From Lutibacter sp. (GTDB lineage: Bacteria > Bacteroidota > Bacteroidia > Flavobacteriales > Flavobacteriaceae): a DNA stretch of 64,000 bases. A model generated the notes under the pieces. The model searched no databases and was not told the DNA's origin. It saw only the letters and a list, made by a program, of their open reading frames with translations. Made by a program: the position numbers and the translations under genes. The stretch is from assembly GCA_030683995.1 (NCBI GenBank), contig JAUXPH010000058.1:1-64000 (forward strand), in the 5' to 3' direction. This document shows positions 1 through 64,000 of this stretch, piece after piece (position 1 is the stretch's first letter; every line of letters begins with the position of its first letter).

Positions 1-440
1 GACCAACGTCTAACGAAAGAACAAGTCAGGCTGGTAATAATGAACGTAGAGCGAATACAGTTGACAGACCAACGTCTAACGAAAGAGCAAGTCAGGCCGG
101 TAACAATACAGAACGTAGAGCTAATCCTGCAGACAGGCCAACGTCTAACGAAAGAGCAACTACCGTGAACAGACCTACTTCTAATGAAAGAGCAAGTCAG
201 GCTGGTAATAATGAACGTAGAGCGAATACAGTTGACAGACCAAGTCAGAATGAACGCAGTGCGAATACCGGAAGAATGGCTGAAAATCGTGCTCCAGAAA
301 GAACAGCTCAAAAAACTGAGAGAGTTCAACAAAATAATAACCCAGAAAATGCCCAAAGAGGTCAAGCTACCAGCAGAGAATCTAAAGGAAATTCTGGTAA
401 TAACGAAAATTCAAAAGGAAATTCTTCAAGAAGAAATTAA
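1..440 (+). CDS. C-terminal part of an Asn/Arg/Glu-rich repeat protein (5' end outside window)
   Basis: The frame is open from base 3 to a TAA at 438-440, so only the C-terminus is visible; the GTG at 165 is internal. The protein is low-complexity and hydrophilic. It begins with near-identical units of 22-23 residues starting PTSNERASQAGNNERR (bases 3-68, 69-137, a short 12-residue unit 138-173, and 174-239), then changes into an N/S/R/E-rich tail ending in KGNSSRRN. No catalytic motif is visible. Such tails occur in exported Bacteroidota proteins, but the N-terminus that would show a signal peptide or domain is missing. Function unknown. Confidence 0.75.
   Translation, partial: PTSNERTSQAGNNERRANTVDRPTSNERASQAGNNTERRANPADRPTSNERATTVNRPTSNERASQAGNNERRANTVDRPSQNERSANTGRMAENRAPERTAQKTERVQQNNNPENAQRGQATSRESKGNSGNNENSKGNSSRRN
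3..239 (+). repeat. In-frame 66-69 bp tandem repeats
   Basis: Four tandem units (3-68, 69-137, truncated 138-173, 174-239) encode PTSNERASQAGNNERRANTVDR-like segments. Units one and four are nearly identical in DNA as well as protein, which points to recent expansion by slippage or recombination. The array probably continues left of the window. Confidence 0.85.
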
Positions 441-464
441 GAATTATTTAAATTATAGGTTAAG

Positions 465-494
465 AAAAAGCGTTGCAATATTGCAACGCTTTTT
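465..494 (+). terminator. Rho-independent, bidirectional terminator
   Basis: A perfect 15+15 bp inverted repeat (arms AAAAAGCGTTGCAAT and its complement) followed by a T run lies between convergent genes. The A tract on one side and T tract on the other let it serve both the repeat protein (+) and the rRNA methyltransferase (-). Confidence 0.9.
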
Positions 495-526
495 TTGTTT
501 CTATATAAATCCTAAAAGAATTTCCC

Positions 527-1705
527 TTAAGATTCTTCCTCTATAATTGGGTTATTTTTTGTTTTTTTACTTCCTGCATACATATCGTACCGCACAAACA
601 AACAATCCAAATCCCCGTTTTTCATAGGAATTCTTCTCGATGTGCGCAAGCCAACGTGTTTTATGGCATCCATATTTGAGGTGATAAACCAAACGGTAGA
701 ATCTGAATAGCCACTTTTTAAAGTGTCGCCAATTTTTTTGTAAAATTCTTGCATATCAATATCCAAACGCTCACCATAAGGCGGGTTGAATAAAATAACG
801 GTGCGTCCAAACACTTCTTTTACCGAGTTAAAGAAATTTATATGATGCACGCCAATAAATTCGCTTAAATTGGCATTCGCCACATTTTCCTTTGCTTTCA
901 CTACTGCCGATGGCGCTTTGTCAAATCCCATAATTTTAAAGTGGGAATTGGTGATTTTTTTTATCAGTGATTCTTGAATGGTATAAAACAATTCCTCATC
1001 ATAATCTGCCCATTTTTCAAATCCGAATTCATTTCTGTTGATGTTTGCCGGAATATTGTTGGCAATCATGGCAGCTTCAATCAAAATAGTTCCAGAACCG
1101 CACATTGGATCAATAAAATTGCAATCGCCTGTATATCCCGAAAGCAACACCAAACCCGCCGCCAAAACTTCATTGATGGGCGCAATATTAGTGGCACTTC
1201 TGTAACCTCGTTTGTGCAATGAATCGCCTGAACTGTCCAATGAAATGGAACAATAATTATTGTGAATATGCACATGAATCTTTAAATCTTGGTGTTTTGT
1301 GTCAACACTTGGTCGTTCATTGTATTTATTTCTGAAATAATCTGCAATCGCGTCTTTCGATTTTAAAGTAATATAATGTGAATTTGTTGTAAAACCTTGA
1401 GAATTTACCACAGCACCAATAGAAAATGTGCTGGAAACGCTCATATATTTTTCCCACTCAATTTGTTGAATTTTTTTGTACAAATCATCTTCATCCGCAA
1501 CCTTAAAAGTTTTAATGGGTTTTAAAATTCTAATCGCTGTGCGCAAAGCCATATTTGCTTTGTACATAAAACCTTTGTCGCCTAAAAAAGTAACGCTTCT
1601 TACGCCTGTTTCCACATCTTGCCCCCCTAAATTTTTAAGTTCCGTTGCCAATACTTCCTCCAGCCCAAACATTGTGGTGGCAACCATTTTAAAATTTCGT
1701 TCCAT
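527..1705 (-). CDS. rlmL: THUMP-domain class I RNA methyltransferase, RlmL/YpsC-like
   Basis: Predicted SAM-dependent guanine-N2 methyltransferase acting on 23S rRNA. A THUMP RNA-binding region occupies roughly residues 40-155. The Rossmann domain follows, with DPMCGSGT near residues 199-206 (SAM site) and the catalytic NPPYGERL near 307-314, typical of N2-guanine methyltransferases. At about 392 aa it corresponds to the N-terminal half of E. coli RlmKL and to Firmicutes YpsC, without the RlmK half. The ATG at 1705 is preferred over a TTG at 1723, because a -7 promoter box lies over that TTG. Exact rRNA target position is inferred from the family only. Confidence 0.9.
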   Translation of the reverse strand: MERNFKMVATTMFGLEEVLATELKNLGGQDVETGVRSVTFLGDKGFMYKANMALRTAIRILKPIKTFKVADEDDLYKKIQQIEWEKYMSVSSTFSIGAVVNSQGFTTNSHYITLKSKDAIADYFRNKYNERPSVDTKHQDLKIHVHIHNNYCSISLDSSGDSLHKRGYRSATNIAPINEVLAAGLVLLSGYTGDCNFIDPMCGSGTILIEAAMIANNIPANINRNEFGFEKWADYDEELFYTIQESLIKKITNSHFKIMGFDKAPSAVVKAKENVANANLSEFIGVHHINFFNSVKEVFGRTVILFNPPYGERLDIDMQEFYKKIGDTLKSGYSDSTVWFITSNMDAIKHVGLRTSRRIPMKNGDLDCLFVRYDMYAGSKKTKNNPIIEEES

Positions 1706-1720
1706 ATTCTTTAATTTTTG

Positions 1721-1728
1721 CAAAAGTA
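1721..1728 (-). promoter_or_regulatory. Bacteroidota -7 box (TACTTTTG)
   Basis: TACTTTTG on the minus strand fits TAnnTTTG and lies 15 bp upstream of the ATG at 1705, leaving a very short leader. No clear -33 TTTG is visible. It overlaps the alternative upstream TTG start, so that start is unlikely. Confidence 0.5.
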
Positions 1729-1850
1729 CTGAATAATTAAGTTAAATGTTAAATGTTAAAAAGTTAAAAGATTTTTACTGATTATTAAAACAACGCGTTT
1801 CGTAAACGATTAAAAAATCAGACAAAGAAACATATTACCAAACAAATCCT

Positions 1851-1858
1851 TATTTTTG
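1851..1858 (+). promoter_or_regulatory. -7 promoter box (TATTTTTG)
   Basis: TATTTTTG matches TAnnTTTG 16 bp upstream of the ATG at 1875 and would drive the methyltransferase/ZIP transporter pair. Confidence 0.55.
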
Positions 1859-1874
1859 CAGTCATTTCAATATT

Positions 1875-2603
1875 ATGACTAAAAACAAAGACTGGTTTGC
1901 TTCATGGTTCAACACAAGCTACTACCATATTTTATATAAACATAGAGATTATTCTGAAGGGGAGTCTTTTTTGAAAAATTTAATTGCCTTTTTAAAATTA
2001 GAAAAAAGCAATTTAATACTGGATTTGGCCTGCGGAAAAGGGCGGCATTCCATCTATTTAAATTCGCTTGGATTTCAAGTGATTGGTGCCGATTTATCTA
2101 AAAACAGCATCGAATATGCCAAACAATTTGAAACCGAAACGTTGAAATTTGTGGAACATGATATGCGAAATCCTTTTAAAAATAAGTTCGATGTCATTTT
2201 AAATTTGTTTACCAGTTTTGGTTTTTTTGAAGACGATGCGGAAGATATCGCCATTTTGCAAAATATTAAAAACGGCTTAAATCCAAATGGAATTGCTGTA
2301 ATTGATTTTATGAATTCAAAAAAAGTGGTTTCTGAGCTTGTTGCTGAAGAAGTGCTGACCATTGATGACATTACCTTTAAAATGAATCGTTATGTAAAAA
2401 ACGGATTTATTATCAAAGAAATCAATTTTGATGCTGACGGGGAACATCATACTTATTTTGAAAAAGTAAAAAGTATAGATTTGGCCAAAATAAATTCCTA
2501 TGTAAATTCTGTCGGTTTTAAAATTAAACATACTTTTGGTAATTATCACCTAGAAAAATTTGATGAAGAAACTTCCGACCGTTTAATTTTAGTACTAGAA
2601 TGA
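1875..2603 (+). CDS. Class I SAM-dependent methyltransferase, substrate unknown
   Basis: 242 aa cytosolic enzyme. The SAM-binding motif I LDLACGKGRH is at about residues 49-58, followed by an acidic post-I segment (VIGADLS) and a motif around residues 110-120 (FDVILNLFTSFGFF). These define a methyltransf_11/25-type Rossmann fold. No substrate domain is visible. Its stop overlaps the next ATG in an ATGA, so the two genes are translationally coupled, but a shared function with a metal transporter is not obvious. Confidence 0.85.
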   Translation: MTKNKDWFASWFNTSYYHILYKHRDYSEGESFLKNLIAFLKLEKSNLILDLACGKGRHSIYLNSLGFQVIGADLSKNSIEYAKQFETETLKFVEHDMRNPFKNKFDVILNLFTSFGFFEDDAEDIAILQNIKNGLNPNGIAVIDFMNSKKVVSELVAEEVLTIDDITFKMNRYVKNGFIIKEINFDADGEHHTYFEKVKSIDLAKINSYVNSVGFKIKHTFGNYHLEKFDEETSDRLILVLE

Positions 2604-3271
2604 GTTATATAGCACTTATTGCCTCCGTGTTGGTTGGTATTGTTATTGTTTTCGGATTAAAACCCAGTTTTAAGACGGTACAATTATTATTAGCTTTTAG
2701 TGGCGCATACTTATTGTCTGTCACCATTTTACATTTACTTCCGGAAGTTTATATTAAAGAAAACGCAAACATTGGTTTATTTATCCTTTTGGGATTGTTG
2801 TTACAGCTTGTTTTAGATTTTTTCTCTAAAGGTGCCGAACACGGCCATATCCATGTAGAAAAAGACATTGTTTTTCCATGGGCGTTGTTCATCAGTTTAA
2901 ATATACATGCTTTTTTGGAAGGAATTCCTTTGGCACACAGTCACCGTCATGAATACTTACTATGGGCAATAGTGATTCACAATATTCCAATTTCAATTAT
3001 ATTGGGAACCTTTTTTGTAAGCTCAAAAATTTCTAAAAAGAATGCTGTGCTGTTCTTGGTGCTTTTTTCTTTAATGACACCTTTAGGAAGTTTGGTTGGA
3101 GAATATGTCCAAATTTTAACGCATTATAAAACAGAGATTACTGCCATTATCATAGGTGTCTTTTTACATATTTCAACCATTATTTTGTTTGAAACATCAA
3201 AAGACCACAGGTTTAATCTTTTAAAATTTGTGGCGATACTGGTTGGTATGGTTGTGGCTTATTTGGCTTAA
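2600..3271 (+). CDS. ZIP-family divalent metal transporter
   Basis: 223 aa, about seven or eight hydrophobic segments. The ZIP signature is visible: a helix with HAFLEGIPLA and a following helix with HNIPISIILG carry the metal-binding His/Glu residues, and a His-rich loop (EHGHIHVEK) lies between helices. The family imports Zn2+/Fe2+ across the inner membrane; the specific metal cannot be read from sequence. It overlaps the preceding methyltransferase by 4 bp and ends just before the convergent recQ. Confidence 0.88.
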   Translation: MSYIALIASVLVGIVIVFGLKPSFKTVQLLLAFSGAYLLSVTILHLLPEVYIKENANIGLFILLGLLLQLVLDFFSKGAEHGHIHVEKDIVFPWALFISLNIHAFLEGIPLAHSHRHEYLLWAIVIHNIPISIILGTFFVSSKISKKNAVLFLVLFSLMTPLGSLVGEYVQILTHYKTEITAIIIGVFLHISTIILFETSKDHRFNLLKFVAILVGMVVAYLA

Positions 3272-3274
3272 ATT

Positions 3275-5473
3275 TTAGTTAGCGACCTGACTCATAAATT
3301 TTATTCGCATTAAGCGCAACTCTTCCTCATCATAATCCCCGTCAAATTCGTCTAACGCATCTTGTATTCTGTCGCTTTTTGATTCCATATAGTAATTAAA
3401 AATCTCTTCTTGCTGGTCTTCATCCAATAAATCATCAATATGGTAATCGATATTTAATTTAGTGCCGCTGTAAACAATGCCCTGCATTTCTTCAATTAAC
3501 TCATTAAAACTTAAACCTTTTGACTTTGCAATATCTTCAAGCGGAATTTTCCTGTCGGTATTTTGAATGATATAAAGCTTTAAACCTGAATTTACGCCTG
3601 TGCTTTTTACCACAAAATCATCCGGACGAAGGATGTCATTTTCTTCCACATATCTGGCAATCAGTTCAATAAAAGGTTTTCCGTATTTGTTTGCTTTTCC
3701 CTCACCAATACCGTAAATGTTTTTCAATTCATCCATGGTCATTGGATATTTCAACGCCATATCTTCCAATGATGGTTCCAGCAATACGGCATATGGAGGC
3801 ACGCCATTTTTCTTTGCTACGGATTTTTGTAATTCCTTAAGCATTTTAAGCAACACTTCATCTGCAGAAACTCCGCTGCCGTTAACATTTGCTAAAATTG
3901 AGGCATCAGTGGTTTCATCATAAACATGGTCTTCTGTCATCATAAATGAAGACGGGTTTCCTATAAAATCAGTTCCTTTTTCCGTAATTTTTATAACGCC
4001 ATATTGTTCAATTTCTTTGTTGATGAAACGGGCAACCAATGCTTGTCTGATCAAAGCCATCCAATATTTTCCGTCGTGTTCTTTTCCACAGCCAAAAAAT
4101 GGTTGTTCATCAGTTTTATGCGATTTCAACTGGGCATTTACTTTCCCTGTTAATGTATTTACCAATTCTTTTGCTTTGTATTTTTGATAGGTTTTTACAA
4201 CAACCTCCAATAACATTTTCAATTCATTTTCAGCTTCGTGTTTTTTCTTTGGATTGATGGCATTATCGTCCATCAAGGCACCCATGCCATTTACTTCGTC
4301 AAAATCTTCCCCAAAATAATGCAATAAATATTTTCTACGCGACATAGAAGTTTCTGCATAACCAACCACTTCTTGCAGCAAAGCGTTTCCAATTTCCTGC
4401 TCTGCAACCGGTTTTCCTGATAAAAATTTCTCCAGTTTTTCAATGTCTTTGTAGGAATAATAAGCCAAACAAAATCCTTCACCACCATCTCTTCCTGCCC
4501 TTCCGGTTTCCTGATAATAGCTTTCCAAACTTTTAGGAATGTCATGATGAATCACAAAACGAACATCTGGCTTGTCAATTCCCATTCCGAAAGCAATGGT
4601 AGCCACCACCACATCCACATCTTCCATCAAAAACATATCTTGGTGTTTCGACCTGGTTTTTCCGTCCAATCCTGCGTGATAAGGAACAGCTTTTATGCCA
4701 TTCACCTGTAAAACTTGTGCTATTTCTTCAACTTTTTTCCTGCTTAAACAATAAATAATACCCGATTTTCCCTGAAATTGGCGAACAAATCGAATAATAT
4801 CAGAATTTATGTTTTTCGTTTTTGGACGAACTTCATAAAATAAATTCGGACGGTTAAAAGAAGCTTTAAACGTGTTGGCATTTGACATGCCCAATGTTTT
4901 AATAATGTCTTCCTGCACTTTTTGGGTTGCAGTTGCCGTCAATCCAATCAATGGCACATTGTCTATTTTTTGAATAATGGTTCTCAGGTTTCTATATTCC
5001 GGCCTAAAATCGTGTCCCCATTCTGAAATACAATGCGCTTCATCAATGGCAACAAAAGAAATATTTTGATTTTTTAAAAAGTCAATATATTCTTCTTTTA
5101 TGAGTGATTCCGGAGCAACATACAATAATTTCGTAATTCCTTTTTCGATATCACTTTTAACCAAAGTCACTTCGGTTTTATTTAAGGAAGAATTCAGTAC
5201 ATGGGCAATTCCATGTTCTGCTGAAATGCCACGAATGGCGTCAACCTGGTTTTTCATTAGTGCAATTAAAGGAGAAACAACAATCGCTGTTCCTTCTTTA
5301 ACCAATGCGGGAAGCTGGTAACATAACGATTTTCCGCCACCCGTTGGCATAATCACAAAAGTGTCATTTCCTTCAATAATGCTTTTTATTACTCCTTCTT
5401 GCAGTCCTTTGAATTTAGAAAATCCAAAATATTTTTTCAAAGCCTCGTGTAAATCAATCTCTTTACTGTTCAT
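3275..5473 (-). CDS. recQ: RecQ-family ATP-dependent DNA helicase
   Basis: 3'-5' DNA helicase for recombination and repair. From the ATG at 5473 (MNSKEIDLHEAL, chosen over the ATG at 5500) it is 732 aa. Order: helicase N-lobe with Walker A TGGGKS (about 44-49) and DEAH (about 144-147), C-lobe with QETGRAGRDG, RQC region, HRDC domain (about 545-625) and a C-terminal helical extension common in Bacteroidota. The RQC zinc site is absent: the usual CRR reads SRR, and the region around 375-405 (YFGEDFDEVNGMGALMDDN) has no cysteines where CGxCDxC is expected. Otherwise intact. Confidence 0.95.
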   Translation of the reverse strand: MNSKEIDLHEALKKYFGFSKFKGLQEGVIKSIIEGNDTFVIMPTGGGKSLCYQLPALVKEGTAIVVSPLIALMKNQVDAIRGISAEHGIAHVLNSSLNKTEVTLVKSDIEKGITKLLYVAPESLIKEEYIDFLKNQNISFVAIDEAHCISEWGHDFRPEYRNLRTIIQKIDNVPLIGLTATATQKVQEDIIKTLGMSNANTFKASFNRPNLFYEVRPKTKNINSDIIRFVRQFQGKSGIIYCLSRKKVEEIAQVLQVNGIKAVPYHAGLDGKTRSKHQDMFLMEDVDVVVATIAFGMGIDKPDVRFVIHHDIPKSLESYYQETGRAGRDGGEGFCLAYYSYKDIEKLEKFLSGKPVAEQEIGNALLQEVVGYAETSMSRRKYLLHYFGEDFDEVNGMGALMDDNAINPKKKHEAENELKMLLEVVVKTYQKYKAKELVNTLTGKVNAQLKSHKTDEQPFFGCGKEHDGKYWMALIRQALVARFINKEIEQYGVIKITEKGTDFIGNPSSFMMTEDHVYDETTDASILANVNGSGVSADEVLLKMLKELQKSVAKKNGVPPYAVLLEPSLEDMALKYPMTMDELKNIYGIGEGKANKYGKPFIELIARYVEENDILRPDDFVVKSTGVNSGLKLYIIQNTDRKIPLEDIAKSKGLSFNELIEEMQGIVYSGTKLNIDYHIDDLLDEDQQEEIFNYYMESKSDRIQDALDEFDGDYDEEELRLMRIKFMSQVAN

Positions 5474-5610
5474 TATCACTTCTAAATTATTAATACGCAT
5501 TTAAATCAGCAACTAAAAAATGAGATGTTAGTTGCACATTTAATAAATTTTACAAAATTTGACTTTTACTTTTTTATTAGCAGTTTATTCTATTTCTAAT
5601 TAAATAAATA

Positions 5611-5618
5611 TATTTTTG
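5611..5618 (+). promoter_or_regulatory. -7 promoter box (TATTTTTG) for the kdsD-tatC operon
   Basis: TATTTTTG fits TAnnTTTG and lies 26 bp upstream of the TTG at 5645, inside the AT-rich gap between divergent recQ and kdsD. Confidence 0.55.
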
Positions 5619-5644
5619 TTTAAAATTAAAGATAAAACTTTTTT

Positions 5645-6631
5645 TTGTTAAAAAACTATAATCTTTTGAAAAATAAAAATACAATTATTGAGAATGCAAA
5701 GCAGACAATTTTAATTGAAAGCGAAGCGATTGCGAATTTAGTAAATTTTCTAGATGATGATTTCGAAAATGCCGTAAATTTTATACATCTGTCTAAAGGA
5801 AGGGTTATTGTGACCGGAATTGGCAAAAGCGCAAACATCGCAACGAAGATTGTTGCAACGTTAAACTCCACTGGAACCCCAGCAATATTTATGCATGCAG
5901 CCGATGCAATTCACGGCGATTTGGGAATTATCCAAGAAAATGATGTGGTGGTTTGCATTTCAAAAAGTGGAAATACACCTGAAATAAAAGTTTTATTGCC
6001 ATTAATTAAAAATTATGGTAACAAAATAATTGCAATTACCGGCAATCCCGAATCGTTTTTAGCCACAAACGCCGATTTTATGTTGAATTCTTTTGTTGAA
6101 AAGGAAGCCGACCCAAATAATTTAGCGCCAACATCAAGCACAACTGCACAATTGGTTATGGGTGATGCTTTGGCCATTTGCTTATTGAAGCTCAATAATT
6201 TTTCAAGCAAAGATTTCGCAAAATACCATCCGGGTGGCGCATTGGGAAAAAAACTGTATTTGAGGGTGAGTGATTTAATCGGAAAAAATGAAATGCCTCA
6301 AGTTGCACCTACAACACCTATTAAAGATGTAATTATTGAAATTTCAAAAAAAAGACTGGGGACCACCGCAGTTGTTGAAAATAATAAAATTGTTGGCATT
6401 ATTACCGATGGAGATTTAAGGCGAATGTTGACCAATTCACCAGATATCAGTAATTTAGTCGCTGAAAATATTATGGGTAAAAACCCGAAAACAATCAATG
6501 TTGATGCGATGGCCATTGAAGCTCTGGAAACCATGGAAAATAATAAAATTTCCCAAATTTTGGTTGAAGACAATTCGGTATACATAGGTGTCGTACATTT
6601 GCACGATCTAATTAAAGAGGGAATTTTCTAA
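5645..6631 (+). CDS. kdsD: D-arabinose-5-phosphate isomerase (KpsF/GutQ family)
   Basis: Converts ribulose-5-phosphate to arabinose-5-phosphate, the first step to Kdo for lipid A core. 328 aa: an N-terminal SIS sugar-isomerase domain (about 35-175, with GIGKSANIATKIVATLNSTG and the SKSGNTPE loop) and two CBS domains (about 205-260 and 270-328). No ATG lies near the N-terminus; TTG at 5645 or TTG at 5666 must be the start. It opens a run with tatC, an AhpD-like gene and lptB, so Kdo synthesis and LPS export are neighbours. Confidence 0.92.
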   Translation: MLKNYNLLKNKNTIIENAKQTILIESEAIANLVNFLDDDFENAVNFIHLSKGRVIVTGIGKSANIATKIVATLNSTGTPAIFMHAADAIHGDLGIIQENDVVVCISKSGNTPEIKVLLPLIKNYGNKIIAITGNPESFLATNADFMLNSFVEKEADPNNLAPTSSTTAQLVMGDALAICLLKLNNFSSKDFAKYHPGGALGKKLYLRVSDLIGKNEMPQVAPTTPIKDVIIEISKKRLGTTAVVENNKIVGIITDGDLRRMLTNSPDISNLVAENIMGKNPKTINVDAMAIEALETMENNKISQILVEDNSVYIGVVHLHDLIKEGIF

Positions 6632-6632
6632 A

Positions 6633-7463
6633 ATGAGAAAAAAAATAGCCGAACCTGAAAAAGACATGTCTTTTTTAGACCATGTTGAAGTATTAAGATG
6701 GCACTTGGTGCGCTCTAGCGCTGCAATATTTGTGTTTGGAATTATCGCATTTTTGATGAAGGATTTTCTGTTCAACAAAATAATTTTTGCGCCAAAAGAT
6801 CCTAATTTTTGGACATATCGCGCTTTCTGCAGCATGTCAAGGTTTTTTGGCACTGAAGGTTTGTGCATAGATGATATCCCGTTTACCTTCCAAAGTTTGG
6901 AAATGGCAGAACAATTTAGCGTGCATATTTGGGTGTCTATTACTGCTGGATTTATAATGGCTTTTCCTTTTATTATATGGGAAGTATGGAGATTTATAAG
7001 TCCGGGCCTGTATGAAAAAGAACGCAAAGGCGCACTGGCTTTTATCATAGTTTCTTCTTTTTTATTTTTTATCGGCGTTTTGTTTGGTTATTATGTGGTT
7101 ACCCCGCTTTCCGTAAATTTTCTGGGAAATTATTCTGTAAGTGATATGGTTGAGCGAAATATTAAAATAGGCTCCTACATCTCTTTATTAAGATCATCGG
7201 TATTGGCTTCCGGATTGATATTTGAGTTGCCAATAGTGATGTATTTCTTAACAAAAATGGGTTTAATTACCCCCGATTTTTTAAGAAGATACAGAAGGCA
7301 CGCCCTTGTTTTGGTATTAATATTAGCGGCAGTTATTACACCGCCAGATATTATTAGCCAAATTATTGTGGCAATTCCAATACTTCTTTTATATGAAGTA
7401 AGTATATTTATATCGAATGTAGTTTTAAAAAATGAACGCAAAAAAGAACTTAAAAATGTCTAA
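6633..7463 (+). CDS. tatC: Sec-independent protein translocase TatC
   Basis: Multi-spanning receptor of the twin-arginine system. 276 aa with six hydrophobic segments. The N-terminal motif MSFLDHVEVLRWHLVRS matches the conserved TatC FxxHLxELRxRL entry, and FPFIIWEVWRFISPGLYEKE is the conserved loop after TM2. It starts 1 bp after the kdsD stop, so they are cotranscribed. No tatA is nearby in this window. Confidence 0.95.
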   Translation: MRKKIAEPEKDMSFLDHVEVLRWHLVRSSAAIFVFGIIAFLMKDFLFNKIIFAPKDPNFWTYRAFCSMSRFFGTEGLCIDDIPFTFQSLEMAEQFSVHIWVSITAGFIMAFPFIIWEVWRFISPGLYEKERKGALAFIIVSSFLFFIGVLFGYYVVTPLSVNFLGNYSVSDMVERNIKIGSYISLLRSSVLASGLIFELPIVMYFLTKMGLITPDFLRRYRRHALVLVLILAAVITPPDIISQIIVAIPILLLYEVSIFISNVVLKNERKKELKNV

Positions 7464-7800
7464 TCAAGTAGAAGAATTTAATGCCTATCGCGCAAAAATG
7501 AACGATAAAATTTTGGCTGATGACAATAAAATCATCAAAAGAATTTTTAATATTGACACTAATGCATATAAAGCAGGTCATTTGGACGTTCAAACAAAAG
7601 AATTGTTGGGTTTGGTGGCTTCTGTTGTTTTACGGTGCGATGATTGCATCAAATACCATTTAGAAGGATGTTTTAAAGCAGGCGTTTCTAAAGAAAAAGT
7701 AATGGAATCACTATCAATAGCAACTTTGGTTGGCGGCACCATTGTAATTCCGCATTTAAGAAGGGCCTATGAATATTGGGAAGAACTTGAAAAAAGTTAA
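7456..7800 (+). CDS. Carboxymuconolactone decarboxylase/AhpD-like protein
   Basis: About 114 aa from the ATG at 7456 (MSNQVEEF), which overlaps the tatC end by 8 bp; the ATG at 7432 would give a poorer N-terminus. All-alpha CMD/AhpD fold with the redox motif RCDDCIKYH followed by the typical GVSKEKVMESLSIATLVGG helix. The CxxC and downstream His suggest a thiol reductase or peroxidase-partner role rather than a decarboxylase. Substrate unknown. Confidence 0.85.
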   Translation: MSNQVEEFNAYRAKMNDKILADDNKIIKRIFNIDTNAYKAGHLDVQTKELLGLVASVVLRCDDCIKYHLEGCFKAGVSKEKVMESLSIATLVGGTIVIPHLRRAYEYWEELEKS

Positions 7801-7902
7801 AAGTTAGAAGTTAAACGTAAAACGTTAAAACCAAAATTAAAAAAATTAACAATTAAGCGATTCAACATATTAACAAATCAAAAGTTACACAAATAAACAA
7901 CA

Positions 7903-8637
7903 ATGATATTAAGAGCAGAAAATATAAAAAAGAAATACGGCAGCAAATATGTTGTGAACGGAATTTCATTGCAGGTGGAACAAGGAGAAATTGTTGGCTT
8001 ATTAGGTCCGAATGGCGCTGGGAAAACCACTTCATTTTATATGATTGTTGGAATGATTCAGCCAAATGAAGGAAAAATTTACTTGGACAATCAGGAAATC
8101 ACCAAGTTCCCGATGTACAAAAGAGCCCAAGAAGGTGTGGGTTATTTGTCGCAAGAAGCTTCAATTTTCAGAAAATTATCTGTTGAAGACAATATTTTAT
8201 CCGTATTGCAATTTTCGAATATGTCGAAGGCTGATCAAAAGGAAAAAATGGAATCCTTATTGAATGAATTCGGTTTGAATCATGTACGCAAAAACAGAGG
8301 GGATTTACTTTCGGGAGGTGAACGAAGAAGAACCGAAATAGCGAGAGCTTTGGCATCAGATCCAAAATTTATTTTATTGGATGAACCTTTTGCAGGCGTT
8401 GACCCGATTGCTGTTGAAGACATTCAAAATATTGTGGCGCATTTAAAAGACAGAAATATTGGCATTTTAATAACCGATCATAATGTTCAGGAAACACTTG
8501 CCATTACTGATAAAACTTACTTAATGTTCGAGGGCGGAATTCTAAAAGAAGGAACGCCACAAGAACTTGCCGAAGACGAAACAGTTAGACGTGTTTATTT
8601 AGGAAAAGATTTCGAATTGAAAAGAAGAAAATTTTAA
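7903..8637 (+). CDS. lptB: LPS export ABC transporter ATPase LptB
   Basis: ATPase of the LptB2FGC complex that extracts LPS from the inner membrane. 244 aa ABC domain: Walker A GPNGAGKTT (about 35-43), Q-loop (YLSQEASIFRKLS), signature LSGGERRR, Walker B ILLDEPFAGVDP and the switch His in TDHNVQE. The YLSQEASIFRKL segment is characteristic of LptB. It is followed by convergent pssA, overlapping its end by 4 bp. Confidence 0.95.
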   Translation: MILRAENIKKKYGSKYVVNGISLQVEQGEIVGLLGPNGAGKTTSFYMIVGMIQPNEGKIYLDNQEITKFPMYKRAQEGVGYLSQEASIFRKLSVEDNILSVLQFSNMSKADQKEKMESLLNEFGLNHVRKNRGDLLSGGERRRTEIARALASDPKFILLDEPFAGVDPIAVEDIQNIVAHLKDRNIGILITDHNVQETLAITDKTYLMFEGGILKEGTPQELAEDETVRRVYLGKDFELKRRKF

Positions 8638-9401
8638 GCTGCATTTTTTAGCAGCTTATTTTCAACGGTTGATAGCAATACGTACAATAATATCACCATT
8701 GGAATTGCTATAAATTGAAATAGTGCGCTTAAAGCGGCCGTAAGAATAATAAACAAAAACTTTATTTTATTTTTTTTCCAACTGTAATCTTTAAATTTTA
8801 AGGAAAATAACGGAATTTCTGCATTCATTAAATAACAAAGAAGTATGGCCAATCCTATTAAAAACCATACATTTTGAATAATTGCCGTTGCAAATTCATT
8901 GTTACTGTAGTTCAAAATTAACGGCAAAGACATAACTACCAAAGCTGCAGCCGGTGTTGGCAACCCAATAAAAGAGCTTGTCTGCCGTTCGTCAATGTTA
9001 AATTTCGCCAATCTGTAAGCGGCACCAAGCGTGAATAACAATCCAATTAAGGAAATAAAGAAAGTACTTGTAAAATAGTGTTCGTTTCCTATTTTTAAAA
9101 CCGATTTAACGGCGTTTTCCCAAGTTTCATTTTCAACCGATCTGGAAATCAGCTGAAAAAGCACAATTCCAGGCACTACCCCGCTGGTAACCACATCTGC
9201 CAAAGAATCCAACTGTTTTCCCAATTCTCCCTGAATTTTAAATAATCGTGCTGCAAATCCATCGAAAAAGTCAAAAAATATCCCTAAAAAAACAAAAGCT
9301 GCCGCTAAAACAAGTTCTTCTTTAACCGCAAAATACACCGCAATGGTTCCTGAAAGTAAGTTAAGCAGCGTCAATAAATTGGGAATGTATTTTTTCAGCA
9401 T
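8634..9401 (-). CDS. pssA: CDP-diacylglycerol-serine O-phosphatidyltransferase
   Basis: Makes phosphatidylserine, the precursor of phosphatidylethanolamine, at the inner membrane. 255 aa with several transmembrane helices. The CDP-alcohol phosphatidyltransferase signature DG-x2-AR-x8-G-x3-D-x3-D is complete near residues 48-72 (DGFAARLFK...GKQLDSLAD). Start at the ATG at 9401 (MLKKYIPNLLTLLNLL) is typical of the family. Confidence 0.93.
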   Translation of the reverse strand: MLKKYIPNLLTLLNLLSGTIAVYFAVKEELVLAAAFVFLGIFFDFFDGFAARLFKIQGELGKQLDSLADVVTSGVVPGIVLFQLISRSVENETWENAVKSVLKIGNEHYFTSTFFISLIGLLFTLGAAYRLAKFNIDERQTSSFIGLPTPAAALVVMSLPLILNYSNNEFATAIIQNVWFLIGLAILLCYLMNAEIPLFSLKFKDYSWKKNKIKFLFIILTAALSALFQFIAIPMVILLYVLLSTVENKLLKNAA

Positions 9402-9851
9402 CGTTATTTATATTTTTCCGTAAATTTAATCATTGTTTTTTAGTAAACTTTAATTCAATAAAACTTTTTGTTAAATTGCTAAATGCCACTTTTAAATTTT
9501 AGCCTAGAACTTGCGATTTTATTCTGAATTCGGCAAATATTAATGGTTTGTCAAGGGAGCATGCTCCCTTGTTTTATGTATTAGAAAGCCCCCCTGTTTT
9601 ATTTTAGAGAAAAAAATGTGCTCTTGAATTTACCAAGGGAGCATGCTCCCTTGTTGTGGAGCGAAAAACGTGTTTTCGAATTTATTAACCATAATATTTC
9701 CTAAATTTAAAGTTTAACTTCTAAAGTTTTTTTACATTCGCTTTTTAATTTAATGGCCATAAAAATGTAAATTATTCACATTTCAACTCATTTAGGGAAA
9801 AATGGCTAAATATGAATCAAATAAATTTTTAACTATTTGTTTTTCAACAAA
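9402..9851. other. Intergenic region with duplicated palindrome
   Basis: 450 bp between divergent pssA and the DUF4105 gene. It holds two identical 20-bp palindromes (listed separately) and loosely related flanking sequence; otherwise AT-rich. No ORF, RNA gene or clear TAnnTTTG box seen. Confidence 0.6.
9552..9653. repeat. Two copies of the 20-bp palindrome CAAGGGAGCATGCTCCCTTG
   Basis: Exact palindromes at 9552-9571 and 9634-9653, 82 bp apart. The DNA following each copy is partly similar (xxTGTGCTCTTGAATTT against xxCGTGTTTTCGAATTT), suggesting a duplicated REP-like unit. It could form strong hairpins on either strand; no T run follows, so it is not a standard terminator. Confidence 0.8.
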
Positions 9852-11024
9852 ATGAGCAAAAAAATTCACATCATTTTCATATTTATTTTTAGTTGCTTTC
9901 AATTGGCGGCTCAACAAAAATTATCTTCTGAAGCAACTGTGAGCGTTGTAACCTGCGGACCGGGAAGCGAATTGTACAATGCTTTTGGCCATAGCGCTTT
10001 TAGGGTTTACGACCCGCTTTTGAAATTGGATAAAATTTATAACTATGGCACATTCGACTTCAACAAGCCAAATTTTTATTTAAATTTTGCCAAAGGAAAG
10101 TTGATTTACCAGCTTTCAACTACCCGTTACGGTTATTTTCTGCAACAGTTTAACTCTGAAAACCGTTGGGTTAAAACCCAGGAACTGGATTTAGATGATG
10201 CTGATGTTCAGGCAGTTTATGATTTTCTGGAAAACAACGAAAAACCGGAAAATATGTCCTATCAGTACGATTTCTTTTACGACAATTGTTCCACAAAAAT
10301 AGAAGAAGTCATTAAAGCGGTCTTAAAAGATAAAGTCACGTTTAACAACAACCATATTACAGACCAGAAATCGCATCGGGATTTAATTGCCGATTACACT
10401 GCCGAAGAATTTAAATGGGGAAAATTTGGGATCGATTTGGCCTTGGGATCTGTGATTGACAGACCAGCAACTGCTGCCGAATTTAAATTTTTACCCCATT
10501 ATATTTATTTAGGCTTTAACAATGCCACCATCAATGTTGAAGGTAAAAATATTCCATTGGTAAAAGCCGCAAATAATGTCTTAAATGAAGTGAAACAGCC
10601 ACAGCCTTTTTCCGTATTCCAGCCTTTTATCGTCTTTTTATTGATAAGTCTGTTTTTAATTTTTAAAACTTATCAAGATTTTACCGCAAAAAAAAGAACC
10701 AAATGGCTCGATTTTTCCCTGTATTTTATGACCGGCGTTGTTGGCGTTGTGGTGTTATTGCTTTGGTTCGCCACGAGCCATACTGCGACCTATAAAAACC
10801 TTAACTTTTTGTGGGCTTTTGCGCCAAATTTAGTGGTTGCCTTTTTTATGTTTAAATCTGTTTTGCCAAAATGGTTTAAAAACTACAATAAATTATTGTT
10901 GATTTTATTGGCAATACAGGCAGTATTATGGGTGCTGAAAATTCAGGTTTTCAATATCGCCATCATTCCAATTTTGGTTATGCTTTTTGTTCGTTATGGT
11001 TATTTAATTGAAAAACAGAAATAG
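9852..11024 (+). CDS. DUF4105 domain membrane protein
   Basis: About 390 aa from the ATG at 9852. A signal-type hydrophobic N-terminus (KIHIIFIFIFSCFQLAAQQ) precedes the DUF4105 domain with its conserved VVTCGPGSELYNAFGHSAFRVYD (papain-like-fold family; His of FGHSAFR) and YDFFYDNCSTKI (Cys) elements. About four transmembrane helices occupy the C-terminal third. The conserved Cys and His suggest a hydrolase or acyltransferase-like active site facing the periplasm; the activity is inferred only. Confidence 0.85.
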   Translation: MSKKIHIIFIFIFSCFQLAAQQKLSSEATVSVVTCGPGSELYNAFGHSAFRVYDPLLKLDKIYNYGTFDFNKPNFYLNFAKGKLIYQLSTTRYGYFLQQFNSENRWVKTQELDLDDADVQAVYDFLENNEKPENMSYQYDFFYDNCSTKIEEVIKAVLKDKVTFNNNHITDQKSHRDLIADYTAEEFKWGKFGIDLALGSVIDRPATAAEFKFLPHYIYLGFNNATINVEGKNIPLVKAANNVLNEVKQPQPFSVFQPFIVFLLISLFLIFKTYQDFTAKKRTKWLDFSLYFMTGVVGVVVLLLWFATSHTATYKNLNFLWAFAPNLVVAFFMFKSVLPKWFKNYNKLLLILLAIQAVLWVLKIQVFNIAIIPILVMLFVRYGYLIEKQK

Positions 11025-11047
11025 GTTTATTTGTTTAAATATCATTA

Positions 11048-11202
11048 TTGTCCGGTTAAATCTTTCAAAACAATCAGGTCGCCCCGATGGGGCTTTAAAC
11101 CTAACTTTTCACAATATTCTACAAACATTTCGCTCCTACGGAGCTATTTTTAGTCCCATTTATATTGAGATTTATTAAATGTAATGGATTTTTATCGGAC
11201 AA
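11048..11202. mobile_element. MITE-like element with 14-15 bp inverted ends
   Basis: Left end TTGTCCGGTTAAAT (11048-11061) and right end ATTTTTATCGGACAA (11188-11202) are imperfect inverted repeats; the TTGTCCGATAAA type of terminus resembles Bacteroidota insertion-sequence ends, recalled and not checked. The 155 bp has no ORF. Inside are two short hairpins, GCCCCgatGGGGC (11081-11093) and GCTCCtacGGAGC (11132-11144), of the same type seen near 35.8 and 37.3 kb. Confidence 0.5.
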
Positions 11203-11311
11203 CATTGTTTAAATATAAAGATATTAAGCATTTTAAGCATACATTTGTTTAGAAAATTTCAACTTACTGTCTACTGAAACTGCCAACTGTGAACTAATTA
11301 CATAAGGGATC

Positions 11312-11665
11312 CTAAGATTCATTATGCAAAAATCTTTGTTTCTTCAATAATTGTTCCTCTGTTTCAACAACGTCATCATCTGGCACACAACAATCTACCG
11401 GACAAACAGCTGCGCATTGCGGTTCGTTGAAAAACCCTTTGCATTCCGTGCATTTATCGGCAACTATAAAATAATATTCATCATTAACTGGTTCTTGGAA
11501 ATCATCGGCATTAAATTCCTTGCCGTTTTCCAAAATTATTTTTCCGGCAAGTTTAGTTCCATCAGAAAATTTCCAGTTTTCTGATGCTTCGTATATCGCA
11601 TTATTAGGGCATTCCGGTTCACAAGCACCACAATTAATACATTCGTCGGTTATTTTTATGGCCAT
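11312..11665 (-). CDS. 4Fe-4S dicluster ferredoxin
   Basis: About 117 aa electron carrier. The first cluster motif CINCGACEPECP is at residues 9-20, and the second reads CTECKGFFNEPQCAAVCPVDC, a spaced-out Cys set as in the 2[4Fe-4S] ferredoxins of this lineage. The ATG at 11665 (MAIKITDECI) follows a good -7 box; the longer upstream frame is not needed. Divergent from the acyl-CoA reductase, to which it may supply electrons (inference). Confidence 0.92.
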   Translation of the reverse strand: MAIKITDECINCGACEPECPNNAIYEASENWKFSDGTKLAGKIILENGKEFNADDFQEPVNDEYYFIVADKCTECKGFFNEPQCAAVCPVDCCVPDDDVVETEEQLLKKQRFLHNES

Positions 11666-11690
11666 AATTTTATTTAGATTAATTTTGCGA

Positions 11691-11698
11691 CAAAGATA
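11691..11698 (-). promoter_or_regulatory. -7 promoter box (TATCTTTG) for the ferredoxin
   Basis: TATCTTTG on the minus strand matches TAnnTTTG, 25 bp upstream of the ATG at 11665, in the short gap before the divergent reductase gene. Confidence 0.6.
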
Positions 11699-11724
11699 AA
11701 ATATTAATTTTAAGATAACATAGA

Positions 11725-12786
11725 ATGAATTTAAGCCAACGAATAGAAGCTTTCGCAAAACTCGGTGATTTTTTCAAACAGTTTTCAACACTAAAAATGG
11801 AGAAAAATGAAAGCGCTGGGTTTAATCCCATTCTTTTTGATGCATTTAACATGCAAATCAACAGAGCTTCAGAATTTAATGGTTGGTTTACCAAGGAAAA
11901 TGTTTTAAAAGCTTTTGAAAGCTGGAGTGAAGCGCTAACTATAGAAAATTTGGAAAAGTGGACTTCAATCTATAAAATTGATGAAAATATAGCGCCTAAA
12001 AACATCGCCATTATTATGGCGGGAAACATTCCTTTGGTTGGTTTTCACGATTTTTTAACGGTTTTATTGAGCGGAAATAATGCCTTGGTGAAACTTTCTT
12101 CAAACGATAAACATTTTTTGCCTTTAATTGCTAAGTTTTTGGAATATTACCACCCATATTTTAAAAATAAAATCGCTTTTACTGAAAAAAAATTAACCGG
12201 TTTTGATGCCGTGATCGCTACCGGAAGCAACAATACCAAGCGTTATTTTGAATATTATTTCGGGAAATATCCTGCCATCATCAGAAACAGCAAAAATTCT
12301 GCAGCCATTATTACAGGAAACGAAACCAGACTGGAACTGGAAGCTTTGGGCGAAGATGTTTTTCAATATTTTGGTTTGGGTTGCAGAAGCGTTTCCAAAA
12401 TTTTTGTTCCTCAAAATTATAATTTCGACTTGCTTTTTAATGCCTTGTTTAAATTCAATGATATTATCAACGTAAAAAAATACGAAAACAACTACGATTA
12501 TAACAAAGCCATTTATTTGATGAGTTTGTTTAAAATTCAGGATAATGGCTTTGTGATGTTAAAAGAAGATCCGAGTTATGCATCTCCCATCGCCACACTT
12601 TTTTATGAATTTTACGATTCTTATGACATTTTATTGAAAAAATTAGATGCTGATAAAGAAGCCATTCAGTGTGTCGTTTGCAACGAAAACGATTTAAATT
12701 TTGTAAAATTCGGACAAACGCAGCATCCAAAATTAGAAGACTACGCCGATGGCATTGACACTTTCAAATTTTTGTTAACTATCTAA
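11725..12786 (+). CDS. LuxC-type acyl-CoA reductase
   Basis: 353 aa protein of the LuxC/acyl-CoA reductase family in the aldehyde dehydrogenase superfamily, reducing acyl-CoA to aldehyde with NAD(P)H. Visible: a nucleotide-binding region (IAIIMAGNIPLVGFHDFLTVLLSGN), an ATGSNNT segment and the likely catalytic Cys in FGLGCRSVSKIFVP. Divergent from a ferredoxin and upstream of serC, an order I associate with Flavobacteriaceae. The physiological acyl substrate is unknown; no lux genes are present. Confidence 0.87.
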   Translation: MNLSQRIEAFAKLGDFFKQFSTLKMEKNESAGFNPILFDAFNMQINRASEFNGWFTKENVLKAFESWSEALTIENLEKWTSIYKIDENIAPKNIAIIMAGNIPLVGFHDFLTVLLSGNNALVKLSSNDKHFLPLIAKFLEYYHPYFKNKIAFTEKKLTGFDAVIATGSNNTKRYFEYYFGKYPAIIRNSKNSAAIITGNETRLELEALGEDVFQYFGLGCRSVSKIFVPQNYNFDLLFNALFKFNDIINVKKYENNYDYNKAIYLMSLFKIQDNGFVMLKEDPSYASPIATLFYEFYDSYDILLKKLDADKEAIQCVVCNENDLNFVKFGQTQHPKLEDYADGIDTFKFLLTI

Positions 12787-12865
12787 CACATTTTTCCATT
12801 TTTATAAGGTTTGCTCCGTCTTTTTTCACGAAATTTGCGTACATAAATTTTATATTTTACGCCAA

Positions 12866-13936
12866 ATGAAAAAACATAATTTTAGTGCAGGTCCATCAAT
12901 TTTACCGCAAGAAGTTATTAAAAAAGCATCAGATGCTTTATTAAATTTCAACGGTCTTGATTTATCATTAATTGAAGTTTCACACAGAAGCAAAGATTTT
13001 GTTGATGTGATGGATAACGCCTGCAACTTAGTGAAAGAATTATTAAACCTGCCTGACGGATACTCTGTTGTATTTTTGCAAGGCGGTGCAAGTCTTGAAT
13101 TTTTAAGGGTTCCTTACAACCTTTTAAAAGTTGACGGAAAAGCTGCTTATTTAGACACGGGCACTTGGAGTTCAAATGCCATTAAAGAAGCAAAAGTTTT
13201 GGGCAATGTTGAAGTGGTTGCTTCGTCAAAAGACAAAGGCTATAACTTTATCCCAAAAAATTACACAATTCCTGCGGATGTAGATTATTTCCATTGCACT
13301 TCAAACAATACCATTTATGGAACGCAGTTAAAATCGTTACCAAAAACCAACATTCCGTTAATTTGCGATATGAGTTCCGATATTTTCTCTCGTCAGCTAG
13401 ATTTTAGCCAGTTCGACATTATTTATGCAGGCGCTCAAAAAAATATGGGACCTGCGGGAACCACATTGATTGTGATAAAAGATGAAATTTTAGGGAAATC
13501 AGGAAGAAAAATCCCTTCAATATTAGATTATCAAGTTCACATCGCAAAGGAAAGTATGTTTAATACGCCTTCTGTTTTTGCAGTTTATGTTTCGATGTTG
13601 ACTTTGGAATGGCTGAAAAATTTAGGCGGAATTCCTGCTATTGAAAAATTGAATGAAGCAAAAGCAGCATTGTTATACGCTGAAATTGACAGAAATCCGC
13701 TTTTTAAAGGATATTCAGAAAAAGAAGATCGTTCCCTTATGAACGCAACCTTCAATCTTACTGATGAAGCAAACAAAGAAGCATTCGACAAACTTTGGAA
13801 TGCAGCAGGAATTAGCGGACTTAAAGGCCACAGATCTGTTGGCGGTTACCGCGCAAGTATGTACAACGCCTTGCCTATTGAAAGTGTACAGGTTTTGGTT
13901 GATGCGATGAAACAACTTGAAAAACAATTATCATAA
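12866..13936 (+). CDS. serC: Phosphoserine aminotransferase
   Basis: Second step of serine biosynthesis: PLP-dependent amination of 3-phosphohydroxypyruvate. 356 aa with the family N-terminus HNFSAGPSILP, the phosphate-binding FLQGGASLEF, the PLP lysine in YAGAQKNMGPAG and the C-terminal GHRSVGGYRASMYNA. Followed 17 bp later by serA. Intact, usual length. Confidence 0.97.
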   Translation: MKKHNFSAGPSILPQEVIKKASDALLNFNGLDLSLIEVSHRSKDFVDVMDNACNLVKELLNLPDGYSVVFLQGGASLEFLRVPYNLLKVDGKAAYLDTGTWSSNAIKEAKVLGNVEVVASSKDKGYNFIPKNYTIPADVDYFHCTSNNTIYGTQLKSLPKTNIPLICDMSSDIFSRQLDFSQFDIIYAGAQKNMGPAGTTLIVIKDEILGKSGRKIPSILDYQVHIAKESMFNTPSVFAVYVSMLTLEWLKNLGGIPAIEKLNEAKAALLYAEIDRNPLFKGYSEKEDRSLMNATFNLTDEANKEAFDKLWNAAGISGLKGHRSVGGYRASMYNALPIESVQVLVDAMKQLEKQLS

Positions 13937-13953
13937 TATTAAAATAGAAAAAA

Positions 13954-14913
13954 ATGAAGGTATTAGCGAATGACGGATTGGACAAAAGCGGCATTATTGG
14001 TCTAGAAAAAGCTGGTTTTGAAGTGGATTTAACCACCGTAGCCCAAGAACAACTGTTAGATTATCTGAATAAAAATAAAGTTTCCGTGTTGCTTGTAAGA
14101 AGCGCCACCAAAGTTAGAAAAGACATTATTGACAACTGCCCTACCCTTAAAATTATTGGTCGTGGCGGCGTTGGAATGGACAATATAGATGTTGAATATG
14201 CCCGTGAAAAAGGAATCACCGTAATAAATACCCCAGCAGCATCATCACATTCAGTGGCTGAACTTGTTTTTGCGCATTTATTTGGATTGGTTCGGTTTTT
14301 ACACGAATCTAATCGAAATATGCCGTTGGTTGGCGATTCCAAATTCAACGATTTAAAAAAATCGTATGCCAAAGGAATTGAATTAAAAGGAAAAACACTG
14401 GGCGTACTTGGTTTTGGCCGAATTGGACAAGCTACCGCAAAAGTTGCTTTGGGATTGGGAATGAAAGTGGTAGCTTTTGATCCATTTATTGAAACCGAAA
14501 CTTTGGAACTTGAATTTTTCGACCATCAAACATTGTTTTTCAACATAAAAACCATCAGCAAAGAAGAAGTTTTAAAACAAGCTGATTTTATTTCAATCCA
14601 CGTTCCTGCCCAAAAAGAATATGTGATTTCAACAAAGGAATTTGAGATGATGAAAAATGGCGCATTTATTGTGAATGCAGCCCGTGGCGGCGTCCTTGAT
14701 GAAGTTGCTTTGGTGAAAGCCATAGAAAGCGGAAAAATTGCTGGCGCGGCTCTTGATGTTTTTGAAAAAGAACCAATGCCTGAAATTCAATTGTTAATGA
14801 ATCCTAATCTGTCATTAACCCCTCATATTGGCGCAGCAACTGCTGAAGCACAAGACAGAATTGGATCGGAATTGGCTTCACAAATTATTGAATTTTTTAA
14901 TGTTAAAAAATAA
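13954..14913 (+). CDS. serA: D-3-phosphoglycerate dehydrogenase, short form
   Basis: First step of serine biosynthesis. 319 aa: substrate domain, then NAD-binding Rossmann motif GVLGFGRIGQATAK (about 150-163) and catalytic Arg/Glu/His of the D-2-hydroxyacid dehydrogenases (VNAARGG, PHIGAATAEA). No ACT regulatory domain is present, so serine feedback would need another mechanism. Cotranscribed with serC upstream and a DUF1015 gene 3 bp downstream. Confidence 0.95.
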   Translation: MKVLANDGLDKSGIIGLEKAGFEVDLTTVAQEQLLDYLNKNKVSVLLVRSATKVRKDIIDNCPTLKIIGRGGVGMDNIDVEYAREKGITVINTPAASSHSVAELVFAHLFGLVRFLHESNRNMPLVGDSKFNDLKKSYAKGIELKGKTLGVLGFGRIGQATAKVALGLGMKVVAFDPFIETETLELEFFDHQTLFFNIKTISKEEVLKQADFISIHVPAQKEYVISTKEFEMMKNGAFIVNAARGGVLDEVALVKAIESGKIAGAALDVFEKEPMPEIQLLMNPNLSLTPHIGAATAEAQDRIGSELASQIIEFFNVKK

Positions 14914-14916
14914 CGA

Positions 14917-16167
14917 ATGGCAATTATAAAACCCTTTAAAGGACTTCGCCCGCCTAAAAATATGGTTGAAGAAGTCGCCTGTTTACCCTACGATGTAATG
15001 AATTCCGAAGAAGCCTCTAAAATGGCGATTGGAAAAGAAGCATCCTTATTGCATATTACACGTGCCGAAATTGAATTCAACAATGGCACAGATCCTCACG
15101 ATGAAAAAGTGTACACAAGAGCCAAAGATAATTTTGAAGCTTTTCAGGAAAAAGGCTTTTTAGTCCAAGATGCTGAAGCGCATTATTATATTTATGCCCA
15201 AACCATGAATGGAAAAACGCAATATGGCATTGTTGGTGAAGCCGCTTGTGAAGATTACATCAATGGAAAAATTAAAAAACACGAATTAACACGTCCCGAT
15301 AAAGAAGAAGACCGAAAAGTGCTTACAAGATATTTGAAAGCCAATATTGAGCCTGTATTTTTTACCTATCGCGCTGTTCCTGAAATTGATACTATTGTTA
15401 ATGATATCGTAACAAGTAAAAATCCTGAATACGATTTTACTGCTGAAGACGGTTTTGGACACCATTTTTGGGTTATTAAAGATGCTGAAACCAATAAAAC
15501 GTTGGAAAAACTTTTTAAAGAAAAAGTTCCTTGCACCTATGTGGCCGACGGACATCATAGAACTGCAGCCGCGGCTGGAATGAGCGCCGAATTTAGTGCT
15601 CAAAATCCAAATCATACCGGTGATGAACCATATAATTATTTTATGGCGGTTCATTTTCCCGATAACCAATTGCAAATCATTGATTACAATCGTGTTGTGA
15701 AAGATTTAAACGGATTAAACACTGCAGAATTTTTAGCAAAAATCGATGAGAATTTTGGCATTACGCAAATTAGCGGTTCCATTGTAAAACCTGAAAAACT
15801 CCACGATTTTTCTATGTATTTAGAAGGAAAATGGTATGGTTTAACTGCCAAAAAACCTACTTATAACAATGACAATCCCATTGAAAGTTTGGATGTGAGC
15901 GTTTTGTCAAAATATGTTTTGGAACCAATTCTTAATATCATCAATTTAAGAACTGACACCCGAATTGATTTTGTGGGAGGCATTAGAGGTTTATCGGAAT
16001 TAAGCAAACGCGTTGACAGCGGTGAAATGGCCGTGGCTTTTGCATTATTTCCCGTAAGTATGAATCAGTTGATGAATATCGCCGATACCGGCAACATTAT
16101 GCCGCCGAAAGTAACTTGGTTTGAACCAAAATTACGTTCGGGCTTGGTGATCAATAAATTAAATTAG
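14917..16167 (+). CDS. DUF1015 family protein, serine-operon associated
   Basis: 416 aa, matching DUF1015 across its length: N-terminal IKPFKGLRPPKNMVEEVACLPYDVM, a central HHRTAAAAG motif (CTYVADGHHRTAA) and the C-terminal DTRIDFVGG segment. The conserved DGHHR suggests a metal- or phosphate-handling active site. Its fixed place after serC-serA suggests a role in serine or phosphoserine metabolism; no serB is present here, so a phosphatase role is conceivable but unproven. Confidence 0.88.
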   Translation: MAIIKPFKGLRPPKNMVEEVACLPYDVMNSEEASKMAIGKEASLLHITRAEIEFNNGTDPHDEKVYTRAKDNFEAFQEKGFLVQDAEAHYYIYAQTMNGKTQYGIVGEAACEDYINGKIKKHELTRPDKEEDRKVLTRYLKANIEPVFFTYRAVPEIDTIVNDIVTSKNPEYDFTAEDGFGHHFWVIKDAETNKTLEKLFKEKVPCTYVADGHHRTAAAAGMSAEFSAQNPNHTGDEPYNYFMAVHFPDNQLQIIDYNRVVKDLNGLNTAEFLAKIDENFGITQISGSIVKPEKLHDFSMYLEGKWYGLTAKKPTYNNDNPIESLDVSVLSKYVLEPILNIINLRTDTRIDFVGGIRGLSELSKRVDSGEMAVAFALFPVSMNQLMNIADTGNIMPPKVTWFEPKLRSGLVINKLN

Positions 16168-16835
16168 TGAGCATACAAAATAATTTAAATAGCATTTCAA
16201 AAACAATACCTGAAAATGTTACGCTAATCGCGGTCTCTAAAACCCAGCCTGCAGCTTCTATTTTAGAAGCTTATCAGGCTGGTCAAAGGGCTTTTGGTGA
16301 AAATAAAATTCAGGAAATGGCTGAAAAGTTTGATATCTTGCCTAAAGATATTGAATGGCATATGATTGGCCATTTACAAAGGAACAAAGTGAAATATATG
16401 GCGCATTTTGTGCATTTAATTCACGGAGCAGACAGTTTTAAAACGCTTAAAGAAATAAATAAACAGGCAATTAAACACAACCGAATCATCAATTGTTTGC
16501 TGGAAATTAAAATAGCCAGTGAAGAAACTAAATTCGGATTGCCTTTTACTGAAGCCGAACAACTGCTAAAATCAGAAGAATTAAAAAACCTGAAAAACAT
16601 AAACATTACAGGATTGATGGGAATGGCAAGTTTTACAGATGATATTGAGATAATCAGGTCTGAATTTAAGAACCTTAAAAACTTTTTTGATTCTCTTCAA
16701 AAATATCAATCGTTTAATGTAAATTCCACCATTTTATCTATGGGAATGAGCGGCGACTACAAAATTGCCATTGAAGAAGGCAGCACGATGATTAGGGTTG
16801 GAAGCGCTATTTTTGGATTACGAAATAAAAATTGA
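16167..16835 (+). CDS. YggS/PROSC family PLP-binding protein
   Basis: 222 aa PLP homeostasis protein with an alanine-racemase-like barrel and no known enzymatic turnover. The PLP lysine lies in LIAVSKTQP; FGENKIQEM, HMIGHLQRNK and the C-terminal SMGMSGDYKIAIEEGSTMIRVGSAIFG are family hallmarks. It starts with GTG at 16167, overlapping the DUF1015 stop by one base. Confidence 0.93.
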   Translation: MSIQNNLNSISKTIPENVTLIAVSKTQPAASILEAYQAGQRAFGENKIQEMAEKFDILPKDIEWHMIGHLQRNKVKYMAHFVHLIHGADSFKTLKEINKQAIKHNRIINCLLEIKIASEETKFGLPFTEAEQLLKSEELKNLKNINITGLMGMASFTDDIEIIRSEFKNLKNFFDSLQKYQSFNVNSTILSMGMSGDYKIAIEEGSTMIRVGSAIFGLRNKN

Positions 16836-17911
16836 TGTACGCAATACTCGACATAGAAACCACTGGCGGAAAATATAATGAAGAAGGCATTACGGAAATT
16901 GCCATTTATAAATTTGACGGGCATCAAATTGTTGACCAATTTATAAGTTTGGTAAATCCTGAAAGGGAAATTCAGCCTTTTGTGGTCAACTTAACCGGCA
17001 TCAATTCTGGAATGCTAAAAAATGCGCCTAAATTTTACGAGATCGCAAAACGCATTGTTGAAATTACTGCGGATTGCGTTTTAGTGGCCCACAATGCGAG
17101 TTTTGACAACAGAATTTTAACGACCGAGTTTAGAAGATTGGGATTTGAATTCGAACGAAAAACATTATGCACGGTTGAATTAAGCCAAAAATTAATTCCC
17201 GATTTAAATTCCTACAAGCTTGGGAATTTATGCAAAACACTTGGAATTCCGTTATCCGGCCGCCACAGAGCCGATGGAGATGCGCTTGCAACGGTACTGC
17301 TTTTTAAACTTTTATTGAACAAAGATTCATACAAAGAAATCCTAAAAGAGGCTGTGGTTAAAGAAAATAGCAGATCATTGGCACCTAAACTGCTGTCTAT
17401 GATTGAAGAATTGCCTTCAAAAACAGGCGTTTTTTATATTCACAGCAGCACCAACATTCTTTATATAGGGAAAGGAAAAAGCATTAAAAAAGCGGTTAAT
17501 CAATTGTTTTTAAGAACTTCAAAAAGATCCATCTTGTTACAGTCCGATGTTGTTTCTGTTAGTTATGAAGAAACAGGAAATCAATTGATTGCAGAACTAA
17601 AATACGCCGAAGAATTAAAAATAAATCAACCAAAATATAATCCATCAACCAAAAATAATTTTGCGCAAACTTCCTTCAGCAACGCCAATATGGTGGTGGT
17701 TGACAGAGGAAGGAATTTGGGCGAAAAATCGGTAGTGTTAATTGAGAACAACGAACTTAAAGGATTCTGTTTCACTAATTTAGGTTATCAGCTAAATAAT
17801 ATTGAAATTCTGAGATGTATGATTTCGCCAATGGAAAATTCCACCCATAACAGGGCAATTATTAAACAATACCTTCAAAAAAAAAGCGTCGAGAAACTTA
17901 TCCGCTTTTAA
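16835..17911 (+). CDS. DnaQ-type 3'-5' exonuclease fused to a GIY-YIG (UvrC/Cho-like) domain
   Basis: About 358 aa from the ATG at 16835, which shares its A with the yggS TGA. N-terminal DEDDh exonuclease: DIETTG (about 6-11), HNASFDNRIL and HRADGDA. Residues about 195-285 form a GIY-YIG domain (TGVFYIHSSTNILYIGKGKSIKKAVNQLF), as in PolC-epsilon/UvrC-like fusions. The family is predicted to act in DNA repair. The GIY-YIG motif is degenerate (FYI...LYIG), so nuclease activity of that half is uncertain. Confidence 0.88.
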   Translation: MYAILDIETTGGKYNEEGITEIAIYKFDGHQIVDQFISLVNPEREIQPFVVNLTGINSGMLKNAPKFYEIAKRIVEITADCVLVAHNASFDNRILTTEFRRLGFEFERKTLCTVELSQKLIPDLNSYKLGNLCKTLGIPLSGRHRADGDALATVLLFKLLLNKDSYKEILKEAVVKENSRSLAPKLLSMIEELPSKTGVFYIHSSTNILYIGKGKSIKKAVNQLFLRTSKRSILLQSDVVSVSYEETGNQLIAELKYAEELKINQPKYNPSTKNNFAQTSFSNANMVVVDRGRNLGEKSVVLIENNELKGFCFTNLGYQLNNIEILRCMISPMENSTHNRAIIKQYLQKKSVEKLIRF

Positions 17912-17958
17912 TTGAGATAAAAGTTTTATTTTAGTGTTACTTTTATAAAAAATTTATT

Positions 17959-18825
17959 TTGAAAGAATCATTGCGCAAATCAAATTGGAAAACCAAACTT
18001 TATCAAATTATTTATGAAGCGGATACTGTTGCGGGAAAAAGTTTTGATATTGTTCTAATCATTGCTATTTTATTCAGTATTGTACTTGTAATGCTTGAAA
18101 GTGTTGAAAGTTTTGATGCCAAATATCACAATTTCTTAAATGTATCAGAATGGGTGATCACAATTTTATTTACCCTGGAATATTTTGCACGAATACTGGT
18201 CATCAATAAACCCCGTAAATATATTTTCAGTTTTTATGGAATTATCGATTTTCTGGCAACAATCCCTAAATATATATCGTTAATACTTGTTGGAACGCAG
18301 GCATTAATTGTGCTGCGTGCATTAAGGTTGCTCAGGATATTCAGAATCTTAAAACTAACAAGGTATTTGGGCGCTTCCATTAATTTAACAACCGCATTAA
18401 AAGCAAGCAAAACCAAAATTCTGATATTTTTATTTAGTGTATTGGTGCTCACCATAATTTTGGGCACCGTAATGTATTTAGTGGAAGGACCCAAAAATGG
18501 TTTTACAAGCATCCCTATTAGTATGTATTGGGCCATCGTTACGCTTACAACCGTAGGTTATGGTGATTTATCGCCCAGTACGCCATTTGGACAATTTATT
18601 GCAAGTTTTGTGATGATTTTAGGATATGGAATTATTGCTGTGCCTACGGGAATTGTAACTTCAGAAATCAGCAAACAAGATGATAAAATTCATACCAACA
18701 CACAATCTTGTCCGCACTGTTTGGAGGACAGCCATTTAGATGATTCCGAATTTTGTCATAAATGTGGTGGAAATTTAAATGATGAAACGAGCATTACAAA
18801 TTTTGACACACAAAGGAATGATTAA
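17959..18825 (+). CDS. Six-TM voltage-gated-type potassium channel with C-terminal zinc ribbon
   Basis: 288 aa from a TTG start. Six transmembrane segments; S4 carries regularly spaced Arg (LRALRLLRIFRILKLTRYL), and the pore loop TLTTVGYGDLSP holds the K+ filter. After S6 comes a cytosolic double-CxxC ribbon (CPHC...CHKC, about 250-275). The last residues, beginning DETSITNFDTQ, are encoded by the dispersed start-codon repeat that leads into miaA, so the tail looks acquired. Confidence 0.9.
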   Translation: MKESLRKSNWKTKLYQIIYEADTVAGKSFDIVLIIAILFSIVLVMLESVESFDAKYHNFLNVSEWVITILFTLEYFARILVINKPRKYIFSFYGIIDFLATIPKYISLILVGTQALIVLRALRLLRIFRILKLTRYLGASINLTTALKASKTKILIFLFSVLVLTIILGTVMYLVEGPKNGFTSIPISMYWAIVTLTTVGYGDLSPSTPFGQFIASFVMILGYGIIAVPTGIVTSEISKQDDKIHTNTQSCPHCLEDSHLDDSEFCHKCGGNLNDETSITNFDTQRND

Positions 18826-18872
18826 TGGCGAACTGCATCTGTTACCGCTAAAAAATAAAAATTAAACAGATG
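18782..18872 (+). repeat. Start-codon repeat, locus A (one unit), ends on miaA ATG
   Basis: One unit running from ATGAAACGAGCA at 18782 to the miaA ATG (18870-18872). Arms CATCTGTT (18836-18843) and AACAGATG (18865-18872) could pair and enclose the start codon. Its 5' third is translated as the channel's C-terminus. Confidence 0.85.
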
Positions 18873-19781
18873 AATAACTATTTAATCACCGTGATTGGCG
18901 CCACTGCCATTGGCAAAACAGCTTTGAGCATTCAGTTGGCTCAGCATTTTAATGCAGAAATTATTTCGTGCGATTCGCGCCAGTTTTATAAAGAAATGAA
19001 CATTGGCACCGCGGTTCCTTCTGATGAAGAATTGGCTGCTGCTCCGCATCATTTCATACAAAATATATCAATTTTTGATCATTATAGCGTTGGGCAATTT
19101 GAAAAAGACGCGCTTAAAAAATTAGATGAATTATTTTTGATAAACAATATTGTTGTGATGGTTGGCGGAAGCGGTCTGTACACCAACGCCGTAATTGAAG
19201 GTTTTGATGATTTTCCTGAAATTGCTTCTGAAAATAGACTGAAACTCAACAAACAAATTGAAAATGGTGAAATAGAAATCCTCCAAAATCAGTTAAAAGA
19301 ATTAGATCCTGAATCATATAATGACATAGAAATTGAAAATCCGCACCGCTTAATCAGGGCTTTGGAAATTTGTATTGGAACCGGAAAGCCCTATTCTTCC
19401 TTTAAAAATAAGAACAAAGCAAAACGAAATTTTATTCCGATAAAAATTGGCCTCACCGCCGATAGGGAAATAATGTACAACCGCATCAACCAAAGAGTTG
19501 ATATCATGCTGCAGGAAGGCTTGATTGAAGAAGCCAAAAAATTGTATCCGCATAAAGAACTGAATGCTTTGCAAACAGTTGGTTACCGAGAATTATTCGA
19601 TTATTTCGACGGAAAATATTCACTGGAATTCGCTATTGAAGAAATTAAAAAAAACACGCGACGTTTTGCAAAACGGCAAGTGACCTGGAACAAAAAAAAT
19701 GAAACCATTCATTGGTTCGATTTTAAAACAAGCCCTTCAGAAATCATTAATAAAATTGAAAAAATAATTCACCTTGAATAA
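18870..19781 (+). CDS. miaA: tRNA dimethylallyltransferase
   Basis: Transfers a dimethylallyl group to A37 of tRNAs reading UNN codons. 303 aa with the P-loop GATAIGKTA (about 9-17), the conserved DSRQFYKEMNIGTA, VGGSGLYTNAVIEG and QTVGYRELFDYFDG segments. Start ATG is the terminal ATG of the dispersed repeat. Confidence 0.96.
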   Translation: MNNYLITVIGATAIGKTALSIQLAQHFNAEIISCDSRQFYKEMNIGTAVPSDEELAAAPHHFIQNISIFDHYSVGQFEKDALKKLDELFLINNIVVMVGGSGLYTNAVIEGFDDFPEIASENRLKLNKQIENGEIEILQNQLKELDPESYNDIEIENPHRLIRALEICIGTGKPYSSFKNKNKAKRNFIPIKIGLTADREIMYNRINQRVDIMLQEGLIEEAKKLYPHKELNALQTVGYRELFDYFDGKYSLEFAIEEIKKNTRRFAKRQVTWNKKNETIHWFDFKTSPSEIINKIEKIIHLE

Positions 19782-20538
19782 AACCGAGCTCAAAGAGTTT
19801 TTGGATGAAAAAGTTGTCCAATATAACAATCCAAAGTTTATTGACAGTGATCCCATTCAAATTCCGTATCAATTTTCATTGAAGGAAGATATAGAAATTT
19901 CCGCATTTTTAACAGCTACCATTGCCTGGGGAAATCGAAAATCTATTATAAAAAATGCCTTTACTATGATGGATTTGTTGGGCAATTCGCCTTACGATTT
20001 TGTATTGAACCACAAACCGCATCATTTAGACAACATTGAACATTTTGTGCACCGGACTTTTAATGTGGACGATTTTAAGTATTTTATCACCGCGTTGCAT
20101 CATATTTATAAAAATCACGGTGGAATGGAAAATGTGTTTTCTAAAAACGCGACTTTAAATTCCACGCAATCGGCTATTCATGAGTTCAAAAAAATATTTT
20201 TTGAAATTCCGCATTTGGAAAGAACCAAAAAACACATTTCCGATCCCTTAAATAATTCGGCAGCGAAACGCATTAATATGTTTTTAAGGTGGATGGTCAG
20301 AAATGACAATACAGGGGTGGATTTCGGGATTTGGAATAGCCTCTCGCCTGCCCAACTCTCTTGTCCGCTCGACGTTCATTCGGGGAATCTTGCACGTAAA
20401 TTAGGACTTTTAACCAGAAAACAAAACGACGCCAAAGCATTGGCTGAATTGGATGCCAGTTTGCGAAAAATGGACAAAAATGATCCCGTAAAATATGATT
20501 TTGCCTTGTTCGGATTGGGTGTTTTTGAGAAATTTTAG
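19774..20538 (+). CDS. TIGR02757 family protein
   Basis: 254 aa from a TTG start overlapping miaA by 8 bp. Helical protein with the features of the TIGR02757 family: FLTATIAWGNRKSIIKNAF near residues 40-60, RINMFLRWMVR, PLDVHSGNLARKLGLL and a C-terminal DPVKYDFALFGLGV. These resemble an HhH-type DNA-glycosylase fold with a late Asp (KYDFAL), but activity has not been assigned to my knowledge. Coupled to miaA by position only. Confidence 0.8.
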   Translation: MNKTELKEFLDEKVVQYNNPKFIDSDPIQIPYQFSLKEDIEISAFLTATIAWGNRKSIIKNAFTMMDLLGNSPYDFVLNHKPHHLDNIEHFVHRTFNVDDFKYFITALHHIYKNHGGMENVFSKNATLNSTQSAIHEFKKIFFEIPHLERTKKHISDPLNNSAAKRINMFLRWMVRNDNTGVDFGIWNSLSPAQLSCPLDVHSGNLARKLGLLTRKQNDAKALAELDASLRKMDKNDPVKYDFALFGLGVFEKF

Positions 20539-20571
20539 AAATTATTAAAATCTATTTAAAACAGTAATTTT

Positions 20572-21441
20572 CTATAAATCAATCAAATACCCTATAGATA
20601 AATTAAAAAATCCGGTATTTTTAAGATTGGATTCATCACCGATGGCATTGGGGAAATTGAGGTTATAACCCGCTTCAAAGTCAAATGATTTTGTGCTATA
20701 AATCAATGGCAGATTTATTTGGGTATTTATCAAATCAAACACATCATTTTCTGTATACTGGGTTACCAATTGTCCGTTTTGACTGACAATCCTGGCCAGT
20801 TCAATGGTTTGTTTTCCGGCGATAATATTTAATTGCGGTTTAAACTTTAAGCTTGTATTTTTCGTTTTCAGTAAATTTACATCCACAAAACTTCTTGAGG
20901 CTATTTCAAATGATTGCTCTTCTCCAAATAAGTAGGATCCCGATAATTGCGTGCCCAACGTTCGCTTTTTATTTCGAACGCCAAGACCAACATTAAAGGT
21001 ATTTGTGAAAATATTATCAATATCATTGGCATAAAAATATCTTGAATAAGATACGGAATACTTAAAAAGTTTATCTTTTCCAATATTTCTTCCAAAACCA
21101 ACAGTAGCAGTGGTTACGTCCCATTTCGGAACAAATTCACTGTAATAAATTCCAGACAAGCCGGCAAATATTCCATTAGAATGTACATATGTAATTTGTG
21201 GAGTCAAATTGTATTGATCAATGTCTATATCGCGTCCTGAAAAATAGGTGTCACTGTTATAAGTTGTTGAAATGTATAAAAATTGATAATTTTTAAGTGA
21301 TGCCGCCAATTCATTGATGATGTCATCTTCCATAAAAAGCTCATCTATTAAATCGTTTATTTCTTTTTCTTTTGTGGGTTCTTGTGAATATGCGAAAGTA
21401 AGTCCGAAAAACAACCATAATAAAGTGACGTATTTTTTCAT
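20572..21441 (-). CDS. Secreted/outer-membrane beta-barrel-like protein
   Basis: 289 aa. Signal peptide MKKYVTLLWLFFGLTFAYSQ, a short acidic helical segment (KEINDLIDELFMEDDII) and then alternating beta strands rich in aromatic residues with a final strand ending in L, as in outer-membrane barrels. No family recognised. Its ATG (21441) is the terminal ATG of a two-unit start-codon repeat. Confidence 0.7.
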   Translation of the reverse strand: MKKYVTLLWLFFGLTFAYSQEPTKEKEINDLIDELFMEDDIINELAASLKNYQFLYISTTYNSDTYFSGRDIDIDQYNLTPQITYVHSNGIFAGLSGIYYSEFVPKWDVTTATVGFGRNIGKDKLFKYSVSYSRYFYANDIDNIFTNTFNVGLGVRNKKRTLGTQLSGSYLFGEEQSFEIASRSFVDVNLLKTKNTSLKFKPQLNIIAGKQTIELARIVSQNGQLVTQYTENDVFDLINTQINLPLIYSTKSFDFEAGYNLNFPNAIGDESNLKNTGFFNLSIGYLIDL

Positions 21442-21616
21442 CTGTTTATCTTTTATTTTTTATTGGTGCAGATGCTGTTCGCTATTAATCATTCTACTGT
21501 GTATCAAAATTTGTTATGCTCGTTTCATCTGTTTAAATTTTATTTTTTAGCGGTAACAGCTGCTGTTCGCTATTAATCATTCCTTCGTGTATCAAAATTT
21601 GTTATGCTCGTTTCAT
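21439..21616 (-). repeat. Start-codon repeat, locus B (two tandem units)
   Basis: Minus-strand units begin with ATG at 21616 and 21528; the second ends on the ATG of the barrel gene (21439-21441). Each unit begins ATGAAACGAGCATAA (MKRA-stop) and carries a CATCTG/CAGATG-type arm pair around an A-rich loop. Confidence 0.85.
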
Positions 21617-21630
21617 TTTGAAATAAATTA

Positions 21631-21660
21631 AAAAGTGGCTGAGTTTCCCCAACCACTTTT
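21631..21660 (-). terminator. Terminator of the sigma/Spy-like unit
   Basis: Arms AAAAGTGGTTG and CAGCCACTTTT (minus strand, one G-U pair) close a short loop 19 bp after the Spy-like stop, ending in a T run. Confidence 0.75.
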
Positions 21661-21678
21661 AGATTAACTATTTATTAA

Positions 21679-22164
21679 TTAATTTCCTCCATTATTGTGC
21701 ATTCGCTGTCTTCTTTGCTCTCTAACGGTTTCTCGCATTTCGCCACTGCCCTGTGTTTCTCTGTTCATTTGCATTCTGCTGCGAATTTGCTGGCGTTGTT
21801 CGGCAGTCATCGAATTTCTAAACGCTTGTTTGCTTTCTTGAACACTTAATCGGTGTTCTTGCATCAATGCTTTTTGTGTTTCAGTCAAGGATTTCATTAA
21901 AGCATCGTGACGTTCCTGGCGGGTTAAATCATTGTTGTCGAAAATAGCCAATTGGGATTCGGTAAGACTTGCTCTGAACAATTCTCTTTTTTCTTTGATT
22001 CTGTCTCTTTGTTCCTGAATCAATTGTTTTTGTTCAGATGTCATAGTTTCTACAGCGGCTTTATTCATATTTTTGCCCCTGTTTTGGTTTTGTTGCGCTT
22101 CTACGTTTGAAATTCCAACCAGCAATACAAATACTGCTAACGCGATTATTTTTATTGATTTCAT
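21679..22164 (-). CDS. Spy/CpxP-like periplasmic Gln/Arg/Glu-rich protein
   Basis: 161 aa. Signal peptide (MKSIKIIALAVFVLLVGISNVEAQ) then a charged, helical protein with repeated LTETQ/LTESQ/MTAEQR motifs (MTSEQKQLIQ, LTESQLAIF, LTETQKALM, MTAEQRQQI). This LTxxQ periodicity is the signature of Spy/CpxP chaperone-like proteins. Last gene of the sigma factor/anti-sigma unit, so probably an envelope-stress output of that system (inference). Confidence 0.78.
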   Translation of the reverse strand: MKSIKIIALAVFVLLVGISNVEAQQNQNRGKNMNKAAVETMTSEQKQLIQEQRDRIKEKRELFRASLTESQLAIFDNNDLTRQERHDALMKSLTETQKALMQEHRLSVQESKQAFRNSMTAEQRQQIRSRMQMNRETQGSGEMRETVREQRRQRMHNNGGN

Positions 22165-22262
22165 CTTTTTAATTTTTAAATTAATATTTATATTTTTTAT
22201 GAACGTTCTACTGTTTAGACCTAAGCTTTTTAAAATAGTTTGAAATTTTGAAAAAACTTAAT

Positions 22263-22730
22263 CTAATTAGACAGCACTTCTTCATAAACCAATTCTTCTA
22301 ACACATAATTGTTAACAAATTCATCAATTTCATTGTCCGGAACAAAAAGGGAAGTTATTAAAATATCATCCTCCTTAAATTCTCCTTGCGCTAAATTGTT
22401 GTTTTGAAAGAGCTCAATGGTATCTGAAACAATTGCGGGAACATTGTTAAATGATGGAAGCACATTCGGCTTAAAAACTGAAACTGCAAAAATTATGGCG
22501 ATGGATGCCGCTGCAGCCCAAATAATTCTTTTTCTTGAAAAAAGGTAAAACCTTTTCTCTTTTTGGTTTGAAACCTTTTCCAAAATATTTATTTTGGATT
22601 GAAAAAAATAATTTTCTGGTGTTTTAAGACCCAGTGCTGATGAATGCATTTCTTTCATTTTCCTGTCGAAAGAAATTTGCTCGTCTGTTTTTAATTTTGA
22701 ATCCATAATATGATTGTTTAATTTCTTCAT
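22263..22730 (-). CDS. Single-pass membrane protein, probable anti-sigma factor
   Basis: 155 aa. Cytoplasmic N-terminal half (to about residue 68), one transmembrane helix (IIWAAAASIAIIFAVSVF, about 69-87) and an acidic periplasmic tail. The layout and its start 9 bp after the ECF sigma gene fit an anti-sigma factor, although no ZAS zinc motif (HxxxCxxC) is present. Confidence 0.68.
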   Translation of the reverse strand: MKKLNNHIMDSKLKTDEQISFDRKMKEMHSSALGLKTPENYFFQSKINILEKVSNQKEKRFYLFSRKRIIWAAAASIAIIFAVSVFKPNVLPSFNNVPAIVSDTIELFQNNNLAQGEFKEDDILITSLFVPDNEIDEFVNNYVLEELVYEEVLSN

Positions 22731-22739
22731 AACATATAG

Positions 22740-23306
22740 TTAGACCTTGTTTTTTGAAAATAGTTCAACAGCCAGCATATTTTTTTCAATATGTTTGACG
22801 GTGTTGTAATAAGCAGACTTTAAAGTGCCTTCTTTTATTTCCAAAATGTCTGATATTTCACGAAATTTTAAATCGTCATAATATTTCATTTGAAATATTT
22901 GCCGCTCTTTTTCTGGTAATTCTGATAATATTCTCTGTAGTTTTAATTGGATTTCATCGCCTTCAAAAAATGCATCATCCACCAAATTATTTAAATATTT
23001 ATGGCTGACATCATCCAGTGAGGAATGGTTCTTTTTTTTATTTTCTTCTAAAAACCGCAGCGATTCATTATAGGCTATGCGGTACATCCAAGTATGCAGC
23101 GTGCTTTTTTGCTGAAAATTTGGAAGACTTTTATAAATTCTTAAAAAAGTGTTTTGAAGCACATCATCAGCGTTTTCGTGGGTAATAACCAGTTTTCTGA
23201 TATGCCAATACAAGCGTTCCTGATAAAGCTCCAATAATTTATTAAAGGCTTTATCCTTTTCTTTATGATTCAATAAATCCCTTATGAATTCGCCTTCGCT
23301 GGTCAA
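22740..23306 (-). CDS. ECF-type RNA polymerase sigma factor
   Basis: 188 aa from a TTG at 23306 (no ATG in frame at a sensible place). Region 2 (NADDVLQNTFLRIYKSLPNFQQKSTLHTWMYRIAYN) and region 4 (LPEKERQIFQMKYYDDLKFREISDILEIKEGTLKS) are clear. Followed by a probable anti-sigma gene and a Spy-like gene. Probably governs envelope stress. Confidence 0.92.
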   Translation of the reverse strand: MTSEGEFIRDLLNHKEKDKAFNKLLELYQERLYWHIRKLVITHENADDVLQNTFLRIYKSLPNFQQKSTLHTWMYRIAYNESLRFLEENKKKNHSSLDDVSHKYLNNLVDDAFFEGDEIQLKLQRILSELPEKERQIFQMKYYDDLKFREISDILEIKEGTLKSAYYNTVKHIEKNMLAVELFSKNKV

Positions 23307-23665
23307 AATATTTTTGGTTTAGTCGCTTTATAATTTTGTTAGACCTATAAAAAACCGAAAAGTTTAAAACTTCTGCCAGAAATTTTATACGTTTTAATCG
23401 GATTTGGTTATTATGAGTTAACTATTTGAAATTATTCATTTTAATTGTCAATTGTAAAGAGTGTGAGCTAGCCCTAAAAATAATTGTTTTTTTAACCGCA
23501 ATCCCGATAGCTATCGGGACGCAAGGAAAAATACGCAAAGAACGCCAAAAATGAAGTAATTTAAAACGCTTTGGAATATTGCGGCTGGACATTTTAATTA
23601 TCAATTTTTAATTATTCGTTCAACAAAAGGGTAACGCCAACCAAAAAGGCAGGCAGGTCCAAATT
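23307..23665. other. Intergenic region with an 18-bp palindrome
   Basis: 359 bp between aroQ and the sigma gene. It contains the palindrome TCCCGATAGCTATCGGGA (23502-23519) flanked by sequence reading ACGCAAGGAAAAATACGC, a common Bacteroidota intergenic repeat type; a related interrupted copy is at 38741-38758. No ORF supported. Confidence 0.65.
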
Positions 23666-24079
23666 TTAGATAAAACTTTCTAAGGCCAACTCGTAACTTT
23701 GGAGTCCGAAACCGGCAATAATTCCTTTTGCATTGGGCGCTATATAGGAAACGTGGCGAAATTCCTCGCGTGCGTACACATTGGAAATATGCACTTCAAT
23801 TACCGGAGTTTCAATGCCTTTTATGGCGTCGCCAATGGCAATGGAAGTGTGCGTATAAGCGCCCGCATTTAAAATAATGCCGTCGAAACCAAAGCCAACT
23901 TCGTGCAATTTATTAATGATTTCACCTTCTACATTGCTTTGGAAATAGTGCAATTCCACATCCGCATATTTTTTTTTCAAACTTTCAAAAAATTGATCGA
24001 AGGTTAAATTTCCGTAAATTAAAGGTTCACGTCTGCCAAGCAGGTTTAGGTTTGGGCCGTTTAATATTAAAATTTTCAT
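23666..24079 (-). CDS. aroQ: Type II 3-dehydroquinate dehydratase
   Basis: Third step of the shikimate pathway. 137 aa, normal length. Family motifs: ILILNGPNLNLLGRREP at the N-terminus with the catalytic Tyr in EPLIYG, LNAGAYTHTSIAIGDAI and VIEVHISN with the active-site His. The start is the ATG at 24079, which is the last ATG of the start-codon repeat; in-frame codons further upstream are repeat sequence. Confidence 0.95.
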   Translation of the reverse strand: MKILILNGPNLNLLGRREPLIYGNLTFDQFFESLKKKYADVELHYFQSNVEGEIINKLHEVGFGFDGIILNAGAYTHTSIAIGDAIKGIETPVIEVHISNVYAREEFRHVSYIAPNAKGIIAGFGLQSYELALESFI

Positions 24080-24291
24080 CTGTTTATATTTAATTTTTTT
24101 TTGGTACAGATGCAGCTTGCCCGCCTGCCGGCTGGTCGCCATTAATCATTCTGCAGTGTATCATAATTTGTGACGCTCGATTCATCTGTTTATATTTTAT
24201 TTTTTATTGGTACAGATGCAGCTTGCCCGCCTGCCGGCTGGTCGCCATTAATCATTCTGCTGTGTATCAAAATTTGTTATGCTCGTTTCAT
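24077..24291 (-). repeat. Start-codon repeat, locus C (two tandem units)
   Basis: Minus-strand units start with ATG at 24291 and 24185; the second ends on the aroQ ATG (24077-24079). Unit spacing is 106 bp because both carry a GC-rich insert (CCAGCCGGCAGGCGGGC) absent from the shorter loci. Arms CATCTGT and ACAGATG are intact in both. Confidence 0.85.
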
Positions 24292-24319
24292 ACCATAAAA
24301 GTATTATAAAATTTTAACA

Positions 24320-24350
24320 AAAAAAAACGGAAGCGTTGGCTTCCGTTTTT
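24320..24350 (-). terminator. Terminator of barrel paralog 2
   Basis: CGGAAGC-GTTG-CGAAGGC-type hairpin (CGGAAGC at 24328-24334, GCTTCCG at 24339-24345) with A and T tracts on the two sides, 17 bp after the stop of the barrel gene. Nearly the same terminator follows the upstream paralog. Confidence 0.85.
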
Positions 24351-24366
24351 AATTCAATAAATTGTA

Positions 24367-24936
24367 TTAGAATTTGTATCCTACAGAAAAGGACAATACC
24401 GCATTTGAAATTTTTTCATCTCCACTGTCTTTTGCGATATTTGACAAACCGATATTGTATCGTGCTTGTGCAAATAATTTTTCGGTAAATCCGTAAGATA
24501 AACCAAAATTAGCGCCAAAATCTGTGGTTTCAAAGTAATCTTTTGCATCTTCATCGGCCAATTTTGCAGAAACTAAAAAACCTATCTGAGGTCCGGCTTC
24601 TAAATAAAATCTGTTTGCAACATCATATTTAAACATAATTGGCAAATTGATATAATTTAGAGCGAGGTCATCACTTAAAAAAAATACATCAAATAGCGGG
24701 TCTTTAATTGTAGTTCCCTGAGTAGAAAACAACAATTCCGGTTGTAGAAAAAAAGAATCTGCCAATGTAATTTCGGCAAAAAAGCCCACATTGAAACCAA
24801 CTAAAGCTTCATTATCAGAAATGTCACCTGACAAATTAGCCACGTTTAAGCCGGCCTTTGCACCAAAAGAAGTTTGGGCATTCACACTTACCATAGAAAT
24901 TAATGCAATTACTGCAACTAGAAGGATTTTCTTCAT
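24367..24936 (-). CDS. PorT-like outer-membrane beta-barrel protein (paralog 2)
   Basis: 189 aa. Signal peptide MKKILLVAVIALISMVSVNAQ, then an eight-stranded barrel of the outer-membrane beta-barrel (PorT/OmpA-like) type: FGAKAGLNVANLSG, ADSFFLQPELLFSTQG, YINLPIMFKYDVANRFYLEAGPQIGFL, final strand ending VGYKF. About 65-70% similar by eye to the gene at 25182, with the same promoter-side and terminator sequences: a tandem duplication. Role unknown. Confidence 0.88.
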   Translation of the reverse strand: MKKILLVAVIALISMVSVNAQTSFGAKAGLNVANLSGDISDNEALVGFNVGFFAEITLADSFFLQPELLFSTQGTTIKDPLFDVFFLSDDLALNYINLPIMFKYDVANRFYLEAGPQIGFLVSAKLADEDAKDYFETTDFGANFGLSYGFTEKLFAQARYNIGLSNIAKDSGDEKISNAVLSFSVGYKF

Positions 24937-25132
24937 AATTTATTAATTTAAAATTAGCAGTATAAATATATTACTTTTTTATCAATAATATTATTTTAGG
25001 ATGCATTTTTTGCAAATACTGAAATAATTTAAAATTAACAATGAACTTTTTAATTAAATAAAACAGTCACATTCGCATTGTAACATTTCAAAATGAATTG
25101 GGTATACTTTAAAAGGGTTGTAAAATTTTAAC

Positions 25133-25166
25133 AAAAAAAAAACGGAAGCGTTGGCTTCCGATTTTA
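25133..25166 (-). terminator. Terminator of barrel paralog 1
   Basis: Same CGGAAGC-gttg-GCTTCCG hairpin as at 24320 (arms 25143-25149 and 25154-25160), preceded by a nine-A tract; duplicated with the gene. Confidence 0.85.
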
Positions 25167-25181
25167 ATTCAGTATAAAGTA

Positions 25182-25739
25182 TTAAAATTTATATCCTAAA
25201 GAAAAGGACAATACCGCATTTGAAACTTTATCAGTCCCTTCATTTTTGTAAATATCTGACAAACCGATATTGTATCGTGCTTGCGCAAATACATTTTCGG
25301 TAAATCCATAGGATAAACCAAAATTAGCGCCAAAATCTGTTTTTTCAAAGATGTCTTTAACGTCAACATCATCTCTTTTTGCAGACACTAAAAATCCAAC
25401 TTGAGGTCCGGCTTCTAAATAAAATCTGTTTGCAACATCATACTTGAACATAATTGGTAAATTGATGTAATCTAGATTTAATTTAGTTTTTGAAAGTAAC
25501 TGCTGATAATCATCTGTTCCTTGGGTTGAGTAGATCAATTCAGGTTGAATGTAAAAAGAGTCGGCCAATGCAATTTCGGCAAAAAGTCCCGCATTGAAAC
25601 CAATTAAAGATTTATTGCCTTCAATGTCTCCAATTAAAGTAGCAGAATTTACACCACCTTTTACCCCAAAAGAAGTTTGAGCATTAACACTCACTAAAGA
25701 AATTATTGCAATGACTGCAACTAAAACGATTTTTTTCAT
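25182..25739 (-). CDS. PorT-like outer-membrane beta-barrel protein (paralog 1)
   Basis: 185 aa, close paralog of the gene at 24367. Signal peptide MKKIVLVAVIAIISLVSVNAQ; strands FGVKGGVNSATLIG, ADSFYIQPELIYSTQG, YINLPIMFKYDVANRFYLEAGPQVGFL and a C-terminal LGYKF. The variable loops differ (KTKLNLD against LFDVFFLSDDLALN), while strand cores are almost the same, as expected for duplicated surface barrels. Confidence 0.88.
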   Translation of the reverse strand: MKKIVLVAVIAIISLVSVNAQTSFGVKGGVNSATLIGDIEGNKSLIGFNAGLFAEIALADSFYIQPELIYSTQGTDDYQQLLSKTKLNLDYINLPIMFKYDVANRFYLEAGPQVGFLVSAKRDDVDVKDIFEKTDFGANFGLSYGFTENVFAQARYNIGLSDIYKNEGTDKVSNAVLSFSLGYKF

Positions 25740-25895
25740 AATTTAATAATTTAAAATTAATAATAAACAAATGCATTGCATTTCTAGCAAATACAAGGTT
25801 TTGATACTTTTATTTTTAATATCAATTGTTGAGTTTACAACTACCGTGCCTAATTTATTATAACAACCCAAATCATTTATGATTACATTTACAAG

Positions 25896-26115
25896 ATGAA
25901 ACGATCATCACAAATTTTGATACTTAAAGGAATGATTAATAGCGAATTTACCTGCCGAGAGGCAGGCAGCATCTGTTACCAATAAAAAAATAGAAATTAT
26001 TCAGATGAAACGAGCATTCCAAATTTCGAAACATAAAAAAATGGTTAATGGCGAACCAGCCAGCCGGCAGGCAGGCAGCATCTGTTACCGCTAAAAAATA
26101 AAATTTAAACAGATG
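25896..26115 (+). repeat. Start-codon repeat, locus D (two tandem units), ends on xerD ATG
   Basis: Units 25896-26007 and 26005-26115; the last ATG is that of xerD. Both carry GC-rich inserts (CCTGCCGAGAGGCAGGCAG; CCAGCCAGCCGGCAGGCAGG) in front of the CATCTGTT arm. These are the most diverged copies in the window (for example ATTCCAAATTTCGAAAC). Confidence 0.85.
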
Positions 26116-27009
26116 AAATGGAACAACGCTTTACACGATTATCAGTTTTATTTAAAAATTGAAAAAGGCCTGTCGCAAAATACCATCGACAGTTATTCGC
26201 GGGATGTGAAAAAGCTGATGTTGTATTTAGAGGAAAACGAAATGGTTATTTCGCCAATTTCCATAAATCAGGAGGATTTTAAGCAATTCATTTATGAAAC
26301 CTCCAAACTGATTAATCCCCGATCACAGGCGCGATTAATTTCGGGCATTCGAAATTTTTTCAACTATTTGATTTTTGAAGAATACCGAAAAGACAATCCG
26401 ACCGAACTCATAGAAACGCCCAAAATTGGCCGAAAGCTGCCGGATACTTTGGCGCTTAAAGAAATTGATTTACTCATTGGCAGCATCGATTTAAGCGAGC
26501 CGCAAGGCGAACGAAACCGGACAATCCTGGAAACTTTATACAGTTGCGGTTTGCGTGTTTCTGAACTCACCAATTTAAAAATTTCCGATTTATTTTTTGA
26601 GGAAGATTTTATTCGGGTCATTGGAAAAGGAAATAAACAGCGTTTTGTACCTATCAATCCGCAAACTGAAAAGTATATTTCGTTTTACCTGAATTCAATA
26701 AGAACACATATAGATGTCCAAAAAGGATTTGAAGACACGGTTTTTTTAAATCGAAGAGGAAAAAAATTAACACGGGTGATGATTTTTACCATCATCAAAA
26801 ATCTGGCAATCAAAGCCGGCATTAAAAAGAAGATAAGTCCGCATACTTTTCGCCATTCTTTTGCCACGCATTTGCTGGAACGCGGTGCCGATTTACGGGC
26901 CATACAGCAAATGTTGGGACACGAAAGCATTACCACTACCGAAATTTATATGCACTTGGACAAAAGTTTTTTAAAGCAGGTCATCAATACCTTTCATCCG
27001 AGAAAATAG
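26113..27009 (+). CDS. xerD: Tyrosine site-specific recombinase XerD
   Basis: Chromosome-dimer-resolution recombinase. 298 aa, the standard length. N-terminal SAM-like domain (1-100) then catalytic domain with Arg148 (CGLRVSEL), His244 and Arg247 (HTFRHSFATH), His270 (LGHES) and Tyr279 (EIYMHLD), the same spacing as E. coli XerD. The start ATG is supplied by the dispersed repeat. Confidence 0.94.
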   Translation: MKWNNALHDYQFYLKIEKGLSQNTIDSYSRDVKKLMLYLEENEMVISPISINQEDFKQFIYETSKLINPRSQARLISGIRNFFNYLIFEEYRKDNPTELIETPKIGRKLPDTLALKEIDLLIGSIDLSEPQGERNRTILETLYSCGLRVSELTNLKISDLFFEEDFIRVIGKGNKQRFVPINPQTEKYISFYLNSIRTHIDVQKGFEDTVFLNRRGKKLTRVMIFTIIKNLAIKAGIKKKISPHTFRHSFATHLLERGADLRAIQQMLGHESITTTEIYMHLDKSFLKQVINTFHPRK

Positions 27010-27061
27010 ATTGCTTAGATATCATTTACAAGCTTTAAATACGAATTTAATTGTATTTAAT

Positions 27062-27409
27062 TTAACCCCAAAAGCAGCCAAGTTTATCTTCTTCAACGAT
27101 TTTTATGAATTCTTTTAGACTGTTAACCTTGGGATTTGGTTGGTAACTATACCATTTCATATCAGCCCTAATCCAAAAAATTTTCCAAATATTTTCTTTC
27201 TTTACAAATGTTGTTTTTGCAATGTCAGATTCAATTTTTTTGTTTGGATTGTCAAAAAATGGACGAATTTCAAAAATAACAATGCTTTGGCCTTCAACTC
27301 TGTAATTAATATCCAATTGGTTTCTAATTTCTTTTGGTGGACGCGCATTGATTAAGTAACCTTCCATTACTTCAATAATCTCTATCTCGTTTTCAAATTC
27401 TAGCGCCAT
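27062..27409 (-). CDS. DUF3024 family protein
   Basis: About 115 aa from the ATG at 27409 (MALEFENEIE); a TTG at 27424 is less likely. The family pattern is visible: IRPPF-like FEIRPFFDNPNK, a basic strand AKTTFVKKENIWKIFWIRADMKWYSYQP, and the C-terminal EEDKLGCFWG. Cytosolic, no known function. Confidence 0.75.
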   Translation of the reverse strand: MALEFENEIEIIEVMEGYLINARPPKEIRNQLDINYRVEGQSIVIFEIRPFFDNPNKKIESDIAKTTFVKKENIWKIFWIRADMKWYSYQPNPKVNSLKEFIKIVEEDKLGCFWG

Positions 27410-27471
27410 ATTATTAAATTTCAACCATAATTTTAGATTTTATCTAAGTGCTAAATACTCCAATCCCAAAT

Positions 27472-28200
27472 CTATTTATTCCGAACATAAATCAATTTAA
27501 ACCTTACGCCGCTTTGTACGCGCTGGTCGATTTCAAATTGGTTAAGCGATTTAAATAAAGGCGTTAATTTCTCAAATCCGAAGTTCCTGGAATCGAAATT
27601 GGGTTGTTTTTTCAGAATGAGTGAACCAACATCACCCAAAAATGCCCATCCGTCTTCATCCGCAGCATCAGAAACAGATTGTTTCAGGAACTTAATGACT
27701 TTTGGCGTTATTTTTTCAAAAATTTGTTTCTTCGATTTCCCTTTTTCGTCTTTTGTCTCGCTATAAGGTTCTAAAATCTCCAAATAAATAAACTTGTCAC
27801 AAGCCACAATAAAAGGATCAGGTGTTTTCTTTTCCCCAATTCCGTAAACCTGCATCCCCGATTCTCGCAGTCTGGTTGCCAATCGCGTAAAATCACTGTC
27901 CGATGAAACCAAGCAGAAACCATCAACATTATTTGAATATAAAATATCCATGGCATCAATAATCATTGCCGAATCTGTAGCATTTTTTCCTGTGGTATAG
28001 CCATATTGCTGTATGGGTGTTATCGCATTTTCAAGCAAAATGGTTTTCCATTTGCCCAATTGCGGCTTGGTCCAGTCACCATAAATTCTTTTGATGGTTG
28101 GCGTGCCATATTTGGCAATTTCCTCCATCATTTCCTTAATATATTTAGAAGGTATGTTATCCCCATCAATCAAAACGGCTAATTTTATATCTTTTAGCAT
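27472..28200 (-). CDS. NYN-domain (LabA/DUF88-type) putative RNase with OST-HTH/LOTUS tail
   Basis: 242 aa. N-terminal PIN-like NYN domain (1-145) with acidic residues in AVLIDGDNIPS, NATDSAMIIDAMD and LVSSDSDFTRLATRLRESG, the expected metal site of a ribonuclease. The C-terminal region (about 165-242, KVIKFLKQSVSDAADEDGWAFLGDVGSLILKKQPNFDSRNFGFEKLTPLFKSL) fits an OST-HTH RNA-binding domain. RNA targets unknown. Confidence 0.88.
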   Translation of the reverse strand: MLKDIKLAVLIDGDNIPSKYIKEMMEEIAKYGTPTIKRIYGDWTKPQLGKWKTILLENAITPIQQYGYTTGKNATDSAMIIDAMDILYSNNVDGFCLVSSDSDFTRLATRLRESGMQVYGIGEKKTPDPFIVACDKFIYLEILEPYSETKDEKGKSKKQIFEKITPKVIKFLKQSVSDAADEDGWAFLGDVGSLILKKQPNFDSRNFGFEKLTPLFKSLNQFEIDQRVQSGVRFKLIYVRNK

Positions 28201-28382
28201 ATTATTAAAATGTAAAAATTATTTCCAATTTTTATTTTATTACTTTCGTTTACTGCTTAAAATTAACTAGTTATATGAATAATTTTACGAATTCCATCTA
28301 ATTATTTGAATCAAATAACAAATTTCAAAATAAATAATAAATTAATATCTCGCTAATTTAGCTAAACCTAATAATAAAACAG

Positions 28383-28390
28383 TACCTTTG
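28383..28390 (+). promoter_or_regulatory. -7 promoter box (TACCTTTG) of the cold-shock gene
   Basis: TACCTTTG followed by C matches the consensus exactly, 31 bp upstream of the ATG at 28421. Confidence 0.7.
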
Positions 28391-28420
28391 CGGCTAATAT
28401 TATATTTAAAATTTTTAACA

Positions 28421-28612
28421 ATGAGTAAAGGAACAGTAAAATTCTTCAATGAAGCCAAAGGATTTGGTTTTATTAGTGAAGAAGGTTCAAACAAAGAACA
28501 TTTTGTACACATTTCTGGATTAATCGACGAAGTACGCGAAGGTGACGAAGTTGAATTCGATTTACAGGAAGGTAAAAAAGGATTAAACGCAGTGAATGTA
28601 AAAGTTATTTAA
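28421..28612 (+). CDS. Cold-shock domain protein
   Basis: 63 aa single-stranded nucleic-acid-binding protein. Starts MSKGTVKFFNEAKGFGFISEEG, with RNP1 (KGFGFI) and RNP2 (HFVHIS) of the CSD fold. The ATG at 28421 is chosen because upstream in-frame codons lie over the promoter. Single-gene transcript with its own terminator. Confidence 0.95.
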   Translation: MSKGTVKFFNEAKGFGFISEEGSNKEHFVHISGLIDEVREGDEVEFDLQEGKKGLNAVNVKVI

Positions 28613-28638
28613 TATATACTTACCTTTTTACAATGTAG

Positions 28639-28668
28639 AGCCTGTCATTTTTGACAGGCTTTTTTTTA
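28639..28668 (+). terminator. Terminator of the cold-shock gene
   Basis: AGCCTGTCA-TTTT-TGACAGGCT perfect 9-bp stem (28639-28660) followed by eight T. Confidence 0.92.
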
Positions 28669-28822
28669 GCAGTAACCATTCGAAAGGAAACATAAAAATA
28701 AAATATCAAAGGAAATTTGTGAAAATTTGAGAATTCAGATAATCTTGGAAGAAAGTAAAATAGCATACAGATTCATTTTCAGTTATTTAGCCATAAAATA
28801 ATAGATATCCAAACAATTCACT

Positions 28823-28830
28823 TACCTTTG
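28823..28830 (+). promoter_or_regulatory. -7 promoter box (TACCTTTG) of the DEAD-box gene
   Basis: TACCTTTG followed by C, the same box as at the cold-shock gene, 20 bp upstream of the ATG at 28850. Confidence 0.7.
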
Positions 28831-28849
28831 CTCCCATTAAATAAAATAA

Positions 28850-30115
28850 ATGACATTTAAAGATCTAGAAATTATTGAACCTATCCTTAAAGCCCTAAGC
28901 GCTGAAGGCTATACCCACCCCACTCCAATTCAAGAACAATCCATTCCAATGCTGCTTAATCGAAACGACCTTTTGGGTTGTGCGCAAACAGGAACAGGAA
29001 AAACGGCTGCTTTTGCCATTCCCATTTTGCAACATTTATTCCTTGACCATAAAAGCACCAGTAACAATCAGCGCAAAATTAGAGCGCTCATCATTACGCC
29101 TACCCGAGAATTGGCTATCCAAATTTCGGACAGTTTTACAGCTTACGGAAAATTTACCGGAATTAAGAACACCGTTATTTTTGGCGGTGTCAAACAGGGC
29201 CAACAAACAGATGCGCTTCGAAGAGGCGTTGATGTGCTTGTTGCAACACCGGGAAGATTGCTCGATTTGATGAATCAAGGCTATATTTCATTAAAAGACG
29301 TTGAATATTTTGTATTGGATGAAGCTGATCATATGTTAGATATGGGCTTTATTCACGACATTAAAAAGATTATCGCCAAATTGCCGACAAAACGACAATC
29401 GTTGTTCTTTTCTGCAACAATGCCGGCAGATATTGTGGATTTGTCCCGAAAAATATTGGGCAACCCACAAAGAGTGACCGTAAAACCCGAACAGGCAACT
29501 GCCGAAAAAGTGGAACAGGCCGTTTATTTTGTCAGCAAAAAAAGCAAGCCTAAATTATTGGTTCATTTGCTGGAAACCGAAGCTGTGGAATCTACCCTTA
29601 TCTTTTCGAGAACAAAACATGGTGCAGATAAAATTGTGAGGTTTTTGGAAAAAGCCGATATCAGTGCAGCTGCCATTCACGGCAATAAATCCCAAGGTGC
29701 ACGACAACGTGCTTTGGGTGAATTTAAAAGTGGCGAAACTGGCGTTTTGGTTGCGACTGATATTGCAGCTCGCGGCATAGACATTGATGAATTGTCGCTT
29801 GTAATTAACTACGATTTGCCAAATATCCCTGAAACTTACGTTCACCGTATCGGAAGAACCGGACGCGCAAGCGCCAGCGGAATAGCGATTTCGTTTTGTG
29901 ATGCAGAGGAAAGAGCGTTTTTACGCGATATCCAAAAATTAATCGATCAAAAAATTCCTGTGGTAACAGAACACCCTTTTCTGGTTGATGGCATCGATGG
30001 TACGCCTATTGATGAGGAAAAACCAAAAAATGCACGTTCCCAAAAATCGGGCAATGACGGCGGAAGAAATAATAGTTGGAAAAACCGCAAGCCGGCAGCA
30101 AAAAAACAACGATAG
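28850..30115 (+). CDS. DEAD-box RNA helicase (RhlE-like)
   Basis: 421 aa. Q motif ([11 protein letters not shown]), motif [12 protein letters not shown], Ia PTRELA, motif II DEAD ([13 protein letters not shown]), motif III SAT, and motif [11 protein letters not shown]. The C-terminal tail (about 385-421) is basic and Lys/Asn-rich, likely for RNA contact. Its neighbours, a cold-shock protein and an RRM protein, suggest RNA remodelling in the cold. Confidence 0.95.
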
Positions 30116-30301
30116 TGTGGTAATTACTAAATTCCCTAACTATTTTCACCACTCTTTTTCCTTTCTGCTTCGTTAAAATTTTTAAACGTAGCTATGGCTA
30201 TGTTTGCAAATTTTGCCTACCACAAAGAAAAAATAGCAGCAAAAATTTAATTAGTTAATTTAACAATCACCACACTGGTAAAATATAACAAGCATAAAAA
30301 C

Positions 30302-30333
30302 AAAAAAGGCCATCAGAAATGATAGCCTTTTTC
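30302..30333 (-). terminator. Terminator of the RRM gene
   Basis: AAAAAAGGC-ATC / GAT-GCCTTTTTT arms with one mismatch around AGAAAT, 23 bp past the RRM stop on the minus strand. The T tract on the other strand would also stop readthrough from the DEAD-box gene. Confidence 0.8.
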
Positions 30334-30355
30334 GTTTTTTGGATTGCATTGAAGA

Positions 30356-30646
30356 TTAAAATCTTTTTTTACCGCCAAATTTGTTGTCACGCTTTGGTGC
30401 ATCAGTTTTTGGTTTTGCTTTACTCACAACAATAGTGCTGTTGTCGTATTGGCACTCATCAAGCTCTTCAATCGCTTTTAAAGCTTCCTCTGCGTTCTTC
30501 ATTTCCACGAAGCCAAATCTTTTAGATTCGCCCGTTTCTTTGTCAGTAATAACTTTTGCAGAAACTACTTCACCATACTCCTCAAATAATCCCTGTAAGT
30601 CCTCACTCGTGGTAGAAGAACTTAATTTTGCTACGAAAATGTTCAT
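30356..30646 (-). CDS. RRM-domain RNA-binding protein
   Basis: 96 aa. One RNA recognition motif: RNP2 IFVAKL at residues 3-8 and RNP1 KRFGFVEM near 42-49, followed by a Lys/Gly-rich tail (KPKTDAPKRDNKFGGKKRF). This short bacterial type is common in Bacteroidota and cyanobacteria, where it is often cold-related. Confidence 0.94.
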   Translation of the reverse strand: MNIFVAKLSSSTTSEDLQGLFEEYGEVVSAKVITDKETGESKRFGFVEMKNAEEALKAIEELDECQYDNSTIVVSKAKPKTDAPKRDNKFGGKKRF

Positions 30647-31162
30647 GTTTTAAATAAAATGTTATATAATTTAAGTTTAAAAAAATTGAAGCAAGCAAAA
30701 TCGACTAATTAACTGCAATACTAGAATTTTTATTGAATCCGCAAATGTAAAAAATTAAATCCAATCTTTTTTATAAATGCCTAACTATCTTACGCACTGT
30801 GAAAATAATATGTGTGTTGGTGTTTTGGGCGTTCCCCGCCAACTGGCGCGTCGCGCTTTCCGTTATATCTTTTTTTGCGCTTCACTTCAAAAAAGTATAC
30901 CACTTCAAACATGGTTCACTGAACTCCAATAAAAATAATAAATAGGTGAAGTAATCGCTAACGCAAATCGAATTACGATAGGTGATTTTTGACCTAAAGG
31001 CCGGATAAGCAGGTTTACGATTTTAATGACAGATGACTAAACTTGGTTTAAAACCGCGTAGTCCTGAACTCATTTCAGCATCTGCCAGTGCAGTGCTTTA
31101 ATCATCATTCGTGCTAACCCTCAACAGGCCCTGAAACTAACCTGCCTGCCGGTAAGGCAGGT
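30647..31162. other. Repeat-bearing intergenic region
   Basis: 516 bp. It holds a dispersed repeat near 30826-30925 (GGGCGTTCCCCGCCAACTGG, then a region with CAAAAAAGTATACCACTTC) whose relative lies at 55240-55340, and a GC-rich inverted repeat CCTGCCTGCCGGTAAGGCAGG at the 3' edge of the next gene. No credible ORF. Confidence 0.6.
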
Positions 31163-32380
31163 TCAGGGCAAGAGTAATTTTCCAATCTCCACCTCAAATT
31201 TCTCCATCGTAAACTGCCTTGACCATTCCATAGCCTTCATAGCTTGCAGGTTATAAATTTCAGGATGTTGCAGATAGTTTTCCACTACCCTTACAATTTC
31301 TTCGGCATTGGTGTTGACCAGGGCGCCACGTTCACCGTTGGCGAGCATATAAGGAATACAGGAAACTTTGCCTGTGATGGGCAGACAGCCCCAGAACATC
31401 GCTTCTGCCACTGCTTTTGGCCAGCCTTCAGATTGGGAAATAAACAACAGAAAATGGGCAGATTGGTAGGCTTTTTTTACCGTTTCTTTGTCACAATTTC
31501 CGTGCAATATTACGGTATTATCCAAATCGTTTGCTGCGATATATTGCTCCAAAGCCAAACGTTCAGGTCCTTCCCCATAAATATTTAACTGCACCTGATG
31601 TCCGTTTTCTTTGAGTTTTTGTATAACAGCAACGCTCAGTAATGGTTGTTTTCCTTTGGTAAGTGCGCCTACAAAGAGGAATTTCGCTTGGGCTACCCTC
31701 AGCTTCCTTTGATCCGTATTTTCAATTTGTCCATAAACAAAAGACACTTCGGCTTCACTTCGGCTGTGCTCAGCAACCACGCTCAGTAACCACCGCTCAG
31801 GATGACAATTTTGATCGTTAATCTCCTTCTCTGAATACGATGCCGTAAAAAAGGGCACAATATTTTTAGTTTGGTTTGGCCATTCGCCATAGACCAGTAC
31901 TTTCATATTTTTGGTTAAAACGGTGTTTCTCAACAGCCATTTTTGCAGGCGGTAACTCCAGGATTGTGTCGCTTTCGGATCCCAATTTCCGGCGTATTTG
32001 GCAGTTTTGGGTTTGTTGGGAAACAACATTTGCACAAAACAACCCAGCAATCCGATGTTCCCCGGGCAACGGAGGTGAATGTGGTCGGACCACAACATTG
32101 CCTTATAGATTTTATAGGCCGTTTTTGGCAGAAGGAAAACCGTTTTTAAGGCGCTTTTAAGTGTTAACACATCAAAAACGACTATTGGGATTATTTGAAT
32201 GTTTTTATGATTGTAGCAGGTTTCGATACTTGTAATTACGTCCTCTGCCATAGGTGCCACAATTTTTATTTCGAACGCTTTCGAAGTCCATAAATTCATT
32301 TCACGCACATAAGGCTCATAAGAAAAAATGTTGTTTTCTTTGCGTTTGTGTGAGGCGTGGGTAATGATAGCGAATTTCAT
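31163..32380 (-). CDS. Glycosyltransferase family 4 with an in-frame repeat insertion
   Basis: 405 aa GT-B enzyme, probably adding a sugar to a surface polysaccharide. C-terminal donor domain has FLFVGALTKGKQPLL, YGEGPERLALE and the EX7E-like SEGWPKAVAEAMFWGCLP. Between SEKEINDQ and AQAKFLFVG lies an extra stretch of about 35 residues, CHPERWLLSVVAEHSRSEAEV onward (about 190-225), encoded by a palindromic intergenic-type repeat (31740-31815). The frame stays open, so the enzyme may still work. Start ATG at 32380. Confidence 0.85.
   Translation of the reverse strand: MKFAIITHASHKRKENNIFSYEPYVREMNLWTSKAFEIKIVAPMAEDVITSIETCYNHKNIQIIPIVVFDVLTLKSALKTVFLLPKTAYKIYKAMLWSDHIHLRCPGNIGLLGCFVQMLFPNKPKTAKYAGNWDPKATQSWSYRLQKWLLRNTVLTKNMKVLVYGEWPNQTKNIVPFFTASYSEKEINDQNCHPERWLLSVVAEHSRSEAEVSFVYGQIENTDQRKLRVAQAKFLFVGALTKGKQPLLSVAVIQKLKENGHQVQLNIYGEGPERLALEQYIAANDLDNTVILHGNCDKETVKKAYQSAHFLLFISQSEGWPKAVAEAMFWGCLPITGKVSCIPYMLANGERGALVNTNAEEIVRVVENYLQHPEIYNLQAMKAMEWSRQFTMEKFEVEIGKLLLP
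31740..31815. repeat. Palindromic repeat inserted in a glycosyltransferase gene
   Basis: Contains CACTTCGGCTTCACTTCGGC and CAACCACGCTCAGTAACCAC type elements, resembling dispersed Bacteroidota repeats built on GCTGAGC/CACTTCGGC motifs. Translated as the 35-residue insertion above. Confidence 0.55.
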
Positions 32381-33224
32381 AGTTTCCCTTGAGGGTTTAC
32401 TTTAGGGTAAATATATTGCTTATCTGTGTATTTGGCAATAAAATGTTTTTTTTTGAAAAATGAGCGCAACAGGGGCTGGAGATTTTGGAGCGTAGGGGAT
32501 TTTAGAGGCATTTTGGTAGTTCACAACAGGTTTCTTAGAGGCATTACGGTAGTTCGGGACAGGTTGCCACGTTATTCTTTCACTATCGCTCCATAACGCC
32601 AACGCGCCAATCCCTCACCGGCTGGTCCTATCGCTAAAAATGTTCACTGAACATTTTTTTAACGCTCTGTCCCCTCTGGTGCTCGTCTGCGACGAGTACA
32701 TACTTAAATTAGCGCATAAAATGTAGCGTTTGCAACGCGGATTACCCCCTCTGGTGCTCGTCTACGACGAGTACCTACTTAAATTAGCGCATAATATGTA
32801 GCGTTTGCAACGCGGATTACTTCATCAAAATAATGGATTCAATGTAAGTAGTTACTATGATATTATTTTTTTATTTTCAAATGATAATTTATGTTTTTTT
32901 CTTTTTTGCATCGCCCAAAAAAGAAACAAAAAATGCTAGTCTGATGATCTTTTTCTGTAAAATTAGCTCATTTTTTTGTCCACATCACCCAGACCGCCTC
33001 ACCCAACGCACTGCCAGCCGCTAGGCTCATTGGGTTGCTCCTTCGGCCTGCGCTAAAAAATAACCTATTTTAAGACGAAAAAAATCATAGGACGGGTCTT
33101 TTTTGATTTTGTTTTCAATTTGTTTTGAAATGACCTTTTAACATTTAAAATTCAATTTTTATTTATCTCCGTTACTACATCTCAATGACGGATTATTTGA
33201 GGCGGCGAAAAAGTTTAAATGATT
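32381..33224. other. 844-bp gene-free repeat region
   Basis: Contains two similar lines near 32495-32570 (TTAGAGGCATT(T/A)(T/C)GGTAGTTC, twice), the 75-bp tandem repeat described separately, and AT-rich remainder. No ORF with family signal was seen on either strand; it looks like eroded mobile or repeat DNA in the polysaccharide locus. Confidence 0.6.
32671..32820. repeat. Two tandem 75-bp repeats with internal hairpins
   Basis: Copies 32671-32745 and 32746-32820 differ at about three positions. Each has CTCGTCtgcGACGAG (or CTCGTCtacGACGAG) and GCGTTtgcAACGC hairpins, the paired-palindrome layout of REP/BIME elements mobilised in trans by RAYT (TnpA-REP) transposases. No RAYT gene is in this window. 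Confidence 0.85.
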
Positions 33225-34223
33225 TTATTTCGGCTCATTAAAAAACAAGCTCAACCACCCTATTTTTCTTCCCAAGGTTTCGGTGAAGGCTTCTTTTCGT
33301 TTGTTGGTGTTGAAGGTATTTGTAAATCTGATGGCCATTAACAACAGGGTAATAGCGTGCCATTTAAATTTGGCTTTGAAACTCGGGTTTGGATTTTTTA
33401 CCCGCCACACATAATAACCGTTGCGCACCACCATTTTGCCGTATTGGTATTGGTTGGGGCGGCCGGAAGAATTGTGGTAATGGCTCAGTTTTGCGGCGGT
33501 ATTGAGGTATAGTTTCCCTGCTTTGGCCACACGCAATGAAAAATCGGCATCTTCATACAATCCGTAACCTTCAAAATAGGTGGAGAATTGAAAGGTGTCA
33601 AAAACGGACTTTTTAAAAGAAGATGCCCCGCCCATCACCTGCTCCACTTCGTATGTTTTGCCTGATGGCGGCAAGAAGCCGACACTTCTTCCGTGAGAAA
33701 ATAAGGTAGAAAACCCGGGCGGACAATCGCTGTCGAGCCCTAATTTTTTACGCAGTACAAAACGGCTTCCGTCTTTGCGTTTGTAACCGTCATAACTGAA
33801 TTCATCTATTTTTATGACTTCATTTTCTGTAACTTTTTGCCAAGGCGTTTCGTTGCTGATATAACCCCCAACCCCCAATGCTTCGGGATGGATTTCAAAT
33901 GTTTTTAGCAATTGTTCAAAATAATCGGGTGCCAGCACTGTATCGTCATCCAAAAAGCAAACAATGTCCATTTCCTTTGCTACCCTTGCCATACCGTAGT
34001 TGCGTTGTCTGGTCAATCCCCTGTCTTCTTCGGAAACCAAAAAATAGTTGAGGTAATGAAACCTATTTTGTTCCAGCATCACTTTTGTTTCCTGGTTTGA
34101 GGAGCCATCAACAATCAATATTTCATCGGGATATAAAGTTTGCTCCTTTACCGACTGCAATAATTTCAGCAGGGGGTTTGGACGCATATAGGTGCAAATG
34201 ATGAGGGAGAATTTCATTTTCAT
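33225..34223 (-). CDS. Glycosyltransferase family 2
   Basis: 332 aa GT-A enzyme. N-terminal FSLIICTYMRPNPLLKLLQSV, the nucleotide-sugar Asp in EILIVDGSS, the metal motif DDD (VCFLDDDTVLAPDYF) and GYGLYEDADFSLRV, the usual base region. The ATG at 34223 overlaps the upstream stop in ATGA, so it is translationally coupled to the GT2 gene at 34220. Confidence 0.88.
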   Translation of the reverse strand: MKMKFSLIICTYMRPNPLLKLLQSVKEQTLYPDEILIVDGSSNQETKVMLEQNRFHYLNYFLVSEEDRGLTRQRNYGMARVAKEMDIVCFLDDDTVLAPDYFEQLLKTFEIHPEALGVGGYISNETPWQKVTENEVIKIDEFSYDGYKRKDGSRFVLRKKLGLDSDCPPGFSTLFSHGRSVGFLPPSGKTYEVEQVMGGASSFKKSVFDTFQFSTYFEGYGLYEDADFSLRVAKAGKLYLNTAAKLSHYHNSSGRPNQYQYGKMVVRNGYYVWRVKNPNPSFKAKFKWHAITLLLMAIRFTNTFNTNKRKEAFTETLGRKIGWLSLFFNEPK

Positions 34224-35761
34224 ACGGTTCTTTTACCTAAAGCCATTAGTTTTTTTGCATAAAACAATGACTTGTTAAACTGAAGTTGCTTGTAAGGGAT
34301 TTTTAACAACCGGTATAAAAAGGAGATTTTTGGTCCTTTGAATAAAAACAAAAAGAAATATTTATAGCGGTATTCAATCACTTGTTCAGGTGTAAAATGT
34401 TTGACAATCCCATACATTACCGTAGGACTTGGAACAGGTTTAAGGAGTGTTACGGGCGTATCCAATTCCCAAGGCTGTGACTTTCGCAGTTTTCCAGTTT
34501 TTTTTGCCTCGGTTCCCCAAAAACGATAGCCACCTGCAGGGGGTTTTAAGTGCAAGTTTACTGAAAACGGATTGTGTAAAACAGTGACACCAATTTTGGA
34601 CAAAGACATACCAAAATCGCTGTCCTCCCCATAACCGCCATCAAAATTGATGTCATTTCCCTTTAGCTGATTTACCAATTCTCTTTTAACACAAGAATTC
34701 GCATTGCTGAACATTTGCGCACTTCCGCATACCCATCGCTTACTGCCAAGTTTGGCTAATTTGATCTCTAAATCATTTAAATCCTGTTTTTGATGATCGG
34801 CACGAATGTCCAGCCCATTGCAGGCTCCCGTATGATACGTTTGTAAAAAACGGATGTGATTTTCTATGAAATCTGCCGGAACTCGAATATCATCATCCCC
34901 AAAAACAATATAATCCCCAGTACACAACGCTATCGCTTCATTTCTCGCCCTGCAGCTGCCTTTGGTTTGTTGCCACTTAAGCACTAATTGAAATGGATAT
35001 TCTTTCGCATCATACAAACTTTCATTTCGTTGATCTTTAGGCGTGGCGTCAACCAAAACTACCTGGGTTGGCGGAAAAGACTGATAGGCCAAATCGTTCA
35101 GCAATTGCAAAGTGAAATCCTGCCGCATCATCGTTGGTATGATGTAACTCACTGTTGGATTTTCCACAATTGGATTCAATGCTCTCGGTTTTATCGTTGG
35201 CTTTGAATCCGTTTTCCTAAAATGCTTCTTTGCATAAAAAAAGGCCTGCCATTCTTTCCATTTCCAAAATCCTTCACGATACCGCATAAAAATGCTATGT
35301 TCCAATTTGAAATTTTTTATAAAAAAGGTATACCGGTCTTTCGCTATAATATTGATTTCTTCCTTTTCAGCTGATTTAAAAAGTTCTTTTACATACAACG
35401 GGACAGCGCCTGAGTTTCTCAAAGCATTGTAGCCAAAATCCAATGCCTGCATTTGTGGATTTTGATAATCTGCATCAAATCCGTTTAAGGTTTCCCAAAC
35501 TGATTTTCTGACCCCAAAAGCATTGGGATTGACCCTCCAGCTAACGCATTCATTTAAATTGTCAAAATCGTTCAAGTACCAAAAAAAAGTGGCCGTCTGA
35601 TACACCAATTCCGGGAAAGCATTTTTGTACCCCTGCCCAAAAGAACTGTGCCAAATATCGCCTGCCCCCAATGACAAAACCTCCAACAACTCAAAATTGG
35701 GATTGCCGGTGTACAGGATAATTTCACCAGATACTGTTTTGTATTCTTTTAAATGCTTCAT
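34220..35761 (-). CDS. Double-module GT2 protein (N-terminal remnant + complete GT2)
   Basis: 513 aa. Residues 1-190 look like the second half of a GT2 enzyme (NAFGVRKSVWETLNGFDADY, a GT2 acceptor-type motif) without its nucleotide-binding half. Residues about 200-460 form a complete GT2 domain: VSYIIPTMMRQDFTLQLLND, VLVDAT, IVFGDDDIRVP and DGGYGEDSDFGMSL. So it is either a fusion or a two-module enzyme whose first module lost its start. Confidence 0.8.
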   Translation of the reverse strand: MKHLKEYKTVSGEIILYTGNPNFELLEVLSLGAGDIWHSSFGQGYKNAFPELVYQTATFFWYLNDFDNLNECVSWRVNPNAFGVRKSVWETLNGFDADYQNPQMQALDFGYNALRNSGAVPLYVKELFKSAEKEEINIIAKDRYTFFIKNFKLEHSIFMRYREGFWKWKEWQAFFYAKKHFRKTDSKPTIKPRALNPIVENPTVSYIIPTMMRQDFTLQLLNDLAYQSFPPTQVVLVDATPKDQRNESLYDAKEYPFQLVLKWQQTKGSCRARNEAIALCTGDYIVFGDDDIRVPADFIENHIRFLQTYHTGACNGLDIRADHQKQDLNDLEIKLAKLGSKRWVCGSAQMFSNANSCVKRELVNQLKGNDINFDGGYGEDSDFGMSLSKIGVTVLHNPFSVNLHLKPPAGGYRFWGTEAKKTGKLRKSQPWELDTPVTLLKPVPSPTVMYGIVKHFTPEQVIEYRYKYFFLFLFKGPKISFLYRLLKIPYKQLQFNKSLFYAKKLMALGKRTV

Positions 35762-36080
35762 ATAATATTTTTTAATCTACAAACAGGCCGCTCCTATGGA
35801 GCTACAATTAGGGCGCTCCCCTAGAGCTACAATCAGGACGCTCCCCCTAGAGCTACAAACAGGGCGCTCCTACGGAGTTCATTTATTTTATTTTTTTTGC
35901 CTCGTAGAGGCAACCTGTTTGTAATAACAATGAAAGAACGCCTGCCATCGTATTTTTATAAGATTTGTGTGACTTCAACATCGGATATTTTTCCGCCTTC
36001 GCCATATTTTTATTGAATGTTTGTTGGTTTCTGCTAGTTCAAATGTAAGCATATCTTTTATAAGGTGTTAGCCACAGTAC
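35762..36080. other. Intergenic region with palindromic tandem array
   Basis: 319 bp between fic and the GT2 gene, dominated on one side by four short palindromic units (35777-35877) and otherwise AT-rich with no ORF. Confidence 0.65.
35777..35877. repeat. Four tandem 25-26 bp palindromic units
   Basis: Units 35777-35801, 35802-35826, 35827-35852 and 35853-35877 follow CTACAAACAGGNCGCTCC(N3)GGAG; each forms a small GCTCC-N3-GGAGC-type hairpin (some with mismatches). The same unit occurs twice at 37328-37377 on the other side of fic. Confidence 0.88.
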
Positions 36081-37154
36081 TTATCCTTTAAAAGTTAGAA
36101 TTTTAATTAATTTCTCATTAATATAATAATTTCCTGTTCCTAATTTTTCTTTTTTAAGCACTTTGTCTTTAGCTAATTGATTTAGATATTTTGAAGCCGT
36201 AATTCTCGAAACTCCTAAATCGTTCTCAATAAATTCGATTTTTGTATATGGATGTTTGAATAAATTGTTTAATAAATCTTGACTATAAAATTTGTAATTG
36301 TTTCTCAACAAGTTTTTGTATTCGTATATTAAATCTCTAATTTTTCCAATGAGTACAATTGTTTCTTTTGCAATTTGCTCAACGCCATCTAACATATAGA
36401 GTACCCAATTTTCCCAATTGTCAGTTTCTCTAACTTCTTGTAAAAGTTTATAATAATCTGCTTTGTGTTCAATAATGTAACGACTTAAATACAGAATAGG
36501 TAAATTTAGTAAATCGTTCATTACTAAATATAATACATTAATAATTCGCCCAGTTCTTCCGTTTCCGTCATAAAAAGGATGAATACTCTCAAATTGGTAA
36601 TGAATTATGGCCATTTTGACTAATGTGTCAAACTCAGACATACTTTCATCGTTGATGTATTGTTCTAGATTGGTCATTAAATCTAGAATTGTATCATAAT
36701 CTTGTGGTGGTGTGTAAACAATTTCTCCAGTTGTTGAATTTTTCAGAGCTGTCCCAGGAACTTTTCTAAATCCGGCATTATTCTTCTCTAACTCAGATTG
36801 GATTGCAATGATATCATTATTAGTTAAAATTTTATTTTTTGTAATTAAGCCAAATCCTTTTTTTAGTGCGGAGATATAATTTTGAACTTCTTTAGCATTT
36901 AATGATTTAAAACCTTCAAGATTTAATTCGGCTTTAAATATGTCATCGTGAGTAGTTATAATATTTTCAATCGCAGAACTATCTTTAGCCTCTTGAAGTC
37001 CTAAAGTATTAATTAAAATGTTTTCATTCGGAATACTTGAAACGATTCCTTTTAATTCAGCCAATGCTCTGTGAGCTGAAGCCAATTTCTTAAGAATTTT
37101 TTTAGTCTCAATATCTTGTATGAGAGGTAATTTTTTTAATTTTCCAGGTTCCAT
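36081..37154 (-). CDS. Fic-domain protein (class II Fic AMPylase type) with C-terminal winged helix
   Basis: About 357 aa from the ATG at 37154. The inhibitory helix motif SSAIEN (about 59-64) precedes the Fic core with HPFYDGNGRTGR (about 192-203), which has all catalytic residues. A C-terminal winged helix-turn-helix (ITASKYLNQLAKDKVLKKEKLGTGNYYINEKL) may bind DNA. The family transfers AMP or another nucleotide part to protein hydroxyls; self-inhibited unless Glu is displaced. A promoter box and inverted repeat precede it. Confidence 0.93.
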   Translation of the reverse strand: MEPGKLKKLPLIQDIETKKILKKLASAHRALAELKGIVSSIPNENILINTLGLQEAKDSSAIENIITTHDDIFKAELNLEGFKSLNAKEVQNYISALKKGFGLITKNKILTNNDIIAIQSELEKNNAGFRKVPGTALKNSTTGEIVYTPPQDYDTILDLMTNLEQYINDESMSEFDTLVKMAIIHYQFESIHPFYDGNGRTGRIINVLYLVMNDLLNLPILYLSRYIIEHKADYYKLLQEVRETDNWENWVLYMLDGVEQIAKETIVLIGKIRDLIYEYKNLLRNNYKFYSQDLLNNLFKHPYTKIEFIENDLGVSRITASKYLNQLAKDKVLKKEKLGTGNYYINEKLIKILTFKG

Positions 37155-37157
37155 TAT

Positions 37158-37189
37158 GTATAGAAATATTAATTTTCTATACAAAGTTA
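37158..37189 (-). promoter_or_regulatory. fic promoter (-7 TAACTTTG) and operator-like inverted repeat
   Basis: TAACTTTG on the minus strand (37182-37189) matches TAnnTTTG. A perfect 9+9 bp inverted repeat GTATAGAAA-N7-TTTCTATAC (37158-37182) lies right at the expected transcription start and just ahead of the ATG at 37154: a good site for autoregulation by the winged helix of Fic. Confidence 0.6.
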
Positions 37190-37327
37190 ATTCATTATGA
37201 TAAAATAATCACATTTTCTTATCATAACTTTATAAAATGGTAAAATATCTTGGTTTATTTATCATAGCATTTTTCAGCGGTCGTATTTTGGCTAACAACT
37301 TATATGTTTACATTAATTTAAAATCAG

Positions 37328-37377
37328 CTACAAACAGGACGCTCCTCTGGAGCTACAATCAGGGCGCACCTACGGCG
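37328..37377. repeat. Two tandem 25-bp palindromic units
   Basis: 37328-37352 and 37353-37377, the same CTACAAACAGG/CTACAATCAGG family as at 35777. The second runs over the stop codon of the next glycosyltransferase. Confidence 0.85.
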
Positions 37378-38632
37378 ATAATATATTTTCATAAAACGCC
37401 AGACTCTGTTGCGCCACTATTTCCATACTGAATTTCTGTTCCACTTTTTTTCTGGCTGCTGACCCAAATTGCTTTTGCAGTTCGGGATCTTCCAACAACG
37501 CCACAATTTTTTCAGCATACATTTTATGTTCATTTGGATTTACCAAAAATCCGTCCACACCGTCCTCTATGATTTCGATTGCCCAGCCAATATTGGATGC
37601 TACAACGGGTTTTTGCAGAGCCATCGCTTCCAGCCAGGACACCGGCAAGGCTTCCGCAAATGTAGGGAATACGCACAGGGTTGCCTGTTCAATGTGTTTT
37701 TTTATTTCCCCATAAGGCACGCCACCCAAGTAAGTGACATTTACCAAGGCGGTTGGACTAAACAATGCCTGCATCATCGCCCAGGTGGAGGTATTTCCCG
37801 AAATAATGTCACTGGCATCACGTCCCACCAACATGAGTTGGGCGGTTGGGTGTTGTTCCACCACTTTATTGAAGATGAAGGGGAGTTCGAGGAGGCCTTT
37901 TTTTCTTATTATTGTACCAAAATATAGAATACTATTAGCATTTGGATTCTTTTCGAAAGGTTGCCACGTCGCTATCGCTTCTTGCAATGACGAGTTTTCG
38001 TTATTAATTGAGTTTCTTTTAAACAAACTCAAATCAACTGCATTGGGGATGATGGTGAAATTTTTGTTTAGGCCGAAGAGCTGGTTGGTGAGGTTGGCCG
38101 TAAACTGGCTAACGGAAATGAGTCCGTTAGCGTTTTGCAGCGCTCTTTTTTCATGAAACTTGTTGACCCACTTTACCGGCCGCTGGTCCAAATGACAAAA
38201 ATAGGTGTCGGAGCCGTTTAATCTGATGACTACCGGACATTTTTTTGGTTTTATAAAGGAGGTGATGCCTGTCCAGTCGGGTGCTTCCACCAAGTCGATT
38301 TCTTGATTGGCATACAATGCATTGATGATGCGTTCCAGTTTTTTACGGGTCAGCCACCAGGACAATCCTTTCAACTTTACATTTTTAATTTGCTGTACCA
38401 CAATCCCATTGTCGTCAAACACCGCATCTGCTGTTTGTCCGTACACCAAAATCCTGACCGCACAACCCTGCGCCAACAATCCGACCGCCAAATTTTTGAT
38501 GCTGGTGCCAATGCCGCCTGAGTTGCCGGTTTTTGGATGGGGGTATTCGGGGGTTAGGAAGGCTATCCTATCCCCGGCCCTTTCCCAAGGAAAGGGTGTA
38601 GATTCTGATATTTGATATATTTTTGACATCAA
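37370..38632 (-). CDS. Glycosyltransferase family 4 with repeat-derived inserts
   Basis: About 420 aa GT-B enzyme. GGIGTSIKNLAVGLL (N-lobe), LYFGTIIRKKG (C-lobe start), and PTFAEALPVSWLEAMALQKPVVAS (EX7E region). Two segments look repeat-encoded: residues about 8-20 (STPFPWERAGDR, from a CCCTTTCC-caa-GGAAAGGG palindrome) and about 209-224 (NSSLQEAIATWQPF, from a sequence reading TCATTGCAAGAAGCGATAGC). Both keep the frame. Start is the ATG at 38632 or the adjacent ATG. Confidence 0.83.
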   Translation of the reverse strand: MMSKIYQISESTPFPWERAGDRIAFLTPEYPHPKTGNSGGIGTSIKNLAVGLLAQGCAVRILVYGQTADAVFDDNGIVVQQIKNVKLKGLSWWLTRKKLERIINALYANQEIDLVEAPDWTGITSFIKPKKCPVVIRLNGSDTYFCHLDQRPVKWVNKFHEKRALQNANGLISVSQFTANLTNQLFGLNKNFTIIPNAVDLSLFKRNSINNENSSLQEAIATWQPFEKNPNANSILYFGTIIRKKGLLELPFIFNKVVEQHPTAQLMLVGRDASDIISGNTSTWAMMQALFSPTALVNVTYLGGVPYGEIKKHIEQATLCVFPTFAEALPVSWLEAMALQKPVVASNIGWAIEIIEDGVDGFLVNPNEHKMYAEKIVALLEDPELQKQFGSAARKKVEQKFSMEIVAQQSLAFYENILSP

Positions 38633-38938
38633 TTTAAAATTTGCATGTATTCATAGACCATTTTATCGATGGTAAAATGTTCTTCAATTAATTTACTGAT
38701 ATTAGTTTCTATCCTAATTCCACCCTTCCTCGCTCCGCAATCCCGATAACCATCGGGACTCCCGACTTTGAGGATGTGATAAAAGGTCTCTGACCTTTGC
38801 TTTACCAATTATAAATATTAGTAATCGCAGCTTTTTTTAAAACATCAATTACTGATTTGTCAACTTTTGTAATTTCTATTATTCCTCTGTCATTTACAAA
38901 ATTCAAAATATAGGCAAACAGTTAGCATATCTATCGCA
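38633..38938. other. Intergenic region with a glycosyltransferase remnant
   Basis: 306 bp; holds the 3' glycosyltransferase fragment (38637-38714) and an interrupted TCCCGAT-aacc-ATCGGGA palindrome (38741-38758). Nothing else recognised. Confidence 0.65.
38637..38714 (-). pseudogene. 3' fragment of a GT4 gene, copy of the end of the gene at 40562
   Basis: In one frame it reads TNISKLIEEHFTIDKMVYEYMQILN-stop, matching the last residues (RKLIEERFTIDKMVSEYMQI) of the glycosyltransferase ending at 40562. DNA identity is roughly 80%, so it is a diverged paralog end and not a fresh duplication. It and the intact end flank hipBA in the same direction. Confidence 0.75.
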
Positions 38939-40174
38939 TTACAATTTCGAAATGCTTTGTATATTTTTTTTGATAAAAAGCATCGACTCTTTTGTAACAT
39001 CCGCATTATTTGCGTGATGCATCCAGTTAGCAACGGCATTCTGAACTTCTTCTATCACTTCATTTGCCTTTTTAAATTTAAAATGATTTGCTAAGGCTAT
39101 TAAATCTGATTTTGTTGGATTTTTACTTTCTCCAGAAATCATCATACTATGAAAACCGTGAGATGAGTTAGAAAATACGATATCATAAGCAGGTGCTAAC
39201 TGCCATTTTCCTTGAGCATCCATTAAATAAGAAATGTTTTTGCTGTGATCGTCTCTATTATGGGCAAAGACATTGAAAGCAGCCAATCTAAGGATTTTTT
39301 CGTGGGCAATTACATCTTTCTCTAATTGAAAACTTACTTCCATTAAATGACCATAGTCCATCGTGCTCCATCTAAAATCATCATTTAATAAACCGGCAGC
39401 TGAAAGTAAATGCAATCGGTTATTTAAAGTTCTGTCGAATCTTTTGGTTCCAAAAAATAATTTTCCCGAAATACTTTTAAACAACCTACAAGGATTCATA
39501 ACAATTCCGGCTTCTAAAGCCATTGTATGATAAGCATATTCTATTTGAGCAATATCTGTTCTGTCATTTAAAGAAGGAAACTTTATAAGCCAATGTTCAT
39601 ATCCTTTGGGAAGAATATCAATACCATAGATCAAATGTTCTGTTTCGGGATTATAGCCAACTACTATTTTTGGACGCGCGCCACCAGAAGAACCGCCCAT
39701 TTCATAAAGTTCTTCCAATATCAAAGAACTATCTCCGTTTAAAACTACCTTGATCTCTTTGAAAATAGCATCTAATTCTAATTGTAATTTTTCTTGAATT
39801 ACCGATTCAATTTCAGGTAGATAACTTAATGCGCCCATACCTTTTGAGCCCACATAAGACAAGCGGTGCAGTGGAGTTACTGTTTGAATTAACACGCCTT
39901 TTTTAGCCAACGCTCTATCTAACAGCATACGACCCCAACCATCGGGCAAGGAATCTGAGAAAACACCAAACAAACCTTCGAAAGGATTGGGAAGAGCCGT
40001 ATAAATAGTGTCTTTTAAAGGCAAATGAAAAGGTGAAATTTCGAGTCCTAAAGCAATAAAATCAAGATCATATTTAAAATAGATCGTTTTATTGTCTTGC
40101 ACCAACTCACCAACTTTTATTTCCCTGTCTCCAAAATTAATAGAAACAATTATTTTTTGAATGGATTGCATCAC
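38939..40174 (-). CDS. hipA: HipA-family serine/threonine kinase toxin
   Basis: 411 aa. HipA kinases phosphorylate a translation target (GltX in E. coli) and induce persistence. Visible: N-subdomain (PNPFEGLFGVFSDSLPDGWGRMLLDRAL), P-loop-like GSSGGARPK (161-169), Lys198 in WLIKFP, catalytic loop HNRDDHSKN (305-313) and metal-binding APAYDIV (327-333). All key residues are present, so it should be active. It overlaps the HipB-like antitoxin gene by 4 bp. The target cannot be inferred. Confidence 0.93.
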   Translation of the reverse strand: MMQSIQKIIVSINFGDREIKVGELVQDNKTIYFKYDLDFIALGLEISPFHLPLKDTIYTALPNPFEGLFGVFSDSLPDGWGRMLLDRALAKKGVLIQTVTPLHRLSYVGSKGMGALSYLPEIESVIQEKLQLELDAIFKEIKVVLNGDSSLILEELYEMGGSSGGARPKIVVGYNPETEHLIYGIDILPKGYEHWLIKFPSLNDRTDIAQIEYAYHTMALEAGIVMNPCRLFKSISGKLFFGTKRFDRTLNNRLHLLSAAGLLNDDFRWSTMDYGHLMEVSFQLEKDVIAHEKILRLAAFNVFAHNRDDHSKNISYLMDAQGKWQLAPAYDIVFSNSSHGFHSMMISGESKNPTKSDLIALANHFKFKKANEVIEEVQNAVANWMHHANNADVTKESMLFIKKNIQSISKL

Positions 40175-40461
40175 TTTCGAGTTGTATTGCTAAATAATTT
40201 TTCTATTTTCCCAAAATCAGCTTCTATTAAAAAAACGGTATTAAAATCGGCTAATCGATTAAAAAAGTACGCTAACTTCAATAAGGATTCTAACGAAATT
40301 TGCCCTGTGGTTTCAAAACGCTTGATGCTTCCAAAAGACACTCCCGATTTTTTAGCCAACTCCAGTTGCGAAATACCGTGTTTTTTTCGAAGTTGTTGGT
40401 GTTTACTTACCAACTCATTCATAACCGATGCGGGCGTTTTTATGATACTAAATTGTGACAT
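40171..40461 (-). CDS. hipB: HipB-like XRE antitoxin
   Basis: 96 aa. HTH_XRE fold: LRKKHGISQLELAKKSGVSFGSIKRFETTGQISLESLLKLAYFFN. It precedes and overlaps hipA (ATGA), the standard antitoxin-first order, and probably represses the operon promoter in the AT-rich stretch at 40462-40560. Confidence 0.9.
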   Translation of the reverse strand: MSQFSIIKTPASVMNELVSKHQQLRKKHGISQLELAKKSGVSFGSIKRFETTGQISLESLLKLAYFFNRLADFNTVFLIEADFGKIEKLFSNTTRK

Positions 40462-40561
40462 AAATAGCTACTATACTATACAAATATAGGTAAAAATAAG
40501 AATTATGGACAATATATTATACATAATTATTATATTGGTACTTTTTGCTTGTTTATTGACA

Positions 40562-41644
40562 TTAGATTACTATTTGCATGTATTCACTTACCATTTTATC
40601 GATGGTAAAACGTTCCTCAATTAATTTACGGGTATTGGCGGTAATTTTTTTGTTGCCCATATATACTTCCTGAAGTAAGTCTGATAATTGGTCAATATTC
40701 TTTGCCTCAAAAATATAGCCGTTTTCATTGTTTGTGATTGCTTCTTCATTGCCCCCAACATTGGTGGTGATTACGGGTACATTGGCCGCCAAACTTTCCA
40801 GAATAGACAGACTGAAACATTCCATATGGGTAGGCTGCAGCATATAATCATAGTTGGCATATAAGGATTTGAGCTGTGCAGTGCTGCCTTTAAAATTGAA
40901 ACAATGTTCGAGTTTTAACACTTGTACCAAGGCCTGCAATTCCATTTTATAAGGGCCATCCCCAAAAACATCGATTTTCAGTTCTTTTTTGATGGGTTCC
41001 GGCAATAAGGCTACCGCTTGGATTAAATCCTGAATGCCTTTTGAAAACCTTAAATGGGAAGCTGTCAAGAATGTTGGTTTTTCTATTGACCTAGTTGTTC
41101 TTGTTGCTATTTCCAGAATATCAATTCCGTTATAAATCACTTGTGTTTTGGGCTGGATGTGCTTTCCGAAATCCTTTAGCAATTCTTTAATCGTATAGGC
41201 TGAAACGCCTACAAACAAATCGATATAACGGCTAAATAGCAACCCTTTGATTCTTTTTTTTATTCTTTTAGCAACTGGATACCCTTCCAACGGACGCGGA
41301 TTGTGGTCGACCGCAATGATTGTTGCTTTGGACAATTGCTTTACTTGCTTAAAAAACGGGGTGCACAGTTCCAAAAAATGGGTGATGATGTGGGTATAGT
41401 CCGTTTCCTGCTGTGCCAAACTTTCCAGGAAAAAGCTTTCGATGCTTTTGGAGCTGTTGTATTTAATCGTCAGTAATTGATAGTCGCCGTGGGTTGCGCC
41501 GTTTGGAAAAAACCAATCCACTTCAATGTTGGCTTCCTTGCATTTCTTGTCGAACTCCCAAAAAAAAGCATCCATTCCGCCTACCCTTTCCGGCAACAAT
41601 TCGTAATTGCAGAGCACCGCTATTTTACTTTTTTCTATGCCCAT
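40562..41644 (-). CDS. Glycosyltransferase family 4
   Basis: 360 aa GT-B enzyme: GGMDAFFWEF N-terminal loop, FLTASHLRFSKGIQDLIQAV, VFGDGPYKMELQ and MECFSLSILESLAANVPVI (EX7E). Start overlaps the end of the gene at 41635 by 10 bp. It belongs to the same transcript as the next four upstream genes. A fragment of a paralog lies at 38637. Confidence 0.9.
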   Translation of the reverse strand: MGIEKSKIAVLCNYELLPERVGGMDAFFWEFDKKCKEANIEVDWFFPNGATHGDYQLLTIKYNSSKSIESFFLESLAQQETDYTHIITHFLELCTPFFKQVKQLSKATIIAVDHNPRPLEGYPVAKRIKKRIKGLLFSRYIDLFVGVSAYTIKELLKDFGKHIQPKTQVIYNGIDILEIATRTTRSIEKPTFLTASHLRFSKGIQDLIQAVALLPEPIKKELKIDVFGDGPYKMELQALVQVLKLEHCFNFKGSTAQLKSLYANYDYMLQPTHMECFSLSILESLAANVPVITTNVGGNEEAITNNENGYIFEAKNIDQLSDLLQEVYMGNKKITANTRKLIEERFTIDKMVSEYMQIVI

Positions 41645-43035
41645 TGTCTCAATGTTTCGGCGATTCGTTTGCTGGTGCCATTTATAGGTTTTCCTATTTC
41701 AAGATCAAGAAAATTATCTCTCTCCATTTTTTTATTGTCACCTTTTTCAAGAATCCTATTTATGACATCAAGAAACTCCGCTTCATTTTTAACGATATGA
41801 GTTGAATTTGATTCAACTAATTTTGTAAGGTGTGCATAATTTAAAAACTTTTGATCATCGAACATTTTATTTTCAATATTGCCAAAAACGGGATTTATTA
41901 CTGGCTTGTCAAAAATAAAGGCATCTAATGTAATTGTTGAAAGCACATTTATACATAAATCACAGTATTTTAAAAGCGATTTTAAATCATTCAAATCTTC
42001 CATTGATGGAACTCTTTGCGTCCAAGCTTCCTGATGTACTGCTCTCCTAATTTTCCAATCGGGATAATTCCAAATTATAAAAGGATATTTTTCTGCAAAT
42101 TCTTTAAATCTTATGGGCTCTTCTGCTGGTGAAGTTCTAACGATAAGATTTACGGATTTTATTAAGTTGCCATTTTTAATAAAATTGGCCAATAGTTCCA
42201 AATATATAGGATCATTTTCACTGCTAGCATCATTGCAAGTAAAGAGTACGATTGGTAAATTTGGGTCTATTTTAAATTTATCGATAAATTGGGCTTTATC
42301 ATAGCCATATTTATCCATACTGTAAGGTTCAAATTGTGGTGTTCCAACAATCGCAACCTGATTATCATTTATTGATTGGTAAAAATGCAATAAATCTTCT
42401 TTCATTAAATTGCTCCAAACCAAATAATAGTCAAAATTACCTGCCATCCGTCCTTTAGAAGCCAAGTTGTCCCAACTGAATATAAAAGTAGCAGTCTTAA
42501 TACTTAACTGCTCAGCGGCATAAATAAGTGGTGCAATAAAAGGTGGACGCTGGTGCGTAAAAAACAACATCGAAATATCATATTGATTTAAAAGCTGTTG
42601 GTATTTTTTGGTGATTTCGTGCGAATGAAAAGTTCTTTGCTGAAATCGGTTATAACGATGAATCCATTTTTCGGAATACAGCCTTTTAGACCATTTGTGA
42701 ATAAATCTGTTTGCAATTCCTCTTGGATTATTTGCTTTGGATTTTGTACTATTCAAATTGTCAGTTATTCCAAAATTACCTTTAGCATGCAATTGTAAAT
42801 GGGTTACTTCTTTTGATTTTCTGAAAAACCAAGTGAAAAAGGTTTCTTCAAAAACATCCAATTCTACTATTGTACAATTTAAATTCAAATGTTCATAAAC
42901 ATTCTTTGGCAAACAAGAAAAAATGATAACGTTGTTAAAATTTTCTTTTGCTTCTGCTATAAAATCAGACATTATAAAATTACGATACCCTACGCCATCA
43001 GTTATGACCACTCCTAAGTTTTTCATGTATTGCAT
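41635..43035 (-). CDS. Putative polysaccharide biosynthesis/UDP-glycosyltransferase-like protein
   Basis: 466 aa, cytosolic. N-terminus MKNLGVVITDGVGYRNFIMSDF (ATG at 43035 or 43026), then SWDNLASKGRM and a C-terminal half with VNLIVRTSPAE and INVLSTITLDAFIFDKPVI, which resemble GT-B/UDP-N-acetylglucosamine 2-epimerase-like folds in capsule loci. No family assigned with certainty. Two short copies of its 5' end lie upstream at 44792-44893 and 45475-45513. Confidence 0.7.
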   Translation of the reverse strand: MQYMKNLGVVITDGVGYRNFIMSDFIAEAKENFNNVIIFSCLPKNVYEHLNLNCTIVELDVFEETFFTWFFRKSKEVTHLQLHAKGNFGITDNLNSTKSKANNPRGIANRFIHKWSKRLYSEKWIHRYNRFQQRTFHSHEITKKYQQLLNQYDISMLFFTHQRPPFIAPLIYAAEQLSIKTATFIFSWDNLASKGRMAGNFDYYLVWSNLMKEDLLHFYQSINDNQVAIVGTPQFEPYSMDKYGYDKAQFIDKFKIDPNLPIVLFTCNDASSENDPIYLELLANFIKNGNLIKSVNLIVRTSPAEEPIRFKEFAEKYPFIIWNYPDWKIRRAVHQEAWTQRVPSMEDLNDLKSLLKYCDLCINVLSTITLDAFIFDKPVINPVFGNIENKMFDDQKFLNYAHLTKLVESNSTHIVKNEAEFLDVINRILEKGDNKKMERDNFLDLEIGKPINGTSKRIAETLRQWA

Positions 43036-43877
43036 TATATTAAACTGCCAATCCTGCCGTGATCGGAATATGATCTGTGCACTATAAACTCTTTGTCTAT
43101 AGGCTCTTCTGACAGAAAAGTGATGTCACAAAAATAATTTTCTTCAATAGGATTTAAACGCCATGGTATCACGCTTTTAAAATCCAACACCCACCCGTTT
43201 TTTTCTAATTCTTTTGTTTTCAAATCATTCCAAGAAGTTATATAATCCATCCAATTATAGCCTAACTGCCAAGCCTGTTCTTCCATCAACTTAAGATTTT
43301 CAATATCCACTATTCTTAAACCGCCAACTTTTTCCTGACTCACTGCTCTTGAACCATCATCTAAAATTAAACCTTTTAATGATGGCTGTTTAAAGTAATG
43401 CGTATCTTTTATAATTAAATCATTAATAGTTACTACAACATTTTTACAAATATTATCAAATTCGCTATTTTTGATTGTTGGGTTAATTTTTACATATCTA
43501 ACTAAATCATAATAGCGTATCCACCTCATATTTTTATACAAACCTAAACCCGCTGCATTTGCAGCTGTTGCAGCTAAAGGGTAATAATTTCTTGCCAAAT
43601 CATATAACTTTCCTAAAATCCCTTGTCCCCTGCATTCTTCAAATAGGTACACGTTTATTATCCATGCCAAACCACCTCCAAAATTAGCACCTACATGACC
43701 AACAACTTCCCCTTGAACATTTAAACAAATAAAAGAGCGTCCAAATTTTTCATCACCGTATTGCCATTCCCAAAAGCCCTTATTTTGAAGCGGATGATTT
43801 TCCCTATAAATTTTAGTAAAAAAAAGTTCCAGTTTATGCCAATCTTTAATAGTGGCTTCTCTTGTAATCATGCTCAT
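43035..43877 (-). CDS. GNAT-type N-acetyltransferase in polysaccharide locus
   Basis: 280 aa. GNAT core: VVGHVGANFGGGLAWIINVYLFEECRGQGILGKLYDLA contains the acetyl-CoA R/Q-x-x-G-x-G/A loop (CRGQGILG). The C-terminal half (from about 150) has no clear family. It overlaps the next gene by one base and follows the deacetylase immediately, fitting modification of an amino sugar. Confidence 0.8.
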   Translation of the reverse strand: MSMITREATIKDWHKLELFFTKIYRENHPLQNKGFWEWQYGDEKFGRSFICLNVQGEVVGHVGANFGGGLAWIINVYLFEECRGQGILGKLYDLARNYYPLAATAANAAGLGLYKNMRWIRYYDLVRYVKINPTIKNSEFDNICKNVVVTINDLIIKDTHYFKQPSLKGLILDDGSRAVSQEKVGGLRIVDIENLKLMEEQAWQLGYNWMDYITSWNDLKTKELEKNGWVLDFKSVIPWRLNPIEENYFCDITFLSEEPIDKEFIVHRSYSDHGRIGSLI

Positions 43878-44789
43878 TTATTTATAATTTTTTCCTCCAG
43901 GCAAATCATTGCAATCAAATCTATTCAGCAATAAAGGTTTTTCAGCAAGAGTGTTATTGCCTCTTTTGGTTGTAAAACCAATTTTATATCCAACATTTTT
44001 TGCAATTGCAGCAACCTCTAGCGTACAAGTTTCCTCATTACCATAAGGATAAGCCACCATTTCTATTTTTGAATTTGTTAGCGTTTCAAAATACAATTTA
44101 GAATGTTCCAGTTCAAATTTTATTGAACCCAAATCTATTAAGCCTAAAGGATAATGATTGTGCGTATGACTTCCTAAATAACCTCTTTTGGCTAAATTAA
44201 GCAAATTCTCATTACTCATATACAGTTTCTCCAAGACAATAGCTTCTTCAAAATGGGAATTAAATACTTTATTAATTATTAGTTCTTGCTTGTCATAAGC
44301 CATCTTAAAATTTAACAAATATTTTAATTCAGCACTTTTCTTATCGTCGTAAACATATATCTTTTGTGCTTTATTTTTTTCAGATTCTGAAAAATCGATT
44401 TTATCAATATTTTCAATACTGTTTAAAAAATCTGCAGGATCCATAATTGATCTCAATAAATGTATTTTGTGAACGGTACTCACTTTTTTATCTTCAAAGT
44501 TTTTGGAGTTTGCGAAAAATATAGCCGGAATTCCTAATTCATCAAGAATGGGCAGTCCATACTCAAACTGTTCTTTTAAACCATCATCAAAAGTAACCAA
44601 CAAATAATTTTGTTTAGATTGAAGAATTTCATCCAAATTTTTAATTAAATCTGTGGGATGAATAAACTTTCCAATATCATTTAGGGATAACAACTGTTTT
44701 TCAAATACAGAAGGTGTCAATCCAAAAATACTTGGATAATTCGCTTCGAAGTTTTCTCTTATATAATGGTAATTACTAACTGTCAACAT
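43878..44789 (-). CDS. Polysaccharide deacetylase (NodB-homology, CE4) family
   Basis: 303 aa. NodB motifs: LLVTFDDGLKEQFEYGLPIL (metal/catalytic Asp pair) and GSHTHNHYPLG (metal His pair), then MVAYPYGNEE. Removes acetyl groups from a sugar polymer or lipid-linked sugar. It ends one base before the GNAT gene. The ORF in front (44792-44893) is a fragment of another gene ending 2 bp before this start. Confidence 0.87.
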   Translation of the reverse strand: MLTVSNYHYIRENFEANYPSIFGLTPSVFEKQLLSLNDIGKFIHPTDLIKNLDEILQSKQNYLLVTFDDGLKEQFEYGLPILDELGIPAIFFANSKNFEDKKVSTVHKIHLLRSIMDPADFLNSIENIDKIDFSESEKNKAQKIYVYDDKKSAELKYLLNFKMAYDKQELIINKVFNSHFEEAIVLEKLYMSNENLLNLAKRGYLGSHTHNHYPLGLIDLGSIKFELEHSKLYFETLTNSKIEMVAYPYGNEETCTLEVAAIAKNVGYKIGFTTKRGNNTLAEKPLLLNRFDCNDLPGGKNYK

Positions 44790-44791
44790 TT

Positions 44792-44893
44792 CTATCTGTT
44801 TCTATATTGTTTAGAGGCTTCATCCATAAAATCACTCAACATAAAATTGCGGAAACCTACCCCATCGGTGATGACGATGCCTAACTTTTTCAT
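44792..44893 (-). pseudogene. 5' fragment (33 codons) related to the gene at 41635
   Basis: Reads MKKLGIVITDGVGFRNFMLS, then DFMDEASKQYRNR-stop; the first 27 residues match the N-terminus of the gene at 41635 (MKNLGVVITDGVGYRNFIMS). It breaks off into unrelated sequence and stops 2 bp before the deacetylase ATG. Confidence 0.8.
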
Positions 44894-44971
44894 TTGTTTA
44901 TTAAATATTGCTTTTTTTAAATTGCCATTAGAAATTTCCTGTCTTATAGGCACAAAAGAATCTTGTTTATG

Positions 44972-45358
44972 TCATTGCTTCGCCAGTTCGCTATCGCTCG
45001 GGCCCGACATAGGAGGAATCTCATCTTGTTTTACAAAACGTTGATTTAAAAATTCAAATTTTGAATTATAAGAACGTATTAAATCTAATTTTTTTTCTCT
45101 CCTCCAACTTTTTAATTCTTTTTCTCTTGCAATTGCCAACTGAACCCAAGTAAACTTTTCATAATAAACCAAAAATTCTAAATTATATTTTGAAGCAAAT
45201 ATTTTGTTTCCTACCAATATATTTTGATGATGTTGCGCTAGTCTAATTTTAAGATTGTTTGTCATACCCACATAATAGGTCGATCTGTATTTATTCGTGA
45301 TAATGTATACATAATAAGTGTGATAACCTTCTCTGAATTCATACATAATGCTCCTCAT
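44972..45358 (-). CDS. GIY-YIG nuclease family protein
   Basis: 128 aa. YYVYIITNKYRSTYYVGMTNNLKIRLAQHHQ carries the GIY-YIG motif and catalytic Arg, with Glu in the downstream AIAREKELKSWRREKK helix; this is the YhbQ/UPF0213-type small nuclease. The last residues (PPMSGPSDSELAKQ) are encoded by a dispersed repeat (GAGCGATAGCGAACTGGCGA type). It lies between two copies of the 41635-type 5' fragment. Confidence 0.85.
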   Translation of the reverse strand: MRSIMYEFREGYHTYYVYIITNKYRSTYYVGMTNNLKIRLAQHHQNILVGNKIFASKYNLEFLVYYEKFTWVQLAIAREKELKSWRREKKLDLIRSYNSKFEFLNQRFVKQDEIPPMSGPSDSELAKQ

Positions 45359-45474
45359 TTATTTCATCAATATGATGTGATTCCTCCGTTGTAGGAATGA
45401 CAAAAATAAGTGTTTACCCAGCTCTTAATTGTTAACAATATTTAATATACATTATATTTTCTATAATTCCGGAA

Positions 45475-45513
45475 TCATACCCCATCGGTGATGACGATGC
45501 CTAGTTTTTTCAT
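45475..45513 (-). pseudogene. Second 5' fragment (12 codons) related to the gene at 41635
   Basis: Reads MKKLGIVITDGV-stop. Its DNA differs from the first fragment (44792-44893) at only about two positions over the shared 36 bases, so these two are closer to each other than to the intact gene. Confidence 0.75.
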
Positions 45514-45546
45514 TTATTTAATTTTGGTTCCCATTATTTTATTAAA

Positions 45547-45762
45547 TTAATTTATCTCCTGCCGTAAAATATCCATAGCGATTGTCTTTGAAAATTCTTT
45601 TGCTCCAATATCATTTAAGTGACTGCAATTAAAAAAATAGTTGTCTTCCTTAAATAACTGGGTGTAATCCAATAATCCCGGAATTTTTTGTTTTAATTTC
45701 TGGCTAAAATCTTTATTTTTTGTGTCAAAACAAAAGGGTGCCATAAAATAAACCACTTTTAT
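45547..45762 (-). pseudogene. C-terminal remnant of an SGNH/GDSL-hydrolase-like protein, cut by IS982 element
   Basis: The open frame (to 45783) begins inside the IS terminal repeat; host sequence starts at 45762. It ends with CSHLNDIGAKEFSKTIAMDI, resembling the catalytic DxxH block (HLNDxGA) at the end of SGNH/alginate O-acetyltransferase-like proteins. The N-terminal part is not found across the IS, so the gene is broken. Confidence 0.7.
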
Positions 45763-46803
45763 ATGCGAATTAAGGGTTAACAATTGGTTTTAAAAAACAA
45801 GCAGTAAGTTTTCCAAATATATGTACGATTAAACCATTAAAGGATCTGACTTTGCTTGCATTTTGTATTTGAGTTTTTTCATTTATCCAATTAAAAAATG
45901 ATTCTATAGGTTGTCTTATGGCTGATACAGCCTTTGAATAGAGGTTATCATAAGCATAATCTCTTTGTTTAAGAACCTCCGATTTTCCTTTAATCCCTTT
46001 GATTGGCGTTAGCATTGTTATTTGATTTTCGCTGTATAAATTATCAAAAAAATCACGGTTATGATATATTTTATCGCCAAAAAAAGTCCTTCCATAAATT
46101 TCCGACCAATTTTCCTTAAAAACATTTAAATCATTTTCTGAAGCTTTACTAATCACAATACTTTCTGGATGTGGCAAAGTTCCTTTATTGTAATGGTTTA
46201 ATGAATGTAATTTAACACCATTATACCACATATTTTTTGAGGAACAAAAACTTTTATCTGTAATTTCTTTAGCTACTTTCCCTATCCTTTTACCTCCACA
46301 GGTAATAATTGGCATAGAATCTAATAATGAAAACTCCTTTGAACATTCTATTGGAATAAATGCTTGAATTATAGTATTGCATAAAATTTTTAGTGCTCCT
46401 GAAAGTCTGTTCAGACGGGTGCAAAAAGCCACATAAGAGTTTAATTTAGGAAACCAGCTAATCAAATAATTCTTTGCAAAATTATGGATATGTTTAATTT
46501 TATAACGCTGTTCTTCACTCACTGAAAATAAATAAATCGTCATTATTTCTTGGTCTGTAAATTCAGGTCGATTATTATTGGTAAATCTTTGACAGTGATA
46601 TTGTAATTCCTCCTCATATATGTCACATACATATTGATATATTTTTATTAATTTTACTGCTTTAGCCTGATTAATCATGTTGTCTATAATGTTTGAAATT
46701 CACTATAAATATACTGATTATCAGGCTTTTATGCAAATATTTTGATGCTTTTTATCATTGATTTCTTGCTTTTTTATTGTTGTTTTTAACCCTTAATTCG
46801 CAT
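45763..46803 (-). mobile_element. Complete IS982-family insertion sequence
   Basis: 1,041 bp with perfect 18-bp inverted ends: ATGCGAATTAAGGGTTAA at 45763-45780 and its complement at 46786-46803. One full transposase gene. No convincing target duplication: the flanks (left ...CACTTTTAT, right ACTAAAGTA...) agree over at most 2 bp. Both flanking genes are broken and unrelated, so the element marks a rearrangement junction. Confidence 0.88.
45770..46678 (-). CDS. IS982-family DDE transposase
   Basis: 302 aa, full length. Catalytic triad candidates are Asp120 (LLDSMPI), Asp202 (FGDKIYHN) and Glu259 (QPIESFFNW), with the family spacing. N-terminal DNA-binding helical region about 1-110. No frameshift, so transposition should be possible. 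The stop lies within the left terminal repeat. Confidence 0.93.
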   Translation of the reverse strand: MINQAKAVKLIKIYQYVCDIYEEELQYHCQRFTNNNRPEFTDQEIMTIYLFSVSEEQRYKIKHIHNFAKNYLISWFPKLNSYVAFCTRLNRLSGALKILCNTIIQAFIPIECSKEFSLLDSMPIITCGGKRIGKVAKEITDKSFCSSKNMWYNGVKLHSLNHYNKGTLPHPESIVISKASENDLNVFKENWSEIYGRTFFGDKIYHNRDFFDNLYSENQITMLTPIKGIKGKSEVLKQRDYAYDNLYSKAVSAIRQPIESFFNWINEKTQIQNASKVRSFNGLIVHIFGKLTACFLKPIVNP

Positions 46804-47034
46804 ACTAAAGTATTTTTTACTATTTTGATAATCTATCGTATCTATAAGCAATATATTATCTAAATTATCTAAGTACTTAATCTCAAAAGTTAATTTCTCG
46901 ATATCCTTGTCGCTATTATTTACAACATCAAATCGAGCGATATTGTCTTTAATTTCAATAAATTTAGCATTAACATTATTTTTGACGCAAGAAATTAGTG
47001 TAAAGGATAAAATTATTAGCACAAATTTTTTCAT
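46786..47034 (-). CDS. Lipoprotein, 3' end truncated by the IS
   Basis: 82 codons. Lipoprotein signal MKKFVLIILSFTLISC with lipobox LISC (Cys16), then a short beta-rich region. The final residues (MRIKG) and the stop come from the IS right terminal repeat, so the original protein was longer or different at its end. Family not recognised. Confidence 0.65.
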   Translation of the reverse strand: MKKFVLIILSFTLISCVKNNVNAKFIEIKDNIARFDVVNNSDKDIEKLTFEIKYLDNLDNILLIDTIDYQNSKKYFSMRIKG

Positions 47035-47137
47035 AGTTTCAATTTTTTGAAAATAAACCGGTTAAATTTACAACTATCTTTTTATTAAACTAAAAGCCAC
47101 GTTAAACCATAGCTGTTGTTGTGTAACGTAATTTTCG

Positions 47138-47542
47138 TTAGGTTTCTCGAATCCTTTCAATGATTAAATATTTGTCATTAAGTGTTTTTATTTCCCACTT
47201 AATATCTTCCAATCCATTAATTCCATTATCAATTGTGATAATTAAAATAGCATCATTTCTGGTCCAAGTTCCTTGGAAATCGAAAAAAGTCAATGGCGGA
47301 GTGCCACACCACCCTGAACTTCTTTCAATACACTGACTTTTTGTTAAAAAGGAGATTCCATATGCATCATTTTTTAGGGAATTTGCTCTAGTCAGTTTAA
47401 GTTCGGCGTCATTAGAAACTGAATTTATCCAATGACCAATTAACTTGTCGGATTCATTAATTGTAATCGTTTCGTTGTCTTTCTCACATCCAAACGATGT
47501 AACTATTAATAAAAAAAGAACAGTTTTAATTATTGTTTTCAT
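47138..47542 (-). CDS. Small lipoprotein, lipocalin-like
   Basis: About 134 aa from the ATG at 47542. Lipobox SFGC (signal MKTIIKTVLFLLIVTSFGC), then a single beta-rich domain with GHWINS, FDFQGTWTRND and WEIKTLNDKYLIIERI, the pattern of Bacteroidota lipocalin-like lipoproteins. Ligand unknown. Confidence 0.72.
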   Translation of the reverse strand: MKTIIKTVLFLLIVTSFGCEKDNETITINESDKLIGHWINSVSNDAELKLTRANSLKNDAYGISFLTKSQCIERSSGWCGTPPLTFFDFQGTWTRNDAILIITIDNGINGLEDIKWEIKTLNDKYLIIERIRET

Positions 47543-47702
47543 AGTCACAAGGCTTAATTTATTCTTTATTAAATGGTATTTCACCTAGGTTGCGCAATTT
47601 TTTACATCCTAACAAATATAACAAGTTTTCAATAATTGTTGGGTTATATTTTCTTTGCTTGGTTTTCAATATCTAATTTATCTGGCCCGACAGTTAAAAC
47701 CG

Positions 47703-47760
47703 TGGGTTATGATGAGATCCGCGTTTATGAATGGTTTTAACCATTTTTATTAAATTTTAA
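47703..47760. repeat. Dispersed repeat, copy 1
   Basis: Shares TGAAATCCGCGTTTATGAAT-type sequence (here TGAGATCCGCGTTTATGAAT) and the following AATGGTTTTAACCATT palindrome with 50543-50600. Lies between two lipoprotein genes. Confidence 0.6.
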
Positions 47761-47779
47761 TTGGCTGCTAGTTTGCGAA

Positions 47780-48157
47780 TTATTTATAAACCGCATTCAC
47801 TTTCCACAAAGAAATCTCAGGCGGTCCGGCCAGAAAAGTTTGGGATTCAACAATAAATTCTTTGAGATGTTTTGTTTTCATATGTTGATTTTGATAATAC
47901 AACGCATCATCCCATTCTTCATATAACAAAATATTCGAATTGTCATTTTGATCAATGTGCAGTTTAAGACTCACAAAATGTTCTTCTCCTTTAACTTGTT
48001 CAATCAGTTTTTTTAAGCCCGTAACAGCATCAACACTTTTGTTTGGCAGTGTTTTGTATTTCACAACAACAATTAAATTGTTTCCATCATCTTTTTTCCC
48101 ACATCCGGTAAAGATTGAAAAGATCATCAAACCTAAAATCAAAAAAAGTTTCTTCAT
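47780..48157 (-). CDS. Antibiotic biosynthesis monooxygenase (ABM)-fold lipoprotein
   Basis: 125 aa. Signal peptide with lipobox FTGC (MKKLFLILGLMIFSIFTGC) followed by an ABM ferredoxin-like domain: VVVKYKTLPNKSVDAVTGLKKLIEQ, SLKLHIDQNDNSNILLYEEW and a HMKTKHLKEF helix. Such domains act as small quinol monooxygenases or are binding proteins; an exported form is less common. Exact role unknown. Confidence 0.82.
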   Translation of the reverse strand: MKKLFLILGLMIFSIFTGCGKKDDGNNLIVVVKYKTLPNKSVDAVTGLKKLIEQVKGEEHFVSLKLHIDQNDNSNILLYEEWDDALYYQNQHMKTKHLKEFIVESQTFLAGPPEISLWKVNAVYK

Positions 48158-48849
48158 ACTATCGTTATTAATGGTTAATTATTTTTTATGTGAGGCAAAC
48201 TGTTTGCAAGTAACTTGTTTAGGTCTTACAAATATCAGACTTTATTTTACTTAATTTCAGCAATTTTATGTTACCCAAAATTACAATAATTTTAGTAGGA
48301 ATCAAAAAGAGTTATTCAATAGTGTAACGTCAGGTATTTATTAATCATTTTTTCCGAAACTTTTGTTTTTTCTTCGATTTTCTGAGATTGATGCTTATTT
48401 CAACTATGCTTTTTTGCCATCTGTAAAGTTTTCATCAAAAGCAACTTTTTCGATTCTGTGTACCGTATAAAATGCCCGTGTTTTACAGTTATAGGTTATT
48501 CATTTCGTTTGTAGCGCAATGTCTACCTTATTGTTTTCTTAATTATTTAGGCAATTTAAAAATCTAAGATTATTCCACTTATTGCATATTTTTATCATTT
48601 TTCACAACAATAATTGTTTTGCTCCAATATTCAAAATCAGCGTTCTAATGATCATTAGATGGAATGTTTCCTTGTTTTTTTTAATTAATCATTAGATATT
48701 TTTTCTTATCTTTAATACTAATTAAGCTGAAGATTTCAGACACTCAAAGTATGTCTTAAACCCTTTATGTTGCCTCGAGTCTCTCCAATCCCGCTGAAAT
48801 TATAACAGTACAAATTAGATTTTATTTAAAAAACTAACTATGGGTTAAA
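48158..48849. other. 692-bp intergenic region upstream of the TolB/TPR gene
   Basis: AT-rich. It holds a 14-bp palindrome CTAATGATCATTAG (48645-48658) and a repeat of ATCATTAGAT at 48651-48660 and 48688-48697, 37 bp apart, about 150-200 bp before the gene start: possible regulator sites. No ORF or RNA gene seen. Confidence 0.5.
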
Positions 48850-50424
48850 GTGAATTTTAAAAAATATATAGCAGAGCTTAAAAGGCGTAATGTATTTAGA
48901 TCAGCGATAACCTATTTAGTCATAGCTTGGGTAATTGCTCAAGTATCTGCTATTGTTCTTCCAGCTTTTAATGCCCCGCATTATTTTATGAAAACCTTGA
49001 TTTTTATATTGATTATTGGTTTTCCAATCAGTTTAGTTTTTGCTTGGGTATATGAATTGTCTCCAAAGGGAATTAAAAAAATTAAAAATATTGTAGTGCC
49101 ACAATTTAAAGCTGAACTGCTTAAAAATCAGCTTAATAATGACAATAAAAAACTAGTGGTCTTGCCGTTTCAGAACACCAGTTCCGACAATGACAGCAAT
49201 TATTTTAGTGACGGATTAACAGAGGAAATCATTATCCGTTTGTCCGGAATCAAAGAGCTTGATATTGCTTCACGAAGTACTTCTATGCGGTATAGAGATT
49301 CTGAATTGGATATTGTGTCCTTGGGTCGAGAATTAAAAGCGAGATATCTTTTGCAAGGAACTGTGCGTAAGTTTAAGAATGATTTAAAAATATCAACAGC
49401 ATTAATTGATGTTGAAAAAGATGCACAGCTTTGGGCCGATATTTATCATGGAAAAATTGAGGATGTTTTTGGTATTCAGGAACAGGTATCAAAGAAGATT
49501 GTAAAGTCATTGCAATTAAAGCTTACACCAAAAGAAAAAGTAGCCCTTGGCAAAAGAGCAACAATGAATAGCGATGCCTATGATGCTAACCTAAGAGCTC
49601 GCGAATTTCTGTTTAGATACACAAAGAGCTATCTTCATTTAGCAATAGATCTTTTTCAAAATGCAATTGATTTAGACCCAAAATATGCTGCTGCTTATGC
49701 GGGTATGGCTGAGGCTTGTGCCTTACTTTATGAAACACATGATAAAAATCTCAAATGGATTAAAAAGGCAGAAGAATCATCATTAAAAGCACTTATCTAT
49801 GATCCTGCTTCATCTGAAGCTTATAGTGCTCTTGGCCTGGTTTATTATAACAAAAATTTACCAAAAGAAGCTTTGATAGCTGCTGAAAAGGCGATTTCAT
49901 TTGACCCTGACAATTTTTTTGCTTATTGGGTAAGGGGCAGGCTATATAGAGTGATGGACAGAGATGCTGAGGCAGTTTTTGATTTCATTAAAGTATTAGA
50001 ACTTAATGGAGATTTCCATTCTCCTTATGGTGATTTACAGATGGCTTATGAAACATTACAGGATAAAAAAAATCTGCAGGCTACTGTTGAACGCGCCGTA
50101 TTATTTTACCCAACCTATTTGTTACATCACCCTGATGACTCTCGCGCTCATCAATTTTATGCTTTTACACTGAAAAGGCTGGGCCGTTTAGAAGAAGCAA
50201 AAAAAGAAATGCAAAAAGGAATTGAACAAAATCCAAACGACCCAATTATTGTTTATAATGCCGCTTGTTTTTATGCATTAATAGATGATAAAAAGGTCGC
50301 TATTGAAAATCTTAAAAAAGCGATGAGTAATGGGTTCGAAAACTATAACTATCTCAAACATGACCCTGATCTTAATAGCTTACAGAAGGAGCCTGATTTT
50401 GTTGCATTAATGCAAGGTAAATAA
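48850..50424 (+). CDS. Membrane-anchored TolB-like/TPR protein
   Basis: 524 aa from a GTG start. Two N-terminal transmembrane helices (about 17-40 and 48-68), then a TolB/FlgO-like alpha/beta domain (KLVVLPFQNTSSDNDSNYFSDGLTEEIII... about 97-215) and several TPR repeats (about 240-510; for example YAAAYAGMAEACALLYET, SEAYSALGLVYYNKNLPKEALIAAEKAISFDPDN). The same arrangement follows adenylate cyclase or HTH domains in regulators; here no cyclase or DNA-binding domain is present. Role likely signalling or assembly. Confidence 0.87.
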   Translation: MNFKKYIAELKRRNVFRSAITYLVIAWVIAQVSAIVLPAFNAPHYFMKTLIFILIIGFPISLVFAWVYELSPKGIKKIKNIVVPQFKAELLKNQLNNDNKKLVVLPFQNTSSDNDSNYFSDGLTEEIIIRLSGIKELDIASRSTSMRYRDSELDIVSLGRELKARYLLQGTVRKFKNDLKISTALIDVEKDAQLWADIYHGKIEDVFGIQEQVSKKIVKSLQLKLTPKEKVALGKRATMNSDAYDANLRAREFLFRYTKSYLHLAIDLFQNAIDLDPKYAAAYAGMAEACALLYETHDKNLKWIKKAEESSLKALIYDPASSEAYSALGLVYYNKNLPKEALIAAEKAISFDPDNFFAYWVRGRLYRVMDRDAEAVFDFIKVLELNGDFHSPYGDLQMAYETLQDKKNLQATVERAVLFYPTYLLHHPDDSRAHQFYAFTLKRLGRLEEAKKEMQKGIEQNPNDPIIVYNAACFYALIDDKKVAIENLKKAMSNGFENYNYLKHDPDLNSLQKEPDFVALMQGK

Positions 50425-50483
50425 CAGATTATGAATGAATTAGGCCAAGGCTTTTGATGTTTTTTTTAAGTTTGAATTCATTT

Positions 50484-50600
50484 AAACCGTTTTAACGGTT
50501 TGGTCTTTCAAAAATTCATCATAGCTATGGGTTTAAACTCTGGGCTATTAATGAAATCCGCGTTTATGAATGGTTTCAACCATTTATTAAATTTTAGTGA
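50484..50600. repeat. Dispersed repeat, copy 2, plus palindrome
   Basis: AAACCGTT-tt-AACGGTTT hairpin (50484-50501) followed by a second copy (about 50543-50600) of the repeat at 47703. Lies between the convergent TPR and methylmalonyl-CoA mutase genes and might help termination, though no long T run follows. Confidence 0.6.
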
Positions 50601-50611
50601 ACTCCAACAAT

Positions 50612-52663
50612 CTATTTATCAATCAGCACATTTAATATTTCAATGGCGGCTTTTGATATTTTTGTGCCCGGACCGAAAACACCCGCCACGCCGGCATCAA
50701 ACAAAAACTGGTAATCTTGTGCCGGAATTACGCCACCGGCAATCACCATAATGTCTTCGCGTCCGTAAGATTTTAATTCCGCAATTACTTGTGGCACCAA
50801 GGTTTTATGTCCAGCCGCCTGGGAAGAAATTCCCAATACGTGCACATCATTTTCTATGGCCTGTTTTACGGCTTCTTTTGGTGTTTGGAACAGCGGACCA
50901 ATATCCACGTCGAAACCCAAATCGGCATAACCTGTGGCTATTACTTTTGCGCCGCGGTCGTGGCCGTCTTGCCCTAATTTTGCAATCATAATTCGCGGAC
51001 GTCTTCCTTCCAATTCTGCGAATTTATTGGCCAATTCCTTGGCTTTTTCAAAATCTGGATCGTTTTTTATTTCTTTGCTGTACACGCCGGAAATGGATTT
51101 AATGGTTGCTTTATATCTTCCAAATACTTTTTCTAAAGCATCGGAAATTTCCCCTAAAGTAGCTCTTTTTTCAGCAGCAATAATCGCCAGCTCCAATAAA
51201 TTTCCTTCTTGGGTTTTGGCGCAATTGGTTAAATTTTGCAGTGCTTTTTGAACTTCTTCGTTATTTCTTGCTGATTTTAATGCTTTTAAACGCGCAATTT
51301 GCGATTCCCGAACGGCATCATTGTCCACTTCTAAAATCTGCAACGGATCTTCTTCTTCCAAAATATATTTATTCACGCCCACAATAATATCGCGGGTGCT
51401 GTCAATTCTGGCTTGTTTTTTTGCGGAAGCTTCTTCTATGCGCAATTTCGGAATGCCTTGCTCAATGGCTTTGGTCATTCCGCCCAGTTCGTCAACTTCC
51501 TGCAACAATTCCCAAGCTTTATTGACCATCTCTTCGGTACGTTTTTCGACAAAATCAGAACCGGCCCAAGGATCAACAGTTTTGGTAATTTTTGTTTCTT
51601 CCTGAATATAAATTTGGGTATTTCTGGCTATTCGGGCGGAGAAATCGGTGGGTAATGCAATCGCTTCATCAAGCGCATTGGTGTGCAAACTTTGCGTGCC
51701 GCCAAATGCCGCAGCCATTGCTTCAATAGCGGTTCTGGCAACATTGTTAAACGGATCTTGTTCTGTTAAACTCCAGCCGCTTGTTTGGCAATGGGTGCGC
51801 AATATCAACGATTTCGGATTTTTCGGGTTGAATTGCTTCACCATTTTTGCCCACAACATCCGTGCGGCCCTCATTTTTGCAATTTCACCAAAATGATCCA
51901 TGCCAATGGCCCAGAAAAACGACAAACGTGGCGCAAAAGAATCGATGTCCATGCCCGCTGCAATTCCGGTTTTAATGTATTCCAATCCGTCGGCCAAAGT
52001 ATAGGCCAGTTCAATTTCTGGTGTGGCGCCGGCTTCTTGCATATGATAGCCCGAAATGGAAATGGAATTAAATTTCGGCATATTTTTGCTGGCATATTCA
52101 AAAATGTCGGCAATAATTTTCATCGATGGCGTTGGCGGATAAATGTACGTGTTGCGCACCATAAATTCTTTTAAAATATCATTTTGAATGGTGCCTTCCA
52201 ACAATTTTTCTTCAACGCCTTGCTCTTTTGCGGCCACAATATAAAAGGCCAAAATGGGTAAAACAGCGCCGTTCATGGTCATGGAAACCGACATCTGGTC
52301 TAACGGAATTTGGTCAAAAAGCATTTTCATATCTTCCACCGAATCAATGGCCACACCAGCTTTGCCAACATCGCTTTGCACACGCTCGTGATCGGAATCG
52401 TAACCGCGGTGCGTTGCCAAATCAAATGCAACCGACAAACCTTTTTGGCCTGCCGCCAAGTTTCTGCGATAAAATGCGTTGCTTTCTTCGGCCGTTGAAA
52501 ATCCGGCATACTGGCGAATGGTCCAGGGCTGGCGAACAAACATGGTCGAGTAGGGCCCTCTTAAATACGGTGGCATTCCGGCAACATAATTTTCGTGTTC
52601 GAAAGAAGTTTCCTTTTCGGTTTGGCTGACAATTTTTAGTTGTGAAAAATCTTTACGTTTCAT
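50612..52663 (-). CDS. mutB: Methylmalonyl-CoA mutase, large (catalytic) subunit
   Basis: 683 aa, adenosylcobalamin-dependent isomerisation of succinyl-CoA and methylmalonyl-CoA. Substrate TIM barrel with the family motif [21 protein letters not shown] and a C-terminal cobalamin domain with DGHDRG (axial His) and the GGVIP segment. The true start is the ATG at 52663 ([10 protein letters not shown]), supplied by the dispersed repeat; the longer upstream frame is repeat sequence. Partner subunit lies directly upstream. Confidence 0.96.
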
Positions 52664-52748
52664 CTGTTTAATTTTATTTTTATTGGTACAGATGCAGTCG
52701 CCATTAATCATTCTGCTGTGTATCAAAATTTGTTATTGCTCGTTTCAT
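52661..52748 (-). repeat. Start-codon repeat, locus E (one unit) between mutA and mutB
   Basis: Runs from ATG at 52748 to the mutB ATG (52661-52663). Its first part (GATGAAACGAGCAATAACAA) is read as the last residues DETSNNKF of mutA including its TGA; its end is the mutB start. So one repeat unit makes both the stop of one gene and the start of the next. Confidence 0.88.
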
Positions 52749-54093
52749 CTTTCAGTCTTTTTTGTTCTAATTTTTCTGCCAATCTGGTTGGGATTATCGG
52801 AATTATCAGTGTTTTTTGTGGATTTCTTGCAACAAACGGATTCGCCTGTAAATCGTGTTTCATTTTATCCTGTTGGTTTGGATATTTGTTGGTTCCCAGC
52901 AAAACCAATTCGCCGGCATCAAATTGCGCTTGCTCTTTTTGTGCATTTTCTTTGATTTTTCGCTGAATAACACCTTCTTTCAATTGCGCTAAAAATCCGC
53001 CTCCTTTTTCAATTTCTTTAAAAATTTCCAAAGCTTTTTCTGCGATTTGCTTGGTGACGGATTCAATATAATAGGAATTTGTGGCAATTTGTTGTCCGTG
53101 TTTAAAATAGCTTTCTTCCTTTAAAATAAGCAATTGGTTTCTGGCAATTCGGTCACCAAAATCATTGGAATCGTGAAAAACAGCATCATAAGCACAATTT
53201 GAAATGGTGTTTGCACCGCCCAAAATGGCGCTCATGCTTTCAGTAGTGGTACGCAGCATATTTACGTTGTAATCGTAAATGGTTTTGTTCCGCAAACTTG
53301 GTTCGGCAAAAACAATGGCGTTTGCCTCGGTTTCATATTGGCTGAGCATTAAATTGTACACATATTTAAAAGCCCGGATTTTTGAAATTTCGAAGAAATA
53401 ATGGTTGCCAACCGCAAAATTGAATTGTATTTTTTGGGCAATTTCAGCGCCAAATCTGGTTAAATATTCGTTAGCAACTGCCAAAGCATACGCCACTTGC
53501 TGTACCGTATTTGCGCCGGCATTTTGGTAAATATCGACATTAACGCCCAATATAAATGCAGCCTTATTTTTATGAAGAATCGTTTCCAACGTTTTAAAAT
53601 CGTCATTCAAAGATTTGTGCCAATTTCCGGTTCTTGCCAATTTGCCAACAATGTCGATATTGTAAAAAACCGTTTCGTTTTTAAGTAAATCGGCAAGTTC
53701 ATCAATAAAGACTTCTGATAAAAACTCAAAATTAAAATGAAATTCTATGTTTTTATCCAGCAAATTTTTAAATAATAAAGCAGCGTCAAAAGGTTTTTTA
53801 GCGATAAATTTCAGTGAATTTGCGCCTTTGCTGGTGGCGTTAACCGCTTTTAGGTTTGCCTCAGCTTCACCGGAAACGACTATTTTCTGGCAAATTTTAA
53901 AATCTTCTTTGGAGAGCGGAATGTTTAATTTTAAGAATTCGTCTAAATGGTAAAAAGGTTTGATGGTAATTCCTTCATTTGTTTTGGTGAGAAGGGTTTC
54001 GTTGTAATCTGCCCCTTTTAAGTCGAACTGAATTTTTTGTTTCCAAGCCGCAGCCGAAACTGGCGGAAATTCTTGAGTAATAATACTGCTCAT
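52723..54093 (-). CDS. mutA: Methylmalonyl-CoA mutase, small subunit
   Basis: 456 aa non-catalytic partner of MutB, with a mutase-like barrel ([57 protein letters not shown]) but with no cobalamin domain motif DGHDRG. Ends in DETSNNKF encoded by the repeat unit. Together with mutB it supports propionate/succinate metabolism. Confidence 0.93.
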
Positions 54094-54174
54094 AATTAAG
54101 GTATATAAAACAAAAATCGGAAATATTTTTAGAAGAAAACCTTATGTGCTCAATAACTTGCTAAAAAGGTATCG

Positions 54175-54495
54175 TTATTTTTCGAGAATCGTATCATATT
54201 CAATAATATAAATTTCCTCATTTTCTTTCTTCATTTTATATTGTTCCCTTGCAAATTTTTCCAATTCTTCCTTGTCATTGTGCTTGTTTATAAATGCTTT
54301 GTCCGAATCAATTTGCGACTGGTAATATTCTTTTTCACTTTGTAGCTTGTCAATTTCCTTGTCAAATTCGCGATGGTTTACCCACGAATTTTCATCAAAA
54401 AAAACCATCCAAACAAAAAATATGGCAAGAATCATTACGTATCGGTTCGTAATAAATTTTACAACGGGTTTATTTTTTATTTGCTTTAAAGTCAT
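54175..54495 (-). CDS. FtsB/DivIC-family septum formation initiator
   Basis: 106 aa bitopic protein: short cytosolic basic N-terminus, one transmembrane helix (YVMILAIFFVWMVFF, about 19-33), then a periplasmic coiled coil (FDKEIDKLQSEKEYYQSQIDSDKAFINKHNDKEELEKFAREQYKMKKENEEIYII) ending in the conserved EEIYII. Divisome role by family. Four bases after the udk stop, so cotranscribed. Confidence 0.9.
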   Translation of the reverse strand: MTLKQIKNKPVVKFITNRYVMILAIFFVWMVFFDENSWVNHREFDKEIDKLQSEKEYYQSQIDSDKAFINKHNDKEELEKFAREQYKMKKENEEIYIIEYDTILEK

Positions 54496-54498
54496 AAA

Positions 54499-55104
54499 CT
54501 AAAGTTTGTGGCTTATTACGGTTCTAACAATATCAATGGCAACCGTATTGTATCGGTCATTTGGGATAATTATATCGGCATAATTTTTTGTGGGCTCAAT
54601 AAACTGCTGATGCATAGGCTTTAATGTGTTTTGATAACGGTCCAGCACTTCATTAATATTTCGGCCGCGTTCTTCAATATCTCGTTTTACACGACGAATC
54701 AAACGTTCGTCCGTATCAGCGTGCACAAATATTTTGATATCGAACAAATCGCGCAATTCCTTGCTGTTAAAAATAAGGATTCCTTCCACAATAACAACTT
54801 TTCTTGGATGCGTAATTAAAGTGTCGGCGGTACGATTGTGCGTAACAAATGAGTAAACAGGCTGTTTAATAATTTCACCGTTTTTCAATTTCTTCAAATG
54901 ATCCACCAACAAATCAAAATCAATGGCTTTCGGATGGTCAAAATTAATTTTTGTGCGCTCCTCGTAAGACAAGTCAGTAGTAATATTGTAGTAAGAATCT
55001 TGCGAAATTACACATACCTCATCCGTAGGCAATTCGTGTATAATTTGATTCACAACAGTCGTTTTTCCGCTACCTGTCCCTCCGGCTATTCCAATTATTA
55101 GCAT
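54499..55104 (-). CDS. udk: Uridine kinase
   Basis: 201 aa; phosphorylates uridine and cytidine (pyrimidine salvage). P-loop GIAGGTGSGKTT (about 5-16), YYNITTDLSYEERTKINFDHPKAIDFDLL and the conserved DTDERLIRRVKRDIEERGR lid. Standard length; pairs with the FtsB/DivIC gene, an order common in Bacteroidota. Confidence 0.95.
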   Translation of the reverse strand: MLIIGIAGGTGSGKTTVVNQIIHELPTDEVCVISQDSYYNITTDLSYEERTKINFDHPKAIDFDLLVDHLKKLKNGEIIKQPVYSFVTHNRTADTLITHPRKVVIVEGILIFNSKELRDLFDIKIFVHADTDERLIRRVKRDIEERGRNINEVLDRYQNTLKPMHQQFIEPTKNYADIIIPNDRYNTVAIDIVRTVISHKL

Positions 55105-55464
55105 CTAAATCCTTAATTTTAAATTCGTTCAAATTTAATCAATATAAAATAGCAAAAAACAGATTTAAAGAATATTTTAAATGCTGTTTTAAATTTATAA
55201 TATTTTGGGTCTGCCCGCCTTTTCTGTGGACCTGCCCGCCTTTTTGGTGGGCGTTACCCGCCAGTTGGCGGGGCGGGCTTTTCGTTGCAATCTTTTTATC
55301 GGTAAAAACCTCAAAAAAGTATTTCCACTTCACTCCCTAACGCAGGTTGAATTATTAATTAAAAATGCTGTGCCTGCTCGAATAAGGTTAACAAAAGTAG
55401 GAACGAGGACAACAATGTGTTAAAAGTGTGTCGGCACAAAAAGTATAAAAAAAGAAACGTGGAT
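55105..55464. other. Intergenic region with dispersed GC-rich repeat
   Basis: 360 bp. From 55210 to 55290 a GC-rich stretch (CTGCCCGCC twice, then CCCGCCAGTTGGCGGGGCGG) followed by TTTTCGTTGCAATCTTTTT and CAAAAAAGTATTTCCACTTC; the latter pair matches the order of elements at 30826-30925. No ORF supported. Confidence 0.65.
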
Positions 55465-55818
55465 TTAGAATACAAGAACTTTATCGCTGACCACAACCCA
55501 ATTGGTCAATTCAGCCATTGTGCTGATATCTGTTCCCGCAATGAGTTGAACATTTTTTAGCCCACGTGCGTCTGCACAACTTCCGCATATTTGTACTTTT
55601 GCTCCTTTGTTGAGTGAAAGTTTCAACATTCTTTCAATGTTGTAATATCCATTCGGTGTTGTCTGATCAGCAACGGCACAGCTTGCTGCATCTGCCATCA
55701 GAAAAATTCTCACTTCAACCGTTTCGTGGTCTTTATTTAATTGGTTTGCAAGTCGTAAAGCATTGTATGCTTTTTCTGTTCCGTATGGTGCATCGTTAAT
55801 TAAGATTAAAATTTTCAT
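55465..55818 (-). CDS. DsrE-family sulfur-transfer-like protein, cytosolic
   Basis: 117 aa DsrE/DsrF-like fold (KILILINDAPYGTEKAYNALRLANQL; VRIFLMADAASCAVADQ). Cys78 and Cys81 in ICGSCADARG, with Cys47, could carry persulfide. Last gene of the ArsR-SQR operon. Confidence 0.85.
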   Translation of the reverse strand: MKILILINDAPYGTEKAYNALRLANQLNKDHETVEVRIFLMADAASCAVADQTTPNGYYNIERMLKLSLNKGAKVQICGSCADARGLKNVQLIAGTDISTMAELTNWVVVSDKVLVF

Positions 55819-55836
55819 TGTAATTTGTTTTTATGG

Positions 55837-56466
55837 TTAATTTTTAATTGCTTTTATTACAACAAAACTTCCTTCACCGAAGCCCCGTTTAGGTTGTTCT
55901 ATTTCATTTGCATTGGTCTTTGCCAAAGTTTGCCAATAAGAAAAGTTATGAAAGCCTGCTTGTTTTAAATGTTCTGTGATTTCTTGTGTAGAATGAAAGT
56001 GAGCTTCCCTATAAAATTTATTTTTGGATTTTTCCTTTTCATATTTTCTGCCGAGGTCACTGTTTTTATCAATGATAGCAAGTATTATTTCACCTTGTGG
56101 CTTTAAAATACGGCGAACTTCTGAAAATGCTTTTGGTATGTCTGAAAGAAAACAAACCGTTGTTGCCATTAGTGCAAAATCAAATGAGTGTTCGTGAAAC
56201 GGCAGATTTTCTGCAACAGCATTGATTACTGTCATTCCTTTTTTTTCTGCGAGTTTTGACATATTAAAAGATGGTTCAACTCCAATGTTTATTTTGAAAG
56301 GGAAAGAAAATCGTCCTGTTCCGCTTCCAATTTCCACCCCCTTTTTATTCCTCGGAATAGCTTCTTTCAAAGCAAGAATTTCGGATTGATAAATATTTGA
56401 ATGTTTTTCAAACCATCTGTCATATTCCAAAGTGTTTTTGTCAAATATGATAATGTTACTCTCCAT
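55837..56466 (-). CDS. Class I SAM-dependent methyltransferase in sulfide operon
   Basis: 209 aa. Methyltransf_11 fold: KGVEIGSGTGRFSFPF motif I, then PFHEHSFDFALMATTVCFLSDIPKAFSEVRRILKPQG. Lies between two dsrE genes with gaps of 9 and 18 bp, so cotranscribed. A thiol or sulfur-compound methyltransferase role fits the context, but is inferred. Confidence 0.83.
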   Translation of the reverse strand: MESNIIIFDKNTLEYDRWFEKHSNIYQSEILALKEAIPRNKKGVEIGSGTGRFSFPFKINIGVEPSFNMSKLAEKKGMTVINAVAENLPFHEHSFDFALMATTVCFLSDIPKAFSEVRRILKPQGEIILAIIDKNSDLGRKYEKEKSKNKFYREAHFHSTQEITEHLKQAGFHNFSYWQTLAKTNANEIEQPKRGFGEGSFVVIKAIKN

Positions 56467-56475
56467 TGCCGTTAA

Positions 56476-56913
56476 TTAAAATGTAAGGACTATATCGCTG
56501 GACTTGATGATAACATATAGGTCTGCCAATGTTGAAACAGTACAAAGTTTTAAACCTTCTGTGTTTCTGCTTTTCAAACAAGTGCCACAGGCAAATATTT
56601 CGCCTCCATTCTTGGAAAAAGTTTCCATTATTGCTTTCACATCAAAGTTTTTGTTAACTATGGCAGGAGCTTCTACTCCTTTCCCAAGAAGAAAAACGGA
56701 AACAGTATCACCTTGATTTACCGAATAGTTTGCGAGTCTGAAAGCATTCCAAACAGTTTCAGGGTCGTTGGAAGAAATGACAATGCCGATTTTTTGAGGA
56801 TTAAATTTTTGAACAGTTTTTGTGTCGCCAAAATTACTTGTAGTTTGAGCATTTGTCGCTATTGAAGTCAGGCAAAAGACAAACAGCAGAAAGAAAATGT
56901 TTTTTGATTTCAT
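56476..56913 (-). CDS. DsrE-family protein with signal peptide
   Basis: 145 aa. Signal peptide (MKSKNIFFLLFVFCLTSIATNAQ), then DsrE fold. Cys109 and Cys112 in FACGTCLKSRNTEG match the CGSC site of the cytosolic paralog at 55465; Cys124 is extra. The paralog pair places one sulfur carrier in the periplasm and one in the cytosol. Confidence 0.85.
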   Translation of the reverse strand: MKSKNIFFLLFVFCLTSIATNAQTTSNFGDTKTVQKFNPQKIGIVISSNDPETVWNAFRLANYSVNQGDTVSVFLLGKGVEAPAIVNKNFDVKAIMETFSKNGGEIFACGTCLKSRNTEGLKLCTVSTLADLYVIIKSSDIVLTF

Positions 56914-56925
56914 ATTAATTGATTT

Positions 56926-58080
56926 TCAGAAGTATTTAAAGAACCAGTATTTTTCAAACCAAACTTTTGTCAAGTGCCAGAAATAACCAGGTTTTTTCAT
57001 TTTTACAATTGGTAAAGGAGAGCCGTAGAAATTGCCTCCCGCATAACCTGCTTTACCATTGCCCATTTCTAAAAAGCATTGACCTTCACCGTTGAATGTT
57101 TTGAAATCGTTCTTGCCGTATATTTTTTGAGCAATATTATGGGCGACTGTTTCGGCTTGGTAATGTGCAAATACTCCTGCTTTAGGTAATGGCTTTCCCA
57201 TTTCCAATGGAATAAATGTAATGTCGCCAATGGCATAAACATTTGGAAACTGTGTTTCCATTGTATTACGGTTTACTTTAATCCAACCTGGCTTTTCAAC
57301 TAATGCAGTTTCTCTGATTACTGACGGACATTGATGCTTTGGCGTGAACGCCATTAAATCATATTCGGCAGTTTTGTCATTATTAAAGGTCAAAGTTCTT
57401 TCCGTGGCTGATGTGATTTGATATTCAGGAAAATATTTTACTCCTTTCATTTCCACCATTTGTCTTACTGCTCCCGATAGTTCTTTTCCTGCAACTCCCA
57501 TAGGACCGGGTTCAGGAACATAAAGCGAAATTTCTGTTTTATTCGCGATTCCTTTTTTTCTGATAAAACTTTCTACAAGCATTGCCGCTTCATAAGGTGC
57601 AGCAGGACATTTGAAAGGAAGTGCAGAGACTAAAACAGCAATTTTTCCACCTTTGAAATTCTTTAATTGCTCACTAAATTTTGTTGCACCGTCAAGCGTA
57701 TAAAAATCGTTTCCGTAGTTATTGAGGTTATGTTCTGTAATTTGTTCAACTCCAAGAGAAATAACCATATAATCTCCTTTGTATTCTTTTCCTTTTACGG
57801 TAATAGAGATGTTTTCAGGATTTACCTTTTCAATTTCACCTATAACTACTTCAATTCCAGCACGCGATAATTTATTTGTGCTTCTATAAACCTGTTTTGG
57901 CTTTCTTTTTCCAACCATCAGCCAAAGGAGCGATGGTGCAAAAACATTTTTTTCTTCCTTTTCGAAAAGGATGATTTTAACGGGATTTAAACCTCTATCC
58001 TTGCCTACTTTTTTACTTAATTCTTTGGCAGTGATAATTCCTCCTGTCCCTGCTCCTAATATTAATATTGTTTTGTTCAT
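56926..58080 (-). CDS. Sulfide:quinone oxidoreductase-like FAD protein
   Basis: 384 aa of the SQR/NDH-II/FCC flavoprotein group. FAD motif ILGAGTGGIITAKEL (7-20), second GxG-type region, and YAIGDITFIPLEMGKPLPKAGVFAHYQAE. Cysteines 158 (PFKCPAAPYEAA), 251 (HQCPS) and 335 (GEGQCFLEMG) fit the positions of SQR cysteines. The C-terminus (GYFWHLTKVWFEKYWFFKYF) is amphipathic, suitable for membrane binding. Likely oxidises sulfide to sulfane sulfur. Confidence 0.88.
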   Translation of the reverse strand: MNKTILILGAGTGGIITAKELSKKVGKDRGLNPVKIILFEKEEKNVFAPSLLWLMVGKRKPKQVYRSTNKLSRAGIEVVIGEIEKVNPENISITVKGKEYKGDYMVISLGVEQITEHNLNNYGNDFYTLDGATKFSEQLKNFKGGKIAVLVSALPFKCPAAPYEAAMLVESFIRKKGIANKTEISLYVPEPGPMGVAGKELSGAVRQMVEMKGVKYFPEYQITSATERTLTFNNDKTAEYDLMAFTPKHQCPSVIRETALVEKPGWIKVNRNTMETQFPNVYAIGDITFIPLEMGKPLPKAGVFAHYQAETVAHNIAQKIYGKNDFKTFNGEGQCFLEMGNGKAGYAGGNFYGSPLPIVKMKKPGYFWHLTKVWFEKYWFFKYF

Positions 58081-58091
58081 GTTTTTAAAAT

Positions 58092-58412
58092 TTACATTTT
58101 TTCAAGAAGATCCTTTTGTTTTTTAAGGTTGTCCATAAGGACCTCACGCATTAATCGGCACGCTTGTGCGACTTTTTTTGAAGATAGCGAAAAGTAGGTG
58201 AATTGTCCGTCTCGTCTTGATTTTAAAATTCCCTTTTTTGTCATTACTGAAAGATGTTGCGACAGGTTCGATTTCAGTCCGCCTGTTACATCCAAAATAT
58301 CGGTAAAGCAAAGTTCCTTGTCTTGAAGTAAATCTATAACCTCAATACGCAAAGAGTGTCCAAGCGCTCTGCAAACTTCAGCGTGTAATTCAAATATTTT
58401 CTTGTTAGTCAT
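58092..58412 (-). CDS. ArsR-family repressor, probable persulfide sensor type
   Basis: 106 aa winged helix (LRIEVIDLLQDKELCFTDILDVTGGLKSNLSQHLSVMTKKGILKSRRDGQFTYFSL). Cys35 ahead of the recognition helix and Cys85 (KKVAQACRLMRE) in the last helix occupy the positions of the dithiol pair of SqrR/BigR/YgaV sulfide sensors; Cys14 is extra. First gene of the operon with sqr, dsrE, methyltransferase and dsrE. Metal-site motif ELCVCDL is not present. Confidence 0.88.
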   Translation of the reverse strand: MTNKKIFELHAEVCRALGHSLRIEVIDLLQDKELCFTDILDVTGGLKSNLSQHLSVMTKKGILKSRRDGQFTYFSLSSKKVAQACRLMREVLMDNLKKQKDLLEKM

Positions 58413-58425
58413 TGTTTAAATGTTT

Positions 58426-58451
58426 AATAGTTCATAAATATATAAACTATT
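58426..58451 (-). promoter_or_regulatory. Operator-like inverted repeat upstream of arsR-type gene
   Basis: AATAGTTCATA-aata-TATAAACTATT, 11-bp arms with one mismatch, 14 bp upstream of the ATG at 58412. Size and place fit an ArsR-family operator for autorepression. Confidence 0.6.
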
Positions 58452-58540
58452 TATTGAACCACCAAACTTTTCTTGGATCAGTTTAGCGAGGCTGGCTCAG
58501 GATAAACTTCTGGTCCTTTTTTACAGTCAAAAATTGAAAT

Positions 58541-58571
58541 AAAAAAAAGCCTCTTCGTTTCGAAGAGGCTT
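58541..58571 (-). terminator. Terminator after tRNA-Thr
   Basis: Perfect 11-bp stem AAGCCTCTTCG / CGAAGAGGCTT with a 3-base loop followed by a T run (minus strand), right after the tRNA 3' end. Confidence 0.93.
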
Positions 58572-58573
58572 AT

Positions 58574-58650
58574 TGGAGCCGATAGAGGGACTCGAACCCA
58601 CGACCTGCTGATTACAAATCAGCTGCTCTAGCCAGCTGAGCTACATCGGC
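58574..58650 (-). tRNA. tRNA-Thr (anticodon TGT)
   Basis: 77 nt starting GCCGATGTAGCTCAGCTGGC. The D-arm, anticodon loop with TGT between GCTGATT and AATCAGC arms, TTCGAGT T-loop and an acceptor ending CGGC, then T and an encoded CCA are all visible. Acceptor stem GCCGAT pairs with ATCGGC. Reads ACA and likely other ACN codons. Confidence 0.95.
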
Positions 58651-58838
58651 TTTTTGTGTGTGCAAATTAAATTACTTTAAAAGTAATAAGCAACTATTTC
58701 TGCACTTTTTTTTAATTAATTTTTATTTAGGAAATAGCATAATTATACGCAATTTTTTGGGCAATAAAAAATGGCACGGCAATTTTAGCTATTGATAATT
58801 TTTACGCAATCTTTTTAAAGGAGTATCTTTTTATAAAA

Positions 58839-59309
58839 CTATTTATCCAATAATTTCGGAATTTCATCTGTAACCGGAAATTTTTTTTGGTCTTTTTTCT
58901 TCATCACATTTTCAACCACTTTAAAAATTTGCTGTTTTAGCTCTTTATATTTATGGATGTAATTGGTGACTTCTATTTCTAATTGTTTATGGCTTTCCAA
59001 ATAGTTTTTGTTGCCTGAGATGCTTTCGTGTTTAATTAATTCAGCAAGAATTTTATTTTGATTGTTGATGACGTCCAACAAGGTGGTTCCTATATTTTTT
59101 TGAACGGATATCTGTTTAACTGAATCCTCAATTTTTTTGTGTAAACCTGCCACCAAAAGATCAATATAATTGGCGCTGAGCAAATGTTCCAAAAAACGGA
59201 TTTCATCTTTAATTAAATTTATTTCAGAAACCCATATTTTTGAATCGTGGTGCAGTTCATCCACGCTTTTTTCTCTTCCAAACCAATCTTTTTTTAACTT
59301 AGTTTTCAT
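58839..59309 (-). CDS. Helical protein of unknown function (paralog 1)
   Basis: 156 aa, all-helical and hydrophilic, no signal peptide. Heptad-like helices (INLIKDEIRFLEHLLSANYIDLL; LEIEVTNYIHKYKELKQQIFKVVENV). Similar in helix order to the gene at 59496 (EYAFINIELAFIKRLIKAY; YEKLEEEIFMYLQHYKNLKIRIFEYINGL). Its ATG comes from the start-codon repeat (locus F). No family recognised. Confidence 0.7.
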   Translation of the reverse strand: MKTKLKKDWFGREKSVDELHHDSKIWVSEINLIKDEIRFLEHLLSANYIDLLVAGLHKKIEDSVKQISVQKNIGTTLLDVINNQNKILAELIKHESISGNKNYLESHKQLEIEVTNYIHKYKELKQQIFKVVENVMKKKDQKKFPVTDEIPKLLDK

Positions 59310-59397
59310 CTGTTTATTATTTATTTTTTATTGGTACAGATGCAGTTCGCCATTAATCATTTCTGTGTGTATCAAAATTTGTTATGGCTCGTTTCAT
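59307..59397 (-). repeat. Start-codon repeat, locus F (one unit)
   Basis: From ATG at 59397 (ATGAAACGAGCCATAACAAA) to the ATG of the helical gene at 59307-59309. Arms CATCTGT and ACAGATG are intact. Here no gene runs into it from upstream. Confidence 0.85.
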
Positions 59398-59495
59398 CTT
59401 TATTGATTTAGTTATATTATAAAGTTAAGGGCTAAAACCGAAAAATAATTTGATATCCATCAGTTTTTGATTTTTTAGTTTTATACGAAAAATGA

Positions 59496-59909
59496 TTAAT
59501 TGATGAGTCCGTTTATATATTCAAATATTCGAATTTTTAAATTTTTGTAGTGTTGTAAATACATAAAAATTTCTTCTTCCAGTTTTTCGTATTCCACAAT
59601 GTGTAAATGACTAATATCTAGCGCTGTGGAATCTTTATGCTCAATTAATTCATTGTTATAATCATTAATTTTAACAAGAATATTGTTTTTTGCCTGTTCA
59701 AAATTATTAAGTTCTAAAATGAATAACTGAAGGCGTTCATACAAATTTGGAATGGTCGCGGAGAAAGGATAGGCTTTTATGAGCCTTTTAATAAAGGCCA
59801 ATTCAATGTTGATAAAAGCATATTCAGCTGTCCACAAAGAAATATTGTAAAGCAATTCCTCTATGGTTTTATCCTTGGAAAACGATTTGTAAATGATGTT
59901 AGATTCCAT
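59496..59909 (-). CDS. Helical protein of unknown function (paralog 2)
   Basis: 137 aa, all-helical, cytosolic, probable coiled coil. The N-terminal SLWTAEYAFINIELAFIKRLI and C-terminal EEEIFMYLQHYKNLKIRIFEY match the layout of the 58839 protein. Function unknown. Sits about 100 bp ahead of the repeat-bearing paralog. Confidence 0.7.
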   Translation of the reverse strand: MESNIIYKSFSKDKTIEELLYNISLWTAEYAFINIELAFIKRLIKAYPFSATIPNLYERLQLFILELNNFEQAKNNILVKINDYNNELIEHKDSTALDISHLHIVEYEKLEEEIFMYLQHYKNLKIRIFEYINGLIN

Positions 59910-60191
59910 TTCTGATGGTTTTTAGTTCATCACTAAGTAATTCATTATATGTTTCATAAAAAATGATATATATCAAAAGTGAATTAAAAATTGGTCCTTC
60001 TTTCAATAAAAAACAGACAAATATTTATCGTTTTTCCCAATTTTTAGTGAGGATGAATCTATTTCTGAAGGTCAATTTCATATCGTAGAAAAAATCTTTA
60101 TACCTCATAATTGAATTCTCTTAAGATTGAGGAAAATCATTTTTTAAAGTTTCAACAAACCATAGCTTTATAGGATTAAAAATAAATGATT

Positions 60192-60806
60192 ATGAAAAAA
60201 TTACTTATTTTATTGGTTTGTTTCAGTGTTTATACGGGTGTATTTGCACAAACTTTAAGTGATATAGATGAGGTTTATCCTTTTCACGGCGATTTTGCAG
60301 CCATAAAAAAAGCAAATCAGTGGGCTTTTGTCAATAAAGAAGGTAAAAAGATTATCGATTTCAGGTCTGATTTGGTGTTAACCAACAGATTAAATTCTTT
60401 AAACCAAACAATTTCTTATCCTGTTTTTAATGATGGCAGATGCTTGATCAGAAAATTAATGGGAGACACTTATTACTATGGTTTTATCAATGAAAAAGGC
60501 GTAGAAGTCATTAAGCCCCAGTTTTTAAATGCCACAAATTTTTCTAATGGTTATGCCATTGTGGTACTGACTTCAAAGGATTCTATCGGTTTTAATTATG
60601 TGCTAAAAAAAGCTGTCGTTTCCAATATTATGGAAGAATATGTGATCAACACTTCTGGGGAATTGGTGAAATATTTATACAATCCAAGAAAAAATGTACC
60701 GGCCAACTATAAAAATGGAGTGCCTATCATTGAATCGAAGTTTATAGCACCAAATTTGGTTGCGGTAAAAACCAAAAATAAAAAGTGGGAAATACATCAG
60801 TTTTAA
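60192..60806 (+). CDS. WG-repeat-containing secreted protein
   Basis: About 204 aa from the ATG at 60192 (MKKLLILLVCFSV; an ATG two codons upstream is possible). Signal peptide to about residue 20 (VFAQ), then WG-type repeats: NQWAFVNKEGKKIIDF, YYYGFINEKGVEVIKPQF and KNKKWEIHQF at the end. These beta-hairpin repeats are typical of exported Bacteroidota proteins; ligand unknown. Confidence 0.8.
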   Translation: MKKLLILLVCFSVYTGVFAQTLSDIDEVYPFHGDFAAIKKANQWAFVNKEGKKIIDFRSDLVLTNRLNSLNQTISYPVFNDGRCLIRKLMGDTYYYGFINEKGVEVIKPQFLNATNFSNGYAIVVLTSKDSIGFNYVLKKAVVSNIMEEYVINTSGELVKYLYNPRKNVPANYKNGVPIIESKFIAPNLVAVKTKNKKWEIHQF

Positions 60807-60822
60807 CTAAAAAACATAAGTT

Positions 60823-61269
60823 ATGGCACTAAATTTTAATCAATTCGCAAAAGAAGGCAATGCATTTTTGAAGGAATTTGCAAAAAAAATAAATATGCCT
60901 AATGACACCGATAAAGCAGGAAGAATTTTGTCTTCTATCTTACACGGACTTAGAGAAGTGATCACCATTGAGGAATCTTTGCAGTTAATTTCACAGTTCC
61001 CTATGTTTTTAAAAGCGGTTTATGTGAACAAATGGTCTACACGCAGAAAGAAAAAAGTAAAAACAATGACCGATTTTATTGATTTAATTAGAGAAATGAA
61101 CGGCGTAACTGCTTTAAACGATTTTGAATCTGAGGAAGTGGCTGAAAATTATATCAATGCAACATTTATATTGTTGCGCAAATATGTTTCTTTAGATGAA
61201 TTGGAGGATCTTAGAACGGTGCTTCCAAAAGATTTAAAGTCTATTGTTTATCAGAATGCAATGTTTTAA
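60823..61269 (+). CDS. DUF2267 family protein
   Basis: 148 aa, helical, cytosolic. DUF2267 features: AGRILSSILHGLREVITIEESLQLISQFPMFLKAVYVNKW near 30-70 and a C-terminal LDELEDLRTVLPKDLKSI. Function unknown; commonly found beside stress or redox genes. Starts 17 bp after the WG-repeat gene. Confidence 0.82.
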   Translation: MALNFNQFAKEGNAFLKEFAKKINMPNDTDKAGRILSSILHGLREVITIEESLQLISQFPMFLKAVYVNKWSTRRKKKVKTMTDFIDLIREMNGVTALNDFESEEVAENYINATFILLRKYVSLDELEDLRTVLPKDLKSIVYQNAMF

Positions 61270-61289
61270 ACAAAGCTAAAAATGATTTT

Positions 61290-61574
61290 ATGAAACGAGC
61301 ATAACAAATTTTAATACACAGTAGAATGATTAATAGCGACCAGCATCTGTACCAATAAAAAATAAAAAATAAACAGATGAAACGAGCATAACAAATTTTG
61401 ATACACAGTAGAATGATTAATAGCGACCAGCATCTGTACCAATAAAAAATAAAAGATAAACAGATGAAACGAGCATAACAAATTTTGATACACAGTAGAA
61501 TGATTAATAGCGAACCTGCCTGTCCGGCAGGCGGGCTGCAGCTGTACCAATAAAAAATAAATAGTAAACAGATG
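61290..61574 (+). repeat. Start-codon repeat, locus G (three tandem units)
   Basis: Units 61290-61379, 61377-61466 (87-bp spacing) and 61464-61574 (108-bp spacing; carries the GC-rich insert CTGCCTGTCCGGCAGGCGGG). The first two begin ATGAAACGAGCATAA, giving a MKRA-stop mini-ORF at each boundary. The last ATG is that of the hydrolase gene. Confidence 0.92.
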
Positions 61575-62252
61575 AAAAGCTTGACAAAAACCTTCATAGA
61601 AGTTGATATTGCTATCGGCGAAGTGCTTTTAAAAGGAAATTTAAGATTAGCGGAAGATCCGAAAGGGATTGTGTTATTTTCTCACGGTAGCGGCAGCAGC
61701 AGGCTGAGCATCAGAAATAATTATGTCGCAAGTTTGCTGTATGAGCAAGGTTTTTCCAGTTTGCTTTTCGACTTATTAACCGCCAAAGAGGATTTAATTT
61801 ATGAAAATCGTTTTGACATAGAATTGCTTACCGAACGTTTGGTTAAAGTCACATATTGGGCAATGAATTACAAAGAAACGAAAAAGCTGCCAATAGGATA
61901 TTTTGGAGCCAGCACCGGCGCAGCATCTGCTTTAAAAGCCGCCGCCCAAATGGGAAACAGCATAAAAGCAATTGTATCAAGAGGCGGCCGTCCAGATTTG
62001 GCGATGCCAGTTTTAAAGAGCATTAAAACGCCAACGCTTTTAATTGTTGGGGGAAAAGATGATATTGTAATAGGTTTGAATAAAAGAGCAAAAGCGGCGA
62101 TTGGTGGTATTTGTGAATTAAAAATTATTGAAGGTGCCACACATTTATTTCCGGAAGCAGGAAAACTCGAAATTGTGGCCAAACTTACTGCGGAATGGTT
62201 CGACAAGTATTTAAAAAAGAAAGCTAAAACTGAACGTGATGTTTACAAATAG
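61572..62252 (+). CDS. Alpha/beta hydrolase (dienelactone-hydrolase-like)
   Basis: 226 aa. SHGSGSSRLSIRNNYVASLL oxyanion region, nucleophile Ser in YFGASTGAASALKAAA, Asp in TLLIVGGKDDIV and His in EGATHLFPEAGKLE. Next to a phosphoribosyltransferase gene it overlaps; in actinobacterial dormancy proteins these two domains are fused. Start ATG from the repeat. Substrate unknown. Confidence 0.88.
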   Translation: MKSLTKTFIEVDIAIGEVLLKGNLRLAEDPKGIVLFSHGSGSSRLSIRNNYVASLLYEQGFSSLLFDLLTAKEDLIYENRFDIELLTERLVKVTYWAMNYKETKKLPIGYFGASTGAASALKAAAQMGNSIKAIVSRGGRPDLAMPVLKSIKTPTLLIVGGKDDIVIGLNKRAKAAIGGICELKIIEGATHLFPEAGKLEIVAKLTAEWFDKYLKKKAKTERDVYK

Positions 62253-62892
62253 GGAAGAAGCGGGCAAATTGCTGGCAAACAAATTAACAAATTATAAGGA
62301 TAATAATGAGGTGGTTATTGTTGCAATTCCACGAGGCGGTGTTCCGGTTGGCTATGAAATTGCCAATAAATTAAATGTTCCTATAGAAATAGTGCTTTCA
62401 AAAAAAATTGGTCATCCTTTCAATAAAGAATATGCCATTGGTGCCGTTACTTTAGAAAACAGTATTTTAAGTGATGCCGCAAAAGAAGTTTCTCCCGTAT
62501 ATATTTATGATGAAACCGAACAAGTGAGGGCTTTGTTAAAACAGCGCCATCAATTGTATTATGGCGAAAAAAAACCAATGTCACTTAAAGACAAAATAGT
62601 TGTTTTGGTTGATGATGGCATTGCCACAGGAAATACCATTATTTCGTGCATACAACTTCTACAGCTTCAAAAACCTTCAAAAATAGTGGTTTCCTTGCCC
62701 GTTGCGCCAAATTCGGCCTTGAGAAAAATAAGGGAAATGCCAGAAGTTAATGAAGTAATTTGCTTGTCGGCTCCGGTAAATTTTCAGGCAGTCGGACAGT
62801 TTTATGAAGAGTTTGACCAGGTAAATGATAATGAGGTGGTTGCATTGTTAAAAAAAGCAAATAAGGATTTTAATTTTAAAAATTCTAAATAA
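62239..62892 (+). CDS. Phosphoribosyltransferase family protein
   Basis: About 217 aa from the ATG at 62239 (a GTG at 62236 is an alternative), overlapping the hydrolase by 14 bp. Type I PRTase: PRGGVPVGYEIA loop and the PRPP motif VVLVDDGIATGNTIISCIQ. Substrate base unknown. Coupled to the hydrolase as one functional pair. Confidence 0.88.
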   Translation: MFTNREEAGKLLANKLTNYKDNNEVVIVAIPRGGVPVGYEIANKLNVPIEIVLSKKIGHPFNKEYAIGAVTLENSILSDAAKEVSPVYIYDETEQVRALLKQRHQLYYGEKKPMSLKDKIVVLVDDGIATGNTIISCIQLLQLQKPSKIVVSLPVAPNSALRKIREMPEVNEVICLSAPVNFQAVGQFYEEFDQVNDNEVVALLKKANKDFNFKNSK

Positions 62893-63125
62893 TTATGATT
62901 AAGAACATTGTTGTAAGGTCAAATTATTAAAGACAAACAGATCGCCTCGCTGGGGATTTAATAACTGGATTCTTTCAATATTCAAACTTTGGCGTGGATT
63001 ATGGAATAAAACGACATCTAAAAAACAAGGCTGCAATACCCGATTTCTGGGCTTTATGAATATTGAACTTCCAAAATTTAGTTCCTTTTATCCTTTTTTC
63101 AATCTATTTTTTTTAAAATACCCAC
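62893..63125. other. Short intergenic region, diverged palindromic repeat
   Basis: Between convergent PRTase and hpf. Contains AACAGATCGCCTCGCTGGGG, resembling a decayed version of the CGCCCCgatGGGGC-type repeats, and nothing else recognised. No clear terminator. Confidence 0.4.
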
Positions 63126-63428
63126 TTATAAATAATGTTTCATTTCGCTTTTTCGTTTTTGTAGCTGTTTGTCTAAGTCGCGCAAGGTTTCATCGGTGGC
63201 AGCTTCAAAACTTTCTTCATCAGAAAAGGCAAAAATTCTCGGGCCGGGAAGGCTTAGTCTTATTTCGCAAACTTTACCTTTTCCTTTTGTGTCAGGTTCT
63301 AATTTATAATATACATCGGCCCTAATCAGCCATTCATATCTATCCGACATTTTAAGTAGTTTTTTAATCACAAATGATTCCACAGCTTCACTTTTTGGAA
63401 CTTGCACAAATTGAATTTTAATTTCCAT
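63126..63428 (-). CDS. hpf: Ribosome hibernation promoting factor / RaiA family
   Basis: 100 aa. Short HPF fold: MEIKIQFVQVPKSEAVESFVIKKLLKMSDRYEWLIRADVYYKLEP, then basic C-terminal helix ETLRDLDKQLQKRKSEMKHYL. Dimerises or blocks ribosomes in stationary phase; no long C-terminal extension. Convergent with the hydrolase-PRTase pair. Confidence 0.9.
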   Translation of the reverse strand: MEIKIQFVQVPKSEAVESFVIKKLLKMSDRYEWLIRADVYYKLEPDTKGKGKVCEIRLSLPGPRIFAFSDEESFEAATDETLRDLDKQLQKRKSEMKHYL

Positions 63429-63567
63429 AATAATTATATTTTAAATTAAAAGGAGTTTGATTTTAAAGGTATTCAATGCAGTTGCCACTGCCAATGATAA
63501 ATATCAAATGCAGGAAAATTACAACAAAAACTTTTGGATAATATTTTATCGGTGAATTTTTTGAAAT

Positions 63568-63957
63568 TTACATATTTGCCAAAACTCTTTTAAGTTTATC
63601 ACCTATTTCCAAAGCAATCGGTGCCAAAGATTCATTGACTACAGCTTGCATAGAAACAATCGGATTTATGGCCGAAACTTCAATAATTCCAGGTTCTTTT
63701 TCCTGTACAATAACGTTGCACGGAAGCATAGTGCCAATTTTGTCTTCAGCTTTTAAAGCTTTATAGGCAAATGGTGCGTTGCAAGCTCCCAAAATTCTGT
63801 AATTGTAAAAATCCACGTCCAGTTTTTTCTTCAAGGTGGCTTTTATGTCTATCTCCGTAAGTACGCCAAATCCTTCTTTTTGAAGTTCCGCAGTTACTTT
63901 TTCAATAGCTTCCTCAAAAGTGATGTTGTTTAATATGGTTGAATAGTAATAGTTCAT
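63568..63957 (-). CDS. DUF302 domain protein
   Basis: 129 aa. DUF302 pattern: ITFEEAIEKVTAELQKEGFGVLTEIDIKATLKKKL, YRILGACNAPFAYKALKAEDKIGTMLPCNVIVQE with conserved Cys59 and Cys79 positions approximately. No signal peptide. Function not established; often found with stress-response and respiratory genes. Confidence 0.87.
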   Translation of the reverse strand: MNYYYSTILNNITFEEAIEKVTAELQKEGFGVLTEIDIKATLKKKLDVDFYNYRILGACNAPFAYKALKAEDKIGTMLPCNVIVQEKEPGIIEVSAINPIVSMQAVVNESLAPIALEIGDKLKRVLANM

Positions 63958-64000
63958 TTTTTAGTTTTTTTGAATTTAATTGTTATGGTAAAACAGTAAT

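Follow-up and report, generated by a model that had tools for sequence, protein, structure and literature searches.

A small repeat unit bound to start codons in Lutibacter sp., with a hairpin that is probably the right end of a mobile element

Bacterial genomes contain small intergenic repeats and MITEs, such as RUP, BOX, ERIC and Correia, and in RNA thermometers and other start-codon hairpins a stem takes in the start codon. Among the transposable elements, IS608 (IS200/IS605 family) inserts 3' of a short target that is kept in the left flank, and at both of its cleavage sites there is base pairing with internal guides (PMC5934647). REPs are palindromes of 20-40 bp with GTAG or CGTC tags (PMC3733652), and for REP/BIME sequences with TnpA-REP (RAYT) a guide pairing for the cleavage site has been proposed (PMC8266576). 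Also, the Rickettsia palindromic elements indicate that small mobile repeats are tolerated inside gene boundaries, according to the parts of a MITE review drawn on here, from which the term 'start codon' is absent (PMC10969869).

We have analysed a repeat found in a stretch of 64,000 nucleotides of Lutibacter sp. (the window). An earlier note on this DNA had read the hairpin as a stem that hides the start codon and might act as a translational switch or thermometer. The results presented below indicate that the hairpin probably forms the right end of a mobile element, short and non-autonomous, that inserts at start codons.

The repeat unit and its insertion sites

The unit has a length of about 87 nt and extends from ATGAAACGAGC, or a close variant, to AAACAG, after which comes ATG. 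Twelve units are found at seven loci of the window (Table 1), and a sequence-only model built from them yielded at least 102 matches in the source genome (3.08 Mb; labelled G000, the other G numbers being related genomes), a minimum given that 150 candidates were scored. Exact matches to CATCTGT-N15..30-ACAGATG number 8 in the window, where 100 dinucleotide shuffles gave 0.01 on average; the whole genome has 49 such places, and none for the reversed control pattern. In 65 of the 102 units the last ATG begins an open reading frame that has 60 codons or more, or that runs off the end of the fetched sequence, one of the 65 being a contig-end fragment admitted by this criterion; 22 are followed by another unit, 13 have no such frame and 2 are devoid of the 3' ATG. 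Five of these 13 have an open reading frame of at least 60 codons beginning within 120 nt, one of which, at +7, we take to be ruvA.

Table 1. Units of the repeat in the window, with arm positions, gene start codons and empty counterparts
Unit	Position	Strand	Arms	Start codon of gene	Remarks
Before miaA	18782..18869	+	18836-18843/18865-18872	18870	miaA is NCBIfam TIGR00174; empty sites L101, L103, L108
First of two tandem units before xerD-type recombinase gene	25896..26004	+			
Second xerD unit	26005..26112	+	26079-26085/26109-26115	26113	XerD TIGR02225; empty site L102 (leader similar, though diverged)
Hydrolase locus, unit 1	61290..61376	+	61344-61350/61373-61379		3' ATG belongs to unit 2 as its left ATG
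Hydrolase locus, unit 2	61377..61463	+	61431-61437/61460-61466		
Hydrolase locus, unit 3	61464..61571	+		61572	GC-rich palindromic insert; mismatched CAGCTGT; empty site G021, one unit in G001
Distal unit upstream of 21441 gene	21529..21616	-			
Proximal unit of 21441 gene	21442..21528	-		21441-21439	Empty site L098
Distal unit upstream of aroQ	24186..24291	-			
Proximal aroQ unit	24080..24185	-		24079-24077	aroQ is TIGR01088; empty site L098
Unit at 52663 locus	52664..52748	-		52663-52661	
Unit at 59309 locus	59310..59397	-		59309-59307	Empty sites G014, G005

At an E value of 1e-5, with 12 candidates scored per genome, units were detected in 10 of 296 Flavobacteriales genomes and in 10 of 91 genera, the source genome being included in both counts, and the relatives in the nine other genera are diverged. 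The six contigs whose XerD gene is closest (95-99% identity) are titled Lutibacter sp. in four cases. In many units GC-rich palindromes of the CCTGCCGGCAGG type, some of them doubled, stand in the centre, after GCGA and before the 5' arm (e.g. window 61512-61537 and 24074-24290). A second module of about 89 nt, which encodes MKRLQQNHLTEKRKMLSVPFDK or similar and ends in CATTTG...CAAAT(G/A), alternates with the unit in L324, L325, L326, L327, L334 and L335 (G023) and in L084 (G000:C71:230590-230976); it has 31 matches in G023, 89-100% identical and many of them 99-100%, and appears to be a further subfamily of this element.

Related species have empty counterparts for all six window loci tested (miaA, aroQ, the 21441 gene, xerD, the hydrolase locus and the 59309 gene), and in these the native leader runs up to the gene's own ATG. 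For example, the empty aroQ site in L098, where the 21441 gene also has its empty counterpart, reads ATAATACTTTTATCTT (leader end ATAATACTTTTATcTT) followed by ATGAAAATT, and the filled site of the window reads ATAATACTTTTATGGT joined to ATGAAACGAG...AAACAG and then ATGAAAATT. At miaA the end of the upstream gene joins ATGAATAAT directly in L101, and at xerD the leader of the empty site in L102 is less similar to that of the window. The hydrolase locus is empty in G021 (CTAAAAAATGAGTTT followed by ATGAAAAGT), holds one unit in G001 and three in the window; the 59309 gene is empty in G014 and G005 and filled in G021 and G001. Filled sites retain the native leader and ATG on the left, followed on the right by the A-rich leader of the element and the gene ATG, an ATG being thus present at both junctions of the insertion. 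The left junction has ATGAAAC also in front of genes that begin with ATGAAT or ATGACA, and the shared part of the target is therefore ATG, at most ATGA or ATGAA. ATGAA is found at the 3' end of 75 of the 78 units without a following unit, as compared with 35 of 123 background genes (mechanically called first-ATG open reading frames of at least 200 codons in 12 loci, rather than annotated genes) and with 11 of the 30 genes of the window that lack units.

The dispersed filled and empty sites thus indicate that the unit is mobile, that it inserts at the start codon and that it supplies a new leader and start codon; that the repeat is mobile and bound to start codons is well supported by these observations. 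The head-to-tail arrays would arise because each unit begins with the same target, which lets new copies enter old ones. Orthologous units at two loci are 100% and 98.3% identical, with 95.3% identity in the upstream flank, and those at xerD show 82.6-91.3% identity against 96-98% in the flanks, with turnover of units. The stop codon of the gene that precedes miaA is now located within the unit (18825; window 18780-18825); at the empty site of L101 this gene terminates in ATGAATAA, which belongs to the miaA start. At L316:5322 (G017:C15:136822-136889) a unit has apparently lost its inter-arm loop (CATATG), its left half being now fused in frame to the gene, MKRAWEILKYKEMINSEQHMKK..., and in L292 (G005, hydrolase locus) a stretch resembling the 3' end of the unit stands alone before the start, aaaaataaaagatatacag followed by ATG, perhaps as a deletion remnant.

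Eight of the ten unit-led proteins scanned against NCBIfam score above the cut-off, being dephospho-CoA kinase (coaE), D-Ala-D-Ala ligase (ddl), LpxD, MnmA, RlmH, MiaA, XerD and AroQ. The 59309 protein has no NCBIfam match, and the sole match of the product of the 61572 gene, named a hydrolase in the earlier note, is the UilS lactonase at 27.9 bits, far below the cut-off of 400. Several of the genes named by NCBIfam are usually essential, which suggests that the unit-led genes should keep working from the supplied start. The unit leader is A-rich, with A at -6 and C at -3 (AAACAG before ATG); in Flavobacterium johnsoniae adenines at both -3 and -6 favour initiation, as described in the cited part of that work (PMC6847099), and the C at -3 thus makes the leader a less than ideal start region.

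The hairpin: pairing, covariation and predicted folding

The complementary arms described earlier are indeed present, CATCTGT with ACAGATG in the first unit of the hydrolase locus and CATCTGTT with AACAGATG at miaA, where the gene ATG forms the end of the 3' arm as had been stated. A distinct scenario results from the hydrolase locus, whose start codon had been placed in the stem: the ATG at 61377 opens the next tandem unit and reads MKRA-stop, and the ATG of the gene lies at 61572, directly behind the third unit, in which the arm is broken (CAGCTGT, 61539-61545, the single mismatch having been correctly noted). The hairpin cited for this gene therefore does not hide its start codon.

We have analysed the conservation of the stem among copies, and the arms covary within the source genome as well as between genomes; a lack of such covariation, which the earlier note had named as grounds for giving up its reading, is thus not observed. 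In the 101 distinct copies of the source genome 93.2% of the cells pair, against 92.1% after shuffling, and 7 cells carry changes on both sides, as compared with 0.8 for shuffled and no more than 4 for slid versions of the alignment. The corresponding figures for 98 copies of other genomes, taken from 80 chosen loci rather than from all loci fetched, are 95.3% against 87.9% and 43 cells against 20.0. In both sets none of 500 shuffles gave as many cells changed on both sides, whereas the number of pairs with double changes is ordinary, being matched by 71 of 500 shuffles in the source genome and by 500 of 500 in the other genomes, and further pair types are matched by 10 and 373 of 500, respectively. 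RNAalifold, run on the twelve window units, finds the stem with zero double changes.

Nearly all of the covariation signal resides in the pair next to the AUG, where the base before the AUG takes part in C-G, T-A, A-T and G-C pairs, and most of the change in other genomes corresponds to one step between the subfamilies CATCTG/CAGATG and CATGTG/CACATG. This concentration at one pair, together with the few independent events that a split between two subfamilies provides, is what would be expected if the stem were a by-product, with both arms carrying a motif that resembles the start-codon target and the covariation recording subfamily history rather than selection for pairing. However, compensated pairs occur at separate loci of the source genome, namely CATTTG/CAAATG at C16, C60 and C59, CATATG/CATATG at C65 and CATCTGC/GCAGATG at C66 and C50 (the last read by hand), and further ones are found in G017, which has its own CATGTGC/GCACATG, and in L096, where CACCTATTT and AAATAGATG pair at 8 of 9 positions (read by hand, this row being misaligned in the alignment of other genomes). 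A mere by-product is for these reasons very improbable, and the comparison of copies supports a CATNTG/CANATG stem that would be kept by compensatory changes. The covariation would fit a function in DNA or in RNA alike and cannot tell between them. The A of the AUG is mismatched in 33 of 99 source-genome copies, in 30 of them by G for T. This G, at the 5' arm base opposite the A (e.g. window 61541), is also seen in 12 copies elsewhere, and C at the same place never occurs in aligned copies, with a single hand-read case in L096. The polarity of G-U against A-C mismatches in the arms relates to few cases and is confounded by the start codon.

The pairing of the AUG was predicted by folding 64 unit leaders, with 30 control leaders for comparison, at six temperatures between 10 and 37 °C. 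In 33 intact copies the predicted pairing hardly shifts, from 0.95 to 0.93 (about 0.94), and in 15 CAGCTG copies it goes from 0.64 to 0.47; the mean decreases from 0.83 to 0.76 for all 64 unit leaders and from 0.70 to 0.58 for the 30 window genes without units, the two sets differing at 25 °C with p = 0.002. An RNA thermometer is thus rejected, as far as prediction goes, since no melting is predicted in this range.

A host translational switch would have the stem hide the AUG until it is opened by temperature, by a protein or by translation from upstream; in a variant, the CAU would have two alternative partners, the upstream AUG and that of the gene, giving two states. The strong predicted pairing of the AUG in intact copies, the excess of unit leaders over control genes and the covariation of the arms would all be in line with a switch, as would the ability of the CAT, in sister subfamilies, to pair with the left ATG as well. 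Also, start-region structure tunes initiation in Flavobacterium johnsoniae, as the cited part of the work reports (PMC6847099), and the frame opened by the left ATG stops 4 nt before the 3' AUG in 14 units (among the 70 longest of 91 rows), which offers a possible route for coupling. However, this role goes unsupported by several results besides the flat response to temperature and the mismatched A of the AUG in one third of the copies. Stems are as intact in units that do not precede genes, perfect ones amounting to 37 of 65 before genes and 20 of 35 elsewhere (Fisher p = 1.0), the latter comprising 11 of 22 before another unit and 9 of 13 before no open reading frame. The twelve unit-led proteins inspected have no obvious common pathway, and the upstream open reading frames differ widely in length (14 in 28 units, 4 in 23, 27 in 12, 11 in 8, and others) and share no common peptide, so that a conserved upstream-ORF peptide was rejected as well. 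Rfam at gathering thresholds recovers only a tRNA in the window and has no match for the unit. We regard a switch as unlikely. The stem is kept at the level of the family and not of the gene, which would point to the life cycle of the element itself, and our best inference is that the hairpin serves the element for recognition of its right end and is not a thermometer of the host. The stem may nevertheless carry a translational cost or side effect.

Guide pairing and the search for a mobiliser

The left end of the unit appears to have pairing possibilities of its own. Three sister subfamilies allow a helix at this end, in which the left ATG and the CAT of the hairpin close the stem, respectively ATG-A-AAT-GA-GCC with GGC-GA-ATT-A-CAT, ATG-A-AACATCCAT with ATGGATGTT-A-CAT, and ATG-A-AACGCCC with GGGCGTT-C-CGT. 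Beyond the ATG, the arms native to each subfamily give 7.1, 8.2 and 8.0 paired positions out of 10 (n = 8, 8 and 1; 17 units), and arms swapped among the three give 4.0 to 6.4; in this sample 6 of the 39 units supplied failed to parse, and L403, L408 and L410 had been set aside beforehand. In the window subfamily the left helix is weak, with 2.2 of 10 positions (n = 16) that include ATG/CAT, GC/GC and a tandem G-A, and its left arm pairs better with the right arms of the sisters (4.0 to 6.2). Among the 60 of 102 source-genome units that match both patterns, GAGCC goes with GGCGA in 26 of 29 cases and GAGC with GGCGA in 18 of 31, an association that fits an extra C-G pair and that could also result from linkage within subfamilies.

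We have also examined the base that precedes the target. A CATC guide calls for G, and G is what 28 of 73 native flanks of the source genome have, the background genes having it in 6 of 123 cases; in G017, where the main guide CATG calls for C, a C is found in just 2 of 31. Three units without recognisable left end, and flanks that were too short, were dropped from this count, and only G017 and the background genes were used for comparison, the native flanks of G023 and G034 consisting partly of tandem units or lying behind another repeat. Between the flank and the base that follows the left CAT there is no covariation (16 of 65, with 14.5 when shuffled), and the left CAT was for this reason rejected as a guide for the base before the target.

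In the mechanism that we propose, the internal CAT would be a guide that pairs with the target ATG and with the right-end ATG of the element, a pairing that would take place in single-stranded DNA (or RNA) in the manner of the IS608 guides, which set both ends. Copies would survive mainly where a working initiation region is rebuilt, hence the bias towards start codons, and the buried AUG would be a side effect tolerated by expression. It is conceivable, and we put it forward only tentatively, that the unit represents a novel class of element addressing start codons, in which one CAT(N) guide would pair in turn with the ATG of the host gene and with its own right-end ATG, in which insertions would rebuild the initiation region and thereby be allowed before essential genes, and in which the CAU, paired with the old or the new AUG, may give the mRNA two states that differ in the start codon used.

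The anatomy of the unit is in the style of elements that move as single strands, with a left target motif, a right-end hairpin, an internal complement to both, and no terminal inverted repeats, the left end AAACGAGC and the right end AAACAG(ATG) not being inverted copies of each other as judged by eye. This would suit mobilisation in trans by a Y1 transposase of the IS200/REP type, and matches to the Y1 transposase family (PF01797) were found in the source genome and in 17 of the 37 other genomes searched. However, PF01797 was not detected in the unit carriers G017, G037, G012 and G022, of which G017 (88% complete) has 69 copies, many near-identical, and G037 (99% complete) has 24, at least four of them near-identical. 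Also, the flanks of 15 Y1 genes, three of them in the source genome, contain other palindromes or none (16 loci were fetched and 15 read, by eye). A Y1 enzyme acting in trans is thus a doubtful explanation, decidedly less probable than not, and RAYT was rejected as mobiliser, as other palindromes adjoin the RAYT-like genes whose flanks were inspected and the enzyme goes undetected in two genomes with recent-looking copies. Palindromes other than the unit are present in the window (CGCTCC..GGAGC and CTCGTC..GACGAG types, at 35749-35887, 37300-37370, 32671-32820 and 11115-11153), and comparable ones flank RAYT-like genes in the source genome and its relatives. A reverse transcriptase (RVT_1, PF00078) was likewise rejected, as it occurs in 4 of 14 genomes and is absent from the source genome, G017 and G037.

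The unit itself contains no open reading frame of transposase size, and among the at least 102 matches there is no split copy that would indicate a larger form with an internal transposase, just partial copies at contig ends. Inspection by eye of the open reading frames around the arrays of G017 and G016 led us to recognise no transposase, and one unit searched against plasmid and phage records gave no match. None of these searches brought up an enzyme that could be tied to the movement of the unit.

Comparison with known elements

An insertion at a start codon should as a rule be harmful, and it is the leader and start codon brought along by the repeat that make it tolerable; in this single genome the initiation regions of some sixty genes have been replaced. 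The filled and empty sites constitute a natural series for measuring what Bacteroidota require of a start region, and the family points to a mobilising enzyme with a possible base-pairing rule for its target. In a narrow search of open-access papers we recognised no description of insertion at start codons or of the unit repeat.

Like REP/BIME sequences with RAYT, the unit is short and multicopy and has a hairpin of the single-strand kind, with a guide pairing proposed; unlike REPs it has about 87 nt, inserts at start codons, supplies a start codon and has no RAYT tied to it, and no GTAG or CGTC tag was seen by eye at the ends or the hairpin foot of the aligned units. The resemblance to IS608 lies in the short target that stays at the left end without any longer duplication, whereas the target of the unit is the ATG of a gene, no transposase is encoded, and a guide role is suggested by complementarity. 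With MITEs and the small intergenic repeats it shares a non-autonomous, dispersed and intergenic character, but it is strictly oriented and placed at the start codon. The Rickettsia palindromic elements sit in frame inside open reading frames, whereas the unit sits before the frame and replaces the leader. As in RNA thermometers, the stem includes the start codon; unlike them, it is repeated in front of unrelated genes, is not predicted to melt, and is mismatched in a third of the copies.
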